From Phascolarctobacterium sp. (GTDB taxonomy: Bacteria; Bacillota; Negativicutes; Acidaminococcales; Acidaminococcaceae): a stretch of DNA of 64,000 nt. Of this stretch, positions 1-64,000 are shown piece after piece. The notes beneath the pieces were generated by a model. That model did not search any database, had not been told where the DNA came from, and worked only from the letters and a program-made list of their open reading frames with translations. The stretch is taken from positions 1-64,000 of the forward strand of contig JAFUKD010000006.1 of the NCBI GenBank assembly GCA_017467905.1. Direction: 5' to 3'. The translations under genes were made by a program, and so were the position numbers. Within the stretch, counting starts at the first letter, position 1, and every line of letters begins with the position of its first letter.

Positions 1-1127
1 AAGCGCAAGCCTTTTTCGATAGCGATCGGGGTGATCAGTTCTACGTCCATGGTTACGTTGTCGCCAGGCATTACCATTTCTACGCCTTCGGGAAGTTGGG
101 TTACGCCGGTTACGTCAGTGGTACGGAAGTAGAATTGCGGACGATAGCCGTTGAAGAACGGGGTGTGACGGCCGCCTTCTTCTTTGGTCAGTACATATAC
201 TTCACCTTTGAATTTGGTGTGCGGGTGGATGGAACCCGGTTTTGCCAATACTTGACCACGTTCGATTTCTTTACGGTCTACACCACGCAACAAGCAGCCT
301 ACGTTGTCGCCTGCTACTGCTTCGTCCAACAGTTTGCGGAACATTTCTACGCCGGTTACTACGGTAGATTTCTTGTCTTCTTTCATACCAACGATTTCTA
401 CGGTGTCGCCTACTTTTACGGTACCACGTTCTACACGACCGGTTGCTACGGTGCCACGGCCGGTGATGGTGAATACGTCTTCTACGGGCATCAGGAACGG
501 TTTGTCAGTTGCACGTTCCGGTACCGGAATGTATTCGTCTACTGCTGCCATCAAGTCGAGAATTTTTGCTTCGTATGCAGGGTCGCCTTCCAATGCTTTC
601 AATGCAGAACCTGCTACTACGGGGATGTCGTCGCCGGGGAAGTCGTAGCTGGAGAGCAGTTCGCGTACTTCCATTTCTACCAATTCCAGCAATTCTTCGT
701 CGTCAACCATGTCTACTTTGTTCAGGAATACTACCATTGCGGGAACGCCTACTTGACGAGCCAAGAGGATGTGTTCGCGGGTTTGCGGCATCGGGCCGTC
801 AGCTGCGGATACAACCAGGATTGCGCCGTCCATTTGTGCAGCGCCGGTGATCATGTTTTTAACATAGTCAGCGTGACCCGGGCAGTCAACGTGTGCATAG
901 TGACGGGTTTCGGTTTCATATTCTACGTGAGCGGTGTTGATGGTAATACCGCGTTCTCTTTCTTCGGGAGCTTTGTCGATGGAAGCATAGTCCATGAATT
1001 CTGCGCCGCCGCGTTGTGCCAAAACTTTGGTGATTGCTGCGGTGGTGGTGGTTTTACCATGGTCAACGTGACCGATGGTGCCGATATTAGCATGGGGTTT
1101 AGTTCTTTCGTATTTAGCTTTTGCCAT
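1..1127 (-). CDS. tuf: Elongation factor Tu (3' end outside window)
   Basis: GTP-dependent factor that brings aminoacyl-tRNA to the ribosomal A site. About 375 residues are visible of roughly 395; the last ~20 codons lie beyond base 1. The translation starts [16 protein letters not shown] and shows the P-loop GHVDHGKT near residue 19, the switch region RGITI, DCPGH, and the guanine-specificity motif NKVD, then domains 2 and 3 up to [13 protein letters not shown]. It is last in the L7Ae-rpsL-rpsG-fusA-tuf order and starts 34 bp after fusA, with a GGAGG-type ribosome site. Probably cotranscribed from the promoter near 4580. Whether a second tuf copy exists cannot be seen. Confidence 0.98.
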
Positions 1128-1161
1128 TTTGAATTTCCTCCTTAAATGTATCTAGAAGATA

Positions 1162-3246
1162 TTATGCATTAGTGCCTTTGTTTTTAGCAACAATTGCTTC
1201 AGCGATGTTTTTGGGAACATCTTCGTAGTGGTCAACTTCCATAGAGTAGTTGCCACGACCTTGGGTTTTGGAGCGAAGGTCGGTTGCGTAACCGAACATT
1301 TCTGCCAGGGGAACGAAAGCTCTGATAACTTGTGCGCCATTGCGAGCTTCCATACCTTCGATGCGACCACGGCGGGAGTTGATGTCGCCGATTACATCGC
1401 CCATGTATTCTTCAGGTACAGTAACTTCAACTTTCATGTACGGTTCGAGAATTACCGGGTTAGCTTTGGCAGCACCGGACTTGAAGCCCATGGAGCCGGC
1501 AATTTTGAACGCCATTTCAGAGGAGTCAACTTCGTGGTAAGAACCATCGTAAACAGTAACTGCGATGTCAACCATCGGATAGCCGGCAACTACGCCGTTT
1601 TCCATAGCTTCTTTAACGCCTGCTTCGATGGGGCTGATGTATTCTTTAGGAATAGCACCGCCAACAACTTTATTTTCAAACTTGAAGCCTTCGCCCGGTT
1701 CCAGCGGAGTGATTTCCAACCAGCAGTGGCCGTATTGACCTTTACCACCGGATTGACGAACGAATTTACCTTCAGACTTAACGGATTTGCGGATGGTTTC
1801 ACGATAAGCAACTTGCGGGTTACCTACGGTGCAGCCTACTTTAAATTCGCGCAGCAAGCGGTCAACAATGATGTCCAAGTGAAGCTCGCCCATACCGGAG
1901 ATAATGGTTTGGGAAGTTTCCGGATCAGTGTGAACGCGGAAGGTCGGATCTTCTTCAGCAAGTTTTGCAAGGGCAATGCCCATTTTTTCTTGGTCAGCCT
2001 TAGTTTTGGGTTCTACTGCAACGGAGATTACCGGATCAGGGAATACCATGGATTCCAGGATAATTTCGTGTTTTTCGTCGCAGAGGGTGTCACCAGTAGT
2101 GGTGTCCTTCAAGCCTACAGCAGCAGCGATGTCACCGCAGTAAACGGTATCGATTTCTTCACGGTGGTTAGCATGCATTTGCAGGATACGGCCGATACGT
2201 TCGCGTTTACCTTTAGTGGAGTTGTAAACATAGGAACCGGAGCCGAGGGTACCGGAGTACACGCGGAGGAACGCAAGTTTACCAACGAACGGGTCAGTCA
2301 TAATTTTGAATGCCAGTGCGGAGAAGGGTTCTTCGTCGCTGGAAGGACGGCAATCTTCTTCACCGGTTTCAGGGTTAATGCCTTTGATAGGCGGAATGTC
2401 GGTCGGAGCAGGCATGAATGCAACTACTGCGTCCAGCAGCGGTTGTACGCCTTTGTTCTTATAGGAAGAACCGCAGCAAACCGGAGTCATTTTGCAAGCG
2501 ATGGTTTGTTTACGGATACCGGTCATGATTTCTTCTTCGGTCAGTTCTTCACCTTCCAGATATTTCATCATGAGTTCGTCGTCGCTTTCAGCTACAGCTT
2601 CAAGAAGCATTGCGCGGTATTCTTCTGCTTTTTCTTGCATATCAGCAGGGATTTCAACGAATTGTTCATCCTTGCCCATTTTATCGTTGTAAACGATAGC
2701 TTGCATTTTAATCAGGTCTACCATGCCTTCGAAGGTATCTTCGTAGCCGATGGGGAGTTGAATGGGAACCGCATTAGCGCCCAGACGATCTTTCATCATT
2801 TCAACTACGTTGTAGAAGTTAGCGCCGGTGATATCCATTTTATTTACATATGCCATGCGGGGAACGCCGTATTTGTCAGCTTGACGCCATACGGTTTCAG
2901 ATTGAGGTTCTACGCCGCCTTTAGCACAGAATACTGCAACGGAGCCGTCCAGTACACGCAGGGAACGTTCTACTTCTACAGTGAAGTCAACGTGGCCCGG
3001 GGTGTCGATGATGTTCAAGCGGTGACCATCCCATTGGCAGGTGGTTGCAGCAGAAGTGATGGTAATACCACGTTCTTGTTCTTGAACCATCCAGTCCATG
3101 GTAGCGCCGCCATCATGGGTTTCACCTACTTTATGTACTCTGCCGGTATAGAACAGAATACGTTCGGTGGTGGTAGTTTTACCAGCATCGATGTGAGCCA
3201 TGATGCCGATGTTTCTAGTTTTCTCAAGCGGAAATTGTCTGCCCAC
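1162..3246 (-). CDS. fusA: Elongation factor G
   Basis: Translocation GTPase of the ribosome; 694 residues, normal for EF-G. The N-terminal G domain has AHIDAGKTT near residue 17, RGITI in switch I, DTPGH and NKMD. Domains II to V follow, including the [10 protein letters not shown] stretch typical of domain IV. It sits between rpsG and tuf as in the classical str operon, with 36 bp to rpsG. The start is supported by the conserved opening [20 protein letters not shown] and a purine-rich ribosome site just upstream. Confidence 0.99.
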
Positions 3247-3282
3247 TTCTTAAATCCTCCTCAAACAAACTGAGTCAGGCCA

Positions 3283-3774
<492 letters not shown>

Positions 3775-3817
3775 TTATCATTCTTAGTTTCTTAATGTTT
3801 TTCTCGCTACGCTGCTA

Positions 3818-4198
3818 TTATTTTTTAGCTTTTGCTTTTTTAGCGCCGTATTTGGAGCGAGATTGGTTGCGGTTTGCAACGCCTGCAGTATCAAGAGCAC
3901 CGCGAATGATGTGGTAACGCACGCCCGGAAGGTCTTTTACCCTTCCGCCTCTGATAAGAACAACACTGTGTTCTTGAAGATTGTGACCGATACCCGGGAT
4001 ATAAGCAGTAACTTCGATGCCGTTAGTCAAACGTACACGAGCTACTTTACGAAGTGCAGAGTTCGGTTTTTTCGGGGTAGTGGTGTAAACACGGGTGCAC
4101 ACGCCACGTTTTTGCGGGCATTCTTTCAATGCCGGAGCAGTAGATTTAGCTTTCAAAACCTCTCTGCCTTTACGTACCAATTGGTTAATTGTAGGCAT
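3818..4198 (-). CDS. rpsL: 30S ribosomal protein S12
   Basis: Decoding-centre ribosomal protein; 126 residues. It has the hallmark segments [17 protein letters not shown] (streptomycin-site lysine 42 region) and [16 protein letters not shown], and a basic KKAKAKK tail. The lysines at the classical streptomycin-resistance positions are wild type. Preceded by GGAGGTG. In the str operon between the L7Ae-like gene and rpsG. Confidence 0.99.
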
Positions 4199-4266
4199 AT
4201 CGGCACCTCCTTTCCAAACAATTAGATTTTAATGATTATAAAAACTCAGCTTTCGCCAAGCCCTTA

Positions 4267-4518
4267 TCAAGGATTAAGTATTGCGGCCGCCGCTGCTTTA
4301 ACGTGAATCCCGCAGGCTTTGCCCAGCTCGTGCATGGTTTCAACCTTAACCACCGTCACCGCCTTTTCTTCGCAAAGCTCAACAAGCTTTTCGGTAACAC
4401 GTTCATCAGCATCCTTTGCAACATACACCTTCAAGGCACTGCCTTTTGCTACAGCCTTTTCGGTTTGCTTCACGCCAACGGTACGTTTTTCAGCTTGCAT
4501 CAACTCGTCAAGCGTCAT
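4267..4518 (-). CDS. L7Ae/L30e/S12e-family RNA-binding protein (YbxF-like)
   Basis: An 83-residue protein of the L7Ae family that binds kink-turn RNA. In Firmicutes this gene is normally found between rpoC and rpsL. The fold is recognisable from LKVYVAKDADERVTEKLVEL and the C-terminal LGKACGIHVKAAAAA segment. GGAGG lies 6 to 10 bases upstream of the ATG. It is the first gene of this operon and has its own strong promoter about 50 bp upstream. The usual rpoB-rpoC neighbours are absent, replaced by a repeat-rich gap. Exact ribosomal role not certain. Confidence 0.9.
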   Translation of the reverse strand: MTLDELMQAEKRTVGVKQTEKAVAKGSALKVYVAKDADERVTEKLVELCEEKAVTVVKVETMHELGKACGIHVKAAAAAILNP

Positions 4519-4564
4519 TCAGTTACCTCCTTCACGAGAGCATAGTTAGCCCTAACACTGCTAT

Positions 4565-4593
4565 ATTGTAACATCCTGTACAAAGCGTGTCAA
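4565..4593 (-). promoter_or_regulatory. Sigma-A promoter of the str operon
   Basis: On the minus strand TTGACA (4593-4588), a 17-bp spacer and TACAAT (4570-4565) form a near-consensus vegetative promoter, 47 bp before the L7Ae-family start codon. It explains how the operon is expressed without rpoBC upstream. Confidence 0.85.
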
Positions 4594-4755
4594 TACTTTT
4601 TTACAATTTTTTTGAGCGTGCAAACAACGTATTTATGCACGTCTTTCTTTCCACTAATCCGTGTGTTTCATCAAGGTTTTTTCTAAGAAGTTTTTAGCTT
4701 ACAGGGACACCTTCACCTCTTCCACCCTTGCTCCTTTTCTGGTAAGGCTTGTACC

Positions 4756-4922
4756 ATTGTTTCACGTGAAACATTTTACAGAGGGGGACATACTTTTAAT
4801 AAAAATTTTAATATTTCTTTTTAGGGAACAAGGTTAGTAACGCTTACGCATTACTTAGATTAAAGACTATAGTAAGGAACATAGTAGCAAAGCTACGCTT
4901 TGCTTGATTAGGGCAAGAAAAT
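4756..4922. repeat. Dispersed parS-containing repeat, copy A
   Basis: About 165 bp aligning by eye with 56715-56880 in the same orientation. Shared blocks include the parS palindrome, TTTAATAAAAATTTTA, GTAACGCTTACGCATTACTT and AGATT, with scattered substitutions between. Neither copy encodes a protein. Both lie upstream of minus-strand genes. Confidence 0.85.
4758..4773. promoter_or_regulatory. parS centromere site 1
   Basis: TGTTTCACGTGAAACA is a perfect 16-bp palindrome matching the bacterial ParB/Spo0J binding consensus. Such sites cluster around oriC and load ParB/SMC for chromosome segregation. Confidence 0.93.
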
Positions 4923-4973
4923 AAGGAAGAGGAAGAAAATTTTATAAAAGAAGGAGAAGGAAAAAAGAATCTC

Positions 4974-5111
4974 ACTCTTATAATGGGCAATTTTTTAGTA
5001 AAAAGGGACATGGACGCGCAAAAATTTTTAAAAATCTAAGAAAAAGTGGTTTTCAAAATTTTTTTGGCAAAGTATGTCCCTTTTTGTTGTTTTTAGACCC
5101 ATTATAAGAGT
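4974..5111. repeat. 138-bp MITE-like element with composite inverted ends
   Basis: Both ends read ACTCTTATAATGGG, then 12 unrelated bases, then AAAAAGGGACAT, as inverted copies (4974-5011 and 5074-5111). The two conserved blocks and the equal 12-bp spacing suggest paired transposase-type binding sites. The interior is AT-rich and noncoding. The GGGACATACTTT word also occurs at 4785-4796 in the neighbouring repeat. Confidence 0.65.
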
Positions 5112-5148
5112 AAGGGGGTTCAAAGCAAAAAAAGGGTAACACAAACAA

Positions 5149-5181
5149 AAACAGGCACAAGCCTTTTGGCTCATACCTGTT
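5149..5181 (-). terminator. Rho-independent terminator after the 5235 gene
   Basis: Minus-strand AACAGGTATGAGCC, loop AAAA, GGCTTGTGCCTGTT, followed by TTTTG. The stem is imperfect but long, and lies 54 bp after the stop codon. Confidence 0.75.
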
Positions 5182-5234
5182 AAAAACAAAATACGTTTTA
5201 AATTTTAGAAGTATGTTTAGAAAAGGAAAACGCC

Positions 5235-5759
5235 TTAAATCAAGCTACGCATTTCTTCCGCAGTAAGGGTGAAGTATTTTTTCTCTGTGTATAAAGCTTC
5301 CCTACCACGACATTCCACCAGCAAAGCTACGTCCACGTCAGGAACATTTGCCAGTGCTTCAGCAATGGTTTTGCCATTTTTTGCATAAGCTTCAAAACGC
5401 AGCACCATGGTTCTGCCCGTACCCGCAGGTACCAGCACAGCTTCAAAGTAATCGTCATCACGAGGAACATCTTTTAAATTAACCTTGCCACGCAAAAGCA
5501 CATCGTCGTATTGCTCTTGGGGCAGGTAAATGCGCAGGTAAGCGTCAATCAAAGTTGCTTCCTGCTTGCCTACGTTTTTATAATCAAGCTCAACCTCAAA
5601 ATCTAAACGCTCTGCAGTTTCGCTCACCTTTGCCGCAGCAGTACGCTTCTTCATATCGAAGAACATTTCGGCATCGCCCTGCATCCAGATGTAGGCGGCA
5701 ACTACTGCCACACCCAAGACTACCAAGGCAAGAACTATTTGTACAATACACCAAAGCAT
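5235..5759 (-). CDS. Membrane-anchored protein of unknown function
   Basis: 174 residues; I do not recognise a family. One hydrophobic segment at about residues 3 to 26 should anchor the protein, with the rest probably outside the membrane. The body is mixed alpha/beta in character (VELDYKNVGKQEATLIDAYLRIYL) and could be a beta-sandwich accessory domain. No cysteine lipobox. A strong AAGGAGG site precedes the ATG. It is third in a tight run with the CofE-like and thioesterase genes (13-bp gap), so it is probably cotranscribed with them, but no shared pathway is evident. Confidence 0.75.
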   Translation of the reverse strand: MLWCIVQIVLALVVLGVAVVAAYIWMQGDAEMFFDMKKRTAAAKVSETAERLDFEVELDYKNVGKQEATLIDAYLRIYLPQEQYDDVLLRGKVNLKDVPRDDDYFEAVLVPAGTGRTMVLRFEAYAKNGKTIAEALANVPDVDVALLVECRGREALYTEKKYFTLTAEEMRSLI

Positions 5760-5771
5760 TTTACTTCCTCC

Positions 5772-6416
5772 TTACGCCTTGTAATAATCTTTGATAATGC
5801 AGATGGGAGTTTTTTCACTGCCATTGCCAAAGGGGTTATCAATTAAAATTTCTGCAACCTTATCTGCATCTACGCCCTTGGAAACACCCAGCACAGCGCT
5901 ACGCTTCAAATCGTTTACGTCCGCTACAGCAGCACCGTAGCAGCCGCAAGCTGCAGTAATCTCTTCGGCAATCTTTGCCGGATTAGAAGGACCATAAACA
6001 ATATGCTTGTCATAAGGAGGCATGGTTCCGGTAACGTCATCAATCAAACGCCCTTGCTCACCAGCCAAACGATAGAACACACCGCTTACCCCTACGCATT
6101 TAGCGGCAAAGCCTGCAATTACCGCCCAACACACACGCGCACCGCCTTCGGCATCTATTAACGCCTGCATACTGTAACGGCTGCTGATACTTCCCTTGGA
6201 CGGAAACAAGCGGCACAACACCTTTGCCAAAAATCCCGGTTTAAATTCTTCGCAACGCATTGCCCTGCCTTGAATAATGGCAACAACACTTTCTGCAATG
6301 CAAACAACATCATTAGGACCTATTTTTTCCTTACCGTATTCCAAAATTGCACCGCACACATCGTCATGATGGGTCAAAATTCTGGTCGGTACAGGTACGA
6401 TAGTATATTTCTCCAT
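5772..6416 (-). CDS. CofE-like (F420-0:gamma-glutamyl ligase family) protein
   Basis: 214 residues resembling the coenzyme F420-0:L-glutamate ligase fold: the start YTIVPVPTRILTHHDD, VCIAESVVAIIQGRA, and a central DDVTGTMPPYDKHIVYGP region. In archaea and actinobacteria CofE adds glutamates to F420. Stand-alone homologues occur in anaerobic Firmicutes that are not known to make F420, so the substrate here is unknown. No other F420 gene is visible. The start overlaps the ribosome-site region of the upstream thioesterase stop (3-bp gap). Confidence 0.7.
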   Translation of the reverse strand: MEKYTIVPVPTRILTHHDDVCGAILEYGKEKIGPNDVVCIAESVVAIIQGRAMRCEEFKPGFLAKVLCRLFPSKGSISSRYSMQALIDAEGGARVCWAVIAGFAAKCVGVSGVFYRLAGEQGRLIDDVTGTMPPYDKHIVYGPSNPAKIAEEITAACGCYGAAVADVNDLKRSAVLGVSKGVDADKVAEILIDNPFGNGSEKTPICIIKDYYKA

Positions 6417-6419
6417 GCC

Positions 6420-6839
6420 TTACTCCTTGGTATTATCTACTTCGTAAATTTTTTGCAAGCGTTCCATCCACTTGCTGCTAATACGGGTTACTCTTCCGTT
6501 TTTATCGGTGAATACATTGCGCACCAAGCCTTCTGCCGCCACAGCACCGTCACGCAGGCGAATAACTCTTTGCTCAAACTCCATCTTGATTCTGTTGACA
6601 TTGGCAAGACTGGTCTGCACCTCGTACTCATCATCATAAACGCAGCTGTTTTTATACTTCACATCCACTTCCGCAATGGGGAACAGTATTCCCTCCTCCA
6701 TCAGCTCATTCAGGCTAATGCCAGCCGCACGCAGCAGCTCTGCCCTGCCCATCTCGAACCAATGCAAATACTTGGAGTGATGCACCACGCCCATAGTATC
6801 TGTTTCTACAAAGCGCACTCTATCACGAATGGTAATCAT
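6420..6839 (-). CDS. Acyl-CoA thioesterase, 4HBT (YbgC/FadM) family
   Basis: 139 residues with the hot-dog-fold signature VRFVETDTMGVVHHSKYLHWFEMGR; the Asp in TDTMGVVHH is the usual catalytic residue of this family. Typical length for YbgC-like enzymes, which cleave acyl-CoA or acyl-ACP thioesters. Probably the first gene of a three-gene operon with the CofE-like and membrane proteins. The substrate cannot be inferred from context. Confidence 0.85.
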   Translation of the reverse strand: MITIRDRVRFVETDTMGVVHHSKYLHWFEMGRAELLRAAGISLNELMEEGILFPIAEVDVKYKNSCVYDDEYEVQTSLANVNRIKMEFEQRVIRLRDGAVAAEGLVRNVFTDKNGRVTRISSKWMERLQKIYEVDNTKE

Positions 6840-6905
6840 ATTCTAACCTCAATTCATAAAAAACTAAATTTTATTATATCATTCCAAGCGTAAATTTTAT
6901 AGTGC

Positions 6906-8036
6906 TTACTCTAAATCACCCATATTTTTATCCGTCAGGTTATGTTCCACCTTTTCAGAAAACAGAGTATATGCAACGGAGCAAATGGGTACACTTAATA
7001 CCATACCCATAATTCCGGCAACGCTGCCGCCTATGGTAACGGCAACCAGCACCCATAACTCGCTAAGCCCAACTGCCTTGCCCACAATTTTCGGGTACAG
7101 CAGGTCTCCTTCAATGCGCTGTAATACAATGAAGAAAACTAAGAACACCCAAATCTTTTCGGGAGCGGCAACCAAAATCAAAAAGCAGCCAACCGTAGCG
7201 CTGATAATGGTTCCTAAAATGGGAATCAATCCCAAAACCGCCACCAGTACAGAAATAACAAGAGCGTAGGGCAAACCAACGATAACCATGCCCACAAAGC
7301 ATAAGCAGCCTAAAATCAAGGCTTCGGCAAATTGACCGGCAACATAGCCGTTAAAAACCTTTTCGCTAATTTGGGCAGCCTTTACTAAATAATCAGCACG
7401 TTCCTTAGAAGCAAAGGCATAAACCGTGCGCTTCAGGCTTTGCTTGAGAGAGAGCTTTTCCAATAGCAGGTACACCGCTGCCACAATGCCAATGGCAAAA
7501 TTGGTTACTACATCCACAATGGTAGTGGTTGCAATCCAAGTGCGGGAAAGAAGCAGGCTTTTATTATCCTGAATGAACTGGAATAAAGTTTGATAAGCAT
7601 TGTTCCATTGCTTTTGCAGGTACAGGAAATCATCTTCAAACATATTAAGCTGCGCTGCCTTTTCCTGTAGGTAGATATTCATCTTCTCCACCGCAGGAGG
7701 TATCAATTTAATGAGAGTTTTAACACTGCTGTTAAGCTCCGGCAGAACAAGGATAACCGTAAAAGCAAGAAAGGCTACGATTAAGGCAATGCTAAGCACC
7801 AAGCAGGCAACAGTTTTTATTTTATGTAAGGGTCCATTACTAAAAACCTTGTCCCAAATCACTTCCAGCTTTGTCATTAGCACGTTAACAATAAACGCAA
7901 TGAAGCCACCAATTAAAAAAGGAAGAATGATTCTGTAAAACCTTTCTACAAGCTCCAAGCTGACGCTATAATTCCACAGCGCCCAGCACAATAGAGCAGT
8001 AAAGGTTATTACGCCATAAATATTTTTATATTTCAT
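6906..8036 (-). CDS. AI-2E / PerM-family membrane permease
   Basis: About 376 residues with seven or eight predicted membrane segments. They include an N-terminal pair, a long amphipathic stretch, and the family hallmark region VLGLIPILGTIISATVGC followed by QRIEGDLLYPKIVGKAVGL. Members have been proposed as autoinducer-2 exporters or ion antiporters; the true substrate here is unknown. Of two candidate ATGs (8042, 8036) the second has a normal 8-base spacing from AGCGGGG, so I use 8036. It is the last gene before the disrupted tRNA. Confidence 0.85.
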   Translation of the reverse strand: MKYKNIYGVITFTALLCWALWNYSVSLELVERFYRIILPFLIGGFIAFIVNVLMTKLEVIWDKVFSNGPLHKIKTVACLVLSIALIVAFLAFTVILVLPELNSSVKTLIKLIPPAVEKMNIYLQEKAAQLNMFEDDFLYLQKQWNNAYQTLFQFIQDNKSLLLSRTWIATTTIVDVVTNFAIGIVAAVYLLLEKLSLKQSLKRTVYAFASKERADYLVKAAQISEKVFNGYVAGQFAEALILGCLCFVGMVIVGLPYALVISVLVAVLGLIPILGTIISATVGCFLILVAAPEKIWVFLVFFIVLQRIEGDLLYPKIVGKAVGLSELWVLVAVTIGGSVAGIMGMVLSVPICSVAYTLFSEKVEHNLTDKNMGDLE

Positions 8037-8141
8037 AAGCATTACCCCGCTTAAACTTTCCTAATTTAATTGTAGCATAATCTTCGTGACAATACAAAGA
8101 ACTCCCTTTCCAGCCGGCAACTAACCGGAAAGCAGCAAACA

Positions 8142-8170
8142 TTGCTCATTAACTGTAAATATGCTATAAT
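8142..8170 (+). promoter_or_regulatory. Probable promoter of the interrupted tRNA-Arg gene
   Basis: TTGCTC (8142-8147), 17-bp spacer, TATAAT (8165-8170), about 50 bp upstream of the tRNA 5' half at 8222. No other good promoter is evident before the intact tRNA at 8401, so this one may drive both. Confidence 0.6.
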
Positions 8171-8221
8171 TCACTTGACTGTTGCGCCTACAGCTTAGGA
8201 CAGCAGCTAATTTTATAGCAT

Positions 8222-8261
8222 CGCCTCTTAGTTTAATGGATAGAACCTACGCCTCCGGAGC
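8222..8261 (+). pseudogene. 5' half of a split tRNA-Arg(CCG) gene; attL
   Basis: Acceptor strand CGCCTCT (8222-8228), a normal D arm and the anticodon 5' strand TACGC, ending in the core GCCTCCGGAGC (8251-8261). After the core the sequence no longer folds as a tRNA. The missing 3' half is found at 48213-48258: acceptor strands CGCCTCT/AGAGGCG and anticodon strands TACGC/GCGTA pair perfectly across the 40-kb gap. This marks the left attachment site of an integrated element. Confidence 0.9.
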
Positions 8262-8345
8262 CGTAGTTGATTTCGCGAAACCTTATTTAGAAATGTAGTC
8301 AGGAAGCCACTTTCAAGACTTACGGCATTTTAACCGACACCCAAA

Positions 8346-8365
8346 TCGTGCAACTTTCGTGCAAC
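8346..8365. repeat. Integrase arm-type repeats, left end
   Basis: TCGTGCAAC at 8346-8354 and again at 8357-8365 (11-bp period, about one helical turn), 85 bp inside the attL core. The same pair occurs near attR. Confidence 0.75.
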
Positions 8366-8400
8366 TCTATCATACATTGTCCTACAACAACTAATATTAT

Positions 8401-8476
8401 GGCCTCGTAGCTTAATGGATAAAGCATTCGCCTCCGGAGCGAAAGACTGACAGTTCGATCCTGTCCGAGGTCACCA
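8401..8476 (+). tRNA. tRNA-Arg (anticodon CCG), complete, CCA encoded
   Basis: Folds fully: acceptor GGCCTCG/CGAGGTC with one G-U pair, D stem GCTT/AAGC, anticodon stem TTCGC/GCGAA around loop CTCCGGA (anticodon CCG, reads CGG), T arm GACAG/CTGTC with TTCGATC, discriminator A and encoded CCA. It is 140 bp inside attL and has the same anticodon as the tRNA gene that integration destroyed, so it is probably an element-borne replacement. It also contains the 11-bp core at 8430-8440. Confidence 0.97.
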
Positions 8477-8487
8477 CTAAAAAATAA

Positions 8488-8526
8488 ACTCCAACACCAA
8501 TGGTTTTTTCACCATAAGTGTTGGAG
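8488..8526. terminator. Bidirectional terminator between tRNA-Arg and integrase
   Basis: Stem ACTCCAACAC...GTGTTGGAG with T-rich tails on both strands. It serves the tRNA on the plus strand and the integrase operon on the minus strand. Confidence 0.8.
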
Positions 8527-8531
8527 ATTTT

Positions 8532-9728
8532 TTATTTTTCTTCATTATTAATAAGCTTATCATAAGCATTAGATACAACTGCCGTACCCTCACGTTGTGA
8601 ATCTTGCAAAGTTCTTAGATAGATATTGGTTGTTGCAATATTTGTATGACCAAGCATATTTTTCACAACATCTAATGGTACTTTATTACTCAAAGCATAT
8701 GTTGCTGCCATTCTACGGAATCCATGAATACCAACGTGCTTGATATCGTGCTTACGCAAAAAACTTCGTAACCAACTGTAGAAAGCCCCTAACGACGGCA
8801 TTTCTACTCTGTCTGTCACCGCCTTTAAAAACACGTAACCTTCAGGATTGGTCAACTGATGTTCAAATAGCCATCTATCTTGATAACGTTTATGCCTCTT
8901 GAATAGCTCCACAACTCTATCATCAATGTAAATAGTTCTATTAGACGTGAATGTTTTAGTATCTTTAACCATGGTTTTACGATCTTTTTCATATGCACCT
9001 TTATTTATTCGAATGCATTTAGCCTCAAAGTCCACGTCATTCCAAGTTAATGCAATATGTTCGCCTCTACGACAACCATCCAGTAAGCTCAGATAACAGA
9101 ACAGCTGGTGTTTAGTATTAGTATGATTATTCTTCAAAGCAAATAGTGCATCAAAAAACCTCTTCATCTCGTTACTCTGCCAAATCTCTGGTTTTGCATA
9201 GATTTTCTTTGGCCTGTCATCATCACTTAATGCAGAACATGGATTGACTGAGATATATCCCCAATCTACGGCCCTATTTAACATATTACGTAATAACTTG
9301 AAAATGTTAAAAATAGTTCCTAAAGACAGGTCTTTATCAAGTCCATCTAAACGCGTTCTTTCTACTTTCAATTCATTGAAGTAATCAGCAATATGCTTGG
9401 TGCTCAACTTCGTTATCCTAATAGCACCAAAGTAAGGAATTAATCTCTTATAAATCCAACGTCTATCACACTCTTGAGAATTTGGTCCAAGCTTCGAAAG
9501 ATGTCTTTCATCAAAAATGCGAGCGAACTCCGCAAAAGTCACTCTGCTATTGATTTGTGCTGGTTTCTTTTGGAATTCACACTCTAACTCAAACGCAATT
9601 TTCTTAGCTGCTCTCAAGGAGCTTGCTTCTATTGTTTTGGTTGCACGGTTAGGTTTACCATCAGCACGAAAGCCATTACTAATAAAAATCCGGTATTTAC
9701 CATTTCCAAGGTCTACTATACTAGCCAT
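8532..9728 (-). CDS. int: Tyrosine-family site-specific integrase
   Basis: 398 residues: an N-terminal arm-binding region, a SAM-like core-binding domain (about 60-170) and a C-terminal catalytic domain. Catalytic residues visible: Arg220 in GCRRGE, His335 and Arg338 in HGFRR, His361 in GHTN, and the nucleophile Tyr370 in NIYLRT. AAGGAG lies 8 bases before the ATG. Its position 55 bp from a tRNA-Arg gene and next to attL fits an integrase using the anticodon-loop region as its crossover. It is last in an operon with the excisionase and replication genes. Confidence 0.97.
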   Translation of the reverse strand: MASIVDLGNGKYRIFISNGFRADGKPNRATKTIEASSLRAAKKIAFELECEFQKKPAQINSRVTFAEFARIFDERHLSKLGPNSQECDRRWIYKRLIPYFGAIRITKLSTKHIADYFNELKVERTRLDGLDKDLSLGTIFNIFKLLRNMLNRAVDWGYISVNPCSALSDDDRPKKIYAKPEIWQSNEMKRFFDALFALKNNHTNTKHQLFCYLSLLDGCRRGEHIALTWNDVDFEAKCIRINKGAYEKDRKTMVKDTKTFTSNRTIYIDDRVVELFKRHKRYQDRWLFEHQLTNPEGYVFLKAVTDRVEMPSLGAFYSWLRSFLRKHDIKHVGIHGFRRMAATYALSNKVPLDVVKNMLGHTNIATTNIYLRTLQDSQREGTAVVSNAYDKLINNEEK

Positions 9729-9777
9729 TGCCTCAACTCCTTAAAGAAGAAGGCGAGCATTAAGCTCGCCTCTCAAA

Positions 9778-9969
9778 TTACGCAACCCCAAGTTGTCTAT
9801 CGCGCCATTGTAATACATAGCGTTCAGAAAACACCAATTTACCCCCGACTTTCAAAGCTTTCAGCTTCTTTTCGCGCACCAAGTTCAAAAGTGTTCTATA
9901 ACTCAGGTGTCCATCAAACAAATCCAATACCTGTTTAGAATTCAACAACTTATCGTTGGCCTCCATCAT
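9778..9969 (-). CDS. Excisionase-like helix-turn-helix protein
   Basis: 63 residues from the second ATG, which has AAGGAGGTGA at good spacing (an upstream ATG at 9993 lacks one). The body LLNSKQVLDLFDGHLSYRTLLNLVREKKLKALKVGGKLVFSERYVLQW is the winged-helix excisionase/MerR-like fold. It lies directly upstream of int in the same operon, the usual place for a directionality factor. It overlaps the end of the preceding gene by 20 bp. Confidence 0.8.
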   Translation of the reverse strand: MMEANDKLLNSKQVLDLFDGHLSYRTLLNLVREKKLKALKVGGKLVFSERYVLQWRDRQLGVA

Positions 9970-10480
9970 AAATCTCACCTCCTTCACAATCACAATTACC
10001 AGTCTTTAACTGCGGTAGCCCTGCAGTATCATAATAGTCAATGTTTCTATTAGCAATATATGCAACCATTCGTTGATCAAAATAATGGATAGCATTAACC
10101 TTCAGTTCTGACGGCCAATTGAAATAATGCTTAAAATTCACACCAAGCATACTAACGCCATAAGCAACAGCAGCTTGCATTAAAAAATTTTGAGCATCAT
10201 AAAAATTTTTGAAAATTCCTACTTGTAAGATAGTGATCAAATATTTGGAGCGTAGCAGAAACTCTAATTCAGCAGAATCTACAATAGCCAAACCTTCAGC
10301 TGCTAAAATAGCTCTAAACTTTTTACCATAAACATAATCATTAACTACTTTGTCTTGTTTATTAACAGAAACCGTACCAACAGTAGTTACACCAACAGGT
10401 GCAACACTACTATTGGGGTTGGGATTGAAATAATTACCGTTTCCTATTGCAGATTGATTCAAAATTTCATAAGCTTTCAT
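9950..10480 (-). CDS. Unknown protein between replication ATPase and excisionase
   Basis: 176 residues, family not recognised. There is a low-complexity Asn/Pro/Val-rich start (residues 8-40) and a helical middle with repeated aromatic residues (FKNFYDAQNFLMQAAVAYGV). The C-terminus contains CDCEGG but no complete metal site. AGGAGG precedes the ATG. It is cotranscribed with the ATPase (12-bp gap) and excisionase, so a role in element replication or maintenance is plausible but unproven. Confidence 0.7.
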   Translation of the reverse strand: MKAYEILNQSAIGNGNYFNPNPNSSVAPVGVTTVGTVSVNKQDKVVNDYVYGKKFRAILAAEGLAIVDSAELEFLLRSKYLITILQVGIFKNFYDAQNFLMQAAVAYGVSMLGVNFKHYFNWPSELKVNAIHYFDQRMVAYIANRNIDYYDTAGLPQLKTGNCDCEGGEIYDGGQR

Positions 10481-10492
10481 TATTATTACCTC

Positions 10493-12466
10493 CTAAAAAA
10501 GCATGTCAATATAAATTGCCAGCCAGCGTTCTCGTTTATACTGGCTATTAATTTTGCTTGGAATCATTCGTGTTAGACGTTTACCAGAATCACCCCACGC
10601 AGTGTACCCTTTTCTTTGAAGAGATTCCATCATCTCCTCGCAACTCTTATCAAGGCTCAAACAAGAATCTGAGGCGTATGCCTGTAATTTCTTGTACCAT
10701 TCTGCCTGTTTAACATAAATGATTGTACGTCCCTCTTCAGTGGTTCCTGTTATCGCAATGGTAGTTATATCCAATTGAGGAGCATCAAGAAGCATTTCAC
10801 GCAAGACTTTTATAGTAACGACCTTTATGCCGTCATCATTCAAGCCTTTCCGTAAGAGTTCAAGAAAGAGTTCTTCAGTACAAACGAAGGCCCTCTCCTT
10901 CTCTGCGCCTCCACAATATAAACCTACAGCTTGTCGAGCCATCGCCTCACGGCTTCTTATAAAGGACTCTTCTAATCGCGCCCATTCCTCGAAGTTTGAA
11001 ACAACAGCGTTGATGGCAAGCAGCACTTTCAAGTTACCAACAATACGAGGGTGTGCATTTGGTAGCATTCTAGTTGCTTTTTCAAGGAAATCCTCTTTAT
11101 TCTGCACCAGAAATGCTATCACTTGGGTTTGACATTGATACAGGTAGCGTATGAATGCTACAAAATATCTTTGCATAATCTCAGGACGATTCGTAAATTG
11201 TATTAACTGACTTAATATCAAATCACCCTTTTTAAACCTTATCGTTAAGTGCCGTGCATCAGAGCTTTCTGAGCTAGTAAGCATTCCAGTTTCGGCGGTT
11301 ACAATGCAGACTACTTCAGGCGCTTTAGTAACATCAACACTTTGGCTAAGATTACTTTTTACAACCTGACCTTTATCTGACAGAAAGCGTGTCAACCCTT
11401 CAATGCTTAACCTTGACTTATCGAGATGAACCTGAGAACCAGGAGCTACATCGTCAACGATACAGCTCTCATGTCGATATCCAGCAACAATTCCTTTAAG
11501 GATGCCCTTAGTAGTAGAATTATTGACAGCTATCAGCCGGTTTTCCCAGTCTTGGAATACATTATATAATTCACGACTAACCCCCGTTTTGTAACTCCCA
11601 CTCGGAGCCTCCAAAACTACCAAAAACTCAGGACGCAACCCACATTTTTTTAAAAATGGATACAAATAGCAAGCGTGCGCCGTCAGAAACATTGCTTGAA
11701 TAGCAGGACCATATTGCCCTACAGCCAAGAACTTTGTCCCTTCAATCACTGCATTTGGAATGTCTAGGTCATTCTTCCTAATTACAGAATAGTCACGGTT
11801 TGTAACATATACATCAGGACTAAATGAAGTATGGAAGAAATCCCCTTTTTCATCCTCTATCCAACCTTCTACTAAAGAAACTCTTTTAATTCTCAAGCAT
11901 TCAGCCGTCAAAGCCCGTAGTTCTTGAACATACGCATTAAACGCTGTACGGTTAAGGACTACACACCTACCTTGCTTCTTGGTAATCTCGCTATCGAGTT
12001 TTTCAATCTTCTCCAGGATTACTGACACGTAGAAAAATCTACAGCCTTCCATATTCACCCTAAAGGTAATTGTCTCTGCTTCAAAATCACCATTAGCTAC
12101 TTTCTGAACTTCCCTGATTTCAGTAGGCTGCAACACAAAGTTAGCAATCAACTCACCTTTAGAAGAACCTTTCCCTCTTGTGTAAAGGCAGTTTTGGACC
12201 TCAATCAAAGATAGTTTTTTTACATCTCGTTCATGATACTCTTCGGTATTTGTTATAGCCAAAGGTTTCGTAAAGATGCTACTAGCTAAATAACCATACT
12301 GACTATCTACCTCGTAGCAAGATTGGATAGTATCTGGTCTACCATAGTGATGGTCACTCTGGTCAATACTAGTGTAAACTTGAGCTAGTTGTGTTTTTTT
12401 CAATTCCTCGCTCAAAGTTACTGGTTCTGTAAACAGCATATCATTAGCGATTTCCATGTAAGCCAT
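10493..12466 (-). CDS. DUF927-like replication ATPase/helicase of the element
   Basis: 657 residues from the ATG that has AAAGGGGTGA upstream; an earlier ATG at 12508 would run through a palindromic operator. A P-loop-like EAPSGSYKTG lies near residue 290, with the usual second Gly replaced by Tyr. It is followed by an acidic strand CIVDDVAPG. This layout resembles DUF927-type helicases found next to primases in plasmids and phages. No primase domain is obvious. Likely the element's replication initiator or helicase. Confidence 0.65.
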   Translation of the reverse strand: MAYMEIANDMLFTEPVTLSEELKKTQLAQVYTSIDQSDHHYGRPDTIQSCYEVDSQYGYLASSIFTKPLAITNTEEYHERDVKKLSLIEVQNCLYTRGKGSSKGELIANFVLQPTEIREVQKVANGDFEAETITFRVNMEGCRFFYVSVILEKIEKLDSEITKKQGRCVVLNRTAFNAYVQELRALTAECLRIKRVSLVEGWIEDEKGDFFHTSFSPDVYVTNRDYSVIRKNDLDIPNAVIEGTKFLAVGQYGPAIQAMFLTAHACYLYPFLKKCGLRPEFLVVLEAPSGSYKTGVSRELYNVFQDWENRLIAVNNSTTKGILKGIVAGYRHESCIVDDVAPGSQVHLDKSRLSIEGLTRFLSDKGQVVKSNLSQSVDVTKAPEVVCIVTAETGMLTSSESSDARHLTIRFKKGDLILSQLIQFTNRPEIMQRYFVAFIRYLYQCQTQVIAFLVQNKEDFLEKATRMLPNAHPRIVGNLKVLLAINAVVSNFEEWARLEESFIRSREAMARQAVGLYCGGAEKERAFVCTEELFLELLRKGLNDDGIKVVTIKVLREMLLDAPQLDITTIAITGTTEEGRTIIYVKQAEWYKKLQAYASDSCLSLDKSCEEMMESLQRKGYTAWGDSGKRLTRMIPSKINSQYKRERWLAIYIDMLF

Positions 12467-12489
12467 TGAGTCACCCCTTTCATCGTAAT

Positions 12490-12508
12490 GTGTCGAACAT
12501 ATCGACAC
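12490..12508. promoter_or_regulatory. Palindromic operator upstream of the replication operon
   Basis: GTGTCGA, 5 bp, TCGACAC: a perfect 7-bp inverted repeat 24 bp before the chosen start of the ATPase gene. Probable repressor site; no cognate repressor is identifiable. Confidence 0.5.
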
Positions 12509-12586
12509 GGAAATAATAACTCATCTCTCAGTTAAAAAAAATGGAGACAAATTCACAGAAAGTGGCAATTAAAGCCTACATAAAAT

Positions 12587-12645
12587 AAAAACAGGCAACT
12601 ATTTAGCTCTTTTATTGAAAAAGCACCTAATAATTACCTGTTTTC
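12587..12645 (-). terminator. Terminator after the 547-residue gene
   Basis: Inverted AAAACAGG...CCTGTTTT with further partial pairing and a minus-strand T run (TTTTTATTTT), 20-80 bp after the stop codon. Confidence 0.6.
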
Positions 12646-12664
12646 TCCATTATGTTATTTTGGC

Positions 12665-14308
12665 TTATTCTATGGTGTTTAAGTACGCTTCGATTTCCTC
12701 CCGCGTTTCATTCAAGAAATAATAAACGTACAAATTATCTCTCGTGTACTCCGATGTCCCTTCAACTATTTTTGTAGCATTATTGTATAGACTTAGAAAA
12801 GCATCAGAAAAACATTCTGCTTTAGGAGCGGCTATTATAGGTAATAAAAACTTTAAAATACTACCAACGACATACTTGACATCATAAATCATATACGGCT
12901 CAACTTCTTGAACATTAACCGGCACGTCTTTATCCTTAACCTCTTTTTTGAGCATATTAAAAAATCGCTTCCCAAAATCCTTAGAAGCATCTTTACCTAT
13001 CTGCATCATACAGTAAATTAGTCGCAACAAGATAACACATTCTTTTATACTCACTTTTACCATACCGTTATCAGAATCATAAAAAAGACTAAAATATTTC
13101 AGTGCTCGTTGAGTTTTTTCATTCCGCTCATTCATGAAGGCATACCTTATTAAATCCTTATAAGGTGTCAGTAGTCTTTTTTCCTCATTTATAAAACACC
13201 CATTTTTAGTATCAATCTCTATCTCCCTGGTATCTAACATCAATTGGTCATAAATTTTATTTAATTCATTAAACCTCTTTACATCCTTTTCTTCGCTTAA
13301 ATCTAAGCCTTTTTTTGAAAGAACTTGTAAATATTCCTTTATCCTTCTACTTGCTTCTTTTCTTGTTTCCAGCATCACTTCAATACTTTTACGCCTAAGT
13401 GTTACATAAAATTCAGCAAATACATCCTTTTTATATTCCTCACACATTTGTTCCTTAGCCCTAAGCCAGGCAATTATATCTATAAATAAAATTCTTTGGC
13501 CCACATTTTTTATACCAGGTAACCGTTCTGTAACAGTAGCAGGAAAACTTGGGTTCTCAACCGCATAACAGAACCTACAATCTGATATTCGATTCACCAA
13601 AGGTGAAATTTCCTTTAAGTTTATATATGCACATGCCATTTTCATATAATCACTATATGCCCCTATGTATTGGCCATATGGATTCAACTCGTAGCAATAG
13701 TCATTCGTTTTATCCCTCCACTTGACGCGTTCCGCCTTGTTAAGAACGAGCAGATAATACTTATCTATATTTTCACAAAAATCAAACAACCTGTCATAAT
13801 ATTCGTCAATATTCTTTTTAGTTTCTTCAGTAATCTCTTTCTCTACTTCCTTTCTTAACGCCTCAATTTCATCTATTTTTTTTATCTTTACATCTTTATT
13901 ATCTACAGATGAACCCTTCCAATAACATTTTGCAAGAAATTTAACTATTTTTAATGTCAACTCATCATTTTTGCTTATCCCTTCACTTCCAAATCCAATC
14001 TCATCTCTATCATACTTAGACAACCATCTTTTATAGAAACTTTCTCTATCTACTTTGCCTTTGAATAACCACGAGTTTATTCTATCTATATCATTATCAA
14101 CAAGCTCTTCATCTACAACATCTACATTTTTAGCACTCCAAGCATAAATGATCCTTGCCAAATCCCTTTTAGAAACTTTACTGTACTTACACTCTCCTCC
14201 AAAATCAAAGTCACACTCTAAGGAGTCAATGTCAATTTTTGTTTTACTCTCCCGTCCAATGTCCGAAGGGTTAGTTTCGACCTTTGATGCCCTTGTCCTT
14301 TTCCCCAT
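12665..14308 (-). CDS. Unknown 547-residue charged protein of the mobile element
   Basis: No family recognised. The first 30 residues are polar, then the chain is largely helical and highly charged, with a likely coiled coil at about 145-175 (KKIDEIEALRKEVEKEI) and a second around 300-360. A CRFCYAVENP segment near the middle has two cysteines. No membrane segment or nuclease motif is visible. It is a single gene with its own ribosome site (GGAGGG) and terminator, between the replication operon and a structured noncoding region. That is the kind of slot that often holds accessory or defence genes, but no function can be assigned. Confidence 0.65.
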   Translation of the reverse strand: MGKRTRASKVETNPSDIGRESKTKIDIDSLECDFDFGGECKYSKVSKRDLARIIYAWSAKNVDVVDEELVDNDIDRINSWLFKGKVDRESFYKRWLSKYDRDEIGFGSEGISKNDELTLKIVKFLAKCYWKGSSVDNKDVKIKKIDEIEALRKEVEKEITEETKKNIDEYYDRLFDFCENIDKYYLLVLNKAERVKWRDKTNDYCYELNPYGQYIGAYSDYMKMACAYINLKEISPLVNRISDCRFCYAVENPSFPATVTERLPGIKNVGQRILFIDIIAWLRAKEQMCEEYKKDVFAEFYVTLRRKSIEVMLETRKEASRRIKEYLQVLSKKGLDLSEEKDVKRFNELNKIYDQLMLDTREIEIDTKNGCFINEEKRLLTPYKDLIRYAFMNERNEKTQRALKYFSLFYDSDNGMVKVSIKECVILLRLIYCMMQIGKDASKDFGKRFFNMLKKEVKDKDVPVNVQEVEPYMIYDVKYVVGSILKFLLPIIAAPKAECFSDAFLSLYNNATKIVEGTSEYTRDNLYVYYFLNETREEIEAYLNTIE

Positions 14309-14330
14309 TATAATACCCTCCTGTCCTAAA

Positions 14331-14528
14331 GGTTGTCCAAGAACTTGTCCAAAACCAAAATATGCCTAATCAGCACTTATAAAAACCCGCTCGGACAAGT
14401 TTATGTCCCCTATATATGATGGCAACAACCACTCGCTTTCCAAAGCCTTGTTAAGCTACATTTGTCCCAATTGCCCCTCAAATAACCTTATTCACCATAT
14501 TTTCCCATAGGACATATTAGGGGACAAG
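14331..14528. repeat. Clustered TTGTCC/GGACAA words
   Basis: TTGTCC, TTGTCC, GGACAAG, TGTCCCC, TTGTCCC, GGACAT and GGGACAAG fall within about 200 bp, in both orientations. Spacing is irregular, so these are iteron-like at best. Confidence 0.4.
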
Positions 14529-14651
14529 ATTTAGTACAAATGCAGGTAAGAACTTAGTTAACAATACAATTAGCCACTTCCTCCTTAACTCCTGCCTATC
14601 TACGAATCAAAATCCACAAATTATGCTGGTATCTTCCGTATCTTGCTATTA

Positions 14652-14804
14652 ATAATTAGCGCAGCTAAAGTATTTTTTAACAGACACTATCAGAAAGCTA
14701 TTACAGTAGGCATAAATAATATGTACTATGTCTGTTAAAAAATACCTTAGCGACAAAACTTCGTAGACAGCGAAGCTGTCGAAGAATGTTTTGTCGCTAA
14801 TTAT
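14652..14804. repeat. Nested long inverted repeats (candidate origin)
   Basis: Outer arms ATAATTAGCG/CGCTAATTAT (14652-14661, 14795-14804). A 22-bp arm CTAAAGTATTTTTTAACAG.. at 14665-14686 repeats inverted at 14729-14750 with one mismatch. A third stem GCGACAAAAC/GTTTTGTCGC (14750-14759, 14788-14797) encloses GACAG/CTGTC. Together they could form two adjacent cruciforms. Confidence 0.7.
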
Positions 14805-14939
14805 GTTCCTTATCATCATTGAATCTATCTATTAAATTCATCTATACTCTATCCTCCTTTCAGACCTAGTAATGTTAAATCTACTAGTATAAGATTATAA
14901 AAAATTTATAACATCACTATTATAATAATCAAAAAGAAT

Positions 14940-14985
14940 AATGTATTGACCACCAGAAAGTTATATTCCTGTTAGTCAATACATT
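14940..14985 (-). terminator. Terminator of the S6-ERF operon
   Basis: Minus-strand AATGTATTGAC...GTCAATACATT, 11-bp stem followed by ATTCTTTTT, 26 bp after the last stop codon. Confidence 0.75.
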
Positions 14986-15010
14986 ACCTATCTCCTTAAG
15001 AATTTGATAT

Positions 15011-15289
15011 TTAAACTAAGAATTTTAATATTGTTTTACTCAACAACCGTTTCTCTGCTACCCTCATTTTCTTTAAAGAAACTAACTCTTTTGTAAGTTC
15101 CAGAATCTCCTTTTCATCCATAGTTCTCAAGAACCTACGCAACCTTGAAATCATGATGTTAGCAATACGTTCTATAACCACTATGTTTCGTAAGTCATTA
15201 TTCTCTTTCAATAGCTCTGATATAAGATTATCACTCGTACTCATCATATCTCTTAACATATGCTTATCTAAGGCTGACAATGGTCTCAT
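15011..15289 (-). CDS. Small helical protein, unknown
   Basis: 92 residues from the ATG with AGGAGG seven bases upstream (a longer reading to 15346 would overlap the ERF gene and lacks a ribosome site). Nearly all helical and rich in Leu, Arg and Lys (ERIANIMISRLRRFLRTMDEKEILELTKELVSL in the middle). Not recognised. Last gene of the S6-ERF operon, so perhaps an accessory to the annealing protein. Confidence 0.65.
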   Translation of the reverse strand: MRPLSALDKHMLRDMMSTSDNLISELLKENNDLRNIVVIERIANIMISRLRRFLRTMDEKEILELTKELVSLKKMRVAEKRLLSKTILKFLV

Positions 15290-15299
15290 GATAATCCTC

Positions 15300-15902
15300 C
15301 TATGCAGCTTTATTAGCAAGTTTTTGACAATCTCTACACAATACACGCCCGTATCTATTGTTTGAGAAACTTATCACTCTTGCATCAGTGATAATCGTCC
15401 CACAATCTACACAAGCTTTAGAATTACTAGTTGTCTTTGGTTGGGTAGTAGGTTTAGCTTTTTCAGAAGTTGCTTCATCAGTACCCGTATCCGCTTCTGG
15501 ATCATCACCAGTAGCAATACAAAGACTAAGCATAAAAGCATATTTAATGGCAGCTGTTTGAGCCTTCATAACGGCTTTATCACCTGCATCTTGTCCAGAG
15601 CCAATACCAAATAAATCTACTGATTCTCCTGTGTCGCTATCAATAAGATGTACCTGAACACTGACAGTTGCAAGGTGTTCTTTCTTTTCATTCCGATTCA
15701 ATACTTCAAGCATAGATTCAAGAGTAGGAGATACAATGCTTGCAATGTTGTACTTAGTAAGAGAAGCATTCACTTTTTGAAGCACATCTTCTGCAGTAGC
15801 ATATTTGTAATTATGGTAATCATTTTGACCGTTCTTGATTACATGACTACATTCACTCATAACCTTTACCAATTTCTTTGCGATATTTTTATTTTCCAAC
15901 AT
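15300..15902 (-). CDS. ERF-family single-strand annealing recombinase with zinc ribbon
   Basis: 200 residues. The first ~130 match the ERF family (phage P22-type annealing proteins): KNGQNDYHNYKYATAEDVLQ near the start, then the hallmark GIGSGQDAGDKAVMKAQTAAIKYA and LCIATGDDPE. A Thr/Lys-rich linker leads to a C-terminal CVDCG...CRDC pair, a probable four-cysteine zinc ribbon. AAGGAGG precedes the ATG. Such proteins pair single strands during phage or plasmid recombination. It is cotranscribed with an S6 homologue and two small proteins. Confidence 0.88.
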   Translation of the reverse strand: MLENKNIAKKLVKVMSECSHVIKNGQNDYHNYKYATAEDVLQKVNASLTKYNIASIVSPTLESMLEVLNRNEKKEHLATVSVQVHLIDSDTGESVDLFGIGSGQDAGDKAVMKAQTAAIKYAFMLSLCIATGDDPEADTGTDEATSEKAKPTTQPKTTSNSKACVDCGTIITDARVISFSNNRYGRVLCRDCQKLANKAA

Positions 15903-15911
15903 AGTTCCTCC

Positions 15912-16202
15912 TTAATTATCACTAGGGAAAAGTATGGTTACAATGGTATATTCAACTTTGTTTTCACTCTCTGCCATAATCCAAATCTTTCCCTTGGTCG
16001 TTTCATAAACTGCTAATACTCTATCTTTATATTTAAGAGTATCATTATTTACGATGATATCTTCTGGTGATGTCTCACCAAAGTCTAAACGTAAAAACTT
16101 AGAGGTAGCAGTCATTACTTCCTTACTAAAAGTTTTAGATTCTTTAGTCGCTAAATCAATAGTTTCTGTTTTGCAAATTCTTGCCTTATCAAATGGTCTC
16201 AT
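15912..16202 (-). CDS. Small unknown protein between S6 and ERF
   Basis: 96 residues from the ATG preceded by AAAAGGTGA (a GTG three codons earlier is also possible). It looks like a small beta-rich domain (DRVLAVYETTKGKIWIMAESENKVEYTIVTILF) with no recognised motif. The start region overlaps the S6 stop codon, so translation is probably coupled. ssb usually occupies this position after rpsF, but I see no OB-fold signature, so I do not call it SSB. Confidence 0.65.
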   Translation of the reverse strand: MRPFDKARICKTETIDLATKESKTFSKEVMTATSKFLRLDFGETSPEDIIVNNDTLKYKDRVLAVYETTKGKIWIMAESENKVEYTIVTILFPSDN

Positions 16203-16203
16203 G

Positions 16204-16491
16204 CTATTCACCTTTTCTGATAATCATATGTCGAAGTATTTCATCGGTGCTAATCTTCATAGCTCTGTCAAGTTCATGCACGCACTTCGATTCAGCCAAA
16301 AATGTTACAAGCACATATAATCCTTCCTTTAAATTTTGAATCTCATAGGCAAGACGTTTCTTGCCCCAGCGGTCTACTTTTTCGATGATACCGCCATTAT
16401 TAGTTATCAGTGTGTTGAATTTGCTGACGATGTTTTCAAACGCATCATCTTCCATAGGTTTGACGATATACATAATTTCATAACTTTTCAT
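16204..16491 (-). CDS. rpsF: Ribosomal protein S6 homologue on the mobile element
   Basis: 95 residues, full length for Firmicute S6: MKSYEIMYIVKP start, GGIIEKVDRWGKKRLAYEIQ centre and MKISTDEILRHMIIRKG end. GGAGG lies 8 bases before this ATG; a longer reading to 16518 would include part of the IS end. In chromosomes rpsF is followed by ssb and rpsR; here it is followed by an unknown gene and an ERF annealing protein. It is therefore probably an extra, element-borne copy. An IS200 end lies only ~15 bp upstream, so its original promoter may be lost. Confidence 0.9.
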   Translation of the reverse strand: MKSYEIMYIVKPMEDDAFENIVSKFNTLITNNGGIIEKVDRWGKKRLAYEIQNLKEGLYVLVTFLAESKCVHELDRAMKISTDEILRHMIIRKGE

Positions 16492-16504
16492 TATATTTAC
16501 CTCC

Positions 16505-17222
16505 ATAATCAGCACCACCCGTAAAACGGGTGGTTTGCTCTGAGGTTAGAAACCTCTTATGCCAGCTGAGACTTAAGTCTCACCAAAAATCCTCCAGCTG
16601 CACATTATTTACTAGCTAGCCCCTTAACAGGGGCTACTTTTATTTAATAGTCATTTTTCAAAAGGATCAATCAACTCTTTTAATACCAGTTGGTCGCTCA
16701 TCCTATCTTCTTGCAATTGTTCCGCTATATATTTCTTTATAGCTTTCTCATTGCGTCCTACCGCATCCACAAAATATCCTTTGCACCAAAATCTTCTGTT
16801 GCCATATTTATATTTAAGATTTGCGTGTCGTTCAAATATCTCCAACGAACTTTTGCCTTTCAAATATACTATAAAATCTGATACAGCATATTTAAGCGGA
16901 ATACTCACTAACATATGGATATGGTCAAGGCAGGCAGTCGCCTCCAATATCGTTACACCTTTTCTTGCACATAACTTTCTCAATATTTTACCAATGTCTT
17001 GTTTTATCTTCCCATATATAACCATCCTTCTAAACTTTGGCGCAAACACTATATGATAATTGCATCTCCATTTGTATGTGATAAAGTATTTAAGTCAGAC
17101 ATACTAAAAAGCCTCCTTTGATTTTTATGTGCAGCTGGGGAGCTACACTTATTTTATCAAAGGAGGCTTTACTTCATTTTCATAGCTAGAAGCTTCCTGA
17201 ACCACACGCATAGCGCGTGGTT
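16505..17222 (-). mobile_element. IS200-type insertion sequence, decayed
   Basis: About 720 bp, the usual size for IS200. It contains one Y1 transposase reading frame (frameshifted) flanked by subterminal hairpins: ACCACCCGTAAAACGGGTGGT at the transposase 3' side and CCACACGCATAGCGCGTGG at the 5' side. No tnpB. It lies exactly between element genes and the housekeeping block. End positions are approximate. Confidence 0.8.
16651..17102 (-). pseudogene. tnpA: IS200 transposase TnpA, frameshifted
   Basis: The HUH motif DHIHM and the catalytic Tyr in KAIKKYIAEQ are intact, and the downstream frame FAPKFRRMVIYGKIKQDIG matches IS200 transposases. The N-terminus MSDLNTLSHT begins at 17102 in a different frame. 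One base is missing around 17071-17073 between the conserved Thr and KWRCNYHIV, and the upstream frame then meets a stop. The residual 132-codon frame lacks the N-terminal strand, so transposition is probably lost. Confidence 0.85.
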
Positions 17223-17238
17223 TTCTTCACACCAAAAG

Positions 17239-17269
17239 AAAAGACTCTGGAATTTTCCAGAGTCTTTTT
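17239..17269 (-). terminator. Terminator of the purC-carB operon
   Basis: Minus-strand AAAAAGACTCTGGAA, AA, TTCCAGAGTCTTTT: a 14-bp perfect stem with flanking T run immediately after the carB stop codon. Confidence 0.92.
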
Positions 17270-17271
17270 CT

Positions 17272-20200
17272 TTATATCACACTAACGCCAATATTCACTT
17301 CTTCCAACACATCAAGTAATGCACGGACAGTATCTAAAGATGTAAGCATGGTTATATTATTTTGGATAGTACATTTTCTTATGGCAACACCGTCGTCATA
17401 ATGCACACCTGAAAAAATCGCACGGGTGTTAATAACATAGCTTACTTTTCCGGAACGAATTTCTTCCAAGATTTCTTCACTACCTTCACTCAGCTTGCGT
17501 AAAACCCTACTCTTAATACCATGCTCTGCTAAAAACATAGCAGTACCAACGGTAGCAGCAATATTAAAGCCTAAATCATAAAAGCGTTTCAATAAAGGTA
17601 GCGCTTCTTCTTTGTCCTCATCTGCAACCGTGGCGATAACAGTGCCGTAAGAATGTAATTTAATTCCGGAAGCAAGCAAGGCTTTGTACATAGCTCTGTG
17701 CAATTTCTTATCATAGCCAATGGCTTCACCGGTGGATTTCATTTCCGGAGAAAGATACGCATCCATCCCGTGCAATTTAGAAAATGAAAAGGCAGGCGCC
17801 TTGACATAATAACAGTCTTTTTCGGGCGGATAATTTTCCGTAAAGCCTTGTTCTGATAAAGATTTACCCAACATTACCAAGGTAGCAATATCTGCTAAGC
17901 TATAACCAGTTGCCTTGGATAAAAACGGTACCGTTCTAGAAGAACGCGGATTTACTTCTATTATATATACATCCTCTTTACCATCCACAATAAACTGAAT
18001 GTTAAACAAACCAATAATTCCAATTCCCAATCCCAAGCGTTGAGTATAATCTAAAATCGTCTGTTTAACCTTATCTGAAATACTGAAGGAAGGATATACG
18101 CTTATGGAATCTCCTGAATGAATGCCAGTCCTTTCCACCAGCTCCATAATGCCCGGCACAAAAACCTGCTTACCGTCACAAATAGCGTCTACTTCAACCT
18201 CTTTACCACGAATATACTTATCAACTAAAACTGGCTTATCCTCATCAATTTCAACGGCAGTCTGCAAATATTGACGCAACTGCTTTTCTTTCGCCACAAT
18301 CTGCATGGCTCTACCACCAAGCACAAAGCTAGGGCGCACTAAAACTGGATAACCTATTTCACTTGCAGCCTCAATACCTTCTTCGATACTTGTTACTGCC
18401 TTACCACGAGGACGAGGAATTTCCAGTTCATTCAGCAATGCTTCAAAGGCTTCCCTGTTTTCTGCACGCTCAATGGCATCACAATTGGTGCCAATGAGCT
18501 TTACGCCCCTATCTTTTAAAGAAGCAGCCAAATTTATGGCAGTTTGTCCGCCTAAGGTAGCAATAACGCCTAAAGGTTTTTCCAGGTCAATGATGTTCAA
18601 CACATCTTCTGTACACAGGGGTTCAAAATATAATTTATCAGAGCAAGTGTAATCCGTAGAAACAGTTTCCGGATTATTGTTAATGATGATTGCCTCGTAG
18701 CCTGCTTCTTTAATGGTTTTAACGGCGTGAACAGTAGAATAGTCAAATTCCACGCCCTGTCCAATTCTGATAGGACCGCTTCCCAAGACTACAACCTTTT
18801 CCTTATCTGAAACAACACTTTCGTTTTCAATTTCGTAGGTGGAATAGAAATAAGGAATGTAGCTATCAAATTCCGAAGCGCAGGAATCTATCATCTTGTA
18901 CACAGGCATAATGCCATTTTGCATACGCAAAGCATAAACTTCTTGTTCCGTCATCTTCCACAGCTCACCAATGGCACGGTCACAAAAGCCTGTTTCCTTA
19001 GCAAGACGCAGCACTTCCATGTCAAGCTTATTGTTTTTTAAATAACCTTCCACGGCTACAATCTTCTGTAGCTTACTGATGAAAAACTTATCAATACCAG
19101 TAGCATTAATTATCTTATCAACATTGCAATCCAAGCGTAACAATTGAGCGATTGCGTAAACTCTATCATCAGTACCAGCTTCAATGTACTTTAACAATTC
19201 ATCCTGACCCATGGAGTCAAACTTGGGATGTTTCACGTGAAACAATCCTATCTCAAGGGAACGTACTGCTTTTAAAAAGCTTTCCTCAAAATTTCTACCA
19301 ATGCTCATAACCTCGCCGGTCGCTTTCATCTGGGTTCCTAAGGTGTTATCTGCATCAGTAAATTTATCAAAAGGAAAACGCGGCATTTTCGTCACTACAT
19401 AATCAAGTGCAGGCTCAAAGGCAGCAGGAGTATTGGCTAACATTATTTCGTCCAGCGTCATACCTATCCCGATTTTTGCTGACACGCGAGCTATCGGATA
19501 CCCACTTGCCTTAGATGCCAAGGCAGAAGAACGGGACACTCTTGGATTTACTTCTATTAAATAATATTGGAAGGAATGTGGGTCAAGAGCGAACTGCACA
19601 TTACAACCGCCTTCAATTTTTAACGCACGGATAATTTTCAAAGCACTGTCCCTAAGCATTTGGTATTCTTTGTTGCTTAAAGTCTGGGACGGACAAACCA
19701 CAATAGAATCGCCCGTATGTATGCCTACGGGATCAATGTTCTCCATGTTACAGATGGTGACAGCAGTATCGTTGCCATCACGCATAACTTCATATTCAAT
19801 TTCTTTATAGCCCTTAATGCTTTTTTCTACCAAGACCTGTCTAACAGGAGAAAGCGCAAGGGCATTTTTCATTAACGTCCTAAATTCGGAAGCATTATCT
19901 GCAAAACCGCCGCCAGTACCACCCAAAGTAAAGGCTGGACGCAAAACTACGGGATACCCAATCCTTTGGACAATGGTCAAACCCTCTTCAAGATTAGTAG
20001 CAATGTCAGAAGGAAGAACAGGTTCACCCAAGCTTTGACATAGTTCCTTAAAAAGCTCCCTATCCTCCGCCTGTTCAATACTTTTACTAGAGGTTCCTAA
20101 AAGTTCAACACCACAGTCTGCAAGAACACCGCTCTTTTCCAGCTGCATGGCAAGGTTCAAGCCTGTTTGTCCGCCAATTCCAGGAAGAATGGCATCAGGA

Positions 20201-20445
20201 TGCTCACGATAAATAATTTTTGTCAGGTATTCCAAAGTCAACGGTTCCATATAAACTTTATCAGCTATACTGGTATCCGTCATAATGGTAGCCGGATTAG
20301 AGTTACACAGAACAACTTCATAACCCTCCTCCTTTAAAGCGAGGCACGCCTGAGTTCCTGCATAATCAAATTCAGCAGCTTGTCCTATAACAATGGGTCC
20401 ACTACCAATTACCAGAACCTTTTTAATATCCGTTCTTTTAGGCAT
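17272..20445 (-). CDS. carB: Carbamoyl-phosphate synthase large subunit
   Basis: Makes carbamoyl phosphate from bicarbonate, ATP and glutamine-derived ammonia, for pyrimidines and arginine. 1057 residues with two homologous ATP-grasp halves (start of half one [20 protein letters not shown]; half two [18 protein letters not shown] near 555) and the C-terminal MGS-like allosteric domain. The start overlaps carA by 8 bp. The segment encoding LFHVKH near residue 402 contains a perfect parS palindrome. Confidence 0.98.
19229..19244. promoter_or_regulatory. parS site 2, inside carB
   Basis: TGTTTCACGTGAAACA, identical to the other two copies, read in frame as Leu-Phe-His-Val-Lys-His. ParB sites inside genes are well known in Firmicutes. 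Confidence 0.92.
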
Positions 20446-21535
20446 GCTCTTTCGCCTCCTCCATTAAATCCACAAACTGCTTAAAAAGATACTTCCCATC
20501 CTGCGGACCAGGTGCGCTTTCAGGATGATACTGCACGCTGAAAACCTTATCCTTTACGCAACGCATTCCTTCCACAGTATCATCAAGTATATTTAAATGA
20601 GTAATCTCCAAGGGAGTTGCTTTGATACTTTCCGGTTCCACTGCGTAGGAATGATTTTGAGAAGTTATTTCAATTTTATTATTTAACAAGTTACGTACGG
20701 GATGATTGCCCCCACGATGACCAAATTTTAATTTATAGGTCTGCCCGCCATAGGCAAGAGCAAGCAGTTGATGACCAAGACAAATGCCAAAGATTGGATA
20801 CTTACCCAAAAGCTTACGTATATTTTCAATTAGCTCTTGTACATCTTCGGGGTTACCCGGTCCATTGGAAAGAAAGATGCCATCAGGAGCAATACGCTCT
20901 ATAACTTCCACAGATGTATTCCAAGGCACACGAGTCACCTGACAACCAAACTTGTTCAGCTCACGAATGATATTCATTTTTATGCCACAGTCTATGGCAA
21001 CCACATGAAATTTAGGATTCTTCACATTATAGCGCCACATACATTGACAACTTACCTGTTCAACAGCATCTTTAGGCAAGACACTTACCCTTAAAATTTC
21101 TAAACCTACATCCAAAGGAGTACTCGCCTTAGTTATCAATGCCTTAGAACTACCAAAATCTCTTATGGCACGTGTCAGCTTGCGTGTATCAACCCCATAC
21201 ACGCCTGGAATGCTAAATTCCTTCATTACCATAGCTAAAGTTTTAGTGCTGCGAAAATTGGAAGGCACATCATTATATTCTCTTACAATCATTGCCCCAA
21301 TGGTAGGAGTTTCTGTTTCATAATCATCATCTGCCATACCATAGTTGCCAATTAAAGGATAGGTCATAACTACAGCTTGATTAGTATATGACGGATCGGA
21401 CAAAATTTCCTGATAGCCAGCCATAGACGTATTAAAAACTATCTCGCAAACCTTATCCTCGTCGTAGCCAAAACCAAAACCGTAATATTCCTGTCCATTT
21501 TCCAAAATAATTTTCTTATTATAATTCACGGTCAT
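20438..21535 (-). CDS. carA: Carbamoyl-phosphate synthase small subunit (glutaminase)
   Basis: 365 residues. The N-terminal CPSase small domain is followed by a class I glutamine amidotransferase domain with nucleophile Cys in [11 protein letters not shown] and the catalytic His/Glu in [11 protein letters not shown]. It supplies ammonia to CarB. It ends 8 bp inside carB and follows purF by 9 bp, so the six genes from purC to carB form one operon. Confidence 0.98.
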
Positions 21536-21544
21536 GAGAGCACC

Positions 21545-26129
<4,585 letters not shown>

Positions 26130-26172
26130 TCCAAAACTCCATCCAATATTTTTAGCATCTATTACACTAAAC

Positions 26173-26886
26173 TTAAATACGTTCTTGCAAACGCTTCATT
26201 ATTTCTGCATAAGCTTCTTCTACGCCACCAAGGTCACGACGAAAACGATCTTTATCTAATTTTTCCCCAGTCTTGCTATCCCACAAGCGACTGGTATCAG
26301 GACTAATCTCGTCCGCTAAAACAATGGTTCCATCATATAAGCGACCAAACTCTAATTTGAAATCCACCAAGGTTACCCCACACTCATCCCAAACAGCCTT
26401 TAAAATTTCATTTACCTGCAAGGCATATTTTTTAATAAGTGCAATTTCTTCTTCTGTTGCCAGCTTCAAGGCTACAGCATGCTCCTCATTAAGCAATGGG
26501 TCTTCCAAAGCATCATTCTTATAAGAAAATTCAATGGTGGGTTTTGAAAAGGCAATACCCTCTGCAACGCCATAGTGTTTGGCAAAGGAGCCCGCACTGA
26601 CATTACGTACAATCACTTCTAAAGGTACAATGCTTACTTTTTTCACAAGGGTTTCCCTGTCATTGAGTTCCTCTACAAAATGAGTAGGCACGCCCATTTT
26701 CTCTAAGCGTTGCATCAGAAGGTTACTCATCTTATTATTGATAACCCCCTTGCCAACTATAGTCCCCTTTTTTAAGCCGTTAAACGCGGTCGCATCGTCC
26801 TTATAAGAAACAATGACAAGTCTCTGATCAGGAGTGCTATATAATTTTTTTGCTTTACCTTCGTATAATTCGTGAATTTTCTCCAT
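26173..26886 (-). CDS. purC: SAICAR synthase
   Basis: Joins CAIR and aspartate in purine synthesis. 237 residues from the ATG with GAGGGG upstream (an upstream ATG at 26940 lies inside a terminator hairpin). It begins [16 protein letters not shown] and carries [17 protein letters not shown] and the ATP-site [10 protein letters not shown], normal for bacterial PurC. First gene of the purC-guaA-pyrG-purF-carA-carB run. No promoter is visible in the short gap after amt, so it may depend on readthrough or a promoter inside amt. Confidence 0.97.
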
Positions 26887-26922
26887 TTTGGTTCCCCTCT
26901 TTACATTTCTAAGACAAACGCC

Positions 26923-26951
26923 AAAAAGTTGGATGAACAATCCAACTTTTT
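26923..26951. terminator. Bidirectional-looking terminator between amt and purC
   Basis: AAAAAGTTGGA, 7-base loop, TCCAACTTTTT: 11-bp perfect stem with T runs on both strands. It would stop glnN-amt transcripts before purC. Confidence 0.9.
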
Positions 26952-26970
26952 GACACCCTATAATTTTTAT

Positions 26971-28266
26971 TTAATTCTTTTCCAGTACAAAGTCTGCATA
27001 GGCTCTCACAAGACCATGTTCAGCAGTATCAAGGCCTTTAACTTCTTCCTCCTCACTAACACGTAACCCAAATATTTTATCAATGAAGCTAAAGGTTAAA
27101 AGCATCATCACTGTAGTCCAAGCCAAGATTCCCAGAACGCCAAGGCATTGTACTGTTATCAATTCAGCTTTGCCCGTATATAACAAGCCTTCCAAACCAG
27201 CAGGTGCTTCTGGATTTGCTAAAAGACCTACTGCTAACGTACCCCAAATCCCACTTACAAGATGCACGCCAACTGCACCAACAGGGTCGTCAATATGTAA
27301 CTTCATATCTAAAAATTCAATGGATTCTACTACCAGAATGCCAGATACAACACCTACAACAAGGGCGCCTACTCCGTCCAATGCATCACAACCGGCAGTA
27401 ATACCAACTAAGCCAGCCAAAGAGGCATTTATACACATGGAAACATCTGGTTTGCCAAGCTTATACCAGGTATAAAGCATTGTAGTAAAGGTAGCAGCTG
27501 CCGGGGCTATGGTTGTTGTAAGGAAGATGGAAGTCAAAGCTGATATGTCCCAAGCAGCTGCACCGTTAAAACCATACCAGCCAAACCACAGAATGAAGCT
27601 GCCCATTGCCCCCAAGACTATGGAATGACCGGGAATGGCATTAACCTTAATAATTTCCCCAGTTTCGTCTTCAATATATTTTCCTAAACGCGGGCCTACC
27701 ATAATGGCGCCAATAAGTGCGCTTAAACCACCAACAGTGTGGATGGCAGCAGAGCCTGCAAAATCATGGAAGCCTTTTTGCGCGAGCCAGCCTTGACTGT
27801 TCCACACCCAACCTGCTTCCACCGGATAAACAAACAGAGAAATAATTGCAGAATATAAACAATATGAGCTAAATTTTGTTCTTTCTGCCATAGCGCCGGA
27901 CACAATGGTGGCAGCCGTGGCACAGAACACCAGATTAAATACAAAATTAGACGCATGGTTTTTAATAAAGCCTGAGAAATCTGTAATGATTTCTAGATTA
28001 GGAATACCAATAATTCCAAAAGCATAATCTTCTGCCATCATCAGGCTAAAGCCCACAAACATAAAGCAGATTGTACCAATGCAAAAGTCCATTAAGTTTT
28101 TCATAATAATATTGCCAGCATTTTTCGCTCTAGTGAAACCACTTTCTACCATAGCGAAGCCTGCTTGCATAAAGAACACCAAAGCGGCACCCATTAAGAA
28201 CCAAACGCCAAAAACTTCACTTCTTGCTACATCCGAAGTAAGCTTTGTAATTTCGCCTAAATTCAT
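26971..28266 (-). CDS. amt: Ammonium transporter (Amt family)
   Basis: 431 residues and about eleven membrane segments, with the family signature DFAGSAAIHTVGGLSALIGA and the conserved pore histidines (AIH and GVHLVSGIWGT). Moves ammonium into the cell. Cotranscribed with glnN (40-bp gap). No glnK/PII gene lies beside it, which is unusual for bacterial amt. Confidence 0.96.
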   Translation of the reverse strand: MNLGEITKLTSDVARSEVFGVWFLMGAALVFFMQAGFAMVESGFTRAKNAGNIIMKNLMDFCIGTICFMFVGFSLMMAEDYAFGIIGIPNLEIITDFSGFIKNHASNFVFNLVFCATAATIVSGAMAERTKFSSYCLYSAIISLFVYPVEAGWVWNSQGWLAQKGFHDFAGSAAIHTVGGLSALIGAIMVGPRLGKYIEDETGEIIKVNAIPGHSIVLGAMGSFILWFGWYGFNGAAAWDISALTSIFLTTTIAPAAATFTTMLYTWYKLGKPDVSMCINASLAGLVGITAGCDALDGVGALVVGVVSGILVVESIEFLDMKLHIDDPVGAVGVHLVSGIWGTLAVGLLANPEAPAGLEGLLYTGKAELITVQCLGVLGILAWTTVMMLLTFSFIDKIFGLRVSEEEEVKGLDTAEHGLVRAYADFVLEKN

Positions 28267-28306
28267 AAAAATCCCCTCATTTTCCCCTCATTATGGCCTT
28301 TCATTT

Positions 28307-30403
28307 TTATTTCACACCAAACAGCAAATCGCTATAGGTGGGAAACGGCCAATATTTTTTTGCTGTCAAAAGCTCTGCTTCATCGCAGGCAATTCTCAGC
28401 GCATTCATTTTTTCTAAAACATTGTCACGGATAGCATTAGCCTCATCACCAACATCCTTTGCTTCGTGCAGTTCTTGCAGTGCTATTTCTAATTCTTCTA
28501 TGTTTCCTGCAATTCTATCTGTCAAAGTAGAAAGATTTTTAATAAGCTTGCTTTCGTATTTACAAGGCAAATTTGCTTCAACAAGTCTTTTTGCTGCTAC
28601 AGCCTTGGCAATATCAGCGGCATAAGCTTCAACTGCAGGTGCGATAAGCGTTTTTGCCATGCTCACCATTGTATTAGCTTCAATCACTACGGTCTTGCAA
28701 TAATTTTCCAGTTGAATTTCACATCTGGATTTCAATTCTGCTTCCGTAAAGACTTTATGACCAACAAGCATATCCACATTCTTTTTATCTAATACGTGGG
28801 GTATGCAATCAGGAGTAGTGCGATAATTACACAAGCCTCTTTTTTCAGTTGCTTCTTTTATCCAAGCTTCATCGTAACCATTGCCATTAAAAATAATGCG
28901 TTTATGGTCTTTGATAGTTTTCTTAATCATTTCATGTAAGGCAGTTTCAAAATCTGCTACGCCTTCCAATCTATCTGCGTAAATTTTTAAGCTTTCTGCC
29001 ACAGCAGCATTCAACATAATGTTGGCGCAAGCAATGCTGTTAGAAGAGCCAAGCATGCGGAACTCAAATTTATTGCCAGTAAAGGCAAAGGGAGAAGTTC
29101 TGTTGCGGTCAGTAGTATCACGATTGAACTTAGGTAACACATCAACGCCAAGCTTCAACTGTGTTTTTGCCGTGCCGTTATACGGATTACCAGTTTCGAT
29201 AGCTTCCAAAACTTCGGTAAGCTCGTCGCCCAAGAACATAGATACAACTGCCGGCGGAGCTTCGTTCGCACCAAGGCGATGGTCGTTTCCAGCAGTAGCC
29301 ACAGAAATACGCAGCAAGTCTTGATAATCGTCAACAGCTTTTATTACTGCACACAGGAACAATAAAAATTGTGCATTTTCATAGGGTGTAGCACCCGGTG
29401 CCAGCAAGTTAATGCCAGTATTAGTTGCCATGGACCAATTGTTATGTTTGCCACTGCCATTTACTCCTGCAAAGGGTTTTTCGTGTAACAAGCAAACCAA
29501 GCCGTGTTTAGCAGCAACCCTTTGCATAATCTCCATAGTCAGTTGGTTGTGGTCTGTAGCAATATTCGTTGTTGTAAAAATTGGAGCCAGCTCGTGCTGT
29601 GCAGGAGCAACTTCATTGTGTTCAGTTTTTGCTAGAACGCCCAGCTTCCACAATTCTTCGTTCAGTTCTGCCATAAAAGCAGCAACCTTAGGTTTTATAG
29701 CGCCAAAATAGTGGTCATCCATTTCTTGTCCTTTAGGAGGTTTAGCACCGAAAAGAGTACGACCAGTAAATTTAAGGTCAGGTCTTTGTTCATACATTTC
29801 TTTGCTAATCAAAAAATATTCCTGTTCCGGACCTACGTTGGTGTGTACACTTTTCACGTCCTTATTGCCAAATAATTTCAGAATGCGCAATGCTTGTTTA
29901 TTCAACGCCGCCATAGAACGTAAAAGCGGAGTCTTTTTATCTAAGGCTTCACCATTGTAAGCACAGAAGGCTGTAGGAATACACAAGGTTTTATCTTTGA
30001 TAAAGGCAAATGATGTAGGATCCCACGCAGTATAACCCCTAGCCTCAAAAGTGGCACGCAAGCCACCGGACGGGAAAGAAGAAGCATCGGGTTCGCCTTG
30101 AATAAGCTCTTTACCAGAGAACTCCATAATTACACCACCATCATCAGTAGGTGCAATAAAGCTATCATGCTTTTCGGCGGTAATGCCCGTCAAAGGTTGG
30201 AACCAGTGTGTAAAATGGGTAGCACCGTTGGCAACAGCCCAATCTTTCATGGCATCAGCAACTACACTGGCAACGCTACTATCCAAACGAACTCCTTCCT
30301 CTCTGGTTTTTTTCAGAGATTCATATACCTCTGTTGGCAAATTGGCTTTCATAACCTTGTCGTTAAAAACCAAACAGCCAAAATAATCAGGTACACTTCT
30401 CAT
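28307..30403 (-). CDS. glnN: Type III glutamine synthetase
   Basis: 698 residues, the length and order of GSIII rather than ~440-residue GSI. Visible motifs: [54 protein letters not shown] and [11 protein letters not shown]. Makes glutamine from glutamate and ammonia. Preceded by AAAAGGAGG. It has a strong promoter 160 bp upstream and a terminator inside the leader, and an ANTAR regulator is divergently oriented. Together these suggest control by antitermination. Confidence 0.97.
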
Positions 30404-30435
30404 AACGAAATCCTCCTTTTGCTTTGTTTGTAATT

Positions 30436-30474
30436 AAAAAAGGCGACTCTGATGCTACAAACATCAAAGACGCC
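30436..30474 (-). terminator. Leader terminator of glnN-amt (attenuator)
   Basis: Minus-strand GGCGTCTTTGATG, short loop, GCATCAGAGTCGCC, then TTTTTT, inside the glnN leader about 85 nt after the predicted start of transcription and 30 nt before the start codon. A full terminator here requires antitermination for expression. Confidence 0.85.
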
Positions 30475-30561
30475 ATTGCCTTACAAACATATTAGATTTT
30501 CTAAATTACATACCTAAAAAGCTTTCTTATTTTTCAAAACCATTTGCTTTTTACGTTTCGA

Positions 30562-30590
30562 ATTATACACCCCTTATCGAACAATGTCAA
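30562..30590 (-). promoter_or_regulatory. Promoter of glnN-amt
   Basis: Minus-strand TTGACA, exactly 17 bp, TATAAT: a perfect consensus sigma-A promoter. CGAACAAT, a PurBox-like half site on the plus strand, overlaps the spacer and -35 region (30579-30586). Confidence 0.93.
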
Positions 30591-30654
30591 CGAATCCTTT
30601 GTGAACTTTTTCTGAACCATCTAATCTGAAATATTGCGAAAATCCCCTTGTTTC

Positions 30655-30684
30655 TTGACATAGATGCATTTTAAGAACTATAAT
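30655..30684 (+). promoter_or_regulatory. Promoter of the ANTAR regulator
   Basis: TTGACA (30655-30660), 18-bp spacer, TATAAT (30679-30684), divergent from the glnN promoter. Confidence 0.85.
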
Positions 30685-30710
30685 ATACACGAAAAAGCGA
30701 TTGTGTTTTA

Positions 30711-30745
30711 CCGAACGATTTTTATATTAACATTTTATCGTTCGG
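30711..30745. promoter_or_regulatory. PurBox-like inverted repeat in the ANTAR leader
   Basis: CCGAACGAT, 17 bp, ATCGTTCGG. The arrangement equals the paired PurR box spacing described for Bacillus. It lies just after the predicted transcription start, so it could act as an operator or an RNA hairpin. Confidence 0.5.
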
Positions 30746-30790
30746 AGCAAAAGTCTCACTGCCCATAGTAATATTAAGGAGAGTTGCCTT

Positions 30791-31375
30791 ATGAGTTTTA
30801 AAGAACACACCTACAACGTATTGATTCTTTCTGCATCTGAAAGTTTCAATGCAATTTTAGATAACATACTTCCTCAAGGCATTTATCCAGAAAAACATTT
30901 CTTTTCTAGCTTCGCAAATGCCAGCAAAGCACTAGAATCTAAAAGCTACGACTTTATAATTGTCAACACTACTGCTCAAGCAGATGCTGGTATTCGCTTT
31001 GCCTTGAACGCTTCCAAAACCAATAGCAGTATCGTTCTGCTCCTAGTAAAAAGCGAAGACTACGACGAAACCTATGACAAGGTGGCTGACCACGGCATCT
31101 TCCTTCTTGGCAAACCTCTTGGCAAACAGACATTGCTTGCAACTATTTCGTGCATGGCAAGCGCCAAGGAACGGATGCGCACATTGACAAATAAAGTTCA
31201 TCTCGCCGAAGAGCAGGCCGCAGAAATTCGTTTGACCAATAGAGCCAAATGGCTTTTAATTGACAAGGAAGGTATGACTGAACAGGATGCACACCGCTTT
31301 ATAGAAAAACAAGCCATGGATTCCTGCTCGCCCCGCAAAAAGATTGCTCTCGAAATTATAAACAGATACATTTAA
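30791..31375 (+). CDS. ANTAR-domain antitermination regulator with degenerate receiver
   Basis: 194 residues. The N-terminal half is receiver-like, but the position of the phospho-acceptor Asp is Asn (Asn59 in DFIIVNT) and the usual acidic pair after the first strand is missing, so control by phosphorylation is unlikely. A coiled stretch (about 125-150) leads to a clear ANTAR domain: NRAKWLLIDKEGMTEQDAHR, then EKQAMDSCSPRKKIALEII. ANTAR domains bind paired hairpins in leaders to stop termination. The divergent glnN-amt leader, with its terminator, is the obvious target. Confidence 0.9.
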   Translation: MSFKEHTYNVLILSASESFNAILDNILPQGIYPEKHFFSSFANASKALESKSYDFIIVNTTAQADAGIRFALNASKTNSSIVLLLVKSEDYDETYDKVADHGIFLLGKPLGKQTLLATISCMASAKERMRTLTNKVHLAEEQAAEIRLTNRAKWLLIDKEGMTEQDAHRFIEKQAMDSCSPRKKIALEIINRYI

Positions 31376-31406
31376 ACAGCACAACCCATAAAGGATGGTG
31401 CTGTTT
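31374..31406. terminator. Bidirectional terminator between ANTAR gene and pstB
   Basis: AAACAGCAC...GTGCTGTTT stem with T-rich tail TATTTTTT on the plus strand, shared by the two convergent genes. Confidence 0.85.
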
Positions 31407-31411
31407 ATTTT

Positions 31412-32161
31412 TTATCCAAACCGACCTTGCACATAGTCCTCTGTCTTTTTATTGGAGGGAGCAGTGAATATTTTACTAGTCTCATCAAATTCAACTAACT
31501 CACCCAAGAAAAAGAATGCTGTTCTATCTGAAACACGCGCTGCCTGCTGCATATTATGGGTAACTATGACGATGGTATATTCCTTTTTCAAATTCAAGAC
31601 CAATTTTTCAATTTTCATAGTGCTGATGGGGTCAAGTGCGCTGGTAGGTTCGTCCATTAAAAGCACTTCCGGCTTTACCGCCAACGCTCTCGCAATACAA
31701 AGCCTTTGCTGTTGCCCGCCAGAAAAGCTCAACGCACTTTTGTGCAATCTATCTTTTACCTCGTCCCAAACCGCAGCCTTAACTAAAGCTTCTTCTACAA
31801 CCTCATCTAGAAGTGACTTCTGTTTTATACCATGAGTGCGCGGTCCAAAAGCAATGTTATCGTAAACGCTCATGGGAAATGGATTTGGCTTTTGGAATAC
31901 CATACCTACTCGCTTGCGCAGCAAATTAACATCCTGCACTTGGAAAATATCTTCCCCATCAAACAAAACCTTGCCCGTAACTTTACAGCCATCAACCAAA
32001 TCGTTCATTCTATTCAATGTTTTCAATAATGTGGTTTTACCACAACCGCTTGGCCCGATGAACGCAGTAACCTCTTTTCCCTTTATCTCCATATTTATGT
32101 TATGAAGTGCATGGAAGTCACCATAGTATAAATTCAGATTATCTATCTCAAACTTGTTCAT
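31412..32161 (-). CDS. pstB: Phosphate ABC transporter ATPase
   Basis: 249 residues: Walker [11 protein letters not shown]-loop, signature [16 protein letters not shown], Walker [13 protein letters not shown] and switch His. Powers phosphate import with PstA and PstC. Last gene of pstS-pstC-pstA-pstB. phoU, which usually follows, is absent. Confidence 0.97.
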
Positions 32162-32162
32162 C

Positions 32163-33008
32163 CTAATTTCCTCTCATTAACTTTCCAGCCATCCAAGTAG
32201 AAGCCCCATTAATAATAACGGTAATTATCACTAACACAACCGCAGTCGCAAAGGCTTGCTCCATAAACAATCCCTCACTTGCCAGAACATATAAATGTAC
32301 TGCTAAAGAGCGTCCTGAAGAAAACAAATCTTCCGGTAACTGGGCAACAGTACCGGCAGTATAAACCAATGCTGCCGTTTCACCCATAATGCGTCCAATA
32401 CTTAAGATTATCCCAGCTAAAATCCCAGGCACTGCCGCAGGCAAAACTACTACCAATACTGTACGCAACTTGTTAGCACCTAAAGCATAGCTTCCTTCCC
32501 TGTAGGATATAGGTACAGCTTGTAAAGCTTCTTCTGTAGTGCGGATAATCACCGGCAAAATCATAATCGCTACGGTACAGGCACCTGCGAGCAATGAATA
32601 ACCCATCTGTAAGTAAATCACGAAAAACAACAAACCAAACAAGCCATAAACCACCGAGGGAATCCCTGCCAAAGTATCCGTAGTCATATCCATTATTGAA
32701 ACAAACTTATTGCTCTTTTTAGCATACTCTACAAAATAGATGGCAGTACCTATCCCAATTGGAGCTGCCAAGCTCAAAGCAAACGCTACCATAAGGAGGG
32801 TGTCTACTAAAGCAGGAAACAGGGAAACATTTTGGGTTGTATATTCAAGAGCAAATAATTCCCAACTTAAATAAGGAATCCCCTGCGCCAAGATGTAGCC
32901 TATTAAAGAAATAAGGATTAAAATATTTACTCCAGCAGCCAACCACACGGTTATCCCTAAAACCTTGGACGCAGTTGTAGCAGCTTGCATTTTGAAACAA
33001 TTAACCAT
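32163..33008 (-). CDS. pstA: Phosphate ABC transporter permease PstA
   Basis: About 281 residues, six membrane segments, with the permease EAA loop in [28 protein letters not shown]. Several in-frame starts overlap the end of pstC (GTG 33023, ATG 33008, ATG 32990). I prefer 33008 for its GGTGGG upstream and translational coupling. Confidence 0.93.
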
Positions 33009-33858
33009 TCCCAAACATCCCACCTTTAAAATAAGCGAAGCTTAAATTCAAAAGCACAATAAATAAAAACAACACCAACGCTGTAGCAATCAAGGCATCA
33101 TAATGTAAATCCGTAGCGTAACCCATTTCAATGACTATGTTTGTTGTCATGGTACGCACGCCTTCCAATAAACCTTGGGGCATACGCGCCTGATTACCTG
33201 CCACCATTATTACTGCCATAGTTTCGCCCACTGCTCTGCCTAAGCCTAAGATTATCGCCGCCACAAGTCCACTTTTGGCAGCTGGAACAATGGTAAAAAA
33301 TACACTCCTTACATGGTCAGCACCTAAAGCCAAGGCTCCCTCATAATAACTTTCCGGTACTGCTCTTAACGCCGCTTCTGCAACTGTAACAATCGTAGGC
33401 AAAATCATAATTCCTAAAAGCAGGGCTGCCGTTAGCAAGCTGTTTCCCGTACCGCCAAAGTTATCGCGCACCAAGGGAACAAGCACTACTAAGCCAAAGA
33501 AGCCGTAAATGACGGAAGGTATACCTGCCATAAGCTCTACTATCGGTTTGAAAAAACGGTAAAGCTTACGTGGACAAAAGCGTGCCATAAAAATTGCTGT
33601 TAAAATTCCGATGGGTACGCCAAATATTAACGCGCCCATCGTCACGTACATACTTCCCAAAATCATAGGCAGAATACCGTAAAGTTCGCTGCTTGGTCTC
33701 CACTGTGTACCCAATAAAAATTTCATTACACCAATCTTTTCCAAGGCAGGCATACCACCAACAAATAAAAAACTGCAAATCATCACTATAGCTACTACTG
33801 ACACAAGCGCTATACAGAAAAAACCGTTTTTAAAAAATTTATCTTTTTGCAAGTTCAT
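33001..33858 (-). CDS. pstC: Phosphate ABC transporter permease PstC
   Basis: 285 residues, about six membrane segments, EAA-type loop YYEGALALGADHVRSVFFTIVP. Pairs with PstA to form the phosphate channel. Nine bp after pstS and overlapping pstA, so one operon. Confidence 0.95.
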   Translation of the reverse strand: MNLQKDKFFKNGFFCIALVSVVAIVMICSFLFVGGMPALEKIGVMKFLLGTQWRPSSELYGILPMILGSMYVTMGALIFGVPIGILTAIFMARFCPRKLYRFFKPIVELMAGIPSVIYGFFGLVVLVPLVRDNFGGTGNSLLTAALLLGIMILPTIVTVAEAALRAVPESYYEGALALGADHVRSVFFTIVPAAKSGLVAAIILGLGRAVGETMAVIMVAGNQARMPQGLLEGVRTMTTNIVIEMGYATDLHYDALIATALVLFLFIVLLNLSFAYFKGGMFGNG

Positions 33859-33867
33859 AACTATTAA

Positions 33868-34743
33868 TCAAAACTCTTGCCAAGTTTTTACTTTACCAGT
33901 AAAAATATCAGCTACATTTTCCTTGCTAAGATTATCAATTTTATTTTCTTTATTCACGATAACAGCGATACCATCATTGGCAATCTTAAAATTATGCAAG
34001 CCTTTATCTACTTCACTTTGTTTTAAATTGCGAGATGCCATACCGATATCGCACAAGCCTTTTATGGTTGCCTTAATCCCAGTGGTGGAATCGCTTTGTT
34101 GAACTTCAACTTTAACCTTGCCATTAACTTTTTGATATGCTTCCTTAAGCTTTTCCATAATCGGAGTTACTGAGGAAGAACCTGCTACAACAACCTTGCC
34201 TTCCACATCAATGCCCAAATAAGCATCTGCCTTTTCATTACCGATGTAACCATGCTTAGCAACAACAGCTTGCCCTTCCTTGGACATAATGTAGTTGATG
34301 AAATCTTGGGCAGCAAGTTTGGTGCTTCCAGTAGTCACAACATTAAAGGGACGGTAAATTTTATACGCACTACTTTTTACATTGGCAGCACTTGCCTCAA
34401 CACCATCAATCTTTAACGCTTTAACGCTATCATTTAAAGAGCCTAAAGAAATATAACCAATAGCATTTTTATTGCCTTTAACCGTTGTCAACATTACTGC
34501 CGTGCTGTTGGTAATGGCAGCATTTTCCGTAGTAAGGTCAACCTTCTTGCCGTTGGCATCTTTCTTCTCAATCCCAAACAGTTCCACAAAAGCACCACGA
34601 GTACCACTGCCATCTTCACGGGAGATTACAACTATGCCATCATCTTTAGCGGCAGTTGCATTTTTGCCTTCATTCCCACAGCCCATAATGCCTAATGCCA
34701 ACATTGCTATCAAACCTAAGCTTAAAAGTTTTTGTTTTTTCAT
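33868..34743 (-). CDS. pstS: Phosphate-binding lipoprotein PstS, circularly permuted domain order
   Basis: 291 residues. Signal peptide with lipobox MGC (Cys22). The mature protein begins with the part that is normally C-terminal: VVISREDGSGTRGAF, then GYISLGSL and RPFNVVTTG to YIGNEKAD. It ends with the part that is normally N-terminal: VAGSSSVTPIMEKLKEAY, SDSTTGIKA, MASRNL, NDGIAVIVN and FTGKVKTW. Both phosphate-binding segments (GSSS and GSGTR) are present. The order is swapped relative to E. coli or Bacillus PstS. Similar arrangements may exist in other Firmicutes; I cannot check. Confidence 0.88.
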   Translation of the reverse strand: MKKQKLLSLGLIAMLALGIMGCGNEGKNATAAKDDGIVVISREDGSGTRGAFVELFGIEKKDANGKKVDLTTENAAITNSTAVMLTTVKGNKNAIGYISLGSLNDSVKALKIDGVEASAANVKSSAYKIYRPFNVVTTGSTKLAAQDFINYIMSKEGQAVVAKHGYIGNEKADAYLGIDVEGKVVVAGSSSVTPIMEKLKEAYQKVNGKVKVEVQQSDSTTGIKATIKGLCDIGMASRNLKQSEVDKGLHNFKIANDGIAVIVNKENKIDNLSKENVADIFTGKVKTWQEF

Positions 34744-34810
34744 TTTAATCTTCCTCCTAAAAAACTTTTTTGAGTTTACAAGGCAAGTATAAGCCGCCGA
34801 AGTAAAACCC

Positions 34811-34849
34811 TTATTAGAGAAAGGTATGCGTCATGTAAAAAATTGTTAA
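34811..34849 (-). promoter_or_regulatory. Pho-box-type promoter of pstS
   Basis: Minus-strand TTAACA, 5 bp, TTACAT (34849-34833; 11-bp period), then 16 bp to TAATAA (34816-34811). This matches the direct-repeat layout of PhoP boxes serving as the -35 region of a weak promoter. Confidence 0.65.
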
Positions 34850-34856
34850 ATAAAAG

Positions 34857-34883
34857 TAAAAGCGGCAGATATTCATCTGCCGC
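34857..34883 (-). terminator. Terminator of phoB-phoR
   Basis: GCGGCAGAT, ATTC, ATCTGCCGC with minus-strand TTTTACTTTTATTT tail, directly after the phoR stop. It separates phoBR from pst. Confidence 0.88.
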
Positions 34884-34889
34884 CAAACC

Positions 34890-36188
34890 TTAATCTTCAA
34901 TTTTAGGTAACTTGATAACTATGACTGTGCCACTGCCTAAAGCACTTCGAACACTGATGCTTCCGCGATGAATCATTACTCCATGCTTAACAATGGATAA
35001 ACCTAAACCAGTTCCTTCACAATGCCTGCTCTTGTCCACACGGTAGAAGCGTTCAAAGATTCTCTCCTGCTCATCCTGCTCTATACCTATACCTGTATCA
35101 GAAATGCTAATCACCCATTTTTTAGGTGTTTCTTCTAAGGAAACGATAACACTTCCACCTTCGCAATTGTATTTAATGGCATTGTCTATAAGATTACTAA
35201 AGACTTCTTCCAGCATTGCTTTGCTACCGATTACAGGCATAGAATTCACACTGCTTTCAAACTTTAAGGTAATGTTATTTTGGTCAGCCTTATTTTGCAA
35301 ACGTAGCATAACATTTGCGATAACTTCTCGCAAATTAAAATGCTCCGTATAATTCTTCTGCTGTTCATCCAATTTAGATAATCTAATGATGTCATCAATC
35401 AGCTGTAAAAGATTTTTAGCTTCATCATAAATTTTTTGCAGGAAGCGTTTCTGATCCTCCGGTTTTACTAAACCGTTCAGCATAATTTCGGAATATCCAA
35501 GCACGGACTGTAAGGGAGTCTTTAATTCGTGGGATACATTTGCAGAAAATTCTCTGCGCATTTGCTGCTGGTTCGCCAACCTACGAAGAATTGGTCTTAG
35601 CTCCGGATAAGCCTTTGCTTTCTGAGGATGCTCTAAATCGAAAGTTTCTAAAGGCGCAAGCACATTTGCTGTAATTTTACGCGCTACAATGAATGCTACC
35701 GCCAAAAGTAATAGCGAGGCTAACATGCAGTATTGCAGCACATTGCCAAACTGAGCGTATATTGCGTCATTAGTTCGTGCGAAACGAATGATATCACCAT
35801 TGGTTAAACGGGTTGCGTAATAAATTACTTCTTTGTTTAAAGTAGAGGAGTACCTTGTGGCAAATCCTATATTTTTCTCCAAAGCTTGTTGCACTTCTTC
35901 CCGCTCCAAATGGTTTTCCATCTGCTGAGCATTAGCATAATTATCAAATAAAACCCTTCCATCAGCGGAAAGCACTGTAAGCCTGTCCTCTATTTTTGCA
36001 TGGAAAAGATTTTCATAATCCAACTTACCTTGTTCATCTAAAGCTAAGAGTATTTGCGCCTGGTTTCTTAAGCTTTGAACATTCACCTCAGTAACCTGGC
36101 GATAGCTTATCCATAAGAATAATGCTGTAGCAAAAAAGAGCACTGTAAATGTCAGCAAAAATAAACTGTAAAATATTTTCTTTCTCAT
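34890..36188 (-). CDS. phoR: Phosphate-regulon sensor histidine kinase
   Basis: 432 residues: membrane segment at about 6-28, an extracytoplasmic PAS-like region, a second membrane segment (about 150-168, LQYCMLASLLLLAVAFIVA), the H-box SANVSHELKTPLQS, N-box SNLIDNAIKYN and G-boxes SDTGIGI and GTGLGLSIVKH. Overlaps phoB by one base. The role is inferred from the pst operon beside it and the shared Pho boxes. Confidence 0.92.
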   Translation of the reverse strand: MRKKIFYSLFLLTFTVLFFATALFLWISYRQVTEVNVQSLRNQAQILLALDEQGKLDYENLFHAKIEDRLTVLSADGRVLFDNYANAQQMENHLEREEVQQALEKNIGFATRYSSTLNKEVIYYATRLTNGDIIRFARTNDAIYAQFGNVLQYCMLASLLLLAVAFIVARKITANVLAPLETFDLEHPQKAKAYPELRPILRRLANQQQMRREFSANVSHELKTPLQSVLGYSEIMLNGLVKPEDQKRFLQKIYDEAKNLLQLIDDIIRLSKLDEQQKNYTEHFNLREVIANVMLRLQNKADQNNITLKFESSVNSMPVIGSKAMLEEVFSNLIDNAIKYNCEGGSVIVSLEETPKKWVISISDTGIGIEQDEQERIFERFYRVDKSRHCEGTGLGLSIVKHGVMIHRGSISVRSALGSGTVIVIKLPKIED

Positions 36189-36862
36189 TATTTACCTGCC
36201 AAGCGATAGCCAACGCCACGAATTGTTTCAATATATTCTCCTGCAACACCAAGCTTTTGTCGCAAGGTACGGATATGCACGTCTACCGTGCGAGTTTCCC
36301 CACTAAACTCATAGCCCCAAATTTCCAAAAGCAATTTATCACGCGAAAACACAATGCCTGGATTATAGAGAAACTTTTTCAACAGTTCATACTCTTTTAA
36401 GGTCAACACGATATTTTCCCCAGCAACAACGACTGTATGACTGGCAGTATTTACACTTAACTCACCATAAGTAAGAAGCTGTTCTTGAGGCTTATCATTA
36501 TTGCAACGGCGCAACACCGCCCGGACACGGGAAACCATCTCTAACATTCCAAAGGGTTTAGCAATATAATCATCTGCACCTGCATCTAATCCTTTTACCT
36601 TGTCAAACTCCATTCCCTTCGCAGTAGCCATAATAACAGGTATATTGGCATAGCGCGCATCACTACGCAGTCTTCGTAAAATGCTTAAACCATCTTCATC
36701 CGGCAACATAATGTCCAGTAAAATAAGCTGTGGCACATTATTTTCCAGTTCAGAAAAAAGCTCTTTGCCTGAACTGCACCCCTTAGCTTCAAAACCAACA
36801 GACTGCAAAGTATAAACCTCCAGCTCGCAAATATTCTGTTCATCTTCAACACAAATAATCAT
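36188..36862 (-). CDS. phoB: Phosphate-regulon response regulator (PhoB/PhoP type)
   Basis: 224 residues. Receiver domain with phospho-acceptor Asp50 in LILLDIMLPDEDG and Lys in AKPFGMLEMVSR. C-terminal winged helix with LTLKEYELLKKFLYNPG, RTVDVHIRTLRQKLG and IRGVGYRLAGK. Probably activates pstSCAB and its own gene through TTAACA-N5-TTWACA repeats. Confidence 0.94.
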   Translation of the reverse strand: MIICVEDEQNICELEVYTLQSVGFEAKGCSSGKELFSELENNVPQLILLDIMLPDEDGLSILRRLRSDARYANIPVIMATAKGMEFDKVKGLDAGADDYIAKPFGMLEMVSRVRAVLRRCNNDKPQEQLLTYGELSVNTASHTVVVAGENIVLTLKEYELLKKFLYNPGIVFSRDKLLLEIWGYEFSGETRTVDVHIRTLRQKLGVAGEYIETIRGVGYRLAGK

Positions 36863-36929
36863 TTGCCAAATTCCTCACAAAACTTTTACTAATCTATTTC
36901 ATATCATAAACCAAGTACTACGGATAGAA

Positions 36930-36946
36930 TGTAAAATCTGTGTTAA
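36930..36946 (-). promoter_or_regulatory. Pho-box-like repeat upstream of phoB
   Basis: Minus-strand TTAACA, 5 bp, TTTACA (36946-36930), with the same 11-bp period as upstream of pstS; suggests autoregulation. Confidence 0.6.
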
Positions 36947-36959
36947 AACTACAGTAAAT

Positions 36960-36987
36960 ACACCCGCCACACAAAAATGACGGGTGT
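36960..36987 (-). terminator. Terminator after purA
   Basis: ACACCCG...CGGGTGT stem on the minus strand, 34 bp after the purA stop. The T run is weak, so efficiency is uncertain. Confidence 0.6.
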
Positions 36988-37021
36988 TGTCTCTCACAAT
37001 TTTTACTTGAAAGTTATAACA

Positions 37022-38305
37022 CTATAACAACTCTTTAAGCACGATGGTCTGCTCACGATTGGGTCCTACGGAAACTATACCAAGTCCAACGCCTGCAACC
37101 TCACTTAAACGTTCCAAATATTTTTTAGCGTTTGCTGGTAAATCTTCATATTTACGAATGCTGCTGATATCCGTAAGCCAACCCTCGAATTCTTCATAGA
37201 TAGGCTCCACTTGCGCCAAAACGTTTAGGCTGGCAGGAATGCGTTTTAATACTTCATCTTGATATTTGTAGCCAACACACATCTTAATTTTAGGCAAGCC
37301 GTCTAAAATATCAAGACGAGTAATCGCCAAATAATCTAAGCTGTTTAAGCGAGCGCTATAACGAAGCATAAACGCATCTAACCAACCGCAACGACGCGGA
37401 CGACCAGTAACTGTTCCGTATTCACGTCCTGTTTCGCGCAAATAGTTACCATCTGCATCAAAAAGTTCTGTTACAAAGGGGCCTTCGCCTACACGAGTAG
37501 TATAAGCTTTTACTACACCAACAACGTGGTCAATATTTTTCGGACCGATACCACTCCCCGTACAAGCATTGCCACCTGTAGGATTAGAGCTTGTAACGTA
37601 GGGATAAGTGCCATGGTCTATATCTAAAAATGTAGCTTGCGCTCCTTCAAACAAAACTTTTTTACCAACAGCAAAAGCTTCGTCCAAAATCACACCTGTA
37701 TCAGTAACATAAGGGCGCAATTGTTCTGCGTAGCCTAAGTATTCCTCTAAAACCTCTTGGTAAACAAAAGGTTTGGCCCCATAAATCTTGGTGATGATTT
37801 CATTTTTCGCCTGCAAATTAATCTTCAACTTTTCGGCAAAGGTTTCTGCTTCCAGCAAATCGCAGATACGAATACCAACCCTTGCCACCTTATCCATATA
37901 ACAAGGACCTATGCCACTTTTGGTAGTTCCTATTTTATGACTGCCTAAAGCATTTTCTTGTAGTTCGTCCAATCTTTGATGATAAGGCAGTACAACATGG
38001 GCACGGTCTGAAATAACTAAATTTTTACAAGCAATACCTTTAGCCTGCATACCTGCAATTTCTTCCAGAACAACCTTGGGATTTACAACTACGCCATTAC
38101 CTAAAACATTTATTTTGTCAGGGAACAACACCCCTGACGGAAGCAAACGCAGTTTATAAGCAATGTCATTTACCACAACAGTATGACCAGCGTTGGAGCC
38201 ACCGGAATAACGTACAACCACATCAGCTTCTTGCGCCAAGTAATCTACAATTTTGCCCTTACCTTCGTCTCCCCATTGAGCGCCTAATACTATTACAGAT
38301 GCCAT
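37022..38305 (-). CDS. purA: Adenylosuccinate synthetase
   Basis: Converts IMP and aspartate to adenylosuccinate using GTP. 427 residues: start VIVLGAQWGDEGKGKIVDYL, catalytic GGSNAGHTV, FEGAQATFLDIDHGTYPYVT and the RPRRCGWLD segment. Follows purB by 15 bp in a two-gene AMP operon. Confidence 0.98.
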   Translation of the reverse strand: MASVIVLGAQWGDEGKGKIVDYLAQEADVVVRYSGGSNAGHTVVVNDIAYKLRLLPSGVLFPDKINVLGNGVVVNPKVVLEEIAGMQAKGIACKNLVISDRAHVVLPYHQRLDELQENALGSHKIGTTKSGIGPCYMDKVARVGIRICDLLEAETFAEKLKINLQAKNEIITKIYGAKPFVYQEVLEEYLGYAEQLRPYVTDTGVILDEAFAVGKKVLFEGAQATFLDIDHGTYPYVTSSNPTGGNACTGSGIGPKNIDHVVGVVKAYTTRVGEGPFVTELFDADGNYLRETGREYGTVTGRPRRCGWLDAFMLRYSARLNSLDYLAITRLDILDGLPKIKMCVGYKYQDEVLKRIPASLNVLAQVEPIYEEFEGWLTDISSIRKYEDLPANAKKYLERLSEVAGVGLGIVSVGPNREQTIVLKELL

Positions 38306-38320
38306 AATATCATCTCCCTC

Positions 38321-39613
38321 TTACAAGCCAAACCTAGACATAATCAAATCAATATGACGGAGCATAGGCTTCGGGTCAAAACACTCTTCAATTTCATCAG
38401 TAGCAAGATATTCTTTGATGTCAGGATCATTTGCTACATTAGTTTTAAAATCGGCACCTTCTAGCCAACGCGCCATAGCATTGCGTTGCACCCACTTGTA
38501 GGCATCTTCACGAAGCACGCCTTTGCTAACTAAAGCAATCAACAGATTTTGACTATAGATGAGTCCACCGGTTTTATTGAGATTTGCCAGCATAGCTTCC
38601 GGATAAACAAGAAGCTTGTCGATGATATTAGTAAATTTACGAAGCATATGGTCAAGAGCAATGCAGGCATCCGGTAAAATTACACGTTCCACAGAAGAAT
38701 GAGAAATATCTCTTTCGTGCCACAGGGCAACGTCTTCTAAAGCAGCCATTGCATAGCCACGCAAAAGGCGTGCCATACCAGAAACCTTTTCACAGGTAAT
38801 AGGGTTGCGTTTGTGAGGCATTGCAGAGGAACCTTTTTGCCCCGGCGCAAAATATTCTTCGGCTTCACGGATATCAGTACGTTGCAAATTGCGAATTTCC
38901 GTAGCCATTTTGTCTAAGGAAGAACCAATAATCGCTAAGGTTGTCAAAAAATCTGCGTGTCTATCTCTTTGAATTACTTGAGTTGCCAACTTCACTGGTT
39001 GCAAGCCAAGATGTTCACATACATATTCTTCTACGAACGGGTCAACATTGGAATAGGTACCAACTGCTCCGGAAAGCTTACCAACGCGCACAAATTCTCT
39101 AGCTTGTTTTAAACGTTCAATATTCCGTTCTGTTTCGTCCATCCACAAAGCAAACTTCAAGCCAAAGGTCATAGGCTCCGCATGTATGCCGTGCGTACGA
39201 CCAATCATAATCGTATATTTGTGTTCTGCAGCACGGCGTTTTAAAACAGCGTGAAATTTTTCCAGGTGTTGCAAAAGCAAATCTGCTGCCTGCACCATCA
39301 TATAGCACAAAGCAGTGTCTTTAACGTCACTGGAAGTTAGCCCTTTATGAATGTATTTAGAAGAATCACCTACATATTCAGCAACATTGGTTAAAAACGC
39401 AATGATGTCATGGTTGGTAACTGCTTCAATTTCTTTTATGCGTTCAACACGAAAATCAGCCTTAGTTTGGATTTCCTGCAACGCATCATCGGGAACAATG
39501 CCTAATTTGTTCATAGCCTCGCACGCTAAAATTTCTACCTTTAACATCGTACGAAACTCATTCTCTAAAGACCAGATGTTCCCCATTTCAGGATGAGTAT
39601 ACCGTTCAATCAT
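38321..39613 (-). CDS. purB: Adenylosuccinate lyase
   Basis: Acts twice in purine synthesis (SAICAR cleavage, adenylosuccinate cleavage). 430 residues from the ATG preceded by GAGGGGGC (an upstream ATG at 39634 contains that ribosome site, so it is not used). Family signature SSAMPHKRNPITCEK is intact, with HGIHAEPMT and TSSDVKDTA. First gene of purB-purA, behind a PurBox-like promoter. Confidence 0.97.
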   Translation of the reverse strand: MIERYTHPEMGNIWSLENEFRTMLKVEILACEAMNKLGIVPDDALQEIQTKADFRVERIKEIEAVTNHDIIAFLTNVAEYVGDSSKYIHKGLTSSDVKDTALCYMMVQAADLLLQHLEKFHAVLKRRAAEHKYTIMIGRTHGIHAEPMTFGLKFALWMDETERNIERLKQAREFVRVGKLSGAVGTYSNVDPFVEEYVCEHLGLQPVKLATQVIQRDRHADFLTTLAIIGSSLDKMATEIRNLQRTDIREAEEYFAPGQKGSSAMPHKRNPITCEKVSGMARLLRGYAMAALEDVALWHERDISHSSVERVILPDACIALDHMLRKFTNIIDKLLVYPEAMLANLNKTGGLIYSQNLLIALVSKGVLREDAYKWVQRNAMARWLEGADFKTNVANDPDIKEYLATDEIEECFDPKPMLRHIDLIMSRFGL

Positions 39614-39650
39614 AATATATGCCCCCTCAAGCATAGTCTAAGAAAATTTA

Positions 39651-39763
39651 TAACGTTCGTATTTTTGAACATTATCAATAAATTTTCCAGACTAATTATA
39701 ATCCCAACTATTTTCAATTGCAATATTTTCGAATATTTTTTGCCACCCATTATTTAACGTTCG
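39651..39763 (-). promoter_or_regulatory. purB promoter with PurBox-like operators
   Basis: Minus-strand TTGCAA (39723-39718), 17 bp, TATAAT (39700-39695). Immediately upstream is CGAACGTTA (39763-39755) with an inverted partner AATATTCG (39737-39730), 26 bp between the CGAA and TTCG cores. A further CGAACGTTA lies downstream at 39659-39651. The purE operon has the same layout. Confidence 0.7.
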
Positions 39764-39831
39764 CAAAATTTTATTATTTGCGGGAACTTTTTTCTTTAGG
39801 CAACCTATTTTTTATTGCCAATAAATAAAAT

Positions 39832-39856
39832 AACCGAAAGCATTGTGCTTTCGGCT
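39832..39856 (-). terminator. Terminator of the DUF932-nuclease operon
   Basis: Minus-strand AGCCGAAAGC, ACAAT, GCTTTCGGTT then ATTTTATTTATT, 21 bp after the stop codon. It marks the right junction region of the housekeeping block. Confidence 0.85.
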
Positions 39857-39877
39857 ATCTTGTAGTCTATTTCTAAT

Positions 39878-40768
39878 TCACGCAGCTTTCAGATTAATTT
39901 CTTTAACCATTTTCCCGTACTCACAATTATCTGCGACTGCACAATAATCTAAGCACTTACGATTCTTCCAACGTTCTTTTACAGTGCATACTGGTGGCAG
40001 ATCCTTTGTTTCCAAGGCTCTTTTCAGACGTTTTGCTTTAGTTTCCATATAAAGCTTAATCCAGTGGTCGGAAATTTTGTTAATGTTGATGATATACAAG
40101 GGACTGGTAATGTTTCGTTCAGCAGCAATACGTAAGCTAAAGTCTCTACAAAACGCTTGTATCTTCATATCCTTGACTTCAAAACCTCTTTGTTCCAATA
40201 GAATACGGTAATAGTTGAGCTGGATTGCCCAGTCTAAAATATGGCGTACACCATCTGTACGCCATTCTTTTTTAGTCTTATGCTGACCCTTTTTCAATCC
40301 TGTTTTGTATACTTCACCAGTAGGAACATCCACTTTGTAATATCCTAATGCTCTCATGAGCTTATAGGAACTAGTGATTTTATAATCACCGAGAGTATTA
40401 TCTCCATAACTAATTATTTGCCCATATAGGTCGAACTTACCGCTGGTTATATCATCAGCCAATCGTTCTTCGCTTAGTATATTCCCATCAGTAAATCCTT
40501 CATTAATGGTATGCACAGCACTACCATGTAAGGCATAGAGTTGTTGCACTGGATCAACTGCATAATCGGTTGTTTTCTTGAGATAGGTTTCCCTCGTACC
40601 ACAAAGAAGTTCAGTGACAGTAGGTTCATCAATCTTTCTATCTAAAGATTTTGCTACAGCTCTAAGGGTGGGAAGAAACATACATCTTTCGCTTCCAACA
40701 CAGTTTTCAAGGCATAAACCTATAGGTATCTTGTTACCACTGGGACAGATAAATTCTGTTGCACCCAT
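39878..40768 (-). CDS. PD-(D/E)XK nuclease with probable Fe-S cysteines (Cas4/RecB-like)
   Basis: 296 residues from the ATG with AAAGGAAG upstream. Nuclease motifs: HGSAVHTI, then FDLYGQI, LGDYKITSS (D-x-K) and a QLNYYRILL helix, the usual H...D...DYK...QxxxY order. Cysteines near the N-terminus (CPSG, CLENC, CMF) and C-terminus (CLDYCAVADNC) resemble the iron-sulfur clamp of Cas4/AddB-type enzymes. Probably the exonuclease partner of an annealing protein such as the ERF at 15300, now 24 kb away. No CRISPR array or cas genes are near. Confidence 0.75.
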   Translation of the reverse strand: MGATEFICPSGNKIPIGLCLENCVGSERCMFLPTLRAVAKSLDRKIDEPTVTELLCGTRETYLKKTTDYAVDPVQQLYALHGSAVHTINEGFTDGNILSEERLADDITSGKFDLYGQIISYGDNTLGDYKITSSYKLMRALGYYKVDVPTGEVYKTGLKKGQHKTKKEWRTDGVRHILDWAIQLNYYRILLEQRGFEVKDMKIQAFCRDFSLRIAAERNITSPLYIININKISDHWIKLYMETKAKRLKRALETKDLPPVCTVKERWKNRKCLDYCAVADNCEYGKMVKEINLKAA

Positions 40769-40784
40769 ACTTAAATACTTCCTT

Positions 40785-41372
40785 TCATTCTTCGCTATAT
40801 TCGTAAAGATTGAAGTAATCATCTTTCTTATCTATAAGCCAGTTCTGCACTCTATCATTTATTTTGTCAACGGAATCATGATTAGAAAATTCCATTGCCG
40901 GAATCTTTTCTCTAAGCACCTCTACAACTTCTTTGAATGTTGAATAGTATTCCATAACATACTCACCATTGATGCAGAAGTCTAAATGATACTGATCTGA
41001 AAAGAATCTTCCCTCGGTATCAGTATTAATGTAAATTTCAAACCCTGGTTCTTCAGAACAATGGACAAAGTTTATTTGATTTTCGAAACGTTCTTGAATA
41101 ATCTTACTGAATACTTCAACATGTGGACTCCAAGCCGTTTCCGTTTGGATGATGAAATAATAAGAAGTATCATCTTTGGCAACGTCGTCAGGCACTTCAA
41201 CAAAGGTATCTCTACCATCTGTAAATTCCACTGCTTCTACTTCGGTATAGCCACATTTAATAACAAAATCACGAATGTATTTGCATTCACCATCCATCAG
41301 CTTTCTTAACAATTCCAATTTATTCAAGTCATTGCCATAGAAGGCAATGCAGTTACTACAATAATTAGCCAT
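40785..41372 (-). CDS. YubB/DUF1281-like ferredoxin-fold protein
   Basis: 195 residues. Opens MANYCSNCIAFYG, the typical start of plasmid-borne YubB-like (DUF1281) proteins of unknown function. Acidic, with AWSPHVEVF and FFSDQYHLDFCINGEYV further on. Seventeen bp upstream of the nuclease gene, in one operon with DUF932. Confidence 0.7.
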   Translation of the reverse strand: MANYCSNCIAFYGNDLNKLELLRKLMDGECKYIRDFVIKCGYTEVEAVEFTDGRDTFVEVPDDVAKDDTSYYFIIQTETAWSPHVEVFSKIIQERFENQINFVHCSEEPGFEIYINTDTEGRFFSDQYHLDFCINGEYVMEYYSTFKEVVEVLREKIPAMEFSNHDSVDKINDRVQNWLIDKKDDYFNLYEYSEE

Positions 41373-41383
41373 AGCCCTTCTCC

Positions 41384-41584
41384 TTATGCAACAAATATAT
41401 TAGTAGTTTCTGCCATTTCAATTACCTTGCCGTAAGAAGCACAGTTTCCATGCTTGGCTTCATTGAAGCTTCTTTCACTCATCTGCATTTCATTCTGCAG
41501 AGCATCTACTGTCATCCGAGCAGTAGTCTCGTCATAAGAATCAACGATAAATACTTTTGTTTCTACAACTTGAAATCTCATCAT
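41384..41584 (-). CDS. Small unknown protein
   Basis: 66 residues from the ATG preceded by GGAGGAATTT. Beta-strand start RFQVVETKVFIVDSYDETTAR followed by a helix. Not recognised. Sits between the DUF932-like and YubB-like genes in the operon. Confidence 0.6.
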   Translation of the reverse strand: MMRFQVVETKVFIVDSYDETTARMTVDALQNEMQMSERSFNEAKHGNCASYGKVIEMAETTNIFVA

Positions 41585-41635
41585 AAATTCCTCCAACAAA
41601 AAACAGGCAACCCAAACGGGTTGCCTATTTACTCT

Positions 41636-42718
41636 TTAAGCTGCCTGTGGGAGCATTAGTATTTTACTTTTGGGTTCAGCTTTATCGACACCTTCATCAA
41701 GAAGCACACCACCAATACGCTCAAGTTCTGTTGCCCTGTTGTAATCTTTTACGTCTTGGGAAGCACGAGTTACTGCATTGACAAGACCGAAGTGAGATAA
41801 ATCTCCACCTTTCATGAAGTGCATAAGAATAGAAGCGTTCTCTTGCCTGTTAAGGATATATCTATCACATAATAGGTCTACAGTTTTGATGGGGTCATCA
41901 CCAGTACTGATGCTTTTAGCCTTACGCATCTTATCTACGGTAAGTTGAAATTTTGCCTCATCTACTGCACAGCTTACAATATCCTGCACTTTCATGAAGT
42001 AAGCCTTGTCATCTGCAGCAAGGGTTGCATCAGAATAAAGTTCATATGCATTATCAGTGTTCTCAATCTGTCTGCCTGTATGATATTTCTTGTGAGAATA
42101 GTCCTTGCTAATCATGCCGTTCTTACATACCAGACGATAAACAAGCGGTTCAATCTTGAGTGCCCCTAAACCAATCTCACTGTTAGAAATGACAAAACCA
42201 GCTTGCACAACATCTCCTGTAGAGATTTCTGCTTTCAAGGTCTTGTTGATTACCTTTAAGTAGAGATGTGTTTCTGTAATGTCTTGGCTGATTACTTCAC
42301 AACCTTTCATCTGTGCTATTACAGGCAGAATATGGTCCACAAGTTCCAGATTATCCAATCTACGGTAACGGTCACTAAGAAATGCTCTAAGCTTCCCATC
42401 TAATGTACGAAGCATACGTTTTTGAGGATTACTCATAAACCAGCAGTTTACGTTCATATCCAGAAGCTGAGGTTGTTCGTTGAGCATTCTCTCATAATAC
42501 TTGAAGGGAATGTTGAGATAATCTGCTAACTGACGATGGGCAATATCAGATACATAGTAAGATAATACATCATTGCCTGTATTAACATTAATAACGCTAT
42601 TGCCTTTAATACTGTTAAAAGTAAGTAGGGAAGTGTCGGCAGACAAATCCTGCCTAGCTTCACGTTGACGGATGAGTTCTTCATAGAGCTTTTCGATACT
42701 TTTGATTCCTTGTTTCAT
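41636..42718 (-). CDS. DUF932/DUF945-like plasmid and phage protein
   Basis: 360 residues from the ATG with AAGGAGATG upstream. Characteristic segments: LADYLNIPFKYYERMLNEQP, LRTLDGKLRAFLSDRYRRLDN and LVCKNGMI. Members occur beside recombination genes on plasmids and integrative elements; the biochemical role is unknown. First gene of the operon ending at 39878, behind a leader with its own hairpins. Confidence 0.8.
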   Translation of the reverse strand: MKQGIKSIEKLYEELIRQREARQDLSADTSLLTFNSIKGNSVINVNTGNDVLSYYVSDIAHRQLADYLNIPFKYYERMLNEQPQLLDMNVNCWFMSNPQKRMLRTLDGKLRAFLSDRYRRLDNLELVDHILPVIAQMKGCEVISQDITETHLYLKVINKTLKAEISTGDVVQAGFVISNSEIGLGALKIEPLVYRLVCKNGMISKDYSHKKYHTGRQIENTDNAYELYSDATLAADDKAYFMKVQDIVSCAVDEAKFQLTVDKMRKAKSISTGDDPIKTVDLLCDRYILNRQENASILMHFMKGGDLSHFGLVNAVTRASQDVKDYNRATELERIGGVLLDEGVDKAEPKSKILMLPQAA

Positions 42719-42804
42719 GATATACATCTCCTTGATTTTAGATTTAGTTTTATATGTAAATAACGCTGGCAGTACTAGCCAGAGTTAGGATTTTAAACAT
42801 AAAA

Positions 42805-42832
42805 ACTCCTCAATGCTTTAGCATTGAGGAGT
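42805..42832 (-). terminator. Terminator-like hairpin in the DUF932 leader
   Basis: Minus-strand ACTCCTCAATGC, TAAA, GCATTGAGGAGT then TTTTT: a perfect 12-bp stem plus T run, 87 bp before the start codon. It could be an attenuator, or could insulate the operon from upstream transcription. Confidence 0.75.
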
Positions 42833-42857
42833 GATGCTATCTATGTTCCTATGTTCC

Positions 42858-42895
42858 GTTGCAAGGGCTTATGGTATAGCCATAAGCTTGCAAGT
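42858..42895 (-). promoter_or_regulatory. Leader hairpin before the attenuator
   Basis: CTTATGG, TATAG, CCATAAG flanked on both sides by TTGCAAG words. It would form in the same leader RNA just before the terminator hairpin, so an alternative fold is possible. No known riboswitch recognised. Confidence 0.4.
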
Positions 42896-43014
42896 TCTTA
42901 TCTATAATATATGTTCAAAGCAAATTACTTTTACTCATTTACTACCTAAATAGCTTATTTCTTCTTAATTACTCCTAACATACTATTAAATTAGTAAAGA
43001 GAGGAGGTAGTGTT

Positions 43015-43209
43015 ATGCTCAATTACGTACAAGTATCTAAAGCATTGCTTACTGTAACGGAAGCAGCATGTGTACTAAATTGTAGCACCTATCCAATCTA
43101 TGGACTTATACGAAGAGGCAAATTACCAGTAATTATGCGTGGCAAACGTTATCTTATCCCTGCTGAAGCATTACAGAAGTATATAAGCACTCATTGCGTT
43201 AAATACTAA
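43015..43209 (+). CDS. Helix-turn-helix excisionase-type protein A
   Basis: 64 residues: LLTVTEAACVLNCSTYPIYGLIRRGKLPVIMRGKRYLIPAEAL is the MerR/excisionase-like DNA-binding fold. GGAGG lies upstream. Divergent from the DUF932 operon; may be a regulator of it or a second directionality factor. Confidence 0.75.
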   Translation: MLNYVQVSKALLTVTEAACVLNCSTYPIYGLIRRGKLPVIMRGKRYLIPAEALQKYISTHCVKY

Positions 43210-43326
43210 TTTCTAAGATTAGTATATATTTTAGCTGATTAAATTTAGAGGCAATATGGAAATCATTAGATATGTATATTAAAGCTAACATAATCAGTAA
43301 AAAAACAATTGAGAGGAGATTTAATC

Positions 43327-43518
43327 ATGCTTAACGAATATAGTGAAATCTTAACGGTAGAAGATGTAATGGAGATATTAAACATTGGAAAGAACGCTGC
43401 CTATGACCTTTTTCGTAGCGGTGAGATAAAATGCTTTCGTTTGAAGAACCGCTGGAAAGTTCCAAAGCAAGCAGTTATTGATTATATTAACAATCAGTCT
43501 AAACTTTCCACACGATAA
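43327..43518 (+). CDS. Helix-turn-helix excisionase-type protein B
   Basis: 63 residues from the ATG with GAGGAGA upstream: ILTVEDVMEILNIGKNAAYDLFRSGEIKCFRLKNRWKVPKQAV, the same fold as protein A but only distantly similar. Directly upstream of the Fic operator region. Confidence 0.78.
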   Translation: MLNEYSEILTVEDVMEILNIGKNAAYDLFRSGEIKCFRLKNRWKVPKQAVIDYINNQSKLSTR

Positions 43519-43612
43519 GTTATCTGCATATAAACAATACTTATATATGCAGATAACTCCTCTTTTTCTTGATTATCTGCATATAATAATGCTAAAATAT
43601 ATGCAGATAATC
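43518..43612. promoter_or_regulatory. Two TTATCTGCATATA palindromes controlling Fic
   Basis: Inverted repeats (A)GTTATCTGCATATA/TATATGCAGATAAC(T) at 43518-43532 and 43544-43558, and GATTATCTGCATATA/TATATGCAGATAATC at 43571-43585 and 43598-43612. The second covers a promoter TTGATT-N17-TAAAAT (43570-43598). Such doubled long palindromes imply cooperative repression, possibly by the HTH tail of Fic itself. Confidence 0.7.
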
Positions 43613-43631
43613 CTAGTTAGGAGGCAATGCA

Positions 43632-44681
43632 ATGAGAGTTTTTGATTATTCATTTTTAGATAACGGATTACTTCCTGCAAATATAGTCAACTTCACTAGT
43701 AATATTGCTGTACTATCTACTAAAGCTATCGCACACAAAGCAGAGTACAAGCAAGTCTTTACTGAAATGGAAAATATCGCTAAGGTACAATCTGTTAAAA
43801 GTTCAAATGCTATTGAAGGGATAATAACAAGCGATGACCGTATAGCAGCCATCGTAAATCAAAACAGTGCACCGTTAAATCATGACGAGGCAGAAATTGC
43901 GGGTTATCGTGATGCTCTCAATCAGGTACACCTTAATTATCCTCATCTTAGCTTTAATGTAGATACGATATTGAAGCTACACAACATTATGTTATCTTAT
44001 GCAGGAACAGATTTTGCAGGCAAATTTAAAACTGAAGATAACGTAATTTTAGAAGTAGATGCTAAAGGGAAACGAAAAGTGCGATTCCGTCCAACACCAG
44101 CAAGTGAAACACTTGATGCAATGGAACAACTTGAGCTTGCTTATCTTGATGCAAGAGATAATCCTAGAATCAATCAATTGCTTTTGATTCCTTGTGTGAT
44201 ACTCGACTTTTTATGTATCCATCCGTTCCGTGATGGTAATGGTCGTATGTCTAGGTTGCTCACTTTATTGCTTCTATACAAAAATGGTTACGATGTAGGC
44301 AAATACATATCTTTTGAAGAGCAAATCAATAAAAATAAGATTTTTTATTATGAAGCCTTAAAAGATTCTTCTATGGGTTGGGCTGATAACAATAATAGCT
44401 ATTTCCCATTTATAGAAAATTTCCTGACTACACTTCATAGTTGTTATAAAGAACTAGATAAACGATTCGCTATAGTTAATAGCAAAAAAGTAACGAAAAA
44501 AACACGAATTGAAGCCACAGTTTTGAATACACTTGCTCCTATTTCTAAAGCTGAAATCTGTAAAATTCTTCCTGATGTTAGTCCTACAACTGTTGAAGCA
44601 GTTTTAGGTATTATGATTAAAAGTGGTCAAATAGAACGTATTGGTAGCGGTAGAGCTAGCAGATACATCAAAAAACAATAA
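43632..44681 (+). CDS. Fic-domain protein with winged-helix tail
   Basis: 349 residues. An N-terminal Fic_N-like region, the inhibitory helix motif SSNAIEG at 57-63 ([ST]xxxE[GN]), the active-site HPFRDGNGR at 197-205, and a C-terminal winged-helix segment (about 290-349, PISKAEICKILPDVSPTTVEAVL). Fic enzymes transfer AMP from ATP to target hydroxyls. All catalytic residues are present, so it should be active when inhibition is relieved. No separate antitoxin is needed because the inhibitory helix is internal. TAGGAGG precedes the ATG. Confidence 0.9.
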   Translation: MRVFDYSFLDNGLLPANIVNFTSNIAVLSTKAIAHKAEYKQVFTEMENIAKVQSVKSSNAIEGIITSDDRIAAIVNQNSAPLNHDEAEIAGYRDALNQVHLNYPHLSFNVDTILKLHNIMLSYAGTDFAGKFKTEDNVILEVDAKGKRKVRFRPTPASETLDAMEQLELAYLDARDNPRINQLLLIPCVILDFLCIHPFRDGNGRMSRLLTLLLLYKNGYDVGKYISFEEQINKNKIFYYEALKDSSMGWADNNNSYFPFIENFLTTLHSCYKELDKRFAIVNSKKVTKKTRIEATVLNTLAPISKAEICKILPDVSPTTVEAVLGIMIKSGQIERIGSGRASRYIKKQ

Positions 44682-44696
44682 TTATTCAACTCAACC

Positions 44697-44734
44697 AATC
44701 AGCACCACCCGTAAAACGGGTGGTGCTGATTTTC
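44697..44734 (+). terminator. Terminator of fic, identical to an IS200 end hairpin
   Basis: AATCAGCACCACCCGT, AAA, ACGGGTGGTGCTGATT then TTTTC. The first 28 bases are identical to 16507-16534 beside the IS200 relic, so this is probably a solo IS end now acting as a terminator. Confidence 0.8.
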
Positions 44735-45091
44735 TCAATATTTCACAAGTATATATCTGTAGTAATGAACCTCTCCACATGAATCTGCCCATACAAAACC
44801 ATTAACAACTACATTAACCTTTTCTTTAATTATTCATCCCAAAGACTCCTTTGGCAAAAAACTGAGGGAGTATTTTGCTGTTTTGCACAAAAACTAAGGG
44901 AACTTTTATCATTTCTACACAAAAGTCGGAAAATATCTGTTTTTTGTGTAGAACTTCTGTCTATTTAATCATCTGTTAATTGAAATGATAATAACTTTTC
45001 AAGCTGTTCGCTTGATAAATTTTTCATTTCACGCTATACTTTTATCGAACGTTATTTTGTTTTTGTTTCAAGTTTGCGAAAGCGTGATTTC
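44735..45091. other. Gene-free region upstream of the Y-family polymerase
   Basis: About 350 bp with no gene. It holds an inverted repeat TTCTACACAAAA/TTTTGTGTAGAA (44913-44924, 44943-44954) and three loosely similar stretches near 44851, 44881 and 44912 (CAAAAAACTGAGGGAG, CAAAAACTAAGGGAAC, CAAAAGTCGGAAAAT). CGAACGTTA occurs at about 45047, but one such match is expected by chance. No clear LexA box. Confidence 0.5.
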
Positions 45092-46333
45092 ATGAGAACC
45101 ATCTTACACATTGATATGAATAACTTTTATGCCTCTGTAGAATGTCTTTACCGTCCAGAGATTAGGCTTCTACCTGTCGCAGTTGCCGGAGACCCGTTGA
45201 ATCGCCATGGCATTATCCTCGCAAAGAATATTCTTGCAAAAAAGTTAGGCGTTAAAACGGGAGAAGCTATATGGGAAGCAAAAATTAAAGCTCCTGACCT
45301 CGTTACGGTTCCACCGGACTTTCGTAAATACTTAAGATTTTCTCGCTTTGCTCGCCAAATACTATATGATTATACAGACCAAATAGAGCCTTTTGGCATT
45401 GACGAAAACTGGATAGACGTTACCGGTTCCACTTTACTTTGTGGTGATGGTTCTGCTATCGCTAACTCTATTCGTTTAAGGATAAAACAAGAGTTAGGAA
45501 TTACTGCAAGCATCGGAGTATCTTTCAACAAAATCTTTGCTAAACTTGGTTCTGATATGAAGAAACCTGATGCCGTAACACTAATACCTCACGATAAGTT
45601 TAAAGATATAGTTTGGCAACTACCGGTATCAGAACTGCTCTATGTTGGAAAATCAACACAGAGAAAACTTAATGCCAGAGGTATTCTTACTATAGGAGAT
45701 TTAGCCCAATATCCGGTTGAATCACTAGTCGGAATGCTTGGCAAATGGGGCGAGGTTCTTTCTTTGTTTGCCAATGGTAAAGATACTTCTCCTGTACGAA
45801 AATTAAATGAATCCAGTGCAGTCAAAAGTATTGGTAACGGTACAACTTGTCCAAGAGATTTGATAAATAACCACGATGTAAAACTTGTTTTCACCGTCTT
45901 AGCTGAATCGGTAGCAGCAAGGCTCCGAGACTATGGTTTGAAATGCATGGGAGTACAAATCTATCTTAGGGATAATAACCTGTCTTCAGTTACAAGGCAA
46001 AAGAAATTAAAGAAACCGACATATCTAAGCACTGATATCTTAGATGCTGCCATGGAACTTTTGATAGCTAATTACAGTTGGCTAAATCCACTTCGCTCTG
46101 TTGGAATAAGAGCCATAGACCTTGTAACCGAAAACAGTTATATGGAACTTTCGCTCTTTGATGATAACGAGAAAATAATTCAGCAAGAAAACCTTGCACA
46201 CACCATTGATGCTTTAAGAAGTCGCTTTGGGCATGACTCTATAATAAGAGCCTCATGCCTTCTAGATTCGTCTTTGACAAGCTTTAATCCCAAAGAAGAC
46301 CATACCATACACCCTGTTTCTTATTTCCGTTAG
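45092..46333 (+). CDS. Y-family translesion DNA polymerase (DinB/UmuC type)
   Basis: 413 residues from the ATG beginning MRTILHIDMNNFYASVE. Catalytic acidic residues lie in HIDMNNFYASVE and FGIDENWIDVTGS. Fingers/thumb HhH region GKSTQRKLNARGILTIGDLA. C-terminal little-finger domain. A TTG 18 bases upstream is a less likely start. It copies damaged templates and is often carried on mobile elements. Followed within 12 bp by a small conserved partner gene. Confidence 0.92.
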   Translation: MRTILHIDMNNFYASVECLYRPEIRLLPVAVAGDPLNRHGIILAKNILAKKLGVKTGEAIWEAKIKAPDLVTVPPDFRKYLRFSRFARQILYDYTDQIEPFGIDENWIDVTGSTLLCGDGSAIANSIRLRIKQELGITASIGVSFNKIFAKLGSDMKKPDAVTLIPHDKFKDIVWQLPVSELLYVGKSTQRKLNARGILTIGDLAQYPVESLVGMLGKWGEVLSLFANGKDTSPVRKLNESSAVKSIGNGTTCPRDLINNHDVKLVFTVLAESVAARLRDYGLKCMGVQIYLRDNNLSSVTRQKKLKKPTYLSTDILDAAMELLIANYSWLNPLRSVGIRAIDLVTENSYMELSLFDDNEKIIQQENLAHTIDALRSRFGHDSIIRASCLLDSSLTSFNPKEDHTIHPVSYFR

Positions 46334-46345
46334 GAGATGATTTTA

Positions 46346-46576
46346 ATGCCTAGAATCAAACTCGATATAGTAGTAAGACATACGCCCGAAGGCAAATGTA
46401 TCCCCATAAAGATTCTATGGGAAGATGGCAGACACTTCTATATCGACAAAGTAATAGACATAAGAAAAGCCGCCGCACTCAAGTGCGGTGGCATAGGTAT
46501 TCGTTACATTTGTAAAATTTGTAATAAAGAAGTAGCTATTTTTGATGAGGAAGGTAGCTGGTTTATTGAAAAGTAA
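46346..46576 (+). CDS. Small conserved partner of the Y-family polymerase
   Basis: 76 residues from the ATG with GGAGATGA upstream. Begins PRIKLDIVVRHTPEGKCIPI and contains WEDGRHFYIDKVIDIRKAA and CKICNKEVAIFDEEGSWFI. A small all-beta domain with a CKIC pair. My recollection is that similar small proteins follow umuC-type genes in other anaerobic Firmicutes; function unknown. Confidence 0.7.
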   Translation: MPRIKLDIVVRHTPEGKCIPIKILWEDGRHFYIDKVIDIRKAAALKCGGIGIRYICKICNKEVAIFDEEGSWFIEK

Positions 46577-46606
46577 AATAGCCGTTACAATAAAGTAACG
46601 GCTATT
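46577..46606. terminator. Bidirectional terminator after the polymerase operon
   Basis: AATAGCCGTTAC, AATAAA, GTAACGGCTATT, 12-bp perfect stem between convergent genes. Confidence 0.85.
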
Positions 46607-46612
46607 AAAACA

Positions 46613-46843
46613 TTATTTTTTATGTATTGCTACGCCTTCTGCAATAAAGCTTTGTAAGCATGATTCCATTCGTTTTCTACCAAAAGTTTTTTCAAACTTA
46701 CGGTAATCACTTAACCATTCTATCATCCACACTAGATTGGCATAAAACTCTTCTGTTACCTCATAATCATCACTTAAATCCTTTTTAATAATGTCCTTAG
46801 CCATTAAACTAATAGTTTTTGTTTTGTGATCTACTGTTATCAT
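46613..46843 (-). CDS. Small unknown acidic protein
   Basis: 76 residues; MITVDHKTKTISLMAKDIIKKDL start and a helical remainder with FYANLVWMIEWLSDYRKFEKTFG. Not recognised. A GGAGATAG ribosome site supports it. Lone gene inside the right arm of the element. Confidence 0.55.
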   Translation of the reverse strand: MITVDHKTKTISLMAKDIIKKDLSDDYEVTEEFYANLVWMIEWLSDYRKFEKTFGRKRMESCLQSFIAEGVAIHKK

Positions 46844-46970
46844 GAAACTATCTCCTTTGTAAAATATTTAGTCGTTTTACTGACCTGGGTTCATAATAAA
46901 CTATTAGAAACTTAAGCGAAATAGAGACATTTTGTTAAAAACCGGCAAAACATGACGTCATTTTGATTTC

Positions 46971-47483
46971 TTAATGCAATCTATTATATTCTTCTATCAA
47001 ATCTCTATTATCAAGGGATAATATTGGACTTAAACCAAAGTACATTAGTACATATGATGTAGCTCTCTTTATTCTAATCAATTCTCTCTTATCGATATCT
47101 AATTTCCCAACACCATCGTAACAACTAACAGTATTTATTGCGAAGTGAATGTGCTTTTGAGTAGGGTTATCAAGATGAATTCCATAACAAACTTGATAGC
47201 CATTAGGTAATATTTTACACACCTCAAAAGCTATCAACTCCAATTTATTGTCATCCAAAATACAACTTTCGCATTCGCTAAAAGAAATAACTATACTCAA
47301 AAACATTCTGCCATAATTTTTCCCTTGTAAGATTTTTACTAATTCCATTTCTTGTAATGCTATATCTGGATTATCCGACACTCCATACCCACCAAAAACA
47401 GCTTTTTTTTGCACATCTGCCAAATACTTAATTTCCTCATCCAACGTTTTAGGGCTAGATGAATACAATATCAATACTGCCAT
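46971..47483 (-). CDS. Short relaxase-like protein (mobilization)
   Basis: 170 residues from the ATG after GGGGGGATGGAT. It contains GIHLDNPTQKHIHFAINTV, which matches relaxase motif III (H-x-D...H-x-H...N) with its metal-binding histidines, followed by a short basic helix. It is much shorter than usual relaxases and has no helicase or primase tail. A candidate catalytic Tyr lies near the N-terminus (LYSSSP). Immediately downstream of an RHH gene, as in mob operons. Could be a minimal or decayed relaxase. Confidence 0.6.
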   Translation of the reverse strand: MAVLILYSSSPKTLDEEIKYLADVQKKAVFGGYGVSDNPDIALQEMELVKILQGKNYGRMFLSIVISFSECESCILDDNKLELIAFEVCKILPNGYQVCYGIHLDNPTQKHIHFAINTVSCYDGVGKLDIDKRELIRIKRATSYVLMYFGLSPILSLDNRDLIEEYNRLH

Positions 47484-47497
47484 ATCCATCCCCCCAA

Positions 47498-47884
47498 TCA
47501 GTTAATAGATATATTCTTATTTTTGCTGTGCTTAACTTTGTAATAAGCTTTATTTTTTCTGTTATTTTCTTTATATTTAACCATTTGATAAGCTGAATCA
47601 TCAAAAGGCTCGTATAGCTTTATTGCTACATCATCAAGATTCTCTTCAAACTTACTTACCTGCTCGCCAAGAATCTTCAATTGCTTTACTTCTCGCCTTA
47701 GTTCGTAGACATTTCTAATAATTTCTATACCACATTCAACATTCACTATTTTTAAATTTCTAAGCGCACAATTTACAATTTCTGTTTGAGATAATCCAGT
47801 CCTTTCTGCTTCCTGCTTTAAAATTTTACTAGCGCAATTATCTAACATAAAAGTGCTCTTGATTTTTGTTTTTTTAATACTCAT
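47498..47884 (-). CDS. MobC-like ribbon-helix-helix relaxosome accessory protein
   Basis: 128 residues. The N-terminus has an RHH-like segment (STFMLDNCASKILKQEAERTGLSQTEIVNCALRNL), then a helical region (YELRREVKQLKILGEQVSKFEENL) and a basic tail. Fits mobilization accessory proteins that bind near oriT. Upstream lies a palindrome that overlaps its ribosome site. Confidence 0.65.
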   Translation of the reverse strand: MSIKKTKIKSTFMLDNCASKILKQEAERTGLSQTEIVNCALRNLKIVNVECGIEIIRNVYELRREVKQLKILGEQVSKFEENLDDVAIKLYEPFDDSAYQMVKYKENNRKNKAYYKVKHSKNKNISIN

Positions 47885-47896
47885 AATAAAACACTC

Positions 47897-47919
47897 CTGT
47901 AATTTAAATTTAATTACAG
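47897..47919. promoter_or_regulatory. Palindrome upstream of the MobC-like gene
   Basis: CTGTAATT, TAAATTT, AATTACAG; 13 bp before the start codon and overlapping the ribosome site. Candidate autoregulatory operator or oriT arm. Confidence 0.5.
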
Positions 47920-48054
47920 ATATGTTATTATTGTGGTAGAAAAAAACTTTACTTAATCTAATATGAACTCAAATAAGCTCATTTAACTAACTCTAAATAT
48001 AGCCTTTTGTATGTACGCAATTATTGATAATATTTTTTTAGATATTAATGGCAT

Positions 48055-48073
48055 TCGTGCAAAATTCGTGCAA
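48055..48073. repeat. Integrase arm-type repeats, right end
   Basis: TCGTGCAA at 48055-48062 and 48066-48073, the same word and 11-bp period as at 8346-8365, in the same orientation, about 140 bp inside the attR core. Confidence 0.75.
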
Positions 48074-48212
48074 ATATGTGAAACAATGTGCAATATTATG
48101 TTATTTTAAGTGCATTCTAAAGCATTATCTGACACTATCAAAAAACCTCAAAAACCGCATAAACACTGGTGTTTCAGGCATTCTCTGACAGGAACAAAAA
48201 GCCGAAACATCG

Positions 48213-48258
48213 GCCTCCGGAGCGTAAGATACCAGTTCGATTCTGGTAGAGGCGACCA
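48213..48258 (+). pseudogene. 3' half of the split tRNA-Arg(CCG) gene; attR
   Basis: Begins with the core GCCTCCGGAGC (48213-48223), then GTA of the anticodon 3' strand, variable loop, T arm ACCAG-TTCGATT-CTGGT, acceptor AGAGGCG, discriminator A and CCA. Upstream sequence does not fold as a tRNA. It pairs perfectly with 8222-8261. Confidence 0.9.
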
Positions 48259-48269
48259 TGTAATGACAA

Positions 48270-48308
48270 AACTCCCCGCTGCCTTTCGGTAACGGGGAGT
48301 TCCTTTTT
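48270..48308. terminator. Original tRNA-Arg terminator, also serving guaB
   Basis: AACTCCCCG...CGGGGAGTT followed by CCTTTTT on the plus strand, 12 bp after the tRNA 3' half. It has stayed with the 3' half and lies convergent with guaB. Confidence 0.85.
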
Positions 48309-48322
48309 CAGTTAAGCTTTAA

Positions 48323-49834
48323 TCAACGGGGGAAATCGTTGTTCATATTATCTCTTACAACAACGTCATGTGCTCCGCCTTCAACCAAGGAAGTAGCAGA
48401 AATCAAAGTGATTTTAGCTTTTTGTTGAAGCTCAGGAATATTCAGCGCGCCGCAGTTGCACATAGTAGAACGAACTTTGCTCAAGGACAGGTTAACATTA
48501 TCCTTCAAGCTGCCTGCATAGGGAACGTAGGAGTCAACACCTTCTTCGAAGGAAAGCTTGGAAGCGCCACCCATGTCATAGCGTTGCCAGTTACGCGCAC
48601 GGCTGGAGCCTTCGCCCCAATATTCTTTCATGTAGTTACCATTGATGTTAACCTTTTTAGTCGGGCTTTCGTCAAAACGTGCGAAGTAACGACCAAGCAT
48701 CATAAAGTCAGCACCCATTGCAAGAGCAAGAGTCATGTGGTAATCATATACGATGCCGCCGTCAGAGCAGATGGGTACATAAATACCGGTTTCTTCAAAG
48801 TATTCGTCACGAGCCTTAGCAACATCAATCAAAGCAGTTGCTTGACCGCGACCGATACCTTTTTGTTCGCGGGTAATACAAATGGAACCGCCGCCAATAC
48901 CAACTTTAATGAAGTCAGCACCTGCTTCTGCCAAGAAGCGGAAGCCTTCGGCGTCAACTACGTTGCCTGCACCAACCTTAACACTGTCGCCATAATGTTC
49001 GCGAATCCAGTCCAAGGTAATTTTTTGCCAAGCGCTGTAGCCTTCGGAAGAGTCAATGCACAGTACGTCGCAGCCAGCTTCAACCAAAGCGGGTACACGT
49101 TCAGCATAGTCGCGGGTGTTAATGCCAGCACCTACGATATGGCGTTTTTGGTCATCCAAAAGTTCCAGAGGATATTCTTTGTGAGTAAGATAATCTTTGC
49201 GGAATACCATGTAGAGCAAACGGCCTTCATCATCAATGATGGGCAGAGTGTTCAGCTTGTTTTCCCAAATGATGTCGTTAGCTTCTTGCAGGGTGGTGTC
49301 CTTGCCGGCAACAATCATTTTTTCGATAGGAGTCATGAATTCCTTAACTTTGGTATCCATGCTCATACGGCTGGGGCGATAGTCACGGCTGGTAACGATA
49401 CCTTCCAATTTACCGTTAACAGTGCCATCAGAAGTAACAGCAACGGTGGAGTGACCGGTGCGTTCTTTCAGCGCGATGATATCAGCCAAAGTGCTGTCCG
49501 GACGGATATTGGAATCGCTGCTTACGAAACCTGCGCGATGGCCTTTAACACGAGCAACCATTGCAGCTTCGTCTTCGATGGATTGGGAACCATAGATGAA
49601 GGAAATGCCACCCTCTTTGGAAAGAGCAACAGCAAGTTTCTCACCGGAAACGGATTGCATGATTGCAGATACCATGGGGATATTCATAGTAATGGCAGAT
49701 TGTTCACCTTTTTTGAATTTTACCAGCGGAGTACGCAAATCAACATTAGTGGGAATGCATTTTTCAGAAGAATAACCAGGCACTAAAAGATACTCACTAA
49801 AAGTATGTGCCGGCTCATCATAATAAAAAGCCAT
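48323..49834 (-). CDS. guaB: IMP dehydrogenase
   Basis: Oxidises IMP to XMP. 503 residues from the ATG of [21 protein letters not shown]; a GTG 63 bases upstream (49897) would overlap purD. Two CBS domains (about 100-215) are inserted in the barrel. The catalytic Cys loop is [20 protein letters not shown], and the later flap reads [18 protein letters not shown]. Belongs to the longer ~500-residue group common in anaerobes. Last gene of the purE operon. Confidence 0.95.
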
Positions 49835-49875
49835 CGTCTCATCATCCTTTACTTTAATTTTATATTTTTTATATT

Positions 49876-51153
49876 CTATCTCTTTAGGGCTCTCCACGCA
49901 ATATCTTTTCTATAAAAAACTTTATCAAATTTTATTTTTTCTACAGCAGCATAAGCGCGGTCACGAGCTTCACGAATATTCTTGTCCACAGAGGTTACGC
50001 CAAGCACTCGTCCCCCTGCAGTTACAATCTTGCCATCAGCTAATTTAGTACCTGCGTGGAACACCACAGTAGCTTCATCTGTATTAGCTTCCACCAAACC
50101 GCTAATCTCTTTACCATTTTCATAGCTGCCGGGGTAACCGCCAGAAGCCATTACCACACACACAGCAGCCTTGTCAGACCAGGCTACCTCTACCTCGTCA
50201 AGAGTACCGGTTGCGCAGGCAAGCATAATTTCTGCCAAATCACCATCTAATAAAGGCAGGATAACCTGAGTTTCCGGGTCGCCGAAGCGGCAGTTAAACT
50301 CTACAACCTTCACGCTATCGCCCTTAATCATTAATCCTGCGTACAAGCAGCCCTGATACGGAGTGCCTTCCTCAGCCATGGCAGCAACTACCGGTTTTAA
50401 AATTCTTTCAGTTGCCTTCAAGCGCAGCACGTCAGTCATAACAGGAGCAGGAGCGTAAGTACCCATGCCACCGGTGTTAGGGCCTTCATCATTATCATAA
50501 ACACGCTTATGGTCTTGGGCAGCAATCATGGGTACAACAGTTTTGCCGTCGGTAAAAGCCAACAGGGATGCCTCTTCACCTTCCATGAACTCTTCCAAAA
50601 CAACACGAGCGCCTGCGTTACCAAATTTTTGGTCAGCCATCATCTCGTCAATGGCTTCTAAAGCTTCTTCCTTAGTCATGGCAACCACAACACCTTTGCC
50701 AGCTGCCAAGCCATCAGCCTTAACTACAATGGGAGCTCCCTTTTCTTCAACATAAGCTTTGGCAGTTTCAATGTCCTCGCAAATTTTAAAGAAAGCAGTA
50801 GGGATATCATACTTCGCCATCAATTCTTTAGAAAACGCCTTGGAGCCTTCCAGTTGAGCAGCAGCCTTAGAAGGGCCAAAGACAGGCAAGCCACGACGTT
50901 TGAAAACATCTGCGATGCCTGCTACCAAAGTAGCTTCCGGACCAACAACAGTTAAATCAATACCATTGTCCTCTGCGTAGTCGGCAACCTTTTCCAAATC
51001 ATCTAAATTCAAAGCAATACATTGGCATTTAGGGAGTTCGGCAATACCAGGATTACCCGGCGCCGCAAAAATATTTTCAACCTTGGTGCTTTGTGCCAGC
51101 TTCCACGCCAGTGCGTGTTCGCGACCGCCACCACCAATCAATAAAATCTTCAT
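49876..51153 (-). CDS. purD: Phosphoribosylamine-glycine ligase
   Basis: Second step of purine synthesis. 425 residues: [20 protein letters not shown] start, ATP-grasp core with [16 protein letters not shown] and [27 protein letters not shown] precedes the ATG. About 180 bp of noncoding spacer separates it from purH. Confidence 0.98.
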
Positions 51154-51333
51154 ATCTTCACCTCTTAGAGTTACTTTCTATCATCAATAATACTTGCAGC
51201 TTACGCTCAGGATGAAAACTTAACGCGACCTTTGGCTGAAAGCGATATGGCTCACTCCATCATCGCTCGCCTTATATCACTTTCTTCCCTATCGTCGCTA
51301 TTTTCATATTCGCTCCAGCAAGCAAATATTATT

Positions 51334-51927
51334 TTATTCAGCAAGAACTTTTTTAAGGTAATCGCTAATCATAGCATCATATTCTGCAGTATGGGTGAAG
51401 GCTTCCAACGCAAGCTCCTTACGAGTGTGAGCATCAACGTCGCCGGTTTCCTTCAGCATTGCCATCAAACCTTCATAGCGGGAAGGATAGGTTACGATAA
51501 CAACATCTTTAAAGTTTTTAGCAGAAGCACGTACCATTGCAGGACCGCCAATATCGATATTTTCAATTGCTTCCGCTTCGGTTACGCCAGGTTTAGCAAC
51601 GGTTTCGCGGAAGGGATAGAGGTTTACTACAACCAAATCAATGGGAGTAATAGCGTGCTTTTCCAAAGCAGCCATGTGTTCAGGATTGCTACGCACTGCC
51701 AGGATTGCACCGTGAATTTTAGGATTTAAGGTTTTTACGCGACCATCCATAATTTCAGGGAAACCGGTAACATCACTAACATAGGTTACAGGGATGCCTG
51801 CTTCTTTAATAGCATTCATGGTACCGCCGGTGGAAATAATTTCTACGCCGTTTTCGCTCAGGAAACGAGCTAATTCTACAATGCCGGTTTTATCGGATAC
51901 GCTCAGTAAGGCTCTCTTTATTTTCAT
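51334..51927 (-). CDS. purH: Stand-alone IMP cyclohydrolase (PurH N-terminal domain only)
   Basis: 197 residues that align with only the MGS-like cyclohydrolase half of Pur[50 protein letters not shown] and [17 protein letters not shown]. The AICAR formyltransferase half (about 320 residues) is absent, and no remnant is visible in the 180-bp spacer before purD. Clean start and stop with GGAGAGG upstream suggest a natural single-domain enzyme. Formylation of AICAR must then be done by another protein outside this window. Confidence 0.93.
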
Positions 51928-51959
51928 AACAAATCCTCTCCTTCAATATATGCATACAA

Positions 51960-52078
51960 AATTGTTAGAAGTGCCGGAAGGCGCGAAGCAATGAAATTCG
52001 TGAAGCGACGGCGTACTGGTAGTACGTCGAGCAAGCGAATGAATTGCGACAAAGCATAACGGTGCTTATAACAATTTT
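51960..52078. repeat. Palindromic intergenic repeat between purN and purH
   Basis: Contains GACGgcGTACT/AGTACGTC and repeated words (GCGAAGCAATGAAATTCGTG; GCAAGCGAATGAATTGCG). Its purN-side end, read on the minus strand as TTGTTATAAGCACCGTTATG, resembles 61231-61250 upstream of leuC. It supplies the purN stop codon. Confidence 0.5.
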
Positions 52079-52677
52079 TTTACCTTTCTACCTTCGATGA
52101 CAAGTTTACCTTCCGCCCAAAGCTTGAGAGCTTCCGGCATAGCTTGATGCTCCTGCTCTAAAATGCGGGCCGCCAAGGTATCGTGAGTATCATCATCCAA
52201 AACAGGTACAACCTTTTGCAAAATGATGGGGCCTGTATCGGTACCTTCATCTACAAAATGCACGGTGCAGCCGGTAAACTTCACGCCGTAGTCCAAAGCT
52301 TGACCTTGTCCGTCCAAGCCGGGGAAACTGGGCAAAAGTGCAGGATGAATGTTAATAATTTTATGTTGCCACTTGCTAACGAAGCTGCCGCTTAAAATAC
52401 GCATGAAGCCTGCCAAAATTACAAGCTCACAGCCAGCTTCAACCAGCGCCTCGTGAATTTTAGCTTCAAACTCTTCTTTAGTAGCACATTCCTTACGCAC
52501 TACAACCACAGTTTTAATACCCACGTTTGCAGCACGCTCTAAAGCGTAAGCATCAGCCTTGTCACTAATTACCACGCTAATTTCCAAAGGCAGGTAGCCA
52601 TCAGCAATTCTATCCAAGATTGCTTGAAGATTACTACCACGACCACTAACTAATACGCCAGCTTTACGATTATTCAC
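52066..52677 (-). CDS. purN: Phosphoribosylglycinamide formyltransferase
   Basis: Transfers formyl from 10-formyl-THF to GAR. 203 residues: AGVLVSGRGSNLQAILD start, AGFMRILS and the catalytic INIHPALLPSFPG with D in DEGTDTGPIIL. Overlaps purM by 8 bp. Confidence 0.97.
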   Translation of the reverse strand: MNNRKAGVLVSGRGSNLQAILDRIADGYLPLEISVVISDKADAYALERAANVGIKTVVVVRKECATKEEFEAKIHEALVEAGCELVILAGFMRILSGSFVSKWQHKIINIHPALLPSFPGLDGQGQALDYGVKFTGCTVHFVDEGTDTGPIILQKVVPVLDDDTHDTLAARILEQEHQAMPEALKLWAEGKLVIEGRKVKKLL

Positions 52678-53731
52678 TGAACACTCCGCCTTTCATGACG
52701 GTTTTTTTGCTGCCTTCTACCACCTTGCCCAGCTCGAAGAACTCTTCGCCAGCTGCACGCAGGTGTTCACGAACAGCATCAGCCTCCGCAGCATCAATAA
52801 CCAAAACCATACCTACGCCCATGTTAAAGGTGCGGTACATTTCTTTCCAGGGAACATTGCCCCATTCTTGCAGCTTTTTAAATACAACGGGAACTTCCCA
52901 GCTTTCAGCATTAACCTCTGCATCGCAATCTTCCGGCAAAATGCGGGGAACATTTTCATAGAAGCCACCGCCGGTAATATGAACCATACCGTGAATATCA
53001 AATTTTTCAATTAAGGGCAAGCAGGTTTTAGGATACAAACGGGTCGGGGTCAAAAGCTTTTCACCCAAGGTGCAGCCAAATTCAGGAATCTCAGTGCTCA
53101 TATCAAAACCCATTGCTTCAAAGCAGATTTTGCGAACCAAAGAATAGCCATTGGAATGAACACCGCTGGAAGGCAAGCCCAAAAGCACGTCGCCGGGTTT
53201 AACCTTTTCGCCGGTAATCATTTTACTTTTATCTACAACGCCAACACAGAAGCCTGCAATATCATATTCGCCTTTGGCATAGAAGCCTGCCATTTCTGCA
53301 GTCTCGCCGCCAATCAAAGCGCAGCCGGATTCCTTGCAGGCATCAGCAACACCTTTTACAATGTTGGCAACCTTTTGAGAATCAACCTTATCTACTGCAA
53401 TATAATCAAGGAAGAACAGAGGCTCAGCGCCTTGTACCAAAATATCATTTACGCACATTGCAACTGCGTCTTGACCAATGGTATCGTGCTTATCAGCCAT
53501 GAAAGCCAATTTTAATTTAGTACCAACGCCGTCAGTACCGGAAACCAAAATAGGTTCCTTGTATTTGCCGCTGTTTAAGGCAAACAAACCGCCAAAGCCG
53601 CCCAAATCACCAATAACCTCCGGGCGATAGGTAGCGCGTACACTATCCTTCATTAATTCTACCGCTTTATTGCCTGCGTCAATATCAACACCGGCATCAG
53701 CATAGGTAAGTTGTTTCTTTTCTTCGCTCAT
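52670..53731 (-). CDS. purM: AIR synthase
   Basis: Closes FGAM to AIR. 353 residues: YADAGVDIDAGNKAVELMK start, VSGTDGVGTKLKLA, LIGGETAEMAGFY and THITGGGFYEN-like MVHITGGGFYENVPRIL. AGGAGGAAG ribosome site. Nine bp after purF. Confidence 0.98.
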   Translation of the reverse strand: MSEEKKQLTYADAGVDIDAGNKAVELMKDSVRATYRPEVIGDLGGFGGLFALNSGKYKEPILVSGTDGVGTKLKLAFMADKHDTIGQDAVAMCVNDILVQGAEPLFFLDYIAVDKVDSQKVANIVKGVADACKESGCALIGGETAEMAGFYAKGEYDIAGFCVGVVDKSKMITGEKVKPGDVLLGLPSSGVHSNGYSLVRKICFEAMGFDMSTEIPEFGCTLGEKLLTPTRLYPKTCLPLIEKFDIHGMVHITGGGFYENVPRILPEDCDAEVNAESWEVPVVFKKLQEWGNVPWKEMYRTFNMGVGMVLVIDAAEADAVREHLRAAGEEFFELGKVVEGSKKTVMKGGVFSE

Positions 53732-53740
53732 GTCTTCCTC

Positions 53741-55177
53741 CTAATTTCTTGCGAGAGATGTGGGTTCTTTTTTAACTACTTCGTCAGCATCATCAGGATA
53801 GCCTGCGCTAAAGCAAGCACAGCACAAACCATTAGGGTTAATAGCGCTGATGGCACGCTTCATACCTTCCATAGAAACATAATGGAGGCTATCCGCACCG
53901 ATAAATTGACAAATTTCTTCAATAGTACAACGGGTTGCAATCAAATCTTTACGTTCAGAGGTATCAATACCATAATAACAGGAATCGGTTACCGGAGGGG
54001 AAGAGATGCAAACGTGAACCTCGCGGGCACCTGCATCCTTCAATAATTTTATAACCTTACCACTGGTAGTACCGCGCACAATGGAGTCATCCACAATAAC
54101 AACGGATTTACCTGCAACAACGCTGCGCACCGGGTTTAGCTTCAGGCGCACTGCATTAAGGCGCTGCTTTTGGGTAGGCTGAATAAAAGTACGTCCAACA
54201 TAACGGTTCTTGGTTAAACCTTCCATAAAAGGAATACCTGATTCCAAAGAATAACCAATAGCAGCAGGGGTACCACTATCCGGAGCAGAAATGATAACAT
54301 CCGGATTAAGGTCTGCAGTTTCCTTCGCCAGCTCACGTCCCAGTTGAATACGTGCTTCATAGACATCTTGGTTATCAATCTTACTATCATTACGGGCAAA
54401 ATACACATACTCAAAAATGCAGTGAGCAGTATTTTGAGGCATATCATTGCACCACATCATACTACGGGGTTCGGCATCATCACTGTCGATAATAACCATC
54501 TCTCCCGGTTTAACGTCACGCACCAGCTCCGCACCTACAAGGTCGAAGGCGCAAGACTCTGAGGCAACGCACCAGCCGCCGGTTTCCATTTTGCCAATGC
54601 ACAAGGGACGGAAGCCAAAGGGATCGCGGGCAGCAATAATCTTATTGCTAGTCATAATCAAAATTGCAAAAGCACCTTTAATTCTATTCAAAGCCTCTGC
54701 GAAACGTTCTTCCACAGTATCCTTACGGCTACGCGCCAGCATACTCATAACAACCTCTGCATCAACAGTAGTCTGGAAGATAACGCCTTCTGCAGCCAGC
54801 TCCTTACGCAAAGCGCCTGCATTGGTAATGCTGCCATTATGGCTCAAAGCCAAATGACCGCCATCAAAATATACCTTTAAAGGCTGGGTGTTAAACGCCA
54901 TATTAAAACCGGTAGTAGAATAGCGCACATGACCAATGGCAACATGCCCCTTCATCTCACCCACACCATCTTTAAAAACATCGGTTACAAGACCCATACC
55001 TTTTTTAATTTTCATATGCTGACCATCTGCAACAGCAATACCGCAACTTTCTTGACCGCGGTGCTGCAAAGCAAAAAGTCCCCAGTAAGTATTCAGGGCT
55101 ACATCTTCATTATGGCTATAAATACCAAATACACCACACTCTTCGTGCAATTTATCGTCTTCAAAAAAGTTTCCCAC
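53741..55177 (-). CDS. purF: Amidophosphoribosyltransferase, copy 2
   Basis: 478 residues. I choose a GTG start at 55177 because GAGGGGA lies six bases upstream; the ATG at 55198 has no ribosome site. Nucleophile Cys14 in LHEECGVFGI follows a short propeptide. PRPP loop VVIVDDSIVRGTTS. Cysteines in CIFEYVY, DSCYYG and CCACF fit an Fe-S enzyme. Classic purE-purF-purM-purN context, so this is probably the main biosynthetic enzyme. The other copy sits with purC and carAB. Confidence 0.96.
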   Translation of the reverse strand: MGNFFEDDKLHEECGVFGIYSHNEDVALNTYWGLFALQHRGQESCGIAVADGQHMKIKKGMGLVTDVFKDGVGEMKGHVAIGHVRYSTTGFNMAFNTQPLKVYFDGGHLALSHNGSITNAGALRKELAAEGVIFQTTVDAEVVMSMLARSRKDTVEERFAEALNRIKGAFAILIMTSNKIIAARDPFGFRPLCIGKMETGGWCVASESCAFDLVGAELVRDVKPGEMVIIDSDDAEPRSMMWCNDMPQNTAHCIFEYVYFARNDSKIDNQDVYEARIQLGRELAKETADLNPDVIISAPDSGTPAAIGYSLESGIPFMEGLTKNRYVGRTFIQPTQKQRLNAVRLKLNPVRSVVAGKSVVIVDDSIVRGTTSGKVIKLLKDAGAREVHVCISSPPVTDSCYYGIDTSERKDLIATRCTIEEICQFIGADSLHYVSMEGMKRAISAINPNGLCCACFSAGYPDDADEVVKKEPTSLARN

Positions 55178-55206
55178 AATAAATCCCCTCTTTCTCATTA
55201 TGTGGC

Positions 55207-55701
55207 TTATTGTGCCTGACGCAGTGCAGCAAGCTTTTCGCCTTTAGCCTTTACTTCTTCCTGCATTTTTTTGCGGTCATCCGCCAATTTATCAACTAAT
55301 TCAGGATATTTGGTTGCCAAAATTTGTACAGCAAAAAGCGCTGCATTCTTCGCACCATTAATTGCCATGGTTGCTACGGGGATACCTGCAGGCATTTGTA
55401 CAAAACTTAAGAGCGCGTCCATACCATTAAGCGGAGTAGCGTTGATAGGAATACCAATTACAGGCACAGTAGTATACGCAGCAATAACACCGCCCAAATG
55501 AGCAGCAGCACCTGCCGCAGCAATGATAACTTCCACGCCGCGCTCACGAGCACCTGCCGCAAACTCATGTACAACGTCAGGAGTGCGGTGAGCAGAAGCA
55601 ACAACAACCTCTACCTCCACACCAAAACCAACCAAAGTCTTTTCCGCAGGTTCTAAAATGGGCCAATCAGAATTACTACCCATGATAATTGCAACTTTCA
55701 T
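55207..55701 (-). CDS. purE: N5-CAIR mutase
   Basis: 164 residues from the ATG with GGGAGG six bases upstream (a longer frame to 55746 has no ribosome site). KVAIIMGSNSDWPI start, SAHRTPD motif and AAAGAAAHLGGVIAAYTTVPVIG. First gene of the purE operon. purK is not in the window, so the class of PurE (mutase versus carboxylase) is unsettled. Confidence 0.97.
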   Translation of the reverse strand: MKVAIIMGSNSDWPILEPAEKTLVGFGVEVEVVVASAHRTPDVVHEFAAGARERGVEVIIAAAGAAAHLGGVIAAYTTVPVIGIPINATPLNGMDALLSFVQMPAGIPVATMAINGAKNAALFAVQILATKYPELVDKLADDRKKMQEEVKAKGEKLAALRQAQ

Positions 55702-55816
55702 AAATAACCTCCCGAATATTTTGTCCAAGGAAAAAACAAAACCCAAGCAAATTTTATTGACTTTAATTCAGTACCTAAAATCTCCCTCGGGCTTCGGTGT
55801 AATCTCATACATCATA

Positions 55817-55888
55817 ATTTTACCAAGCCCTTATCAACGTGTCAAATTGATTATGAACTTTTAAATTCAGTAATTTTTCTAACGTTCG
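55817..55888 (-). promoter_or_regulatory. purE operon promoter with PurBox-like pair
   Basis: Minus-strand TTGACA (55845-55840), 17 bp, TAAAAT (55822-55817). Directly upstream are CGAACGTTA (55888-55880) and an inverted AAAAGTTCA (55862-55854). The same CGAACGTTA word precedes purB at the same relative place. No purine riboswitch seen. Confidence 0.7.
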
Positions 55889-55978
55889 TAATGGCTCTAA
55901 CAAAATCAGATTTCTTTTTATTTTTTTGTTTTTGCCGAAGCGGATGCTAATCCCAACAAGCGGCTCCCTCTTCTCCAA

Positions 55979-56048
55979 TCCGGAAAAGAGTTCCCATTTC
56001 GGAAACTTCTTGCCAAAATCCAGAAAAAGTTTCCCATTTCGGAAACTT
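55979..56048. repeat. Two tandem 30-bp hairpin repeats
   Basis: TCC(G/A)GAAAA(G/A)AGTT.CCCATTTCGGAAACTT at 55979-56008 and 56019-56048, 40-bp period. The second forms GAAAAAGTTTCC/GGAAACTTTTTC and can terminate the recombinase transcript. Confidence 0.65.
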
Positions 56049-56055
56049 TTTCCAT

Positions 56056-56691
<636 letters not shown>

Positions 56692-56714
56692 TCACTCCAT
56701 CCTTTCCAAGCCCT

Positions 56715-56880
56715 ATTGTTTCACGTGAAACATTTTCCAAAGAGGGACATGCCTTTAATAAAAATTTTAGTATTTATTTTTAGGAAATAGGGTGGGTAAC
56801 GCTTACGCATTACTTAGATTTAGGGCTGTATTAAGAAATCAGGTTGCAAGGTCTTCAACTTGGCTTGACACTGGCAAGAA
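56715..56880. repeat. Dispersed parS-containing repeat, copy B
   Basis: Matches 4756-4922 (see copy A), sharing the parS palindrome, AATAAAAATTTTA and GTAACGCTTACGCATTACTT. Lies just upstream of the recombinase gene. Confidence 0.85.
56717..56732. promoter_or_regulatory. parS site 3
   Basis: TGTTTCACGTGAAACA, a perfect palindrome identical to sites 1 and 2. Confidence 0.93.
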
Positions 56881-56892
56881 GAAAATGAAACA

Positions 56893-56920
56893 AGCCCCAC
56901 TCGGCAAGCCGAGCAGGGCT
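56893..56920 (-). terminator. Terminator of obg-proB-proA
   Basis: Minus-strand AGCCCTGCTCGGC, TTG, CCGAGTGGGGCTTG then TTTC and TTTTC; 24 bp after the proA stop. Confidence 0.8.
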
Positions 56921-56943
56921 AATGTTCAAATATATTTATGAAG

Positions 56944-58200
56944 TTATCCTCTAACCTGACCATTACCGTTAATCAAATACTTGGTACTTGTCAATTCCGG
57001 TAACGCCATAGGTCCACGAGCGTGTAATTTTTGGGTGCTAATACCAATTTCTGCACCAAATCCAAATTCAAAGCCATCAGTAAAGCGAGTGGAAGCATTT
57101 ACATAAACGGCAGCAGCATCCACGCCTAACTGGAAGATGCGCGCGTTCTCGTAATCTTCCGTTACGATGCACTCGCTGTGATAGGTGGTGTACTTGGCAA
57201 TGTGCTCCATTGCTTCCTCCAGGCTATCCACAATCTTTACAGAAAGACGCAGGTCACCATATTCGGTGCTCCAATCTTCTTCCGTTACGGGTACAACCTT
57301 GTTGCTAAAGCCTTGCACTCTTTCGTCACCACGAATCTCTACGCCAGCTTCAAAATATTTCTCCAACATAGGAGGCAGGAACTTTTCAGCAGCATCCTTA
57401 TGGACAAGCAAGGTTTCCATTGCATTGCATACGGAGGGGCGCTGCACCTTGGCGTTGTAGCAAATCTTCACTGCCATTTCTACATCAGCAGAAGCATCTA
57501 CAAAAGTATGGCACACTCCTGCGCCGGTTTCTATCACAGGAACGGTAGCGTTCATCACTACAGTTTTTATAAGCCCTGCGCCGCCGCGGGGAATAACTAC
57601 GTCCACCAAGCCGTTCATGTGAATTAAATCATTAACTGCTTGGCGGTCACTGGTATCTACAAACTGTACACTGCCTTTCGGAATGCCAACTGCTTCCGCA
57701 GCTTCGGAAAGTACTTTGGCAATGGTAAGGTTGGACTGCATTGCTTCACTGCCACCCTTTAAGATTACAGCGTTACCACTTTTAAGGCACAAGCCTACAG
57801 CATCCGCAGTAACATTAGGGCGCGCTTCGTAAATAATGCCAATAACCCCCAAGGGCACACGCACCTTGGTAATGCTCAAGCCATTTGCCAGACGGCTACC
57901 GCCTACAACATTACCAATGGGGTCAGGCAGAGCAGCAACCTGCTCCAAGCCTTCTGCCATTCCGGCAATGCGTTCCGGTGTCAGCTTTAATCTATCCAGC
58001 ATGGAAGCCTTCATGCCTTTAGCGGCAGCAGCCTCCATATCCAGGGCATTCGCTGCCAAAATCTCTTCCTGTTTATCCAATAGGGCTTGCGCCATTGCCA
58101 GCATTGCCCTGTTCTTTACAGCAGTACCGGTGATGGCGAGCTTAGAAGCTGCCTGTTTGGCAGCAGTTGCCTTTGCTTTAACTAATTCATAAGTAGACAT
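56944..58200 (-). CDS. proA: Gamma-glutamyl phosphate reductase
   Basis: Second step of proline synthesis. 418 residues from the ATG with GAGGGTGAAG upstream. Catalytic Cys in QRPSVCNAMETLLV; NAD(P)-site GLCLKSGNAVILKGGSEA; C-terminal EFGFGAEIGISTQKLHARGP. Downstream of proB with an 11-bp gap. Confidence 0.98.
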   Translation of the reverse strand: MSTYELVKAKATAAKQAASKLAITGTAVKNRAMLAMAQALLDKQEEILAANALDMEAAAAKGMKASMLDRLKLTPERIAGMAEGLEQVAALPDPIGNVVGGSRLANGLSITKVRVPLGVIGIIYEARPNVTADAVGLCLKSGNAVILKGGSEAMQSNLTIAKVLSEAAEAVGIPKGSVQFVDTSDRQAVNDLIHMNGLVDVVIPRGGAGLIKTVVMNATVPVIETGAGVCHTFVDASADVEMAVKICYNAKVQRPSVCNAMETLLVHKDAAEKFLPPMLEKYFEAGVEIRGDERVQGFSNKVVPVTEEDWSTEYGDLRLSVKIVDSLEEAMEHIAKYTTYHSECIVTEDYENARIFQLGVDAAAVYVNASTRFTDGFEFGFGAEIGISTQKLHARGPMALPELTSTKYLINGNGQVRG

Positions 58201-58211
58201 AATCTTCACCC

Positions 58212-59348
58212 TCACAAAATAACTAAATCATCGCGGTGAATTACTTCATCAAAATTTTTATGACCAATCAGCTCTTCGATATCAGTGGATTTGCAGCCTT
58301 TAATTTTTTCTAATTCCACAGAGCTGTAATGCACCAAACCACGCGCCAGCTCGTGACCCTCTGCAGTTTTTACGCTAATAGTACTTCCCGGCTCGAAGCT
58401 GCCTGCCACTTCAATAATGCCTGCAGGCAAAATGCTGCAGCCGCCTGCCTTACGCAAAGCTTTAACGCAACCTTCGTCAACGGTAATGCTTCCTTTAATA
58501 TTAGCGCCAAAGGCAAGCCAACGCTTACGGAACTGCAAACGATTTTCACGGCTTACGAACAGAGTGCCAATCTCTTCGCCATTTAGGATTCTGGGGATAG
58601 CATTCTTTTCTGTACCGCTGGCAATTACCAGATGAATACCACTGCTGGTGGCAGCCTTCGCCGCCTGAATTTTAGTAGCCATACCACCGGTTCCACGACT
58701 GGAGCCCACGCCACCGGCACTTGCTTCAATGGCAGGAGTAATCTCGCTCACCAAGGGAACAAGCTTCGCATCAGGATTTGTTTGCGGGTTAGCAGTGTAC
58801 AAGCCGTCAATATCAGAAAGGATAATTACTAAATCAGCATCAATGATACCTGCCACAAGAGCAGACATATTATCATTGTCGCCAATCTTTAGCTCGTCCA
58901 AAGCAACAACGTCATTTTCATTAACGATTGGAATAACCCTTTGCTTGATAAGCTCCATAAAGGTATTGCGGGAATTAGTATAGCGGTGTCTGTCCAAGGA
59001 TTCCGTCTTAGTCAAAAGCACCTGCGCCACAATCTGACCATAATCTGCAAAAATCTTCTCGTAGGTATGCATCAGCACCCCTTGCCCTACGGCAGCAGCA
59101 GCCTGCTTCCCGGGAATAGTATCAGGCTTCTTAGGCAGGCCCAATCTATCCACGCCCACAGCAACTGCACCGGAAGTAACAAGAATCATCTCCTTGCCCT
59201 GGTTCTGCAAATCGCTCAGCTCCCTGGCAATTCTATCAATCTGGCTAAAATTACGCTTGCCATTGGCATAAGTGATAGTACTACTACCCACCTTCACCAC
59301 AACACGCTTCGCCTTTTTTAAAAGCTCTCTATTGAATACGTCTGACAT
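58212..59348 (-). CDS. proB: Glutamate 5-kinase
   Basis: First, feedback-inhibited step of proline synthesis. 378 residues: amino-acid kinase domain (VVVKVGSSTI, IVNENDVVALDELKIGDNDNMSALV, GVGSSRGTGGMATKIQAAKAA) and a C-terminal PUA domain from about 280. Between obg and proA. Confidence 0.98.
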   Translation of the reverse strand: MSDVFNRELLKKAKRVVVKVGSSTITYANGKRNFSQIDRIARELSDLQNQGKEMILVTSGAVAVGVDRLGLPKKPDTIPGKQAAAAVGQGVLMHTYEKIFADYGQIVAQVLLTKTESLDRHRYTNSRNTFMELIKQRVIPIVNENDVVALDELKIGDNDNMSALVAGIIDADLVIILSDIDGLYTANPQTNPDAKLVPLVSEITPAIEASAGGVGSSRGTGGMATKIQAAKAATSSGIHLVIASGTEKNAIPRILNGEEIGTLFVSRENRLQFRKRWLAFGANIKGSITVDEGCVKALRKAGGCSILPAGIIEVAGSFEPGSTISVKTAEGHELARGLVHYSSVELEKIKGCKSTDIEELIGHKNFDEVIHRDDLVIL

Positions 59349-59397
59349 AATATCATCTCTATTCTAAATTGTTTATTGATTGTATGAAAATAACTAA

Positions 59398-60925
<1,528 letters not shown>

Positions 60926-60954
60926 TTGACAAACTACACACCTATTGCCATAAT
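60926..60954 (+). promoter_or_regulatory. Promoter of the leucine T-box transcript
   Basis: TTGACA (60926-60931), 17 bp, CATAAT (60949-60954). Confidence 0.8.
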
Positions 60955-60960
60955 AAAGAG

Positions 60961-61226
60961 AACACGTTACCTTAAAAATAAAATATCCTTTTGAAATGCA
61001 ATGAACGGAAAAATTTACTCTTCTTCCTTTTAGAGATGCAGCGGTTGGTGCAAGCTGCAAGAGGTTTAGTAAAGAAGCTCATCCGGAAGCAGCCATCCTG
61101 AAATTTTAGTAGGGCTGGACGCAGAACCAGCGTTAGTTATATTAATGAAGAAAAAAATCAGGGTGGTACCGCGCAAGATTATCAATGCGCCCCTATCTGC
61201 TAATGCAGATAGGGGCTTTATTTATT
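60961..61226 (+). promoter_or_regulatory. Leucine T-box leader
   Basis: Senses uncharged tRNA-Leu to let leuCDB be transcribed. Visible parts: stem I with AG-bulge and GGTTGGTGCAAGC, specifier CTC (Leu) at 61078-61080 in AAGCTCATCC, T-box AGGGTGGTACCGCG (61160-61173), and terminator GCCCCTATCTGC/GCAGATAGGGGC with TTTATTTATT (61189-61226). The Leu specifier agrees with the downstream leu genes. Confidence 0.93.
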
Positions 61227-61335
61227 AAAATCGTTATAAGCACTGTTACGCTATGTCACAGAACTTCTGACGATTTTGGAGTAGTCACAGTTTATAAACA
61301 CAAATTTTTATAATACAGTTTGGAGGAATTTGCTC

Positions 61336-62601
61336 ATGGGTATGACAATGACAGAAAAAATTCTGGCGAAACATGCAGGCCGCGACAGCGTAAGCGCAGG
61401 CGATCTTTTAGTTTCCCAAGTTGACATGGTATTAGCCAACGATATCACTGGCCCGCCGGCTATTACCGAATTCGAAAAAATTGGTCGTCCGGTGTTTGAC
61501 AAAAACAAAATCACCTTGGTTCCCGACCACTTCTCTCCCTGCAAGGATATCAAATCTGCAACCATGTGCAAACGCATGCGTGACTTCGCACGTAAGCACG
61601 AAATCAAAAACTACTTTGAAGTTGGCAGAATGGGTATTGAACACGCCCTGCTTCCCGACCAAGGCTTGGCTGCTCCCGGCGAAATTATTATTGGCGCCGA
61701 TTCCCACACCTGTACCTATGGCGCACTTAACGCCCTCAGCACCGGCATGGGTCAAACCGATATTGGTGCAGCAATGGCAAGTGGCACTACCTGGTTCAAG
61801 GTTCCCCAAGCTATTAAGGTTAACCTGGTTGGCAAGCTGCCCCGCTTCGTTCGCGGCAAAGACATCATCCTTACCCTTATCGGTATGATTGGCGTTGACG
61901 GTGCTCGTTACCAAAGCTTGGAATTCTGCGGCGAGGGCGTTGCAGAGCTTTCCATGGCAGACCGCTTCACCATTTGCAATATGGCGATTGAAGCAGGCGC
62001 TAAAAACGGCATTTTCCCCGTTGACGAAAAAACTATTGCTTACCTTGAAGGACGCGTAACTGACCGCACTTGGGAAGCAGTAACCGCTGATGACGACGCA
62101 GAATATTCTCAAGAAATCACTATGGAACTGGATAAGCTTGTTCCTGTTGTAGCATACCCCCACCTTCCGGAAAACACTCATCCGGCAAGCGAAGGCGGCT
62201 CTATCAAAATTGACCAAGTTGTTGTAGGCTCCTGCACCAATGGTCGTCTGGAAGATTTGGCACAGGCTGCTGAAATCCTTAAAGGCCGCAAGGTTTGTGA
62301 TGGCGTGCGCATGATTATTATTCCCGCAACCCAAGAAATTTACAAAGAAGCTATGCGCTTAGGCTATGTTGATACCTTCATTGATGCAGGCGCTGCTGTT
62401 TCCACTCCTACCTGCGGACCCTGCCTGGGTGGTTACATGGGCATCTTAGCAGCAGGCGAACGCGCTGTTTCCACTACCAACCGTAACTTCCGTGGTCGTA
62501 TGGGTCATGTTGACAGTGAAGTTTATTTGGCAAGCCCCTACACTGCAGCAGCAAGCGCAGTTACCGGTTACATCACCAGCCCTGAGGAGGTAATGAAATG
62601 A
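61336..62601 (+). CDS. leuC: 3-isopropylmalate dehydratase large subunit
   Basis: Isomerises 2- to 3-isopropylmalate with LeuD. 421 residues from the ATG nine bases after GGAGG (a TTG at 61330 also opens the frame). [4Fe-4S] ligands: Cys in [13 protein letters not shown] and two in [10 protein letters not shown]. Short LeuC type (~420 residues) as in archaea and many anaerobes. leuA is not upstream. Confidence 0.97.
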
Positions 62602-63086
62602 GTAAAGTTTGGCGCTACGGCGATCACGTTGACACAGACGTAATTATTCCCGCAAGATATTTGAACATTACAGATTTTACTGAACTGGCAGAGCATGCCA
62701 TGGAAGACGCTAAGGAAAACTTGGTAGAAAACTTCGCAGCAGGCGTAACCCCCGGCGATTACATTGTTGCAGGCAAAAACTTTGGCTGTGGCTCTTCCCG
62801 TGAACACGCTCCCGTTGTTATCCAAGTTAAAGGCATCAAATGCATTATCGCAGATAGCTTCGCCCGCATCTTCTATCGCAACGCTATCAACATTGGCTTG
62901 CCCGTACTGGAAATTGGCAAAGACGTTGAACAGATTGAAGCCGGCGACGAAATTGACGTTGATATGGCTAAAGGCGAAATTAAAATTCTGAACAAGAACA
63001 TCACCATCACCTGCAAACCGCTTCCGGAATTCATCCAAAAAATTTCTGACTGCGGTGGCTTGATTAACTACGTTAAAGGAGAATAA
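62598..63086 (+). CDS. leuD: 3-isopropylmalate dehydratase small subunit
   Basis: 162 residues, matching the short-type LeuC partner. Contains the [16 protein letters not shown] start and [12 protein letters not shown] active-site loop. Start codon overlaps the leuC stop by 4 bp. Confidence 0.97.
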
Positions 63087-63092
63087 TCCATT

Positions 63093-64000
63093 ATGAAAAT
63101 TACCCTGCTCCCCGGTGACGGCATCGGTGTAGAAATCGTTGACGCTGCTGTTGAAGTGCTTGACGCAGCTGCTAAAAAATTTGGCTTTGAAATTGAATAT
63201 GATAAACAGCTCATTGGCGGCTGTGCTATTGATGCAACTGGCGTTCCCCTGCCGGAAGCAACTGTTAACTCTGCTAAAGCTGCAGATGCAGTACTCTTAG
63301 GTGCAGTTGGCGGTCCCAAATGGGATAATGTTGCTCCTGATATCCGTCCGGAAAAAGGTCTCTTGGGTATCCGCAAGGCTTTGGGCTTGTACTGCAACCT
63401 GCGTCCCATGACTGTTTCCAAATTTACTGCTCACCTTTCCCCGCTGAAAACTGAAAACGCAGAAGGCGCTGACCTTTTGATTGTACGCGAGCTGACCGGC
63501 GGCATTTACTTTGGCGAACATAACGAAGCTCACCTCAACGCAGAAGGCATTGAAGAAGCAAGCGATATTGAGCTCTACACCCGTCCCGAAGTTGAACGCA
63601 TTGCAAAATTCGCCTTTGAAGCTGCTAAAAAACGTCGCGGCAAAGTTACCAGTGTTGATAAGGCTAACGTGCTCGGTTCTTCCCGCATGTGGCGCAAAAT
63701 TGTTGCCGAAATGCAAGCAAAGGATTATCCTGAAATTGAGCTGAACAACTATTATGTAGATAACTGCGCAATGCAGCTCATCCTGAACCCCAAACAATTT
63801 GACGTAATCCTCACCAACAATATCTTCGGTGATATTTTAAGTGACGAAGCAAGCACCATCGCAGGCAGCATTGGTCTCCTGCCTAGCGCAAGCTTGGGTG
63901 ATGGTACCGGCATGTACGAACCCATCCACGGCAGTGCTCCCGATATCGCAGGTCAAGGCATTGCAAACCCCTTGGCAACCATCCTTTCCGTAGCAATGAT
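63093..64000 (+). CDS. leuB: 3-isopropylmalate dehydrogenase (3' end outside window)
   Basis: 302 of roughly 355 residues visible. [19 protein letters not shown] start, [20 protein letters not shown], and the metal/substrate region [20 protein letters not shown]. Oxidatively decarboxylates 3-isopropylmalate. AAAGGAGAA precedes the ATG. It follows leuD by 6 bp in the T-box operon. Confidence 0.97.

Follow-up and report, generated by a model that had tools for sequence, protein, structure and literature searches.

A mobile element in Phascolarctobacterium that splits the host tRNA-Arg(CCG) gene and carries a complete replacement, probably served by the host tRNA promoter

Organization of the locus

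The window, i.e., the whole 64,000-nucleotide stretch that was analysed, corresponds to contig C9 of a 1.84-Mb Phascolarctobacterium assembly of 41 contigs. The features at the two ends of the element are as follows.

8142–8170, plus strand: host tRNA promoter, TTGCTC-N17-(TGC)TATAAT, with an extended -10 element (sequence; graded score; relatives)
8184–8207, plus strand: probable decayed 5' end of an ancestral native tRNA-Arg(CCG) (alignment to the native gene; position in relatives)
8222–8261, plus strand: 5' part of the host tRNA-Arg(CCG), ending in the core; together with 48224–48258 it makes the full tRNA
8251–8261, plus strand: attL core, GCCTCCGGAGC
8347–8364, plus strand: likely paired arm-type integrase sites, CGTGCAACTTTCGTGCAA
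8401–8476, plus strand: complete replacement tRNA-Arg(CCG) with encoded CCA (ARAGORN; Rfam RF00005, 66.1 bits; cloverleaf fold)
8489–8540, no strand assigned: strong hairpin and T tract, a terminator separating the tRNA from the integrase gene (-22.7 kcal/mol, z -6.0)
8532–9728, minus strand: tyrosine integrase, 398 aa, convergent with the tRNA (PF00589, 5.7e-20; phrog_1 integrase)
48056–48073, plus strand: likely paired arm-type sites, CGTGCAAAATTCGTGCAA
48213–48258, plus strand: attR, with the core and the displaced 3' half of the cut tRNA-Arg(CCG)

The 11-bp core GCCTCCGGAGC is present in three copies, at 8251–8261, at 8430–8440 within the whole tRNA-Arg(CCG), and at 48213–48223, with a chance expectation of 0.36 matches when up to one mismatch is allowed. 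The copy at 48213 marks the right junction: the missing 3' half, GTAAGATACCAGTTCGATTCTGGTAGAGGCGACCA, starts there and pairs perfectly with the 5' half. When 8222–8261 and 48224–48258 are joined, they form a 75-base gene with a perfectly paired acceptor stem, in which the core occupies the anticodon loop. The joined tRNA is 84% identical in local alignment to the intact tRNA-Arg(CCG) of a congener (G001). An 11-bp core does not suffice to restore the gene, and the host tRNA is therefore destroyed at both junctions. Neither ARAGORN nor Rfam RF00005 reports a tRNA at 8222 or 48213, in agreement with the initial annotation, which had described the cut gene as unrestored.

A paired motif, CGTGCAANNTTCGTGCAA, occurs exactly twice in the 64 kb, once inside each junction, and not at all in 100 shuffles. 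These pairs are likely the arm sites of the convergent tyrosine integrase.

The replacement tRNA and the arginine tRNA set

The same annotation had placed a complete, different tRNA-Arg(CCG) 140 bp inside attL, in the orientation of the host gene and with a copy of the core of its own. All of this was borne out, with a gap of 139 bp between the core and the tRNA. It had also proposed a census of CCG genes. Intact arginine tRNAs with the anticodons ACG, TCT, CCT, and CCG were found in the genome, one gene each, and the sole intact CCG gene found is that of the element. The census combined 46 genome-wide RF00005 matches, ARAGORN on fetched regions, and targeted searches, in an assembly that is incomplete for tRNAs (no Ile or Tyr tRNA was seen). 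With one intact CCG gene in this incomplete assembly, no backup copy of the cut host tRNA was found. Across 59 genomes of the family, the CCG pattern was found at one place in 45, at two in 4, and at none in 10.

The CGG codon is rare in host genes (3/7841) and commoner in the element (9/3418). Under the decoding rules, none of the other listed tRNAs should read CGG; therefore, the CCG tRNA gene should be needed despite the low demand. Of the four arginine isoacceptors that were found, two (CCG and CCT) now come from mobile elements. The origin of the replacement tRNA was not found among viral contigs or phage matches: its core stretch has no exact match in the viral contigs, and the best phage match, a Streptomyces phage tRNA-Arg (80% over 61 nt), is uninformative.

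Promoter and terminator

The promoter that the initial annotation had assigned to the old gene is present, with TTGCTC at 8142–8147, a 17-nt spacer, and TGC before TATAAT at 8165–8170. A TATAAT box immediately preceded by TG is also conserved in relatives, upstream of their tRNA-Arg(CCG). A strict promoter scan returned nothing and missed even this host promoter; therefore, we used a graded sigma-70 consensus score over the 110 bases before each tRNA and compared it with shuffles. Such consensus scoring can miss weak or unusual promoters. Six host CCG promoters scored 8.8–13.2, with a fraction of shuffles at least as good of 0.03 or less, and all have the form TG-N-TATAAT. None of six replacement-tRNA leaders exceeded the shuffles (fraction at least as good 0.27–0.75). 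The leader in the window is not above chance, as expected from the earlier remark that no separate promoter is clear there. No clear promoter precedes the native tRNA-Arg(CCT) genes either, and the contrast therefore depends on the CCG locus. The native tRNA-Arg(CCT) closely follows a gene, and read-through from that gene would also serve the CCT elements.

In the circular form of the element, no promoter above chance was detected within 478 bases upstream of its tRNA. The 139-base leader has no unusual or terminator-like fold (z 0.15). As judged from the sequence, the element appears to carry a cassette of tRNA and terminator with no evident promoter, placed behind the host promoter. Because the leaders score at chance and the host promoters above it, and because a terminator is found only after the tRNA, the element tRNA likely uses the host tRNA promoter.

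Alternatively, the replacement scheme may hold while the element tRNA is transcribed from a promoter of its own, its place behind the host promoter being incidental. There is a precedent in mycobacteriophage Fionnbharth, whose tRNA overlaps a protein-coding gene and has a strong promoter of its own (PMC10865867), and the leader of one related element (G013) contains a fair candidate, TTGCAC-N16-TATATT (fraction of shuffles at least as good 0.27). However, the scores of the six leaders stay at the shuffle level and those of the six host promoters do not, and the orientation and place of the replacement tRNA behind the host gene are constant in all elements found. We regard a separate promoter as possible but rather unlikely.

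Related elements share the layout

Relatives of the integrase were gathered from whole genomes, and the other loci were screened by script. A common layout, consisting of a cut tRNA, integrase arm sites, a whole tRNA with the same anticodon, a terminator, and a convergent integrase, is found in independent elements. This comparison of elements with similar integrases, which had also been proposed at the outset, gave four further cases. An element in another genus (G013:C27, L028) carries the layout with CCG, has an integrase 50% identical to that of the window, and lies at the same AI-2E flank. A second element in the source genome (G000:C28) has it with CCT and an integrase of 43% identity, and its displaced 3' half is found on contig C40. 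The joined halves of this cut tRNA are identical to the intact tRNA-Arg(CCT) of two congeners (G002 and G003). The two others, both with CCT, are in a congener (G001:C68) and in the isolate Succiniclasticum ruminis DSM 9236 of the Acidaminococcaceae (G061:C34).

The anticodons of the cut and element tRNAs match in each type (CCG/CCG and CCT/CCT). The shared core is 11 bp in the window element, approximately 15 bp in the CCT element of the same genome, and 19 bp in S. ruminis. All four replacement integrases that were tested group in a single clade (support 100/99). A search of genome and viral contigs, covering approximately 150 distant integrase loci, did not find the replacement layout outside this close clade. 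In one of the related loci (L030, G004:C2, at approximately locus base 1240–1290), an integrase of 34% identity lies beside an apparent cut 5' half of tRNA-Gly(CCC), with no replacement tRNA near it.

For the nearest sister integrases, at tRNA-Arg(TCT) in G071 and G065, the layout is classic and the arm sites lie on the far side of the tRNA, and at another locus (G074:C13/C5) a tRNA-Arg(CCT) is restored via a long shared block. By analogy with the two TCT cases, 8401–8476 might be the host gene, restored from element sequence, and the fragment at 8222 an unrelated relic. However, the 3' half at 48213 makes a full gene with the 8222 fragment and not with the gene at 8401, and the perfect acceptor stem and the 84% identity to the congener tRNA belong to this joined gene. 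We rejected classic restoration as very improbable, since the joined halves yield the 8222 gene.

Gene content of the element and the host block

The other main features between the junctions are as follows.

15300–16518, minus strand: ERF-type recombinase (15300–15902) and ribosomal protein S6-like gene (16204–16518) (homologues in related elements)
16651–17049, minus strand: IS200-like transposase at the left junction of the host block (PF01797, 4.8e-30)
17272–39830, minus strand: host block carB-carA-purF-pyrG-guaA-purC-amt-glnA-pst-pho-purA-purB (cluster in three other species of the genus)
39878–42727, minus strand: element genes, namely an exonuclease-like gene, an unknown gene, and a DUF932 gene (adjoining the ERF/S6 module in related elements)
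46971–47489, minus strand: MobA/VirD2-like relaxase domain protein, 172 aa (PF03432, 8.8e-12)

Further element genes encode a Fic protein and a Y-family polymerase. The joint presence of an integrase and a short relaxase-domain protein is a feature of integrative mobilizable elements, and in S. ruminis a relaxase and a NikA-like protein are encoded close to the integrase gene of the element. No phage structural family (terminase, portal, capsid, or tail) was found among the element-specific genes scanned, several of whose proteins have no family. Two long proteins (10493–12508, 671 aa; 12665–14308, 547 aa) have no Pfam, PHROG, NCBIfam, or PADLOC family and no convincing sequence relative in the PDB. 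The S6-like gene lies beside the ERF recombinase and the exonuclease, and its homologues occupy the same place in G001:C26 and G000:C40. ARAGORN reports a tRNA-Ala(GGC) at 57842–57925 on the minus strand, within an open reading frame; it is not reported by the Rfam tRNA model and is probably a false positive.

The 22.6-kb block of host nucleotide and nitrogen operons lies within the att-bounded stretch, and in two congeners (G001 and G002) it is located away from the tRNA-Arg(CCG) locus. Full-length guaA was found only in this block. The gene on the right side of the block and the S6/ERF module on the left side lie next to each other in the G001 element, and a similar order is seen in G074. 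The presence of the block inside the stretch may reflect rearrangement, capture, or misassembly. A plain 40-kb prophage was rejected because of the host operons at 17.3–39.8 kb and the failure to find phage structural genes; mobile purine cargo was also rejected, as the same cluster is present in three congeners.

The number of contigs, together with the host block and IS200 within the att-bounded stretch, raises the question of whether the whole arrangement is an artefact of a fragmented assembly. The attL layout occurs in several genomes, including that of the isolate S. ruminis DSM 9236, which makes an artefact highly improbable. Since the attL layout recurs in other genomes, the question of the host block leaves attL unaffected.

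Empty sites and the history of the host tRNA

A single intact tRNA-Arg(CCG) follows the AI-2E transporter gene in three genomes of the same genus (G001, G002, and G003) and in two others (G004 and G074). Two tRNA genes side by side at the uninterrupted locus, the finding that the initial annotation had named as fatal to its proposal, were thus not seen. An ancestral host with two adjacent tRNA-Arg(CCG) genes, of which the element cut one, is the least probable of the readings considered and was rejected: the distance of only 139 bp between the genes would suit it, but the locus has one gene in three congeners and in other genera, the arm-type sites sit between the two genes, and the layout is seen again with CCT.

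Native tRNA-Arg(CCG) genes of the sampled genera share approximately 80–95% identity. Identity to the native gene falls to approximately 57–81% for the replacement genes, the cut gene of the window, and the G001 gene. With this low identity, the cut gene of the window is not of the native type, and it is probably itself an earlier replacement. Upstream of it, GCGCCTACAGCTTAGGACAGCAGC (8184–8207) aligns to the native GCGCCTGTAGCTCAGTGGATAGAGC (shuffle p approximately 0.004) and lies at the position where the native gene starts in relatives. G074 contains a decayed native 5' half (0 of 5000 shuffles as good), together with an arm-like stretch and an entire replacement tRNA. No close integrase lies beside this tRNA, and the element appears to have been lost with its replacement tRNA retained. 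Read most simply, these remnants point to repeated replacement of the host tRNA.

Directly to the right of attR (48259–49897) lies guaB. In the congeners, a TonB-receptor region follows tRNA-Arg(CCG), and guaB is followed by a transporter gene. Because guaB is not the flank of the congeners, the locus to the right of attR has also been rearranged, with a chromosomal breakpoint at the tRNA.

Proposed mechanism

We hold with good confidence that the locus is explained by tRNA-dependent integration of a mobile, probably mobilizable, element. The integrase would recombine at the 11-bp core in the anticodon loop, splitting the host tRNA-Arg(CCG) so that both junctions become non-functional. The loss is made good by the element's own whole tRNA-Arg(CCG) inside attL. 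In the integrated state, the host tRNA promoter most likely reads through, giving one transcript of 5' fragment, leader, and tRNA, because the two genes have the same orientation, no own promoter is detectable, and a terminator is present after but not before the replacement. Ordinary tRNA-processing enzymes would then cut the replacement tRNA out of this transcript. In the free element, the replacement tRNA would be silent. Because the replacement gene contains the core, it may become the next target, and the remnants point to successive replacements of the host tRNA in this way. Opinion could fall evenly on either side of a wider proposal: that replacement tRNAs in mobilizable elements of the Acidaminococcaceae are promoterless and on only behind a host promoter, that replacement is serial, and that some host tRNAs are domesticated element genes.

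Comparison with known systems

The element resembles classic tRNA-restoring islands (Islander; the sublocations of Williams) in its tyrosine integrase, its anticodon-loop site, and an integrase gene adjoining the tRNA; the integrase relatives in G071, G065, and G074 show that classic layout. The attP of those islands carries the 3' part of the tRNA, whereas the window element shares only 11 bp. Prophages and islands of Sinorhizobium meliloti likewise provide an isoacceptor, nearer to those of other species, in place of a host tRNA that has been inactivated; the hosts and tRNAs are different, and the authors found no evidence of new tRNAs becoming integration sites (PMC11476347). Lactobacillus johnsonii prophage Lj965 is cited as a case without tRNA rebuilding in which the cognate tRNA is encoded (PMC10865867); its annotated tRNAs lie in mid-genome (12.8–13.4 kb), far from the integrase gene, in contrast to the present element.

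The closest likeness is to the tRNA-dependent lysogeny of mycobacteriophages described by Guerrero-Bustamante and Hatfull in 2024, where integration at a core of 8–17 bp destroys the host tRNA and, as demonstrated at the bench, the phage has to supply a tRNA of the same isotype (PMC10865867). These authors also suggested tandem integration with the introduced tRNA as target, and posed as a question how far such lysogeny reaches beyond actinobacteriophages (PMC10865867). The window element shares with Fionnbharth, LeBron, and Gaia a tyrosine integrase, a short core, the lack of a tRNA at the junctions, an element tRNA with the same anticodon, and the lack of a backup. Those are temperate phages, whereas the elements described here have a relaxase and no recognised phage structural genes. 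The tRNA of the window element lies between the attP arm sites and the integrase gene and is apparently promoterless, unlike that of Fionnbharth, and the target is tRNA-Arg(CCG/CCT) in a Negativicute. The element thus appears to work like tRNA-dependent lysogeny, with the molecular features that were tested; lysogeny in the strict sense would require the element to be a phage.

The arrangement suggests a way in which a function needed by the host becomes linked to the integrated state of an element that pays nothing for it when free, and the remnants form a sequence record of tRNA turnover. A clear and recurrent case in Negativicutes, with elements that are not phage-like, indicates that the principle concerns integration rather than phage life.
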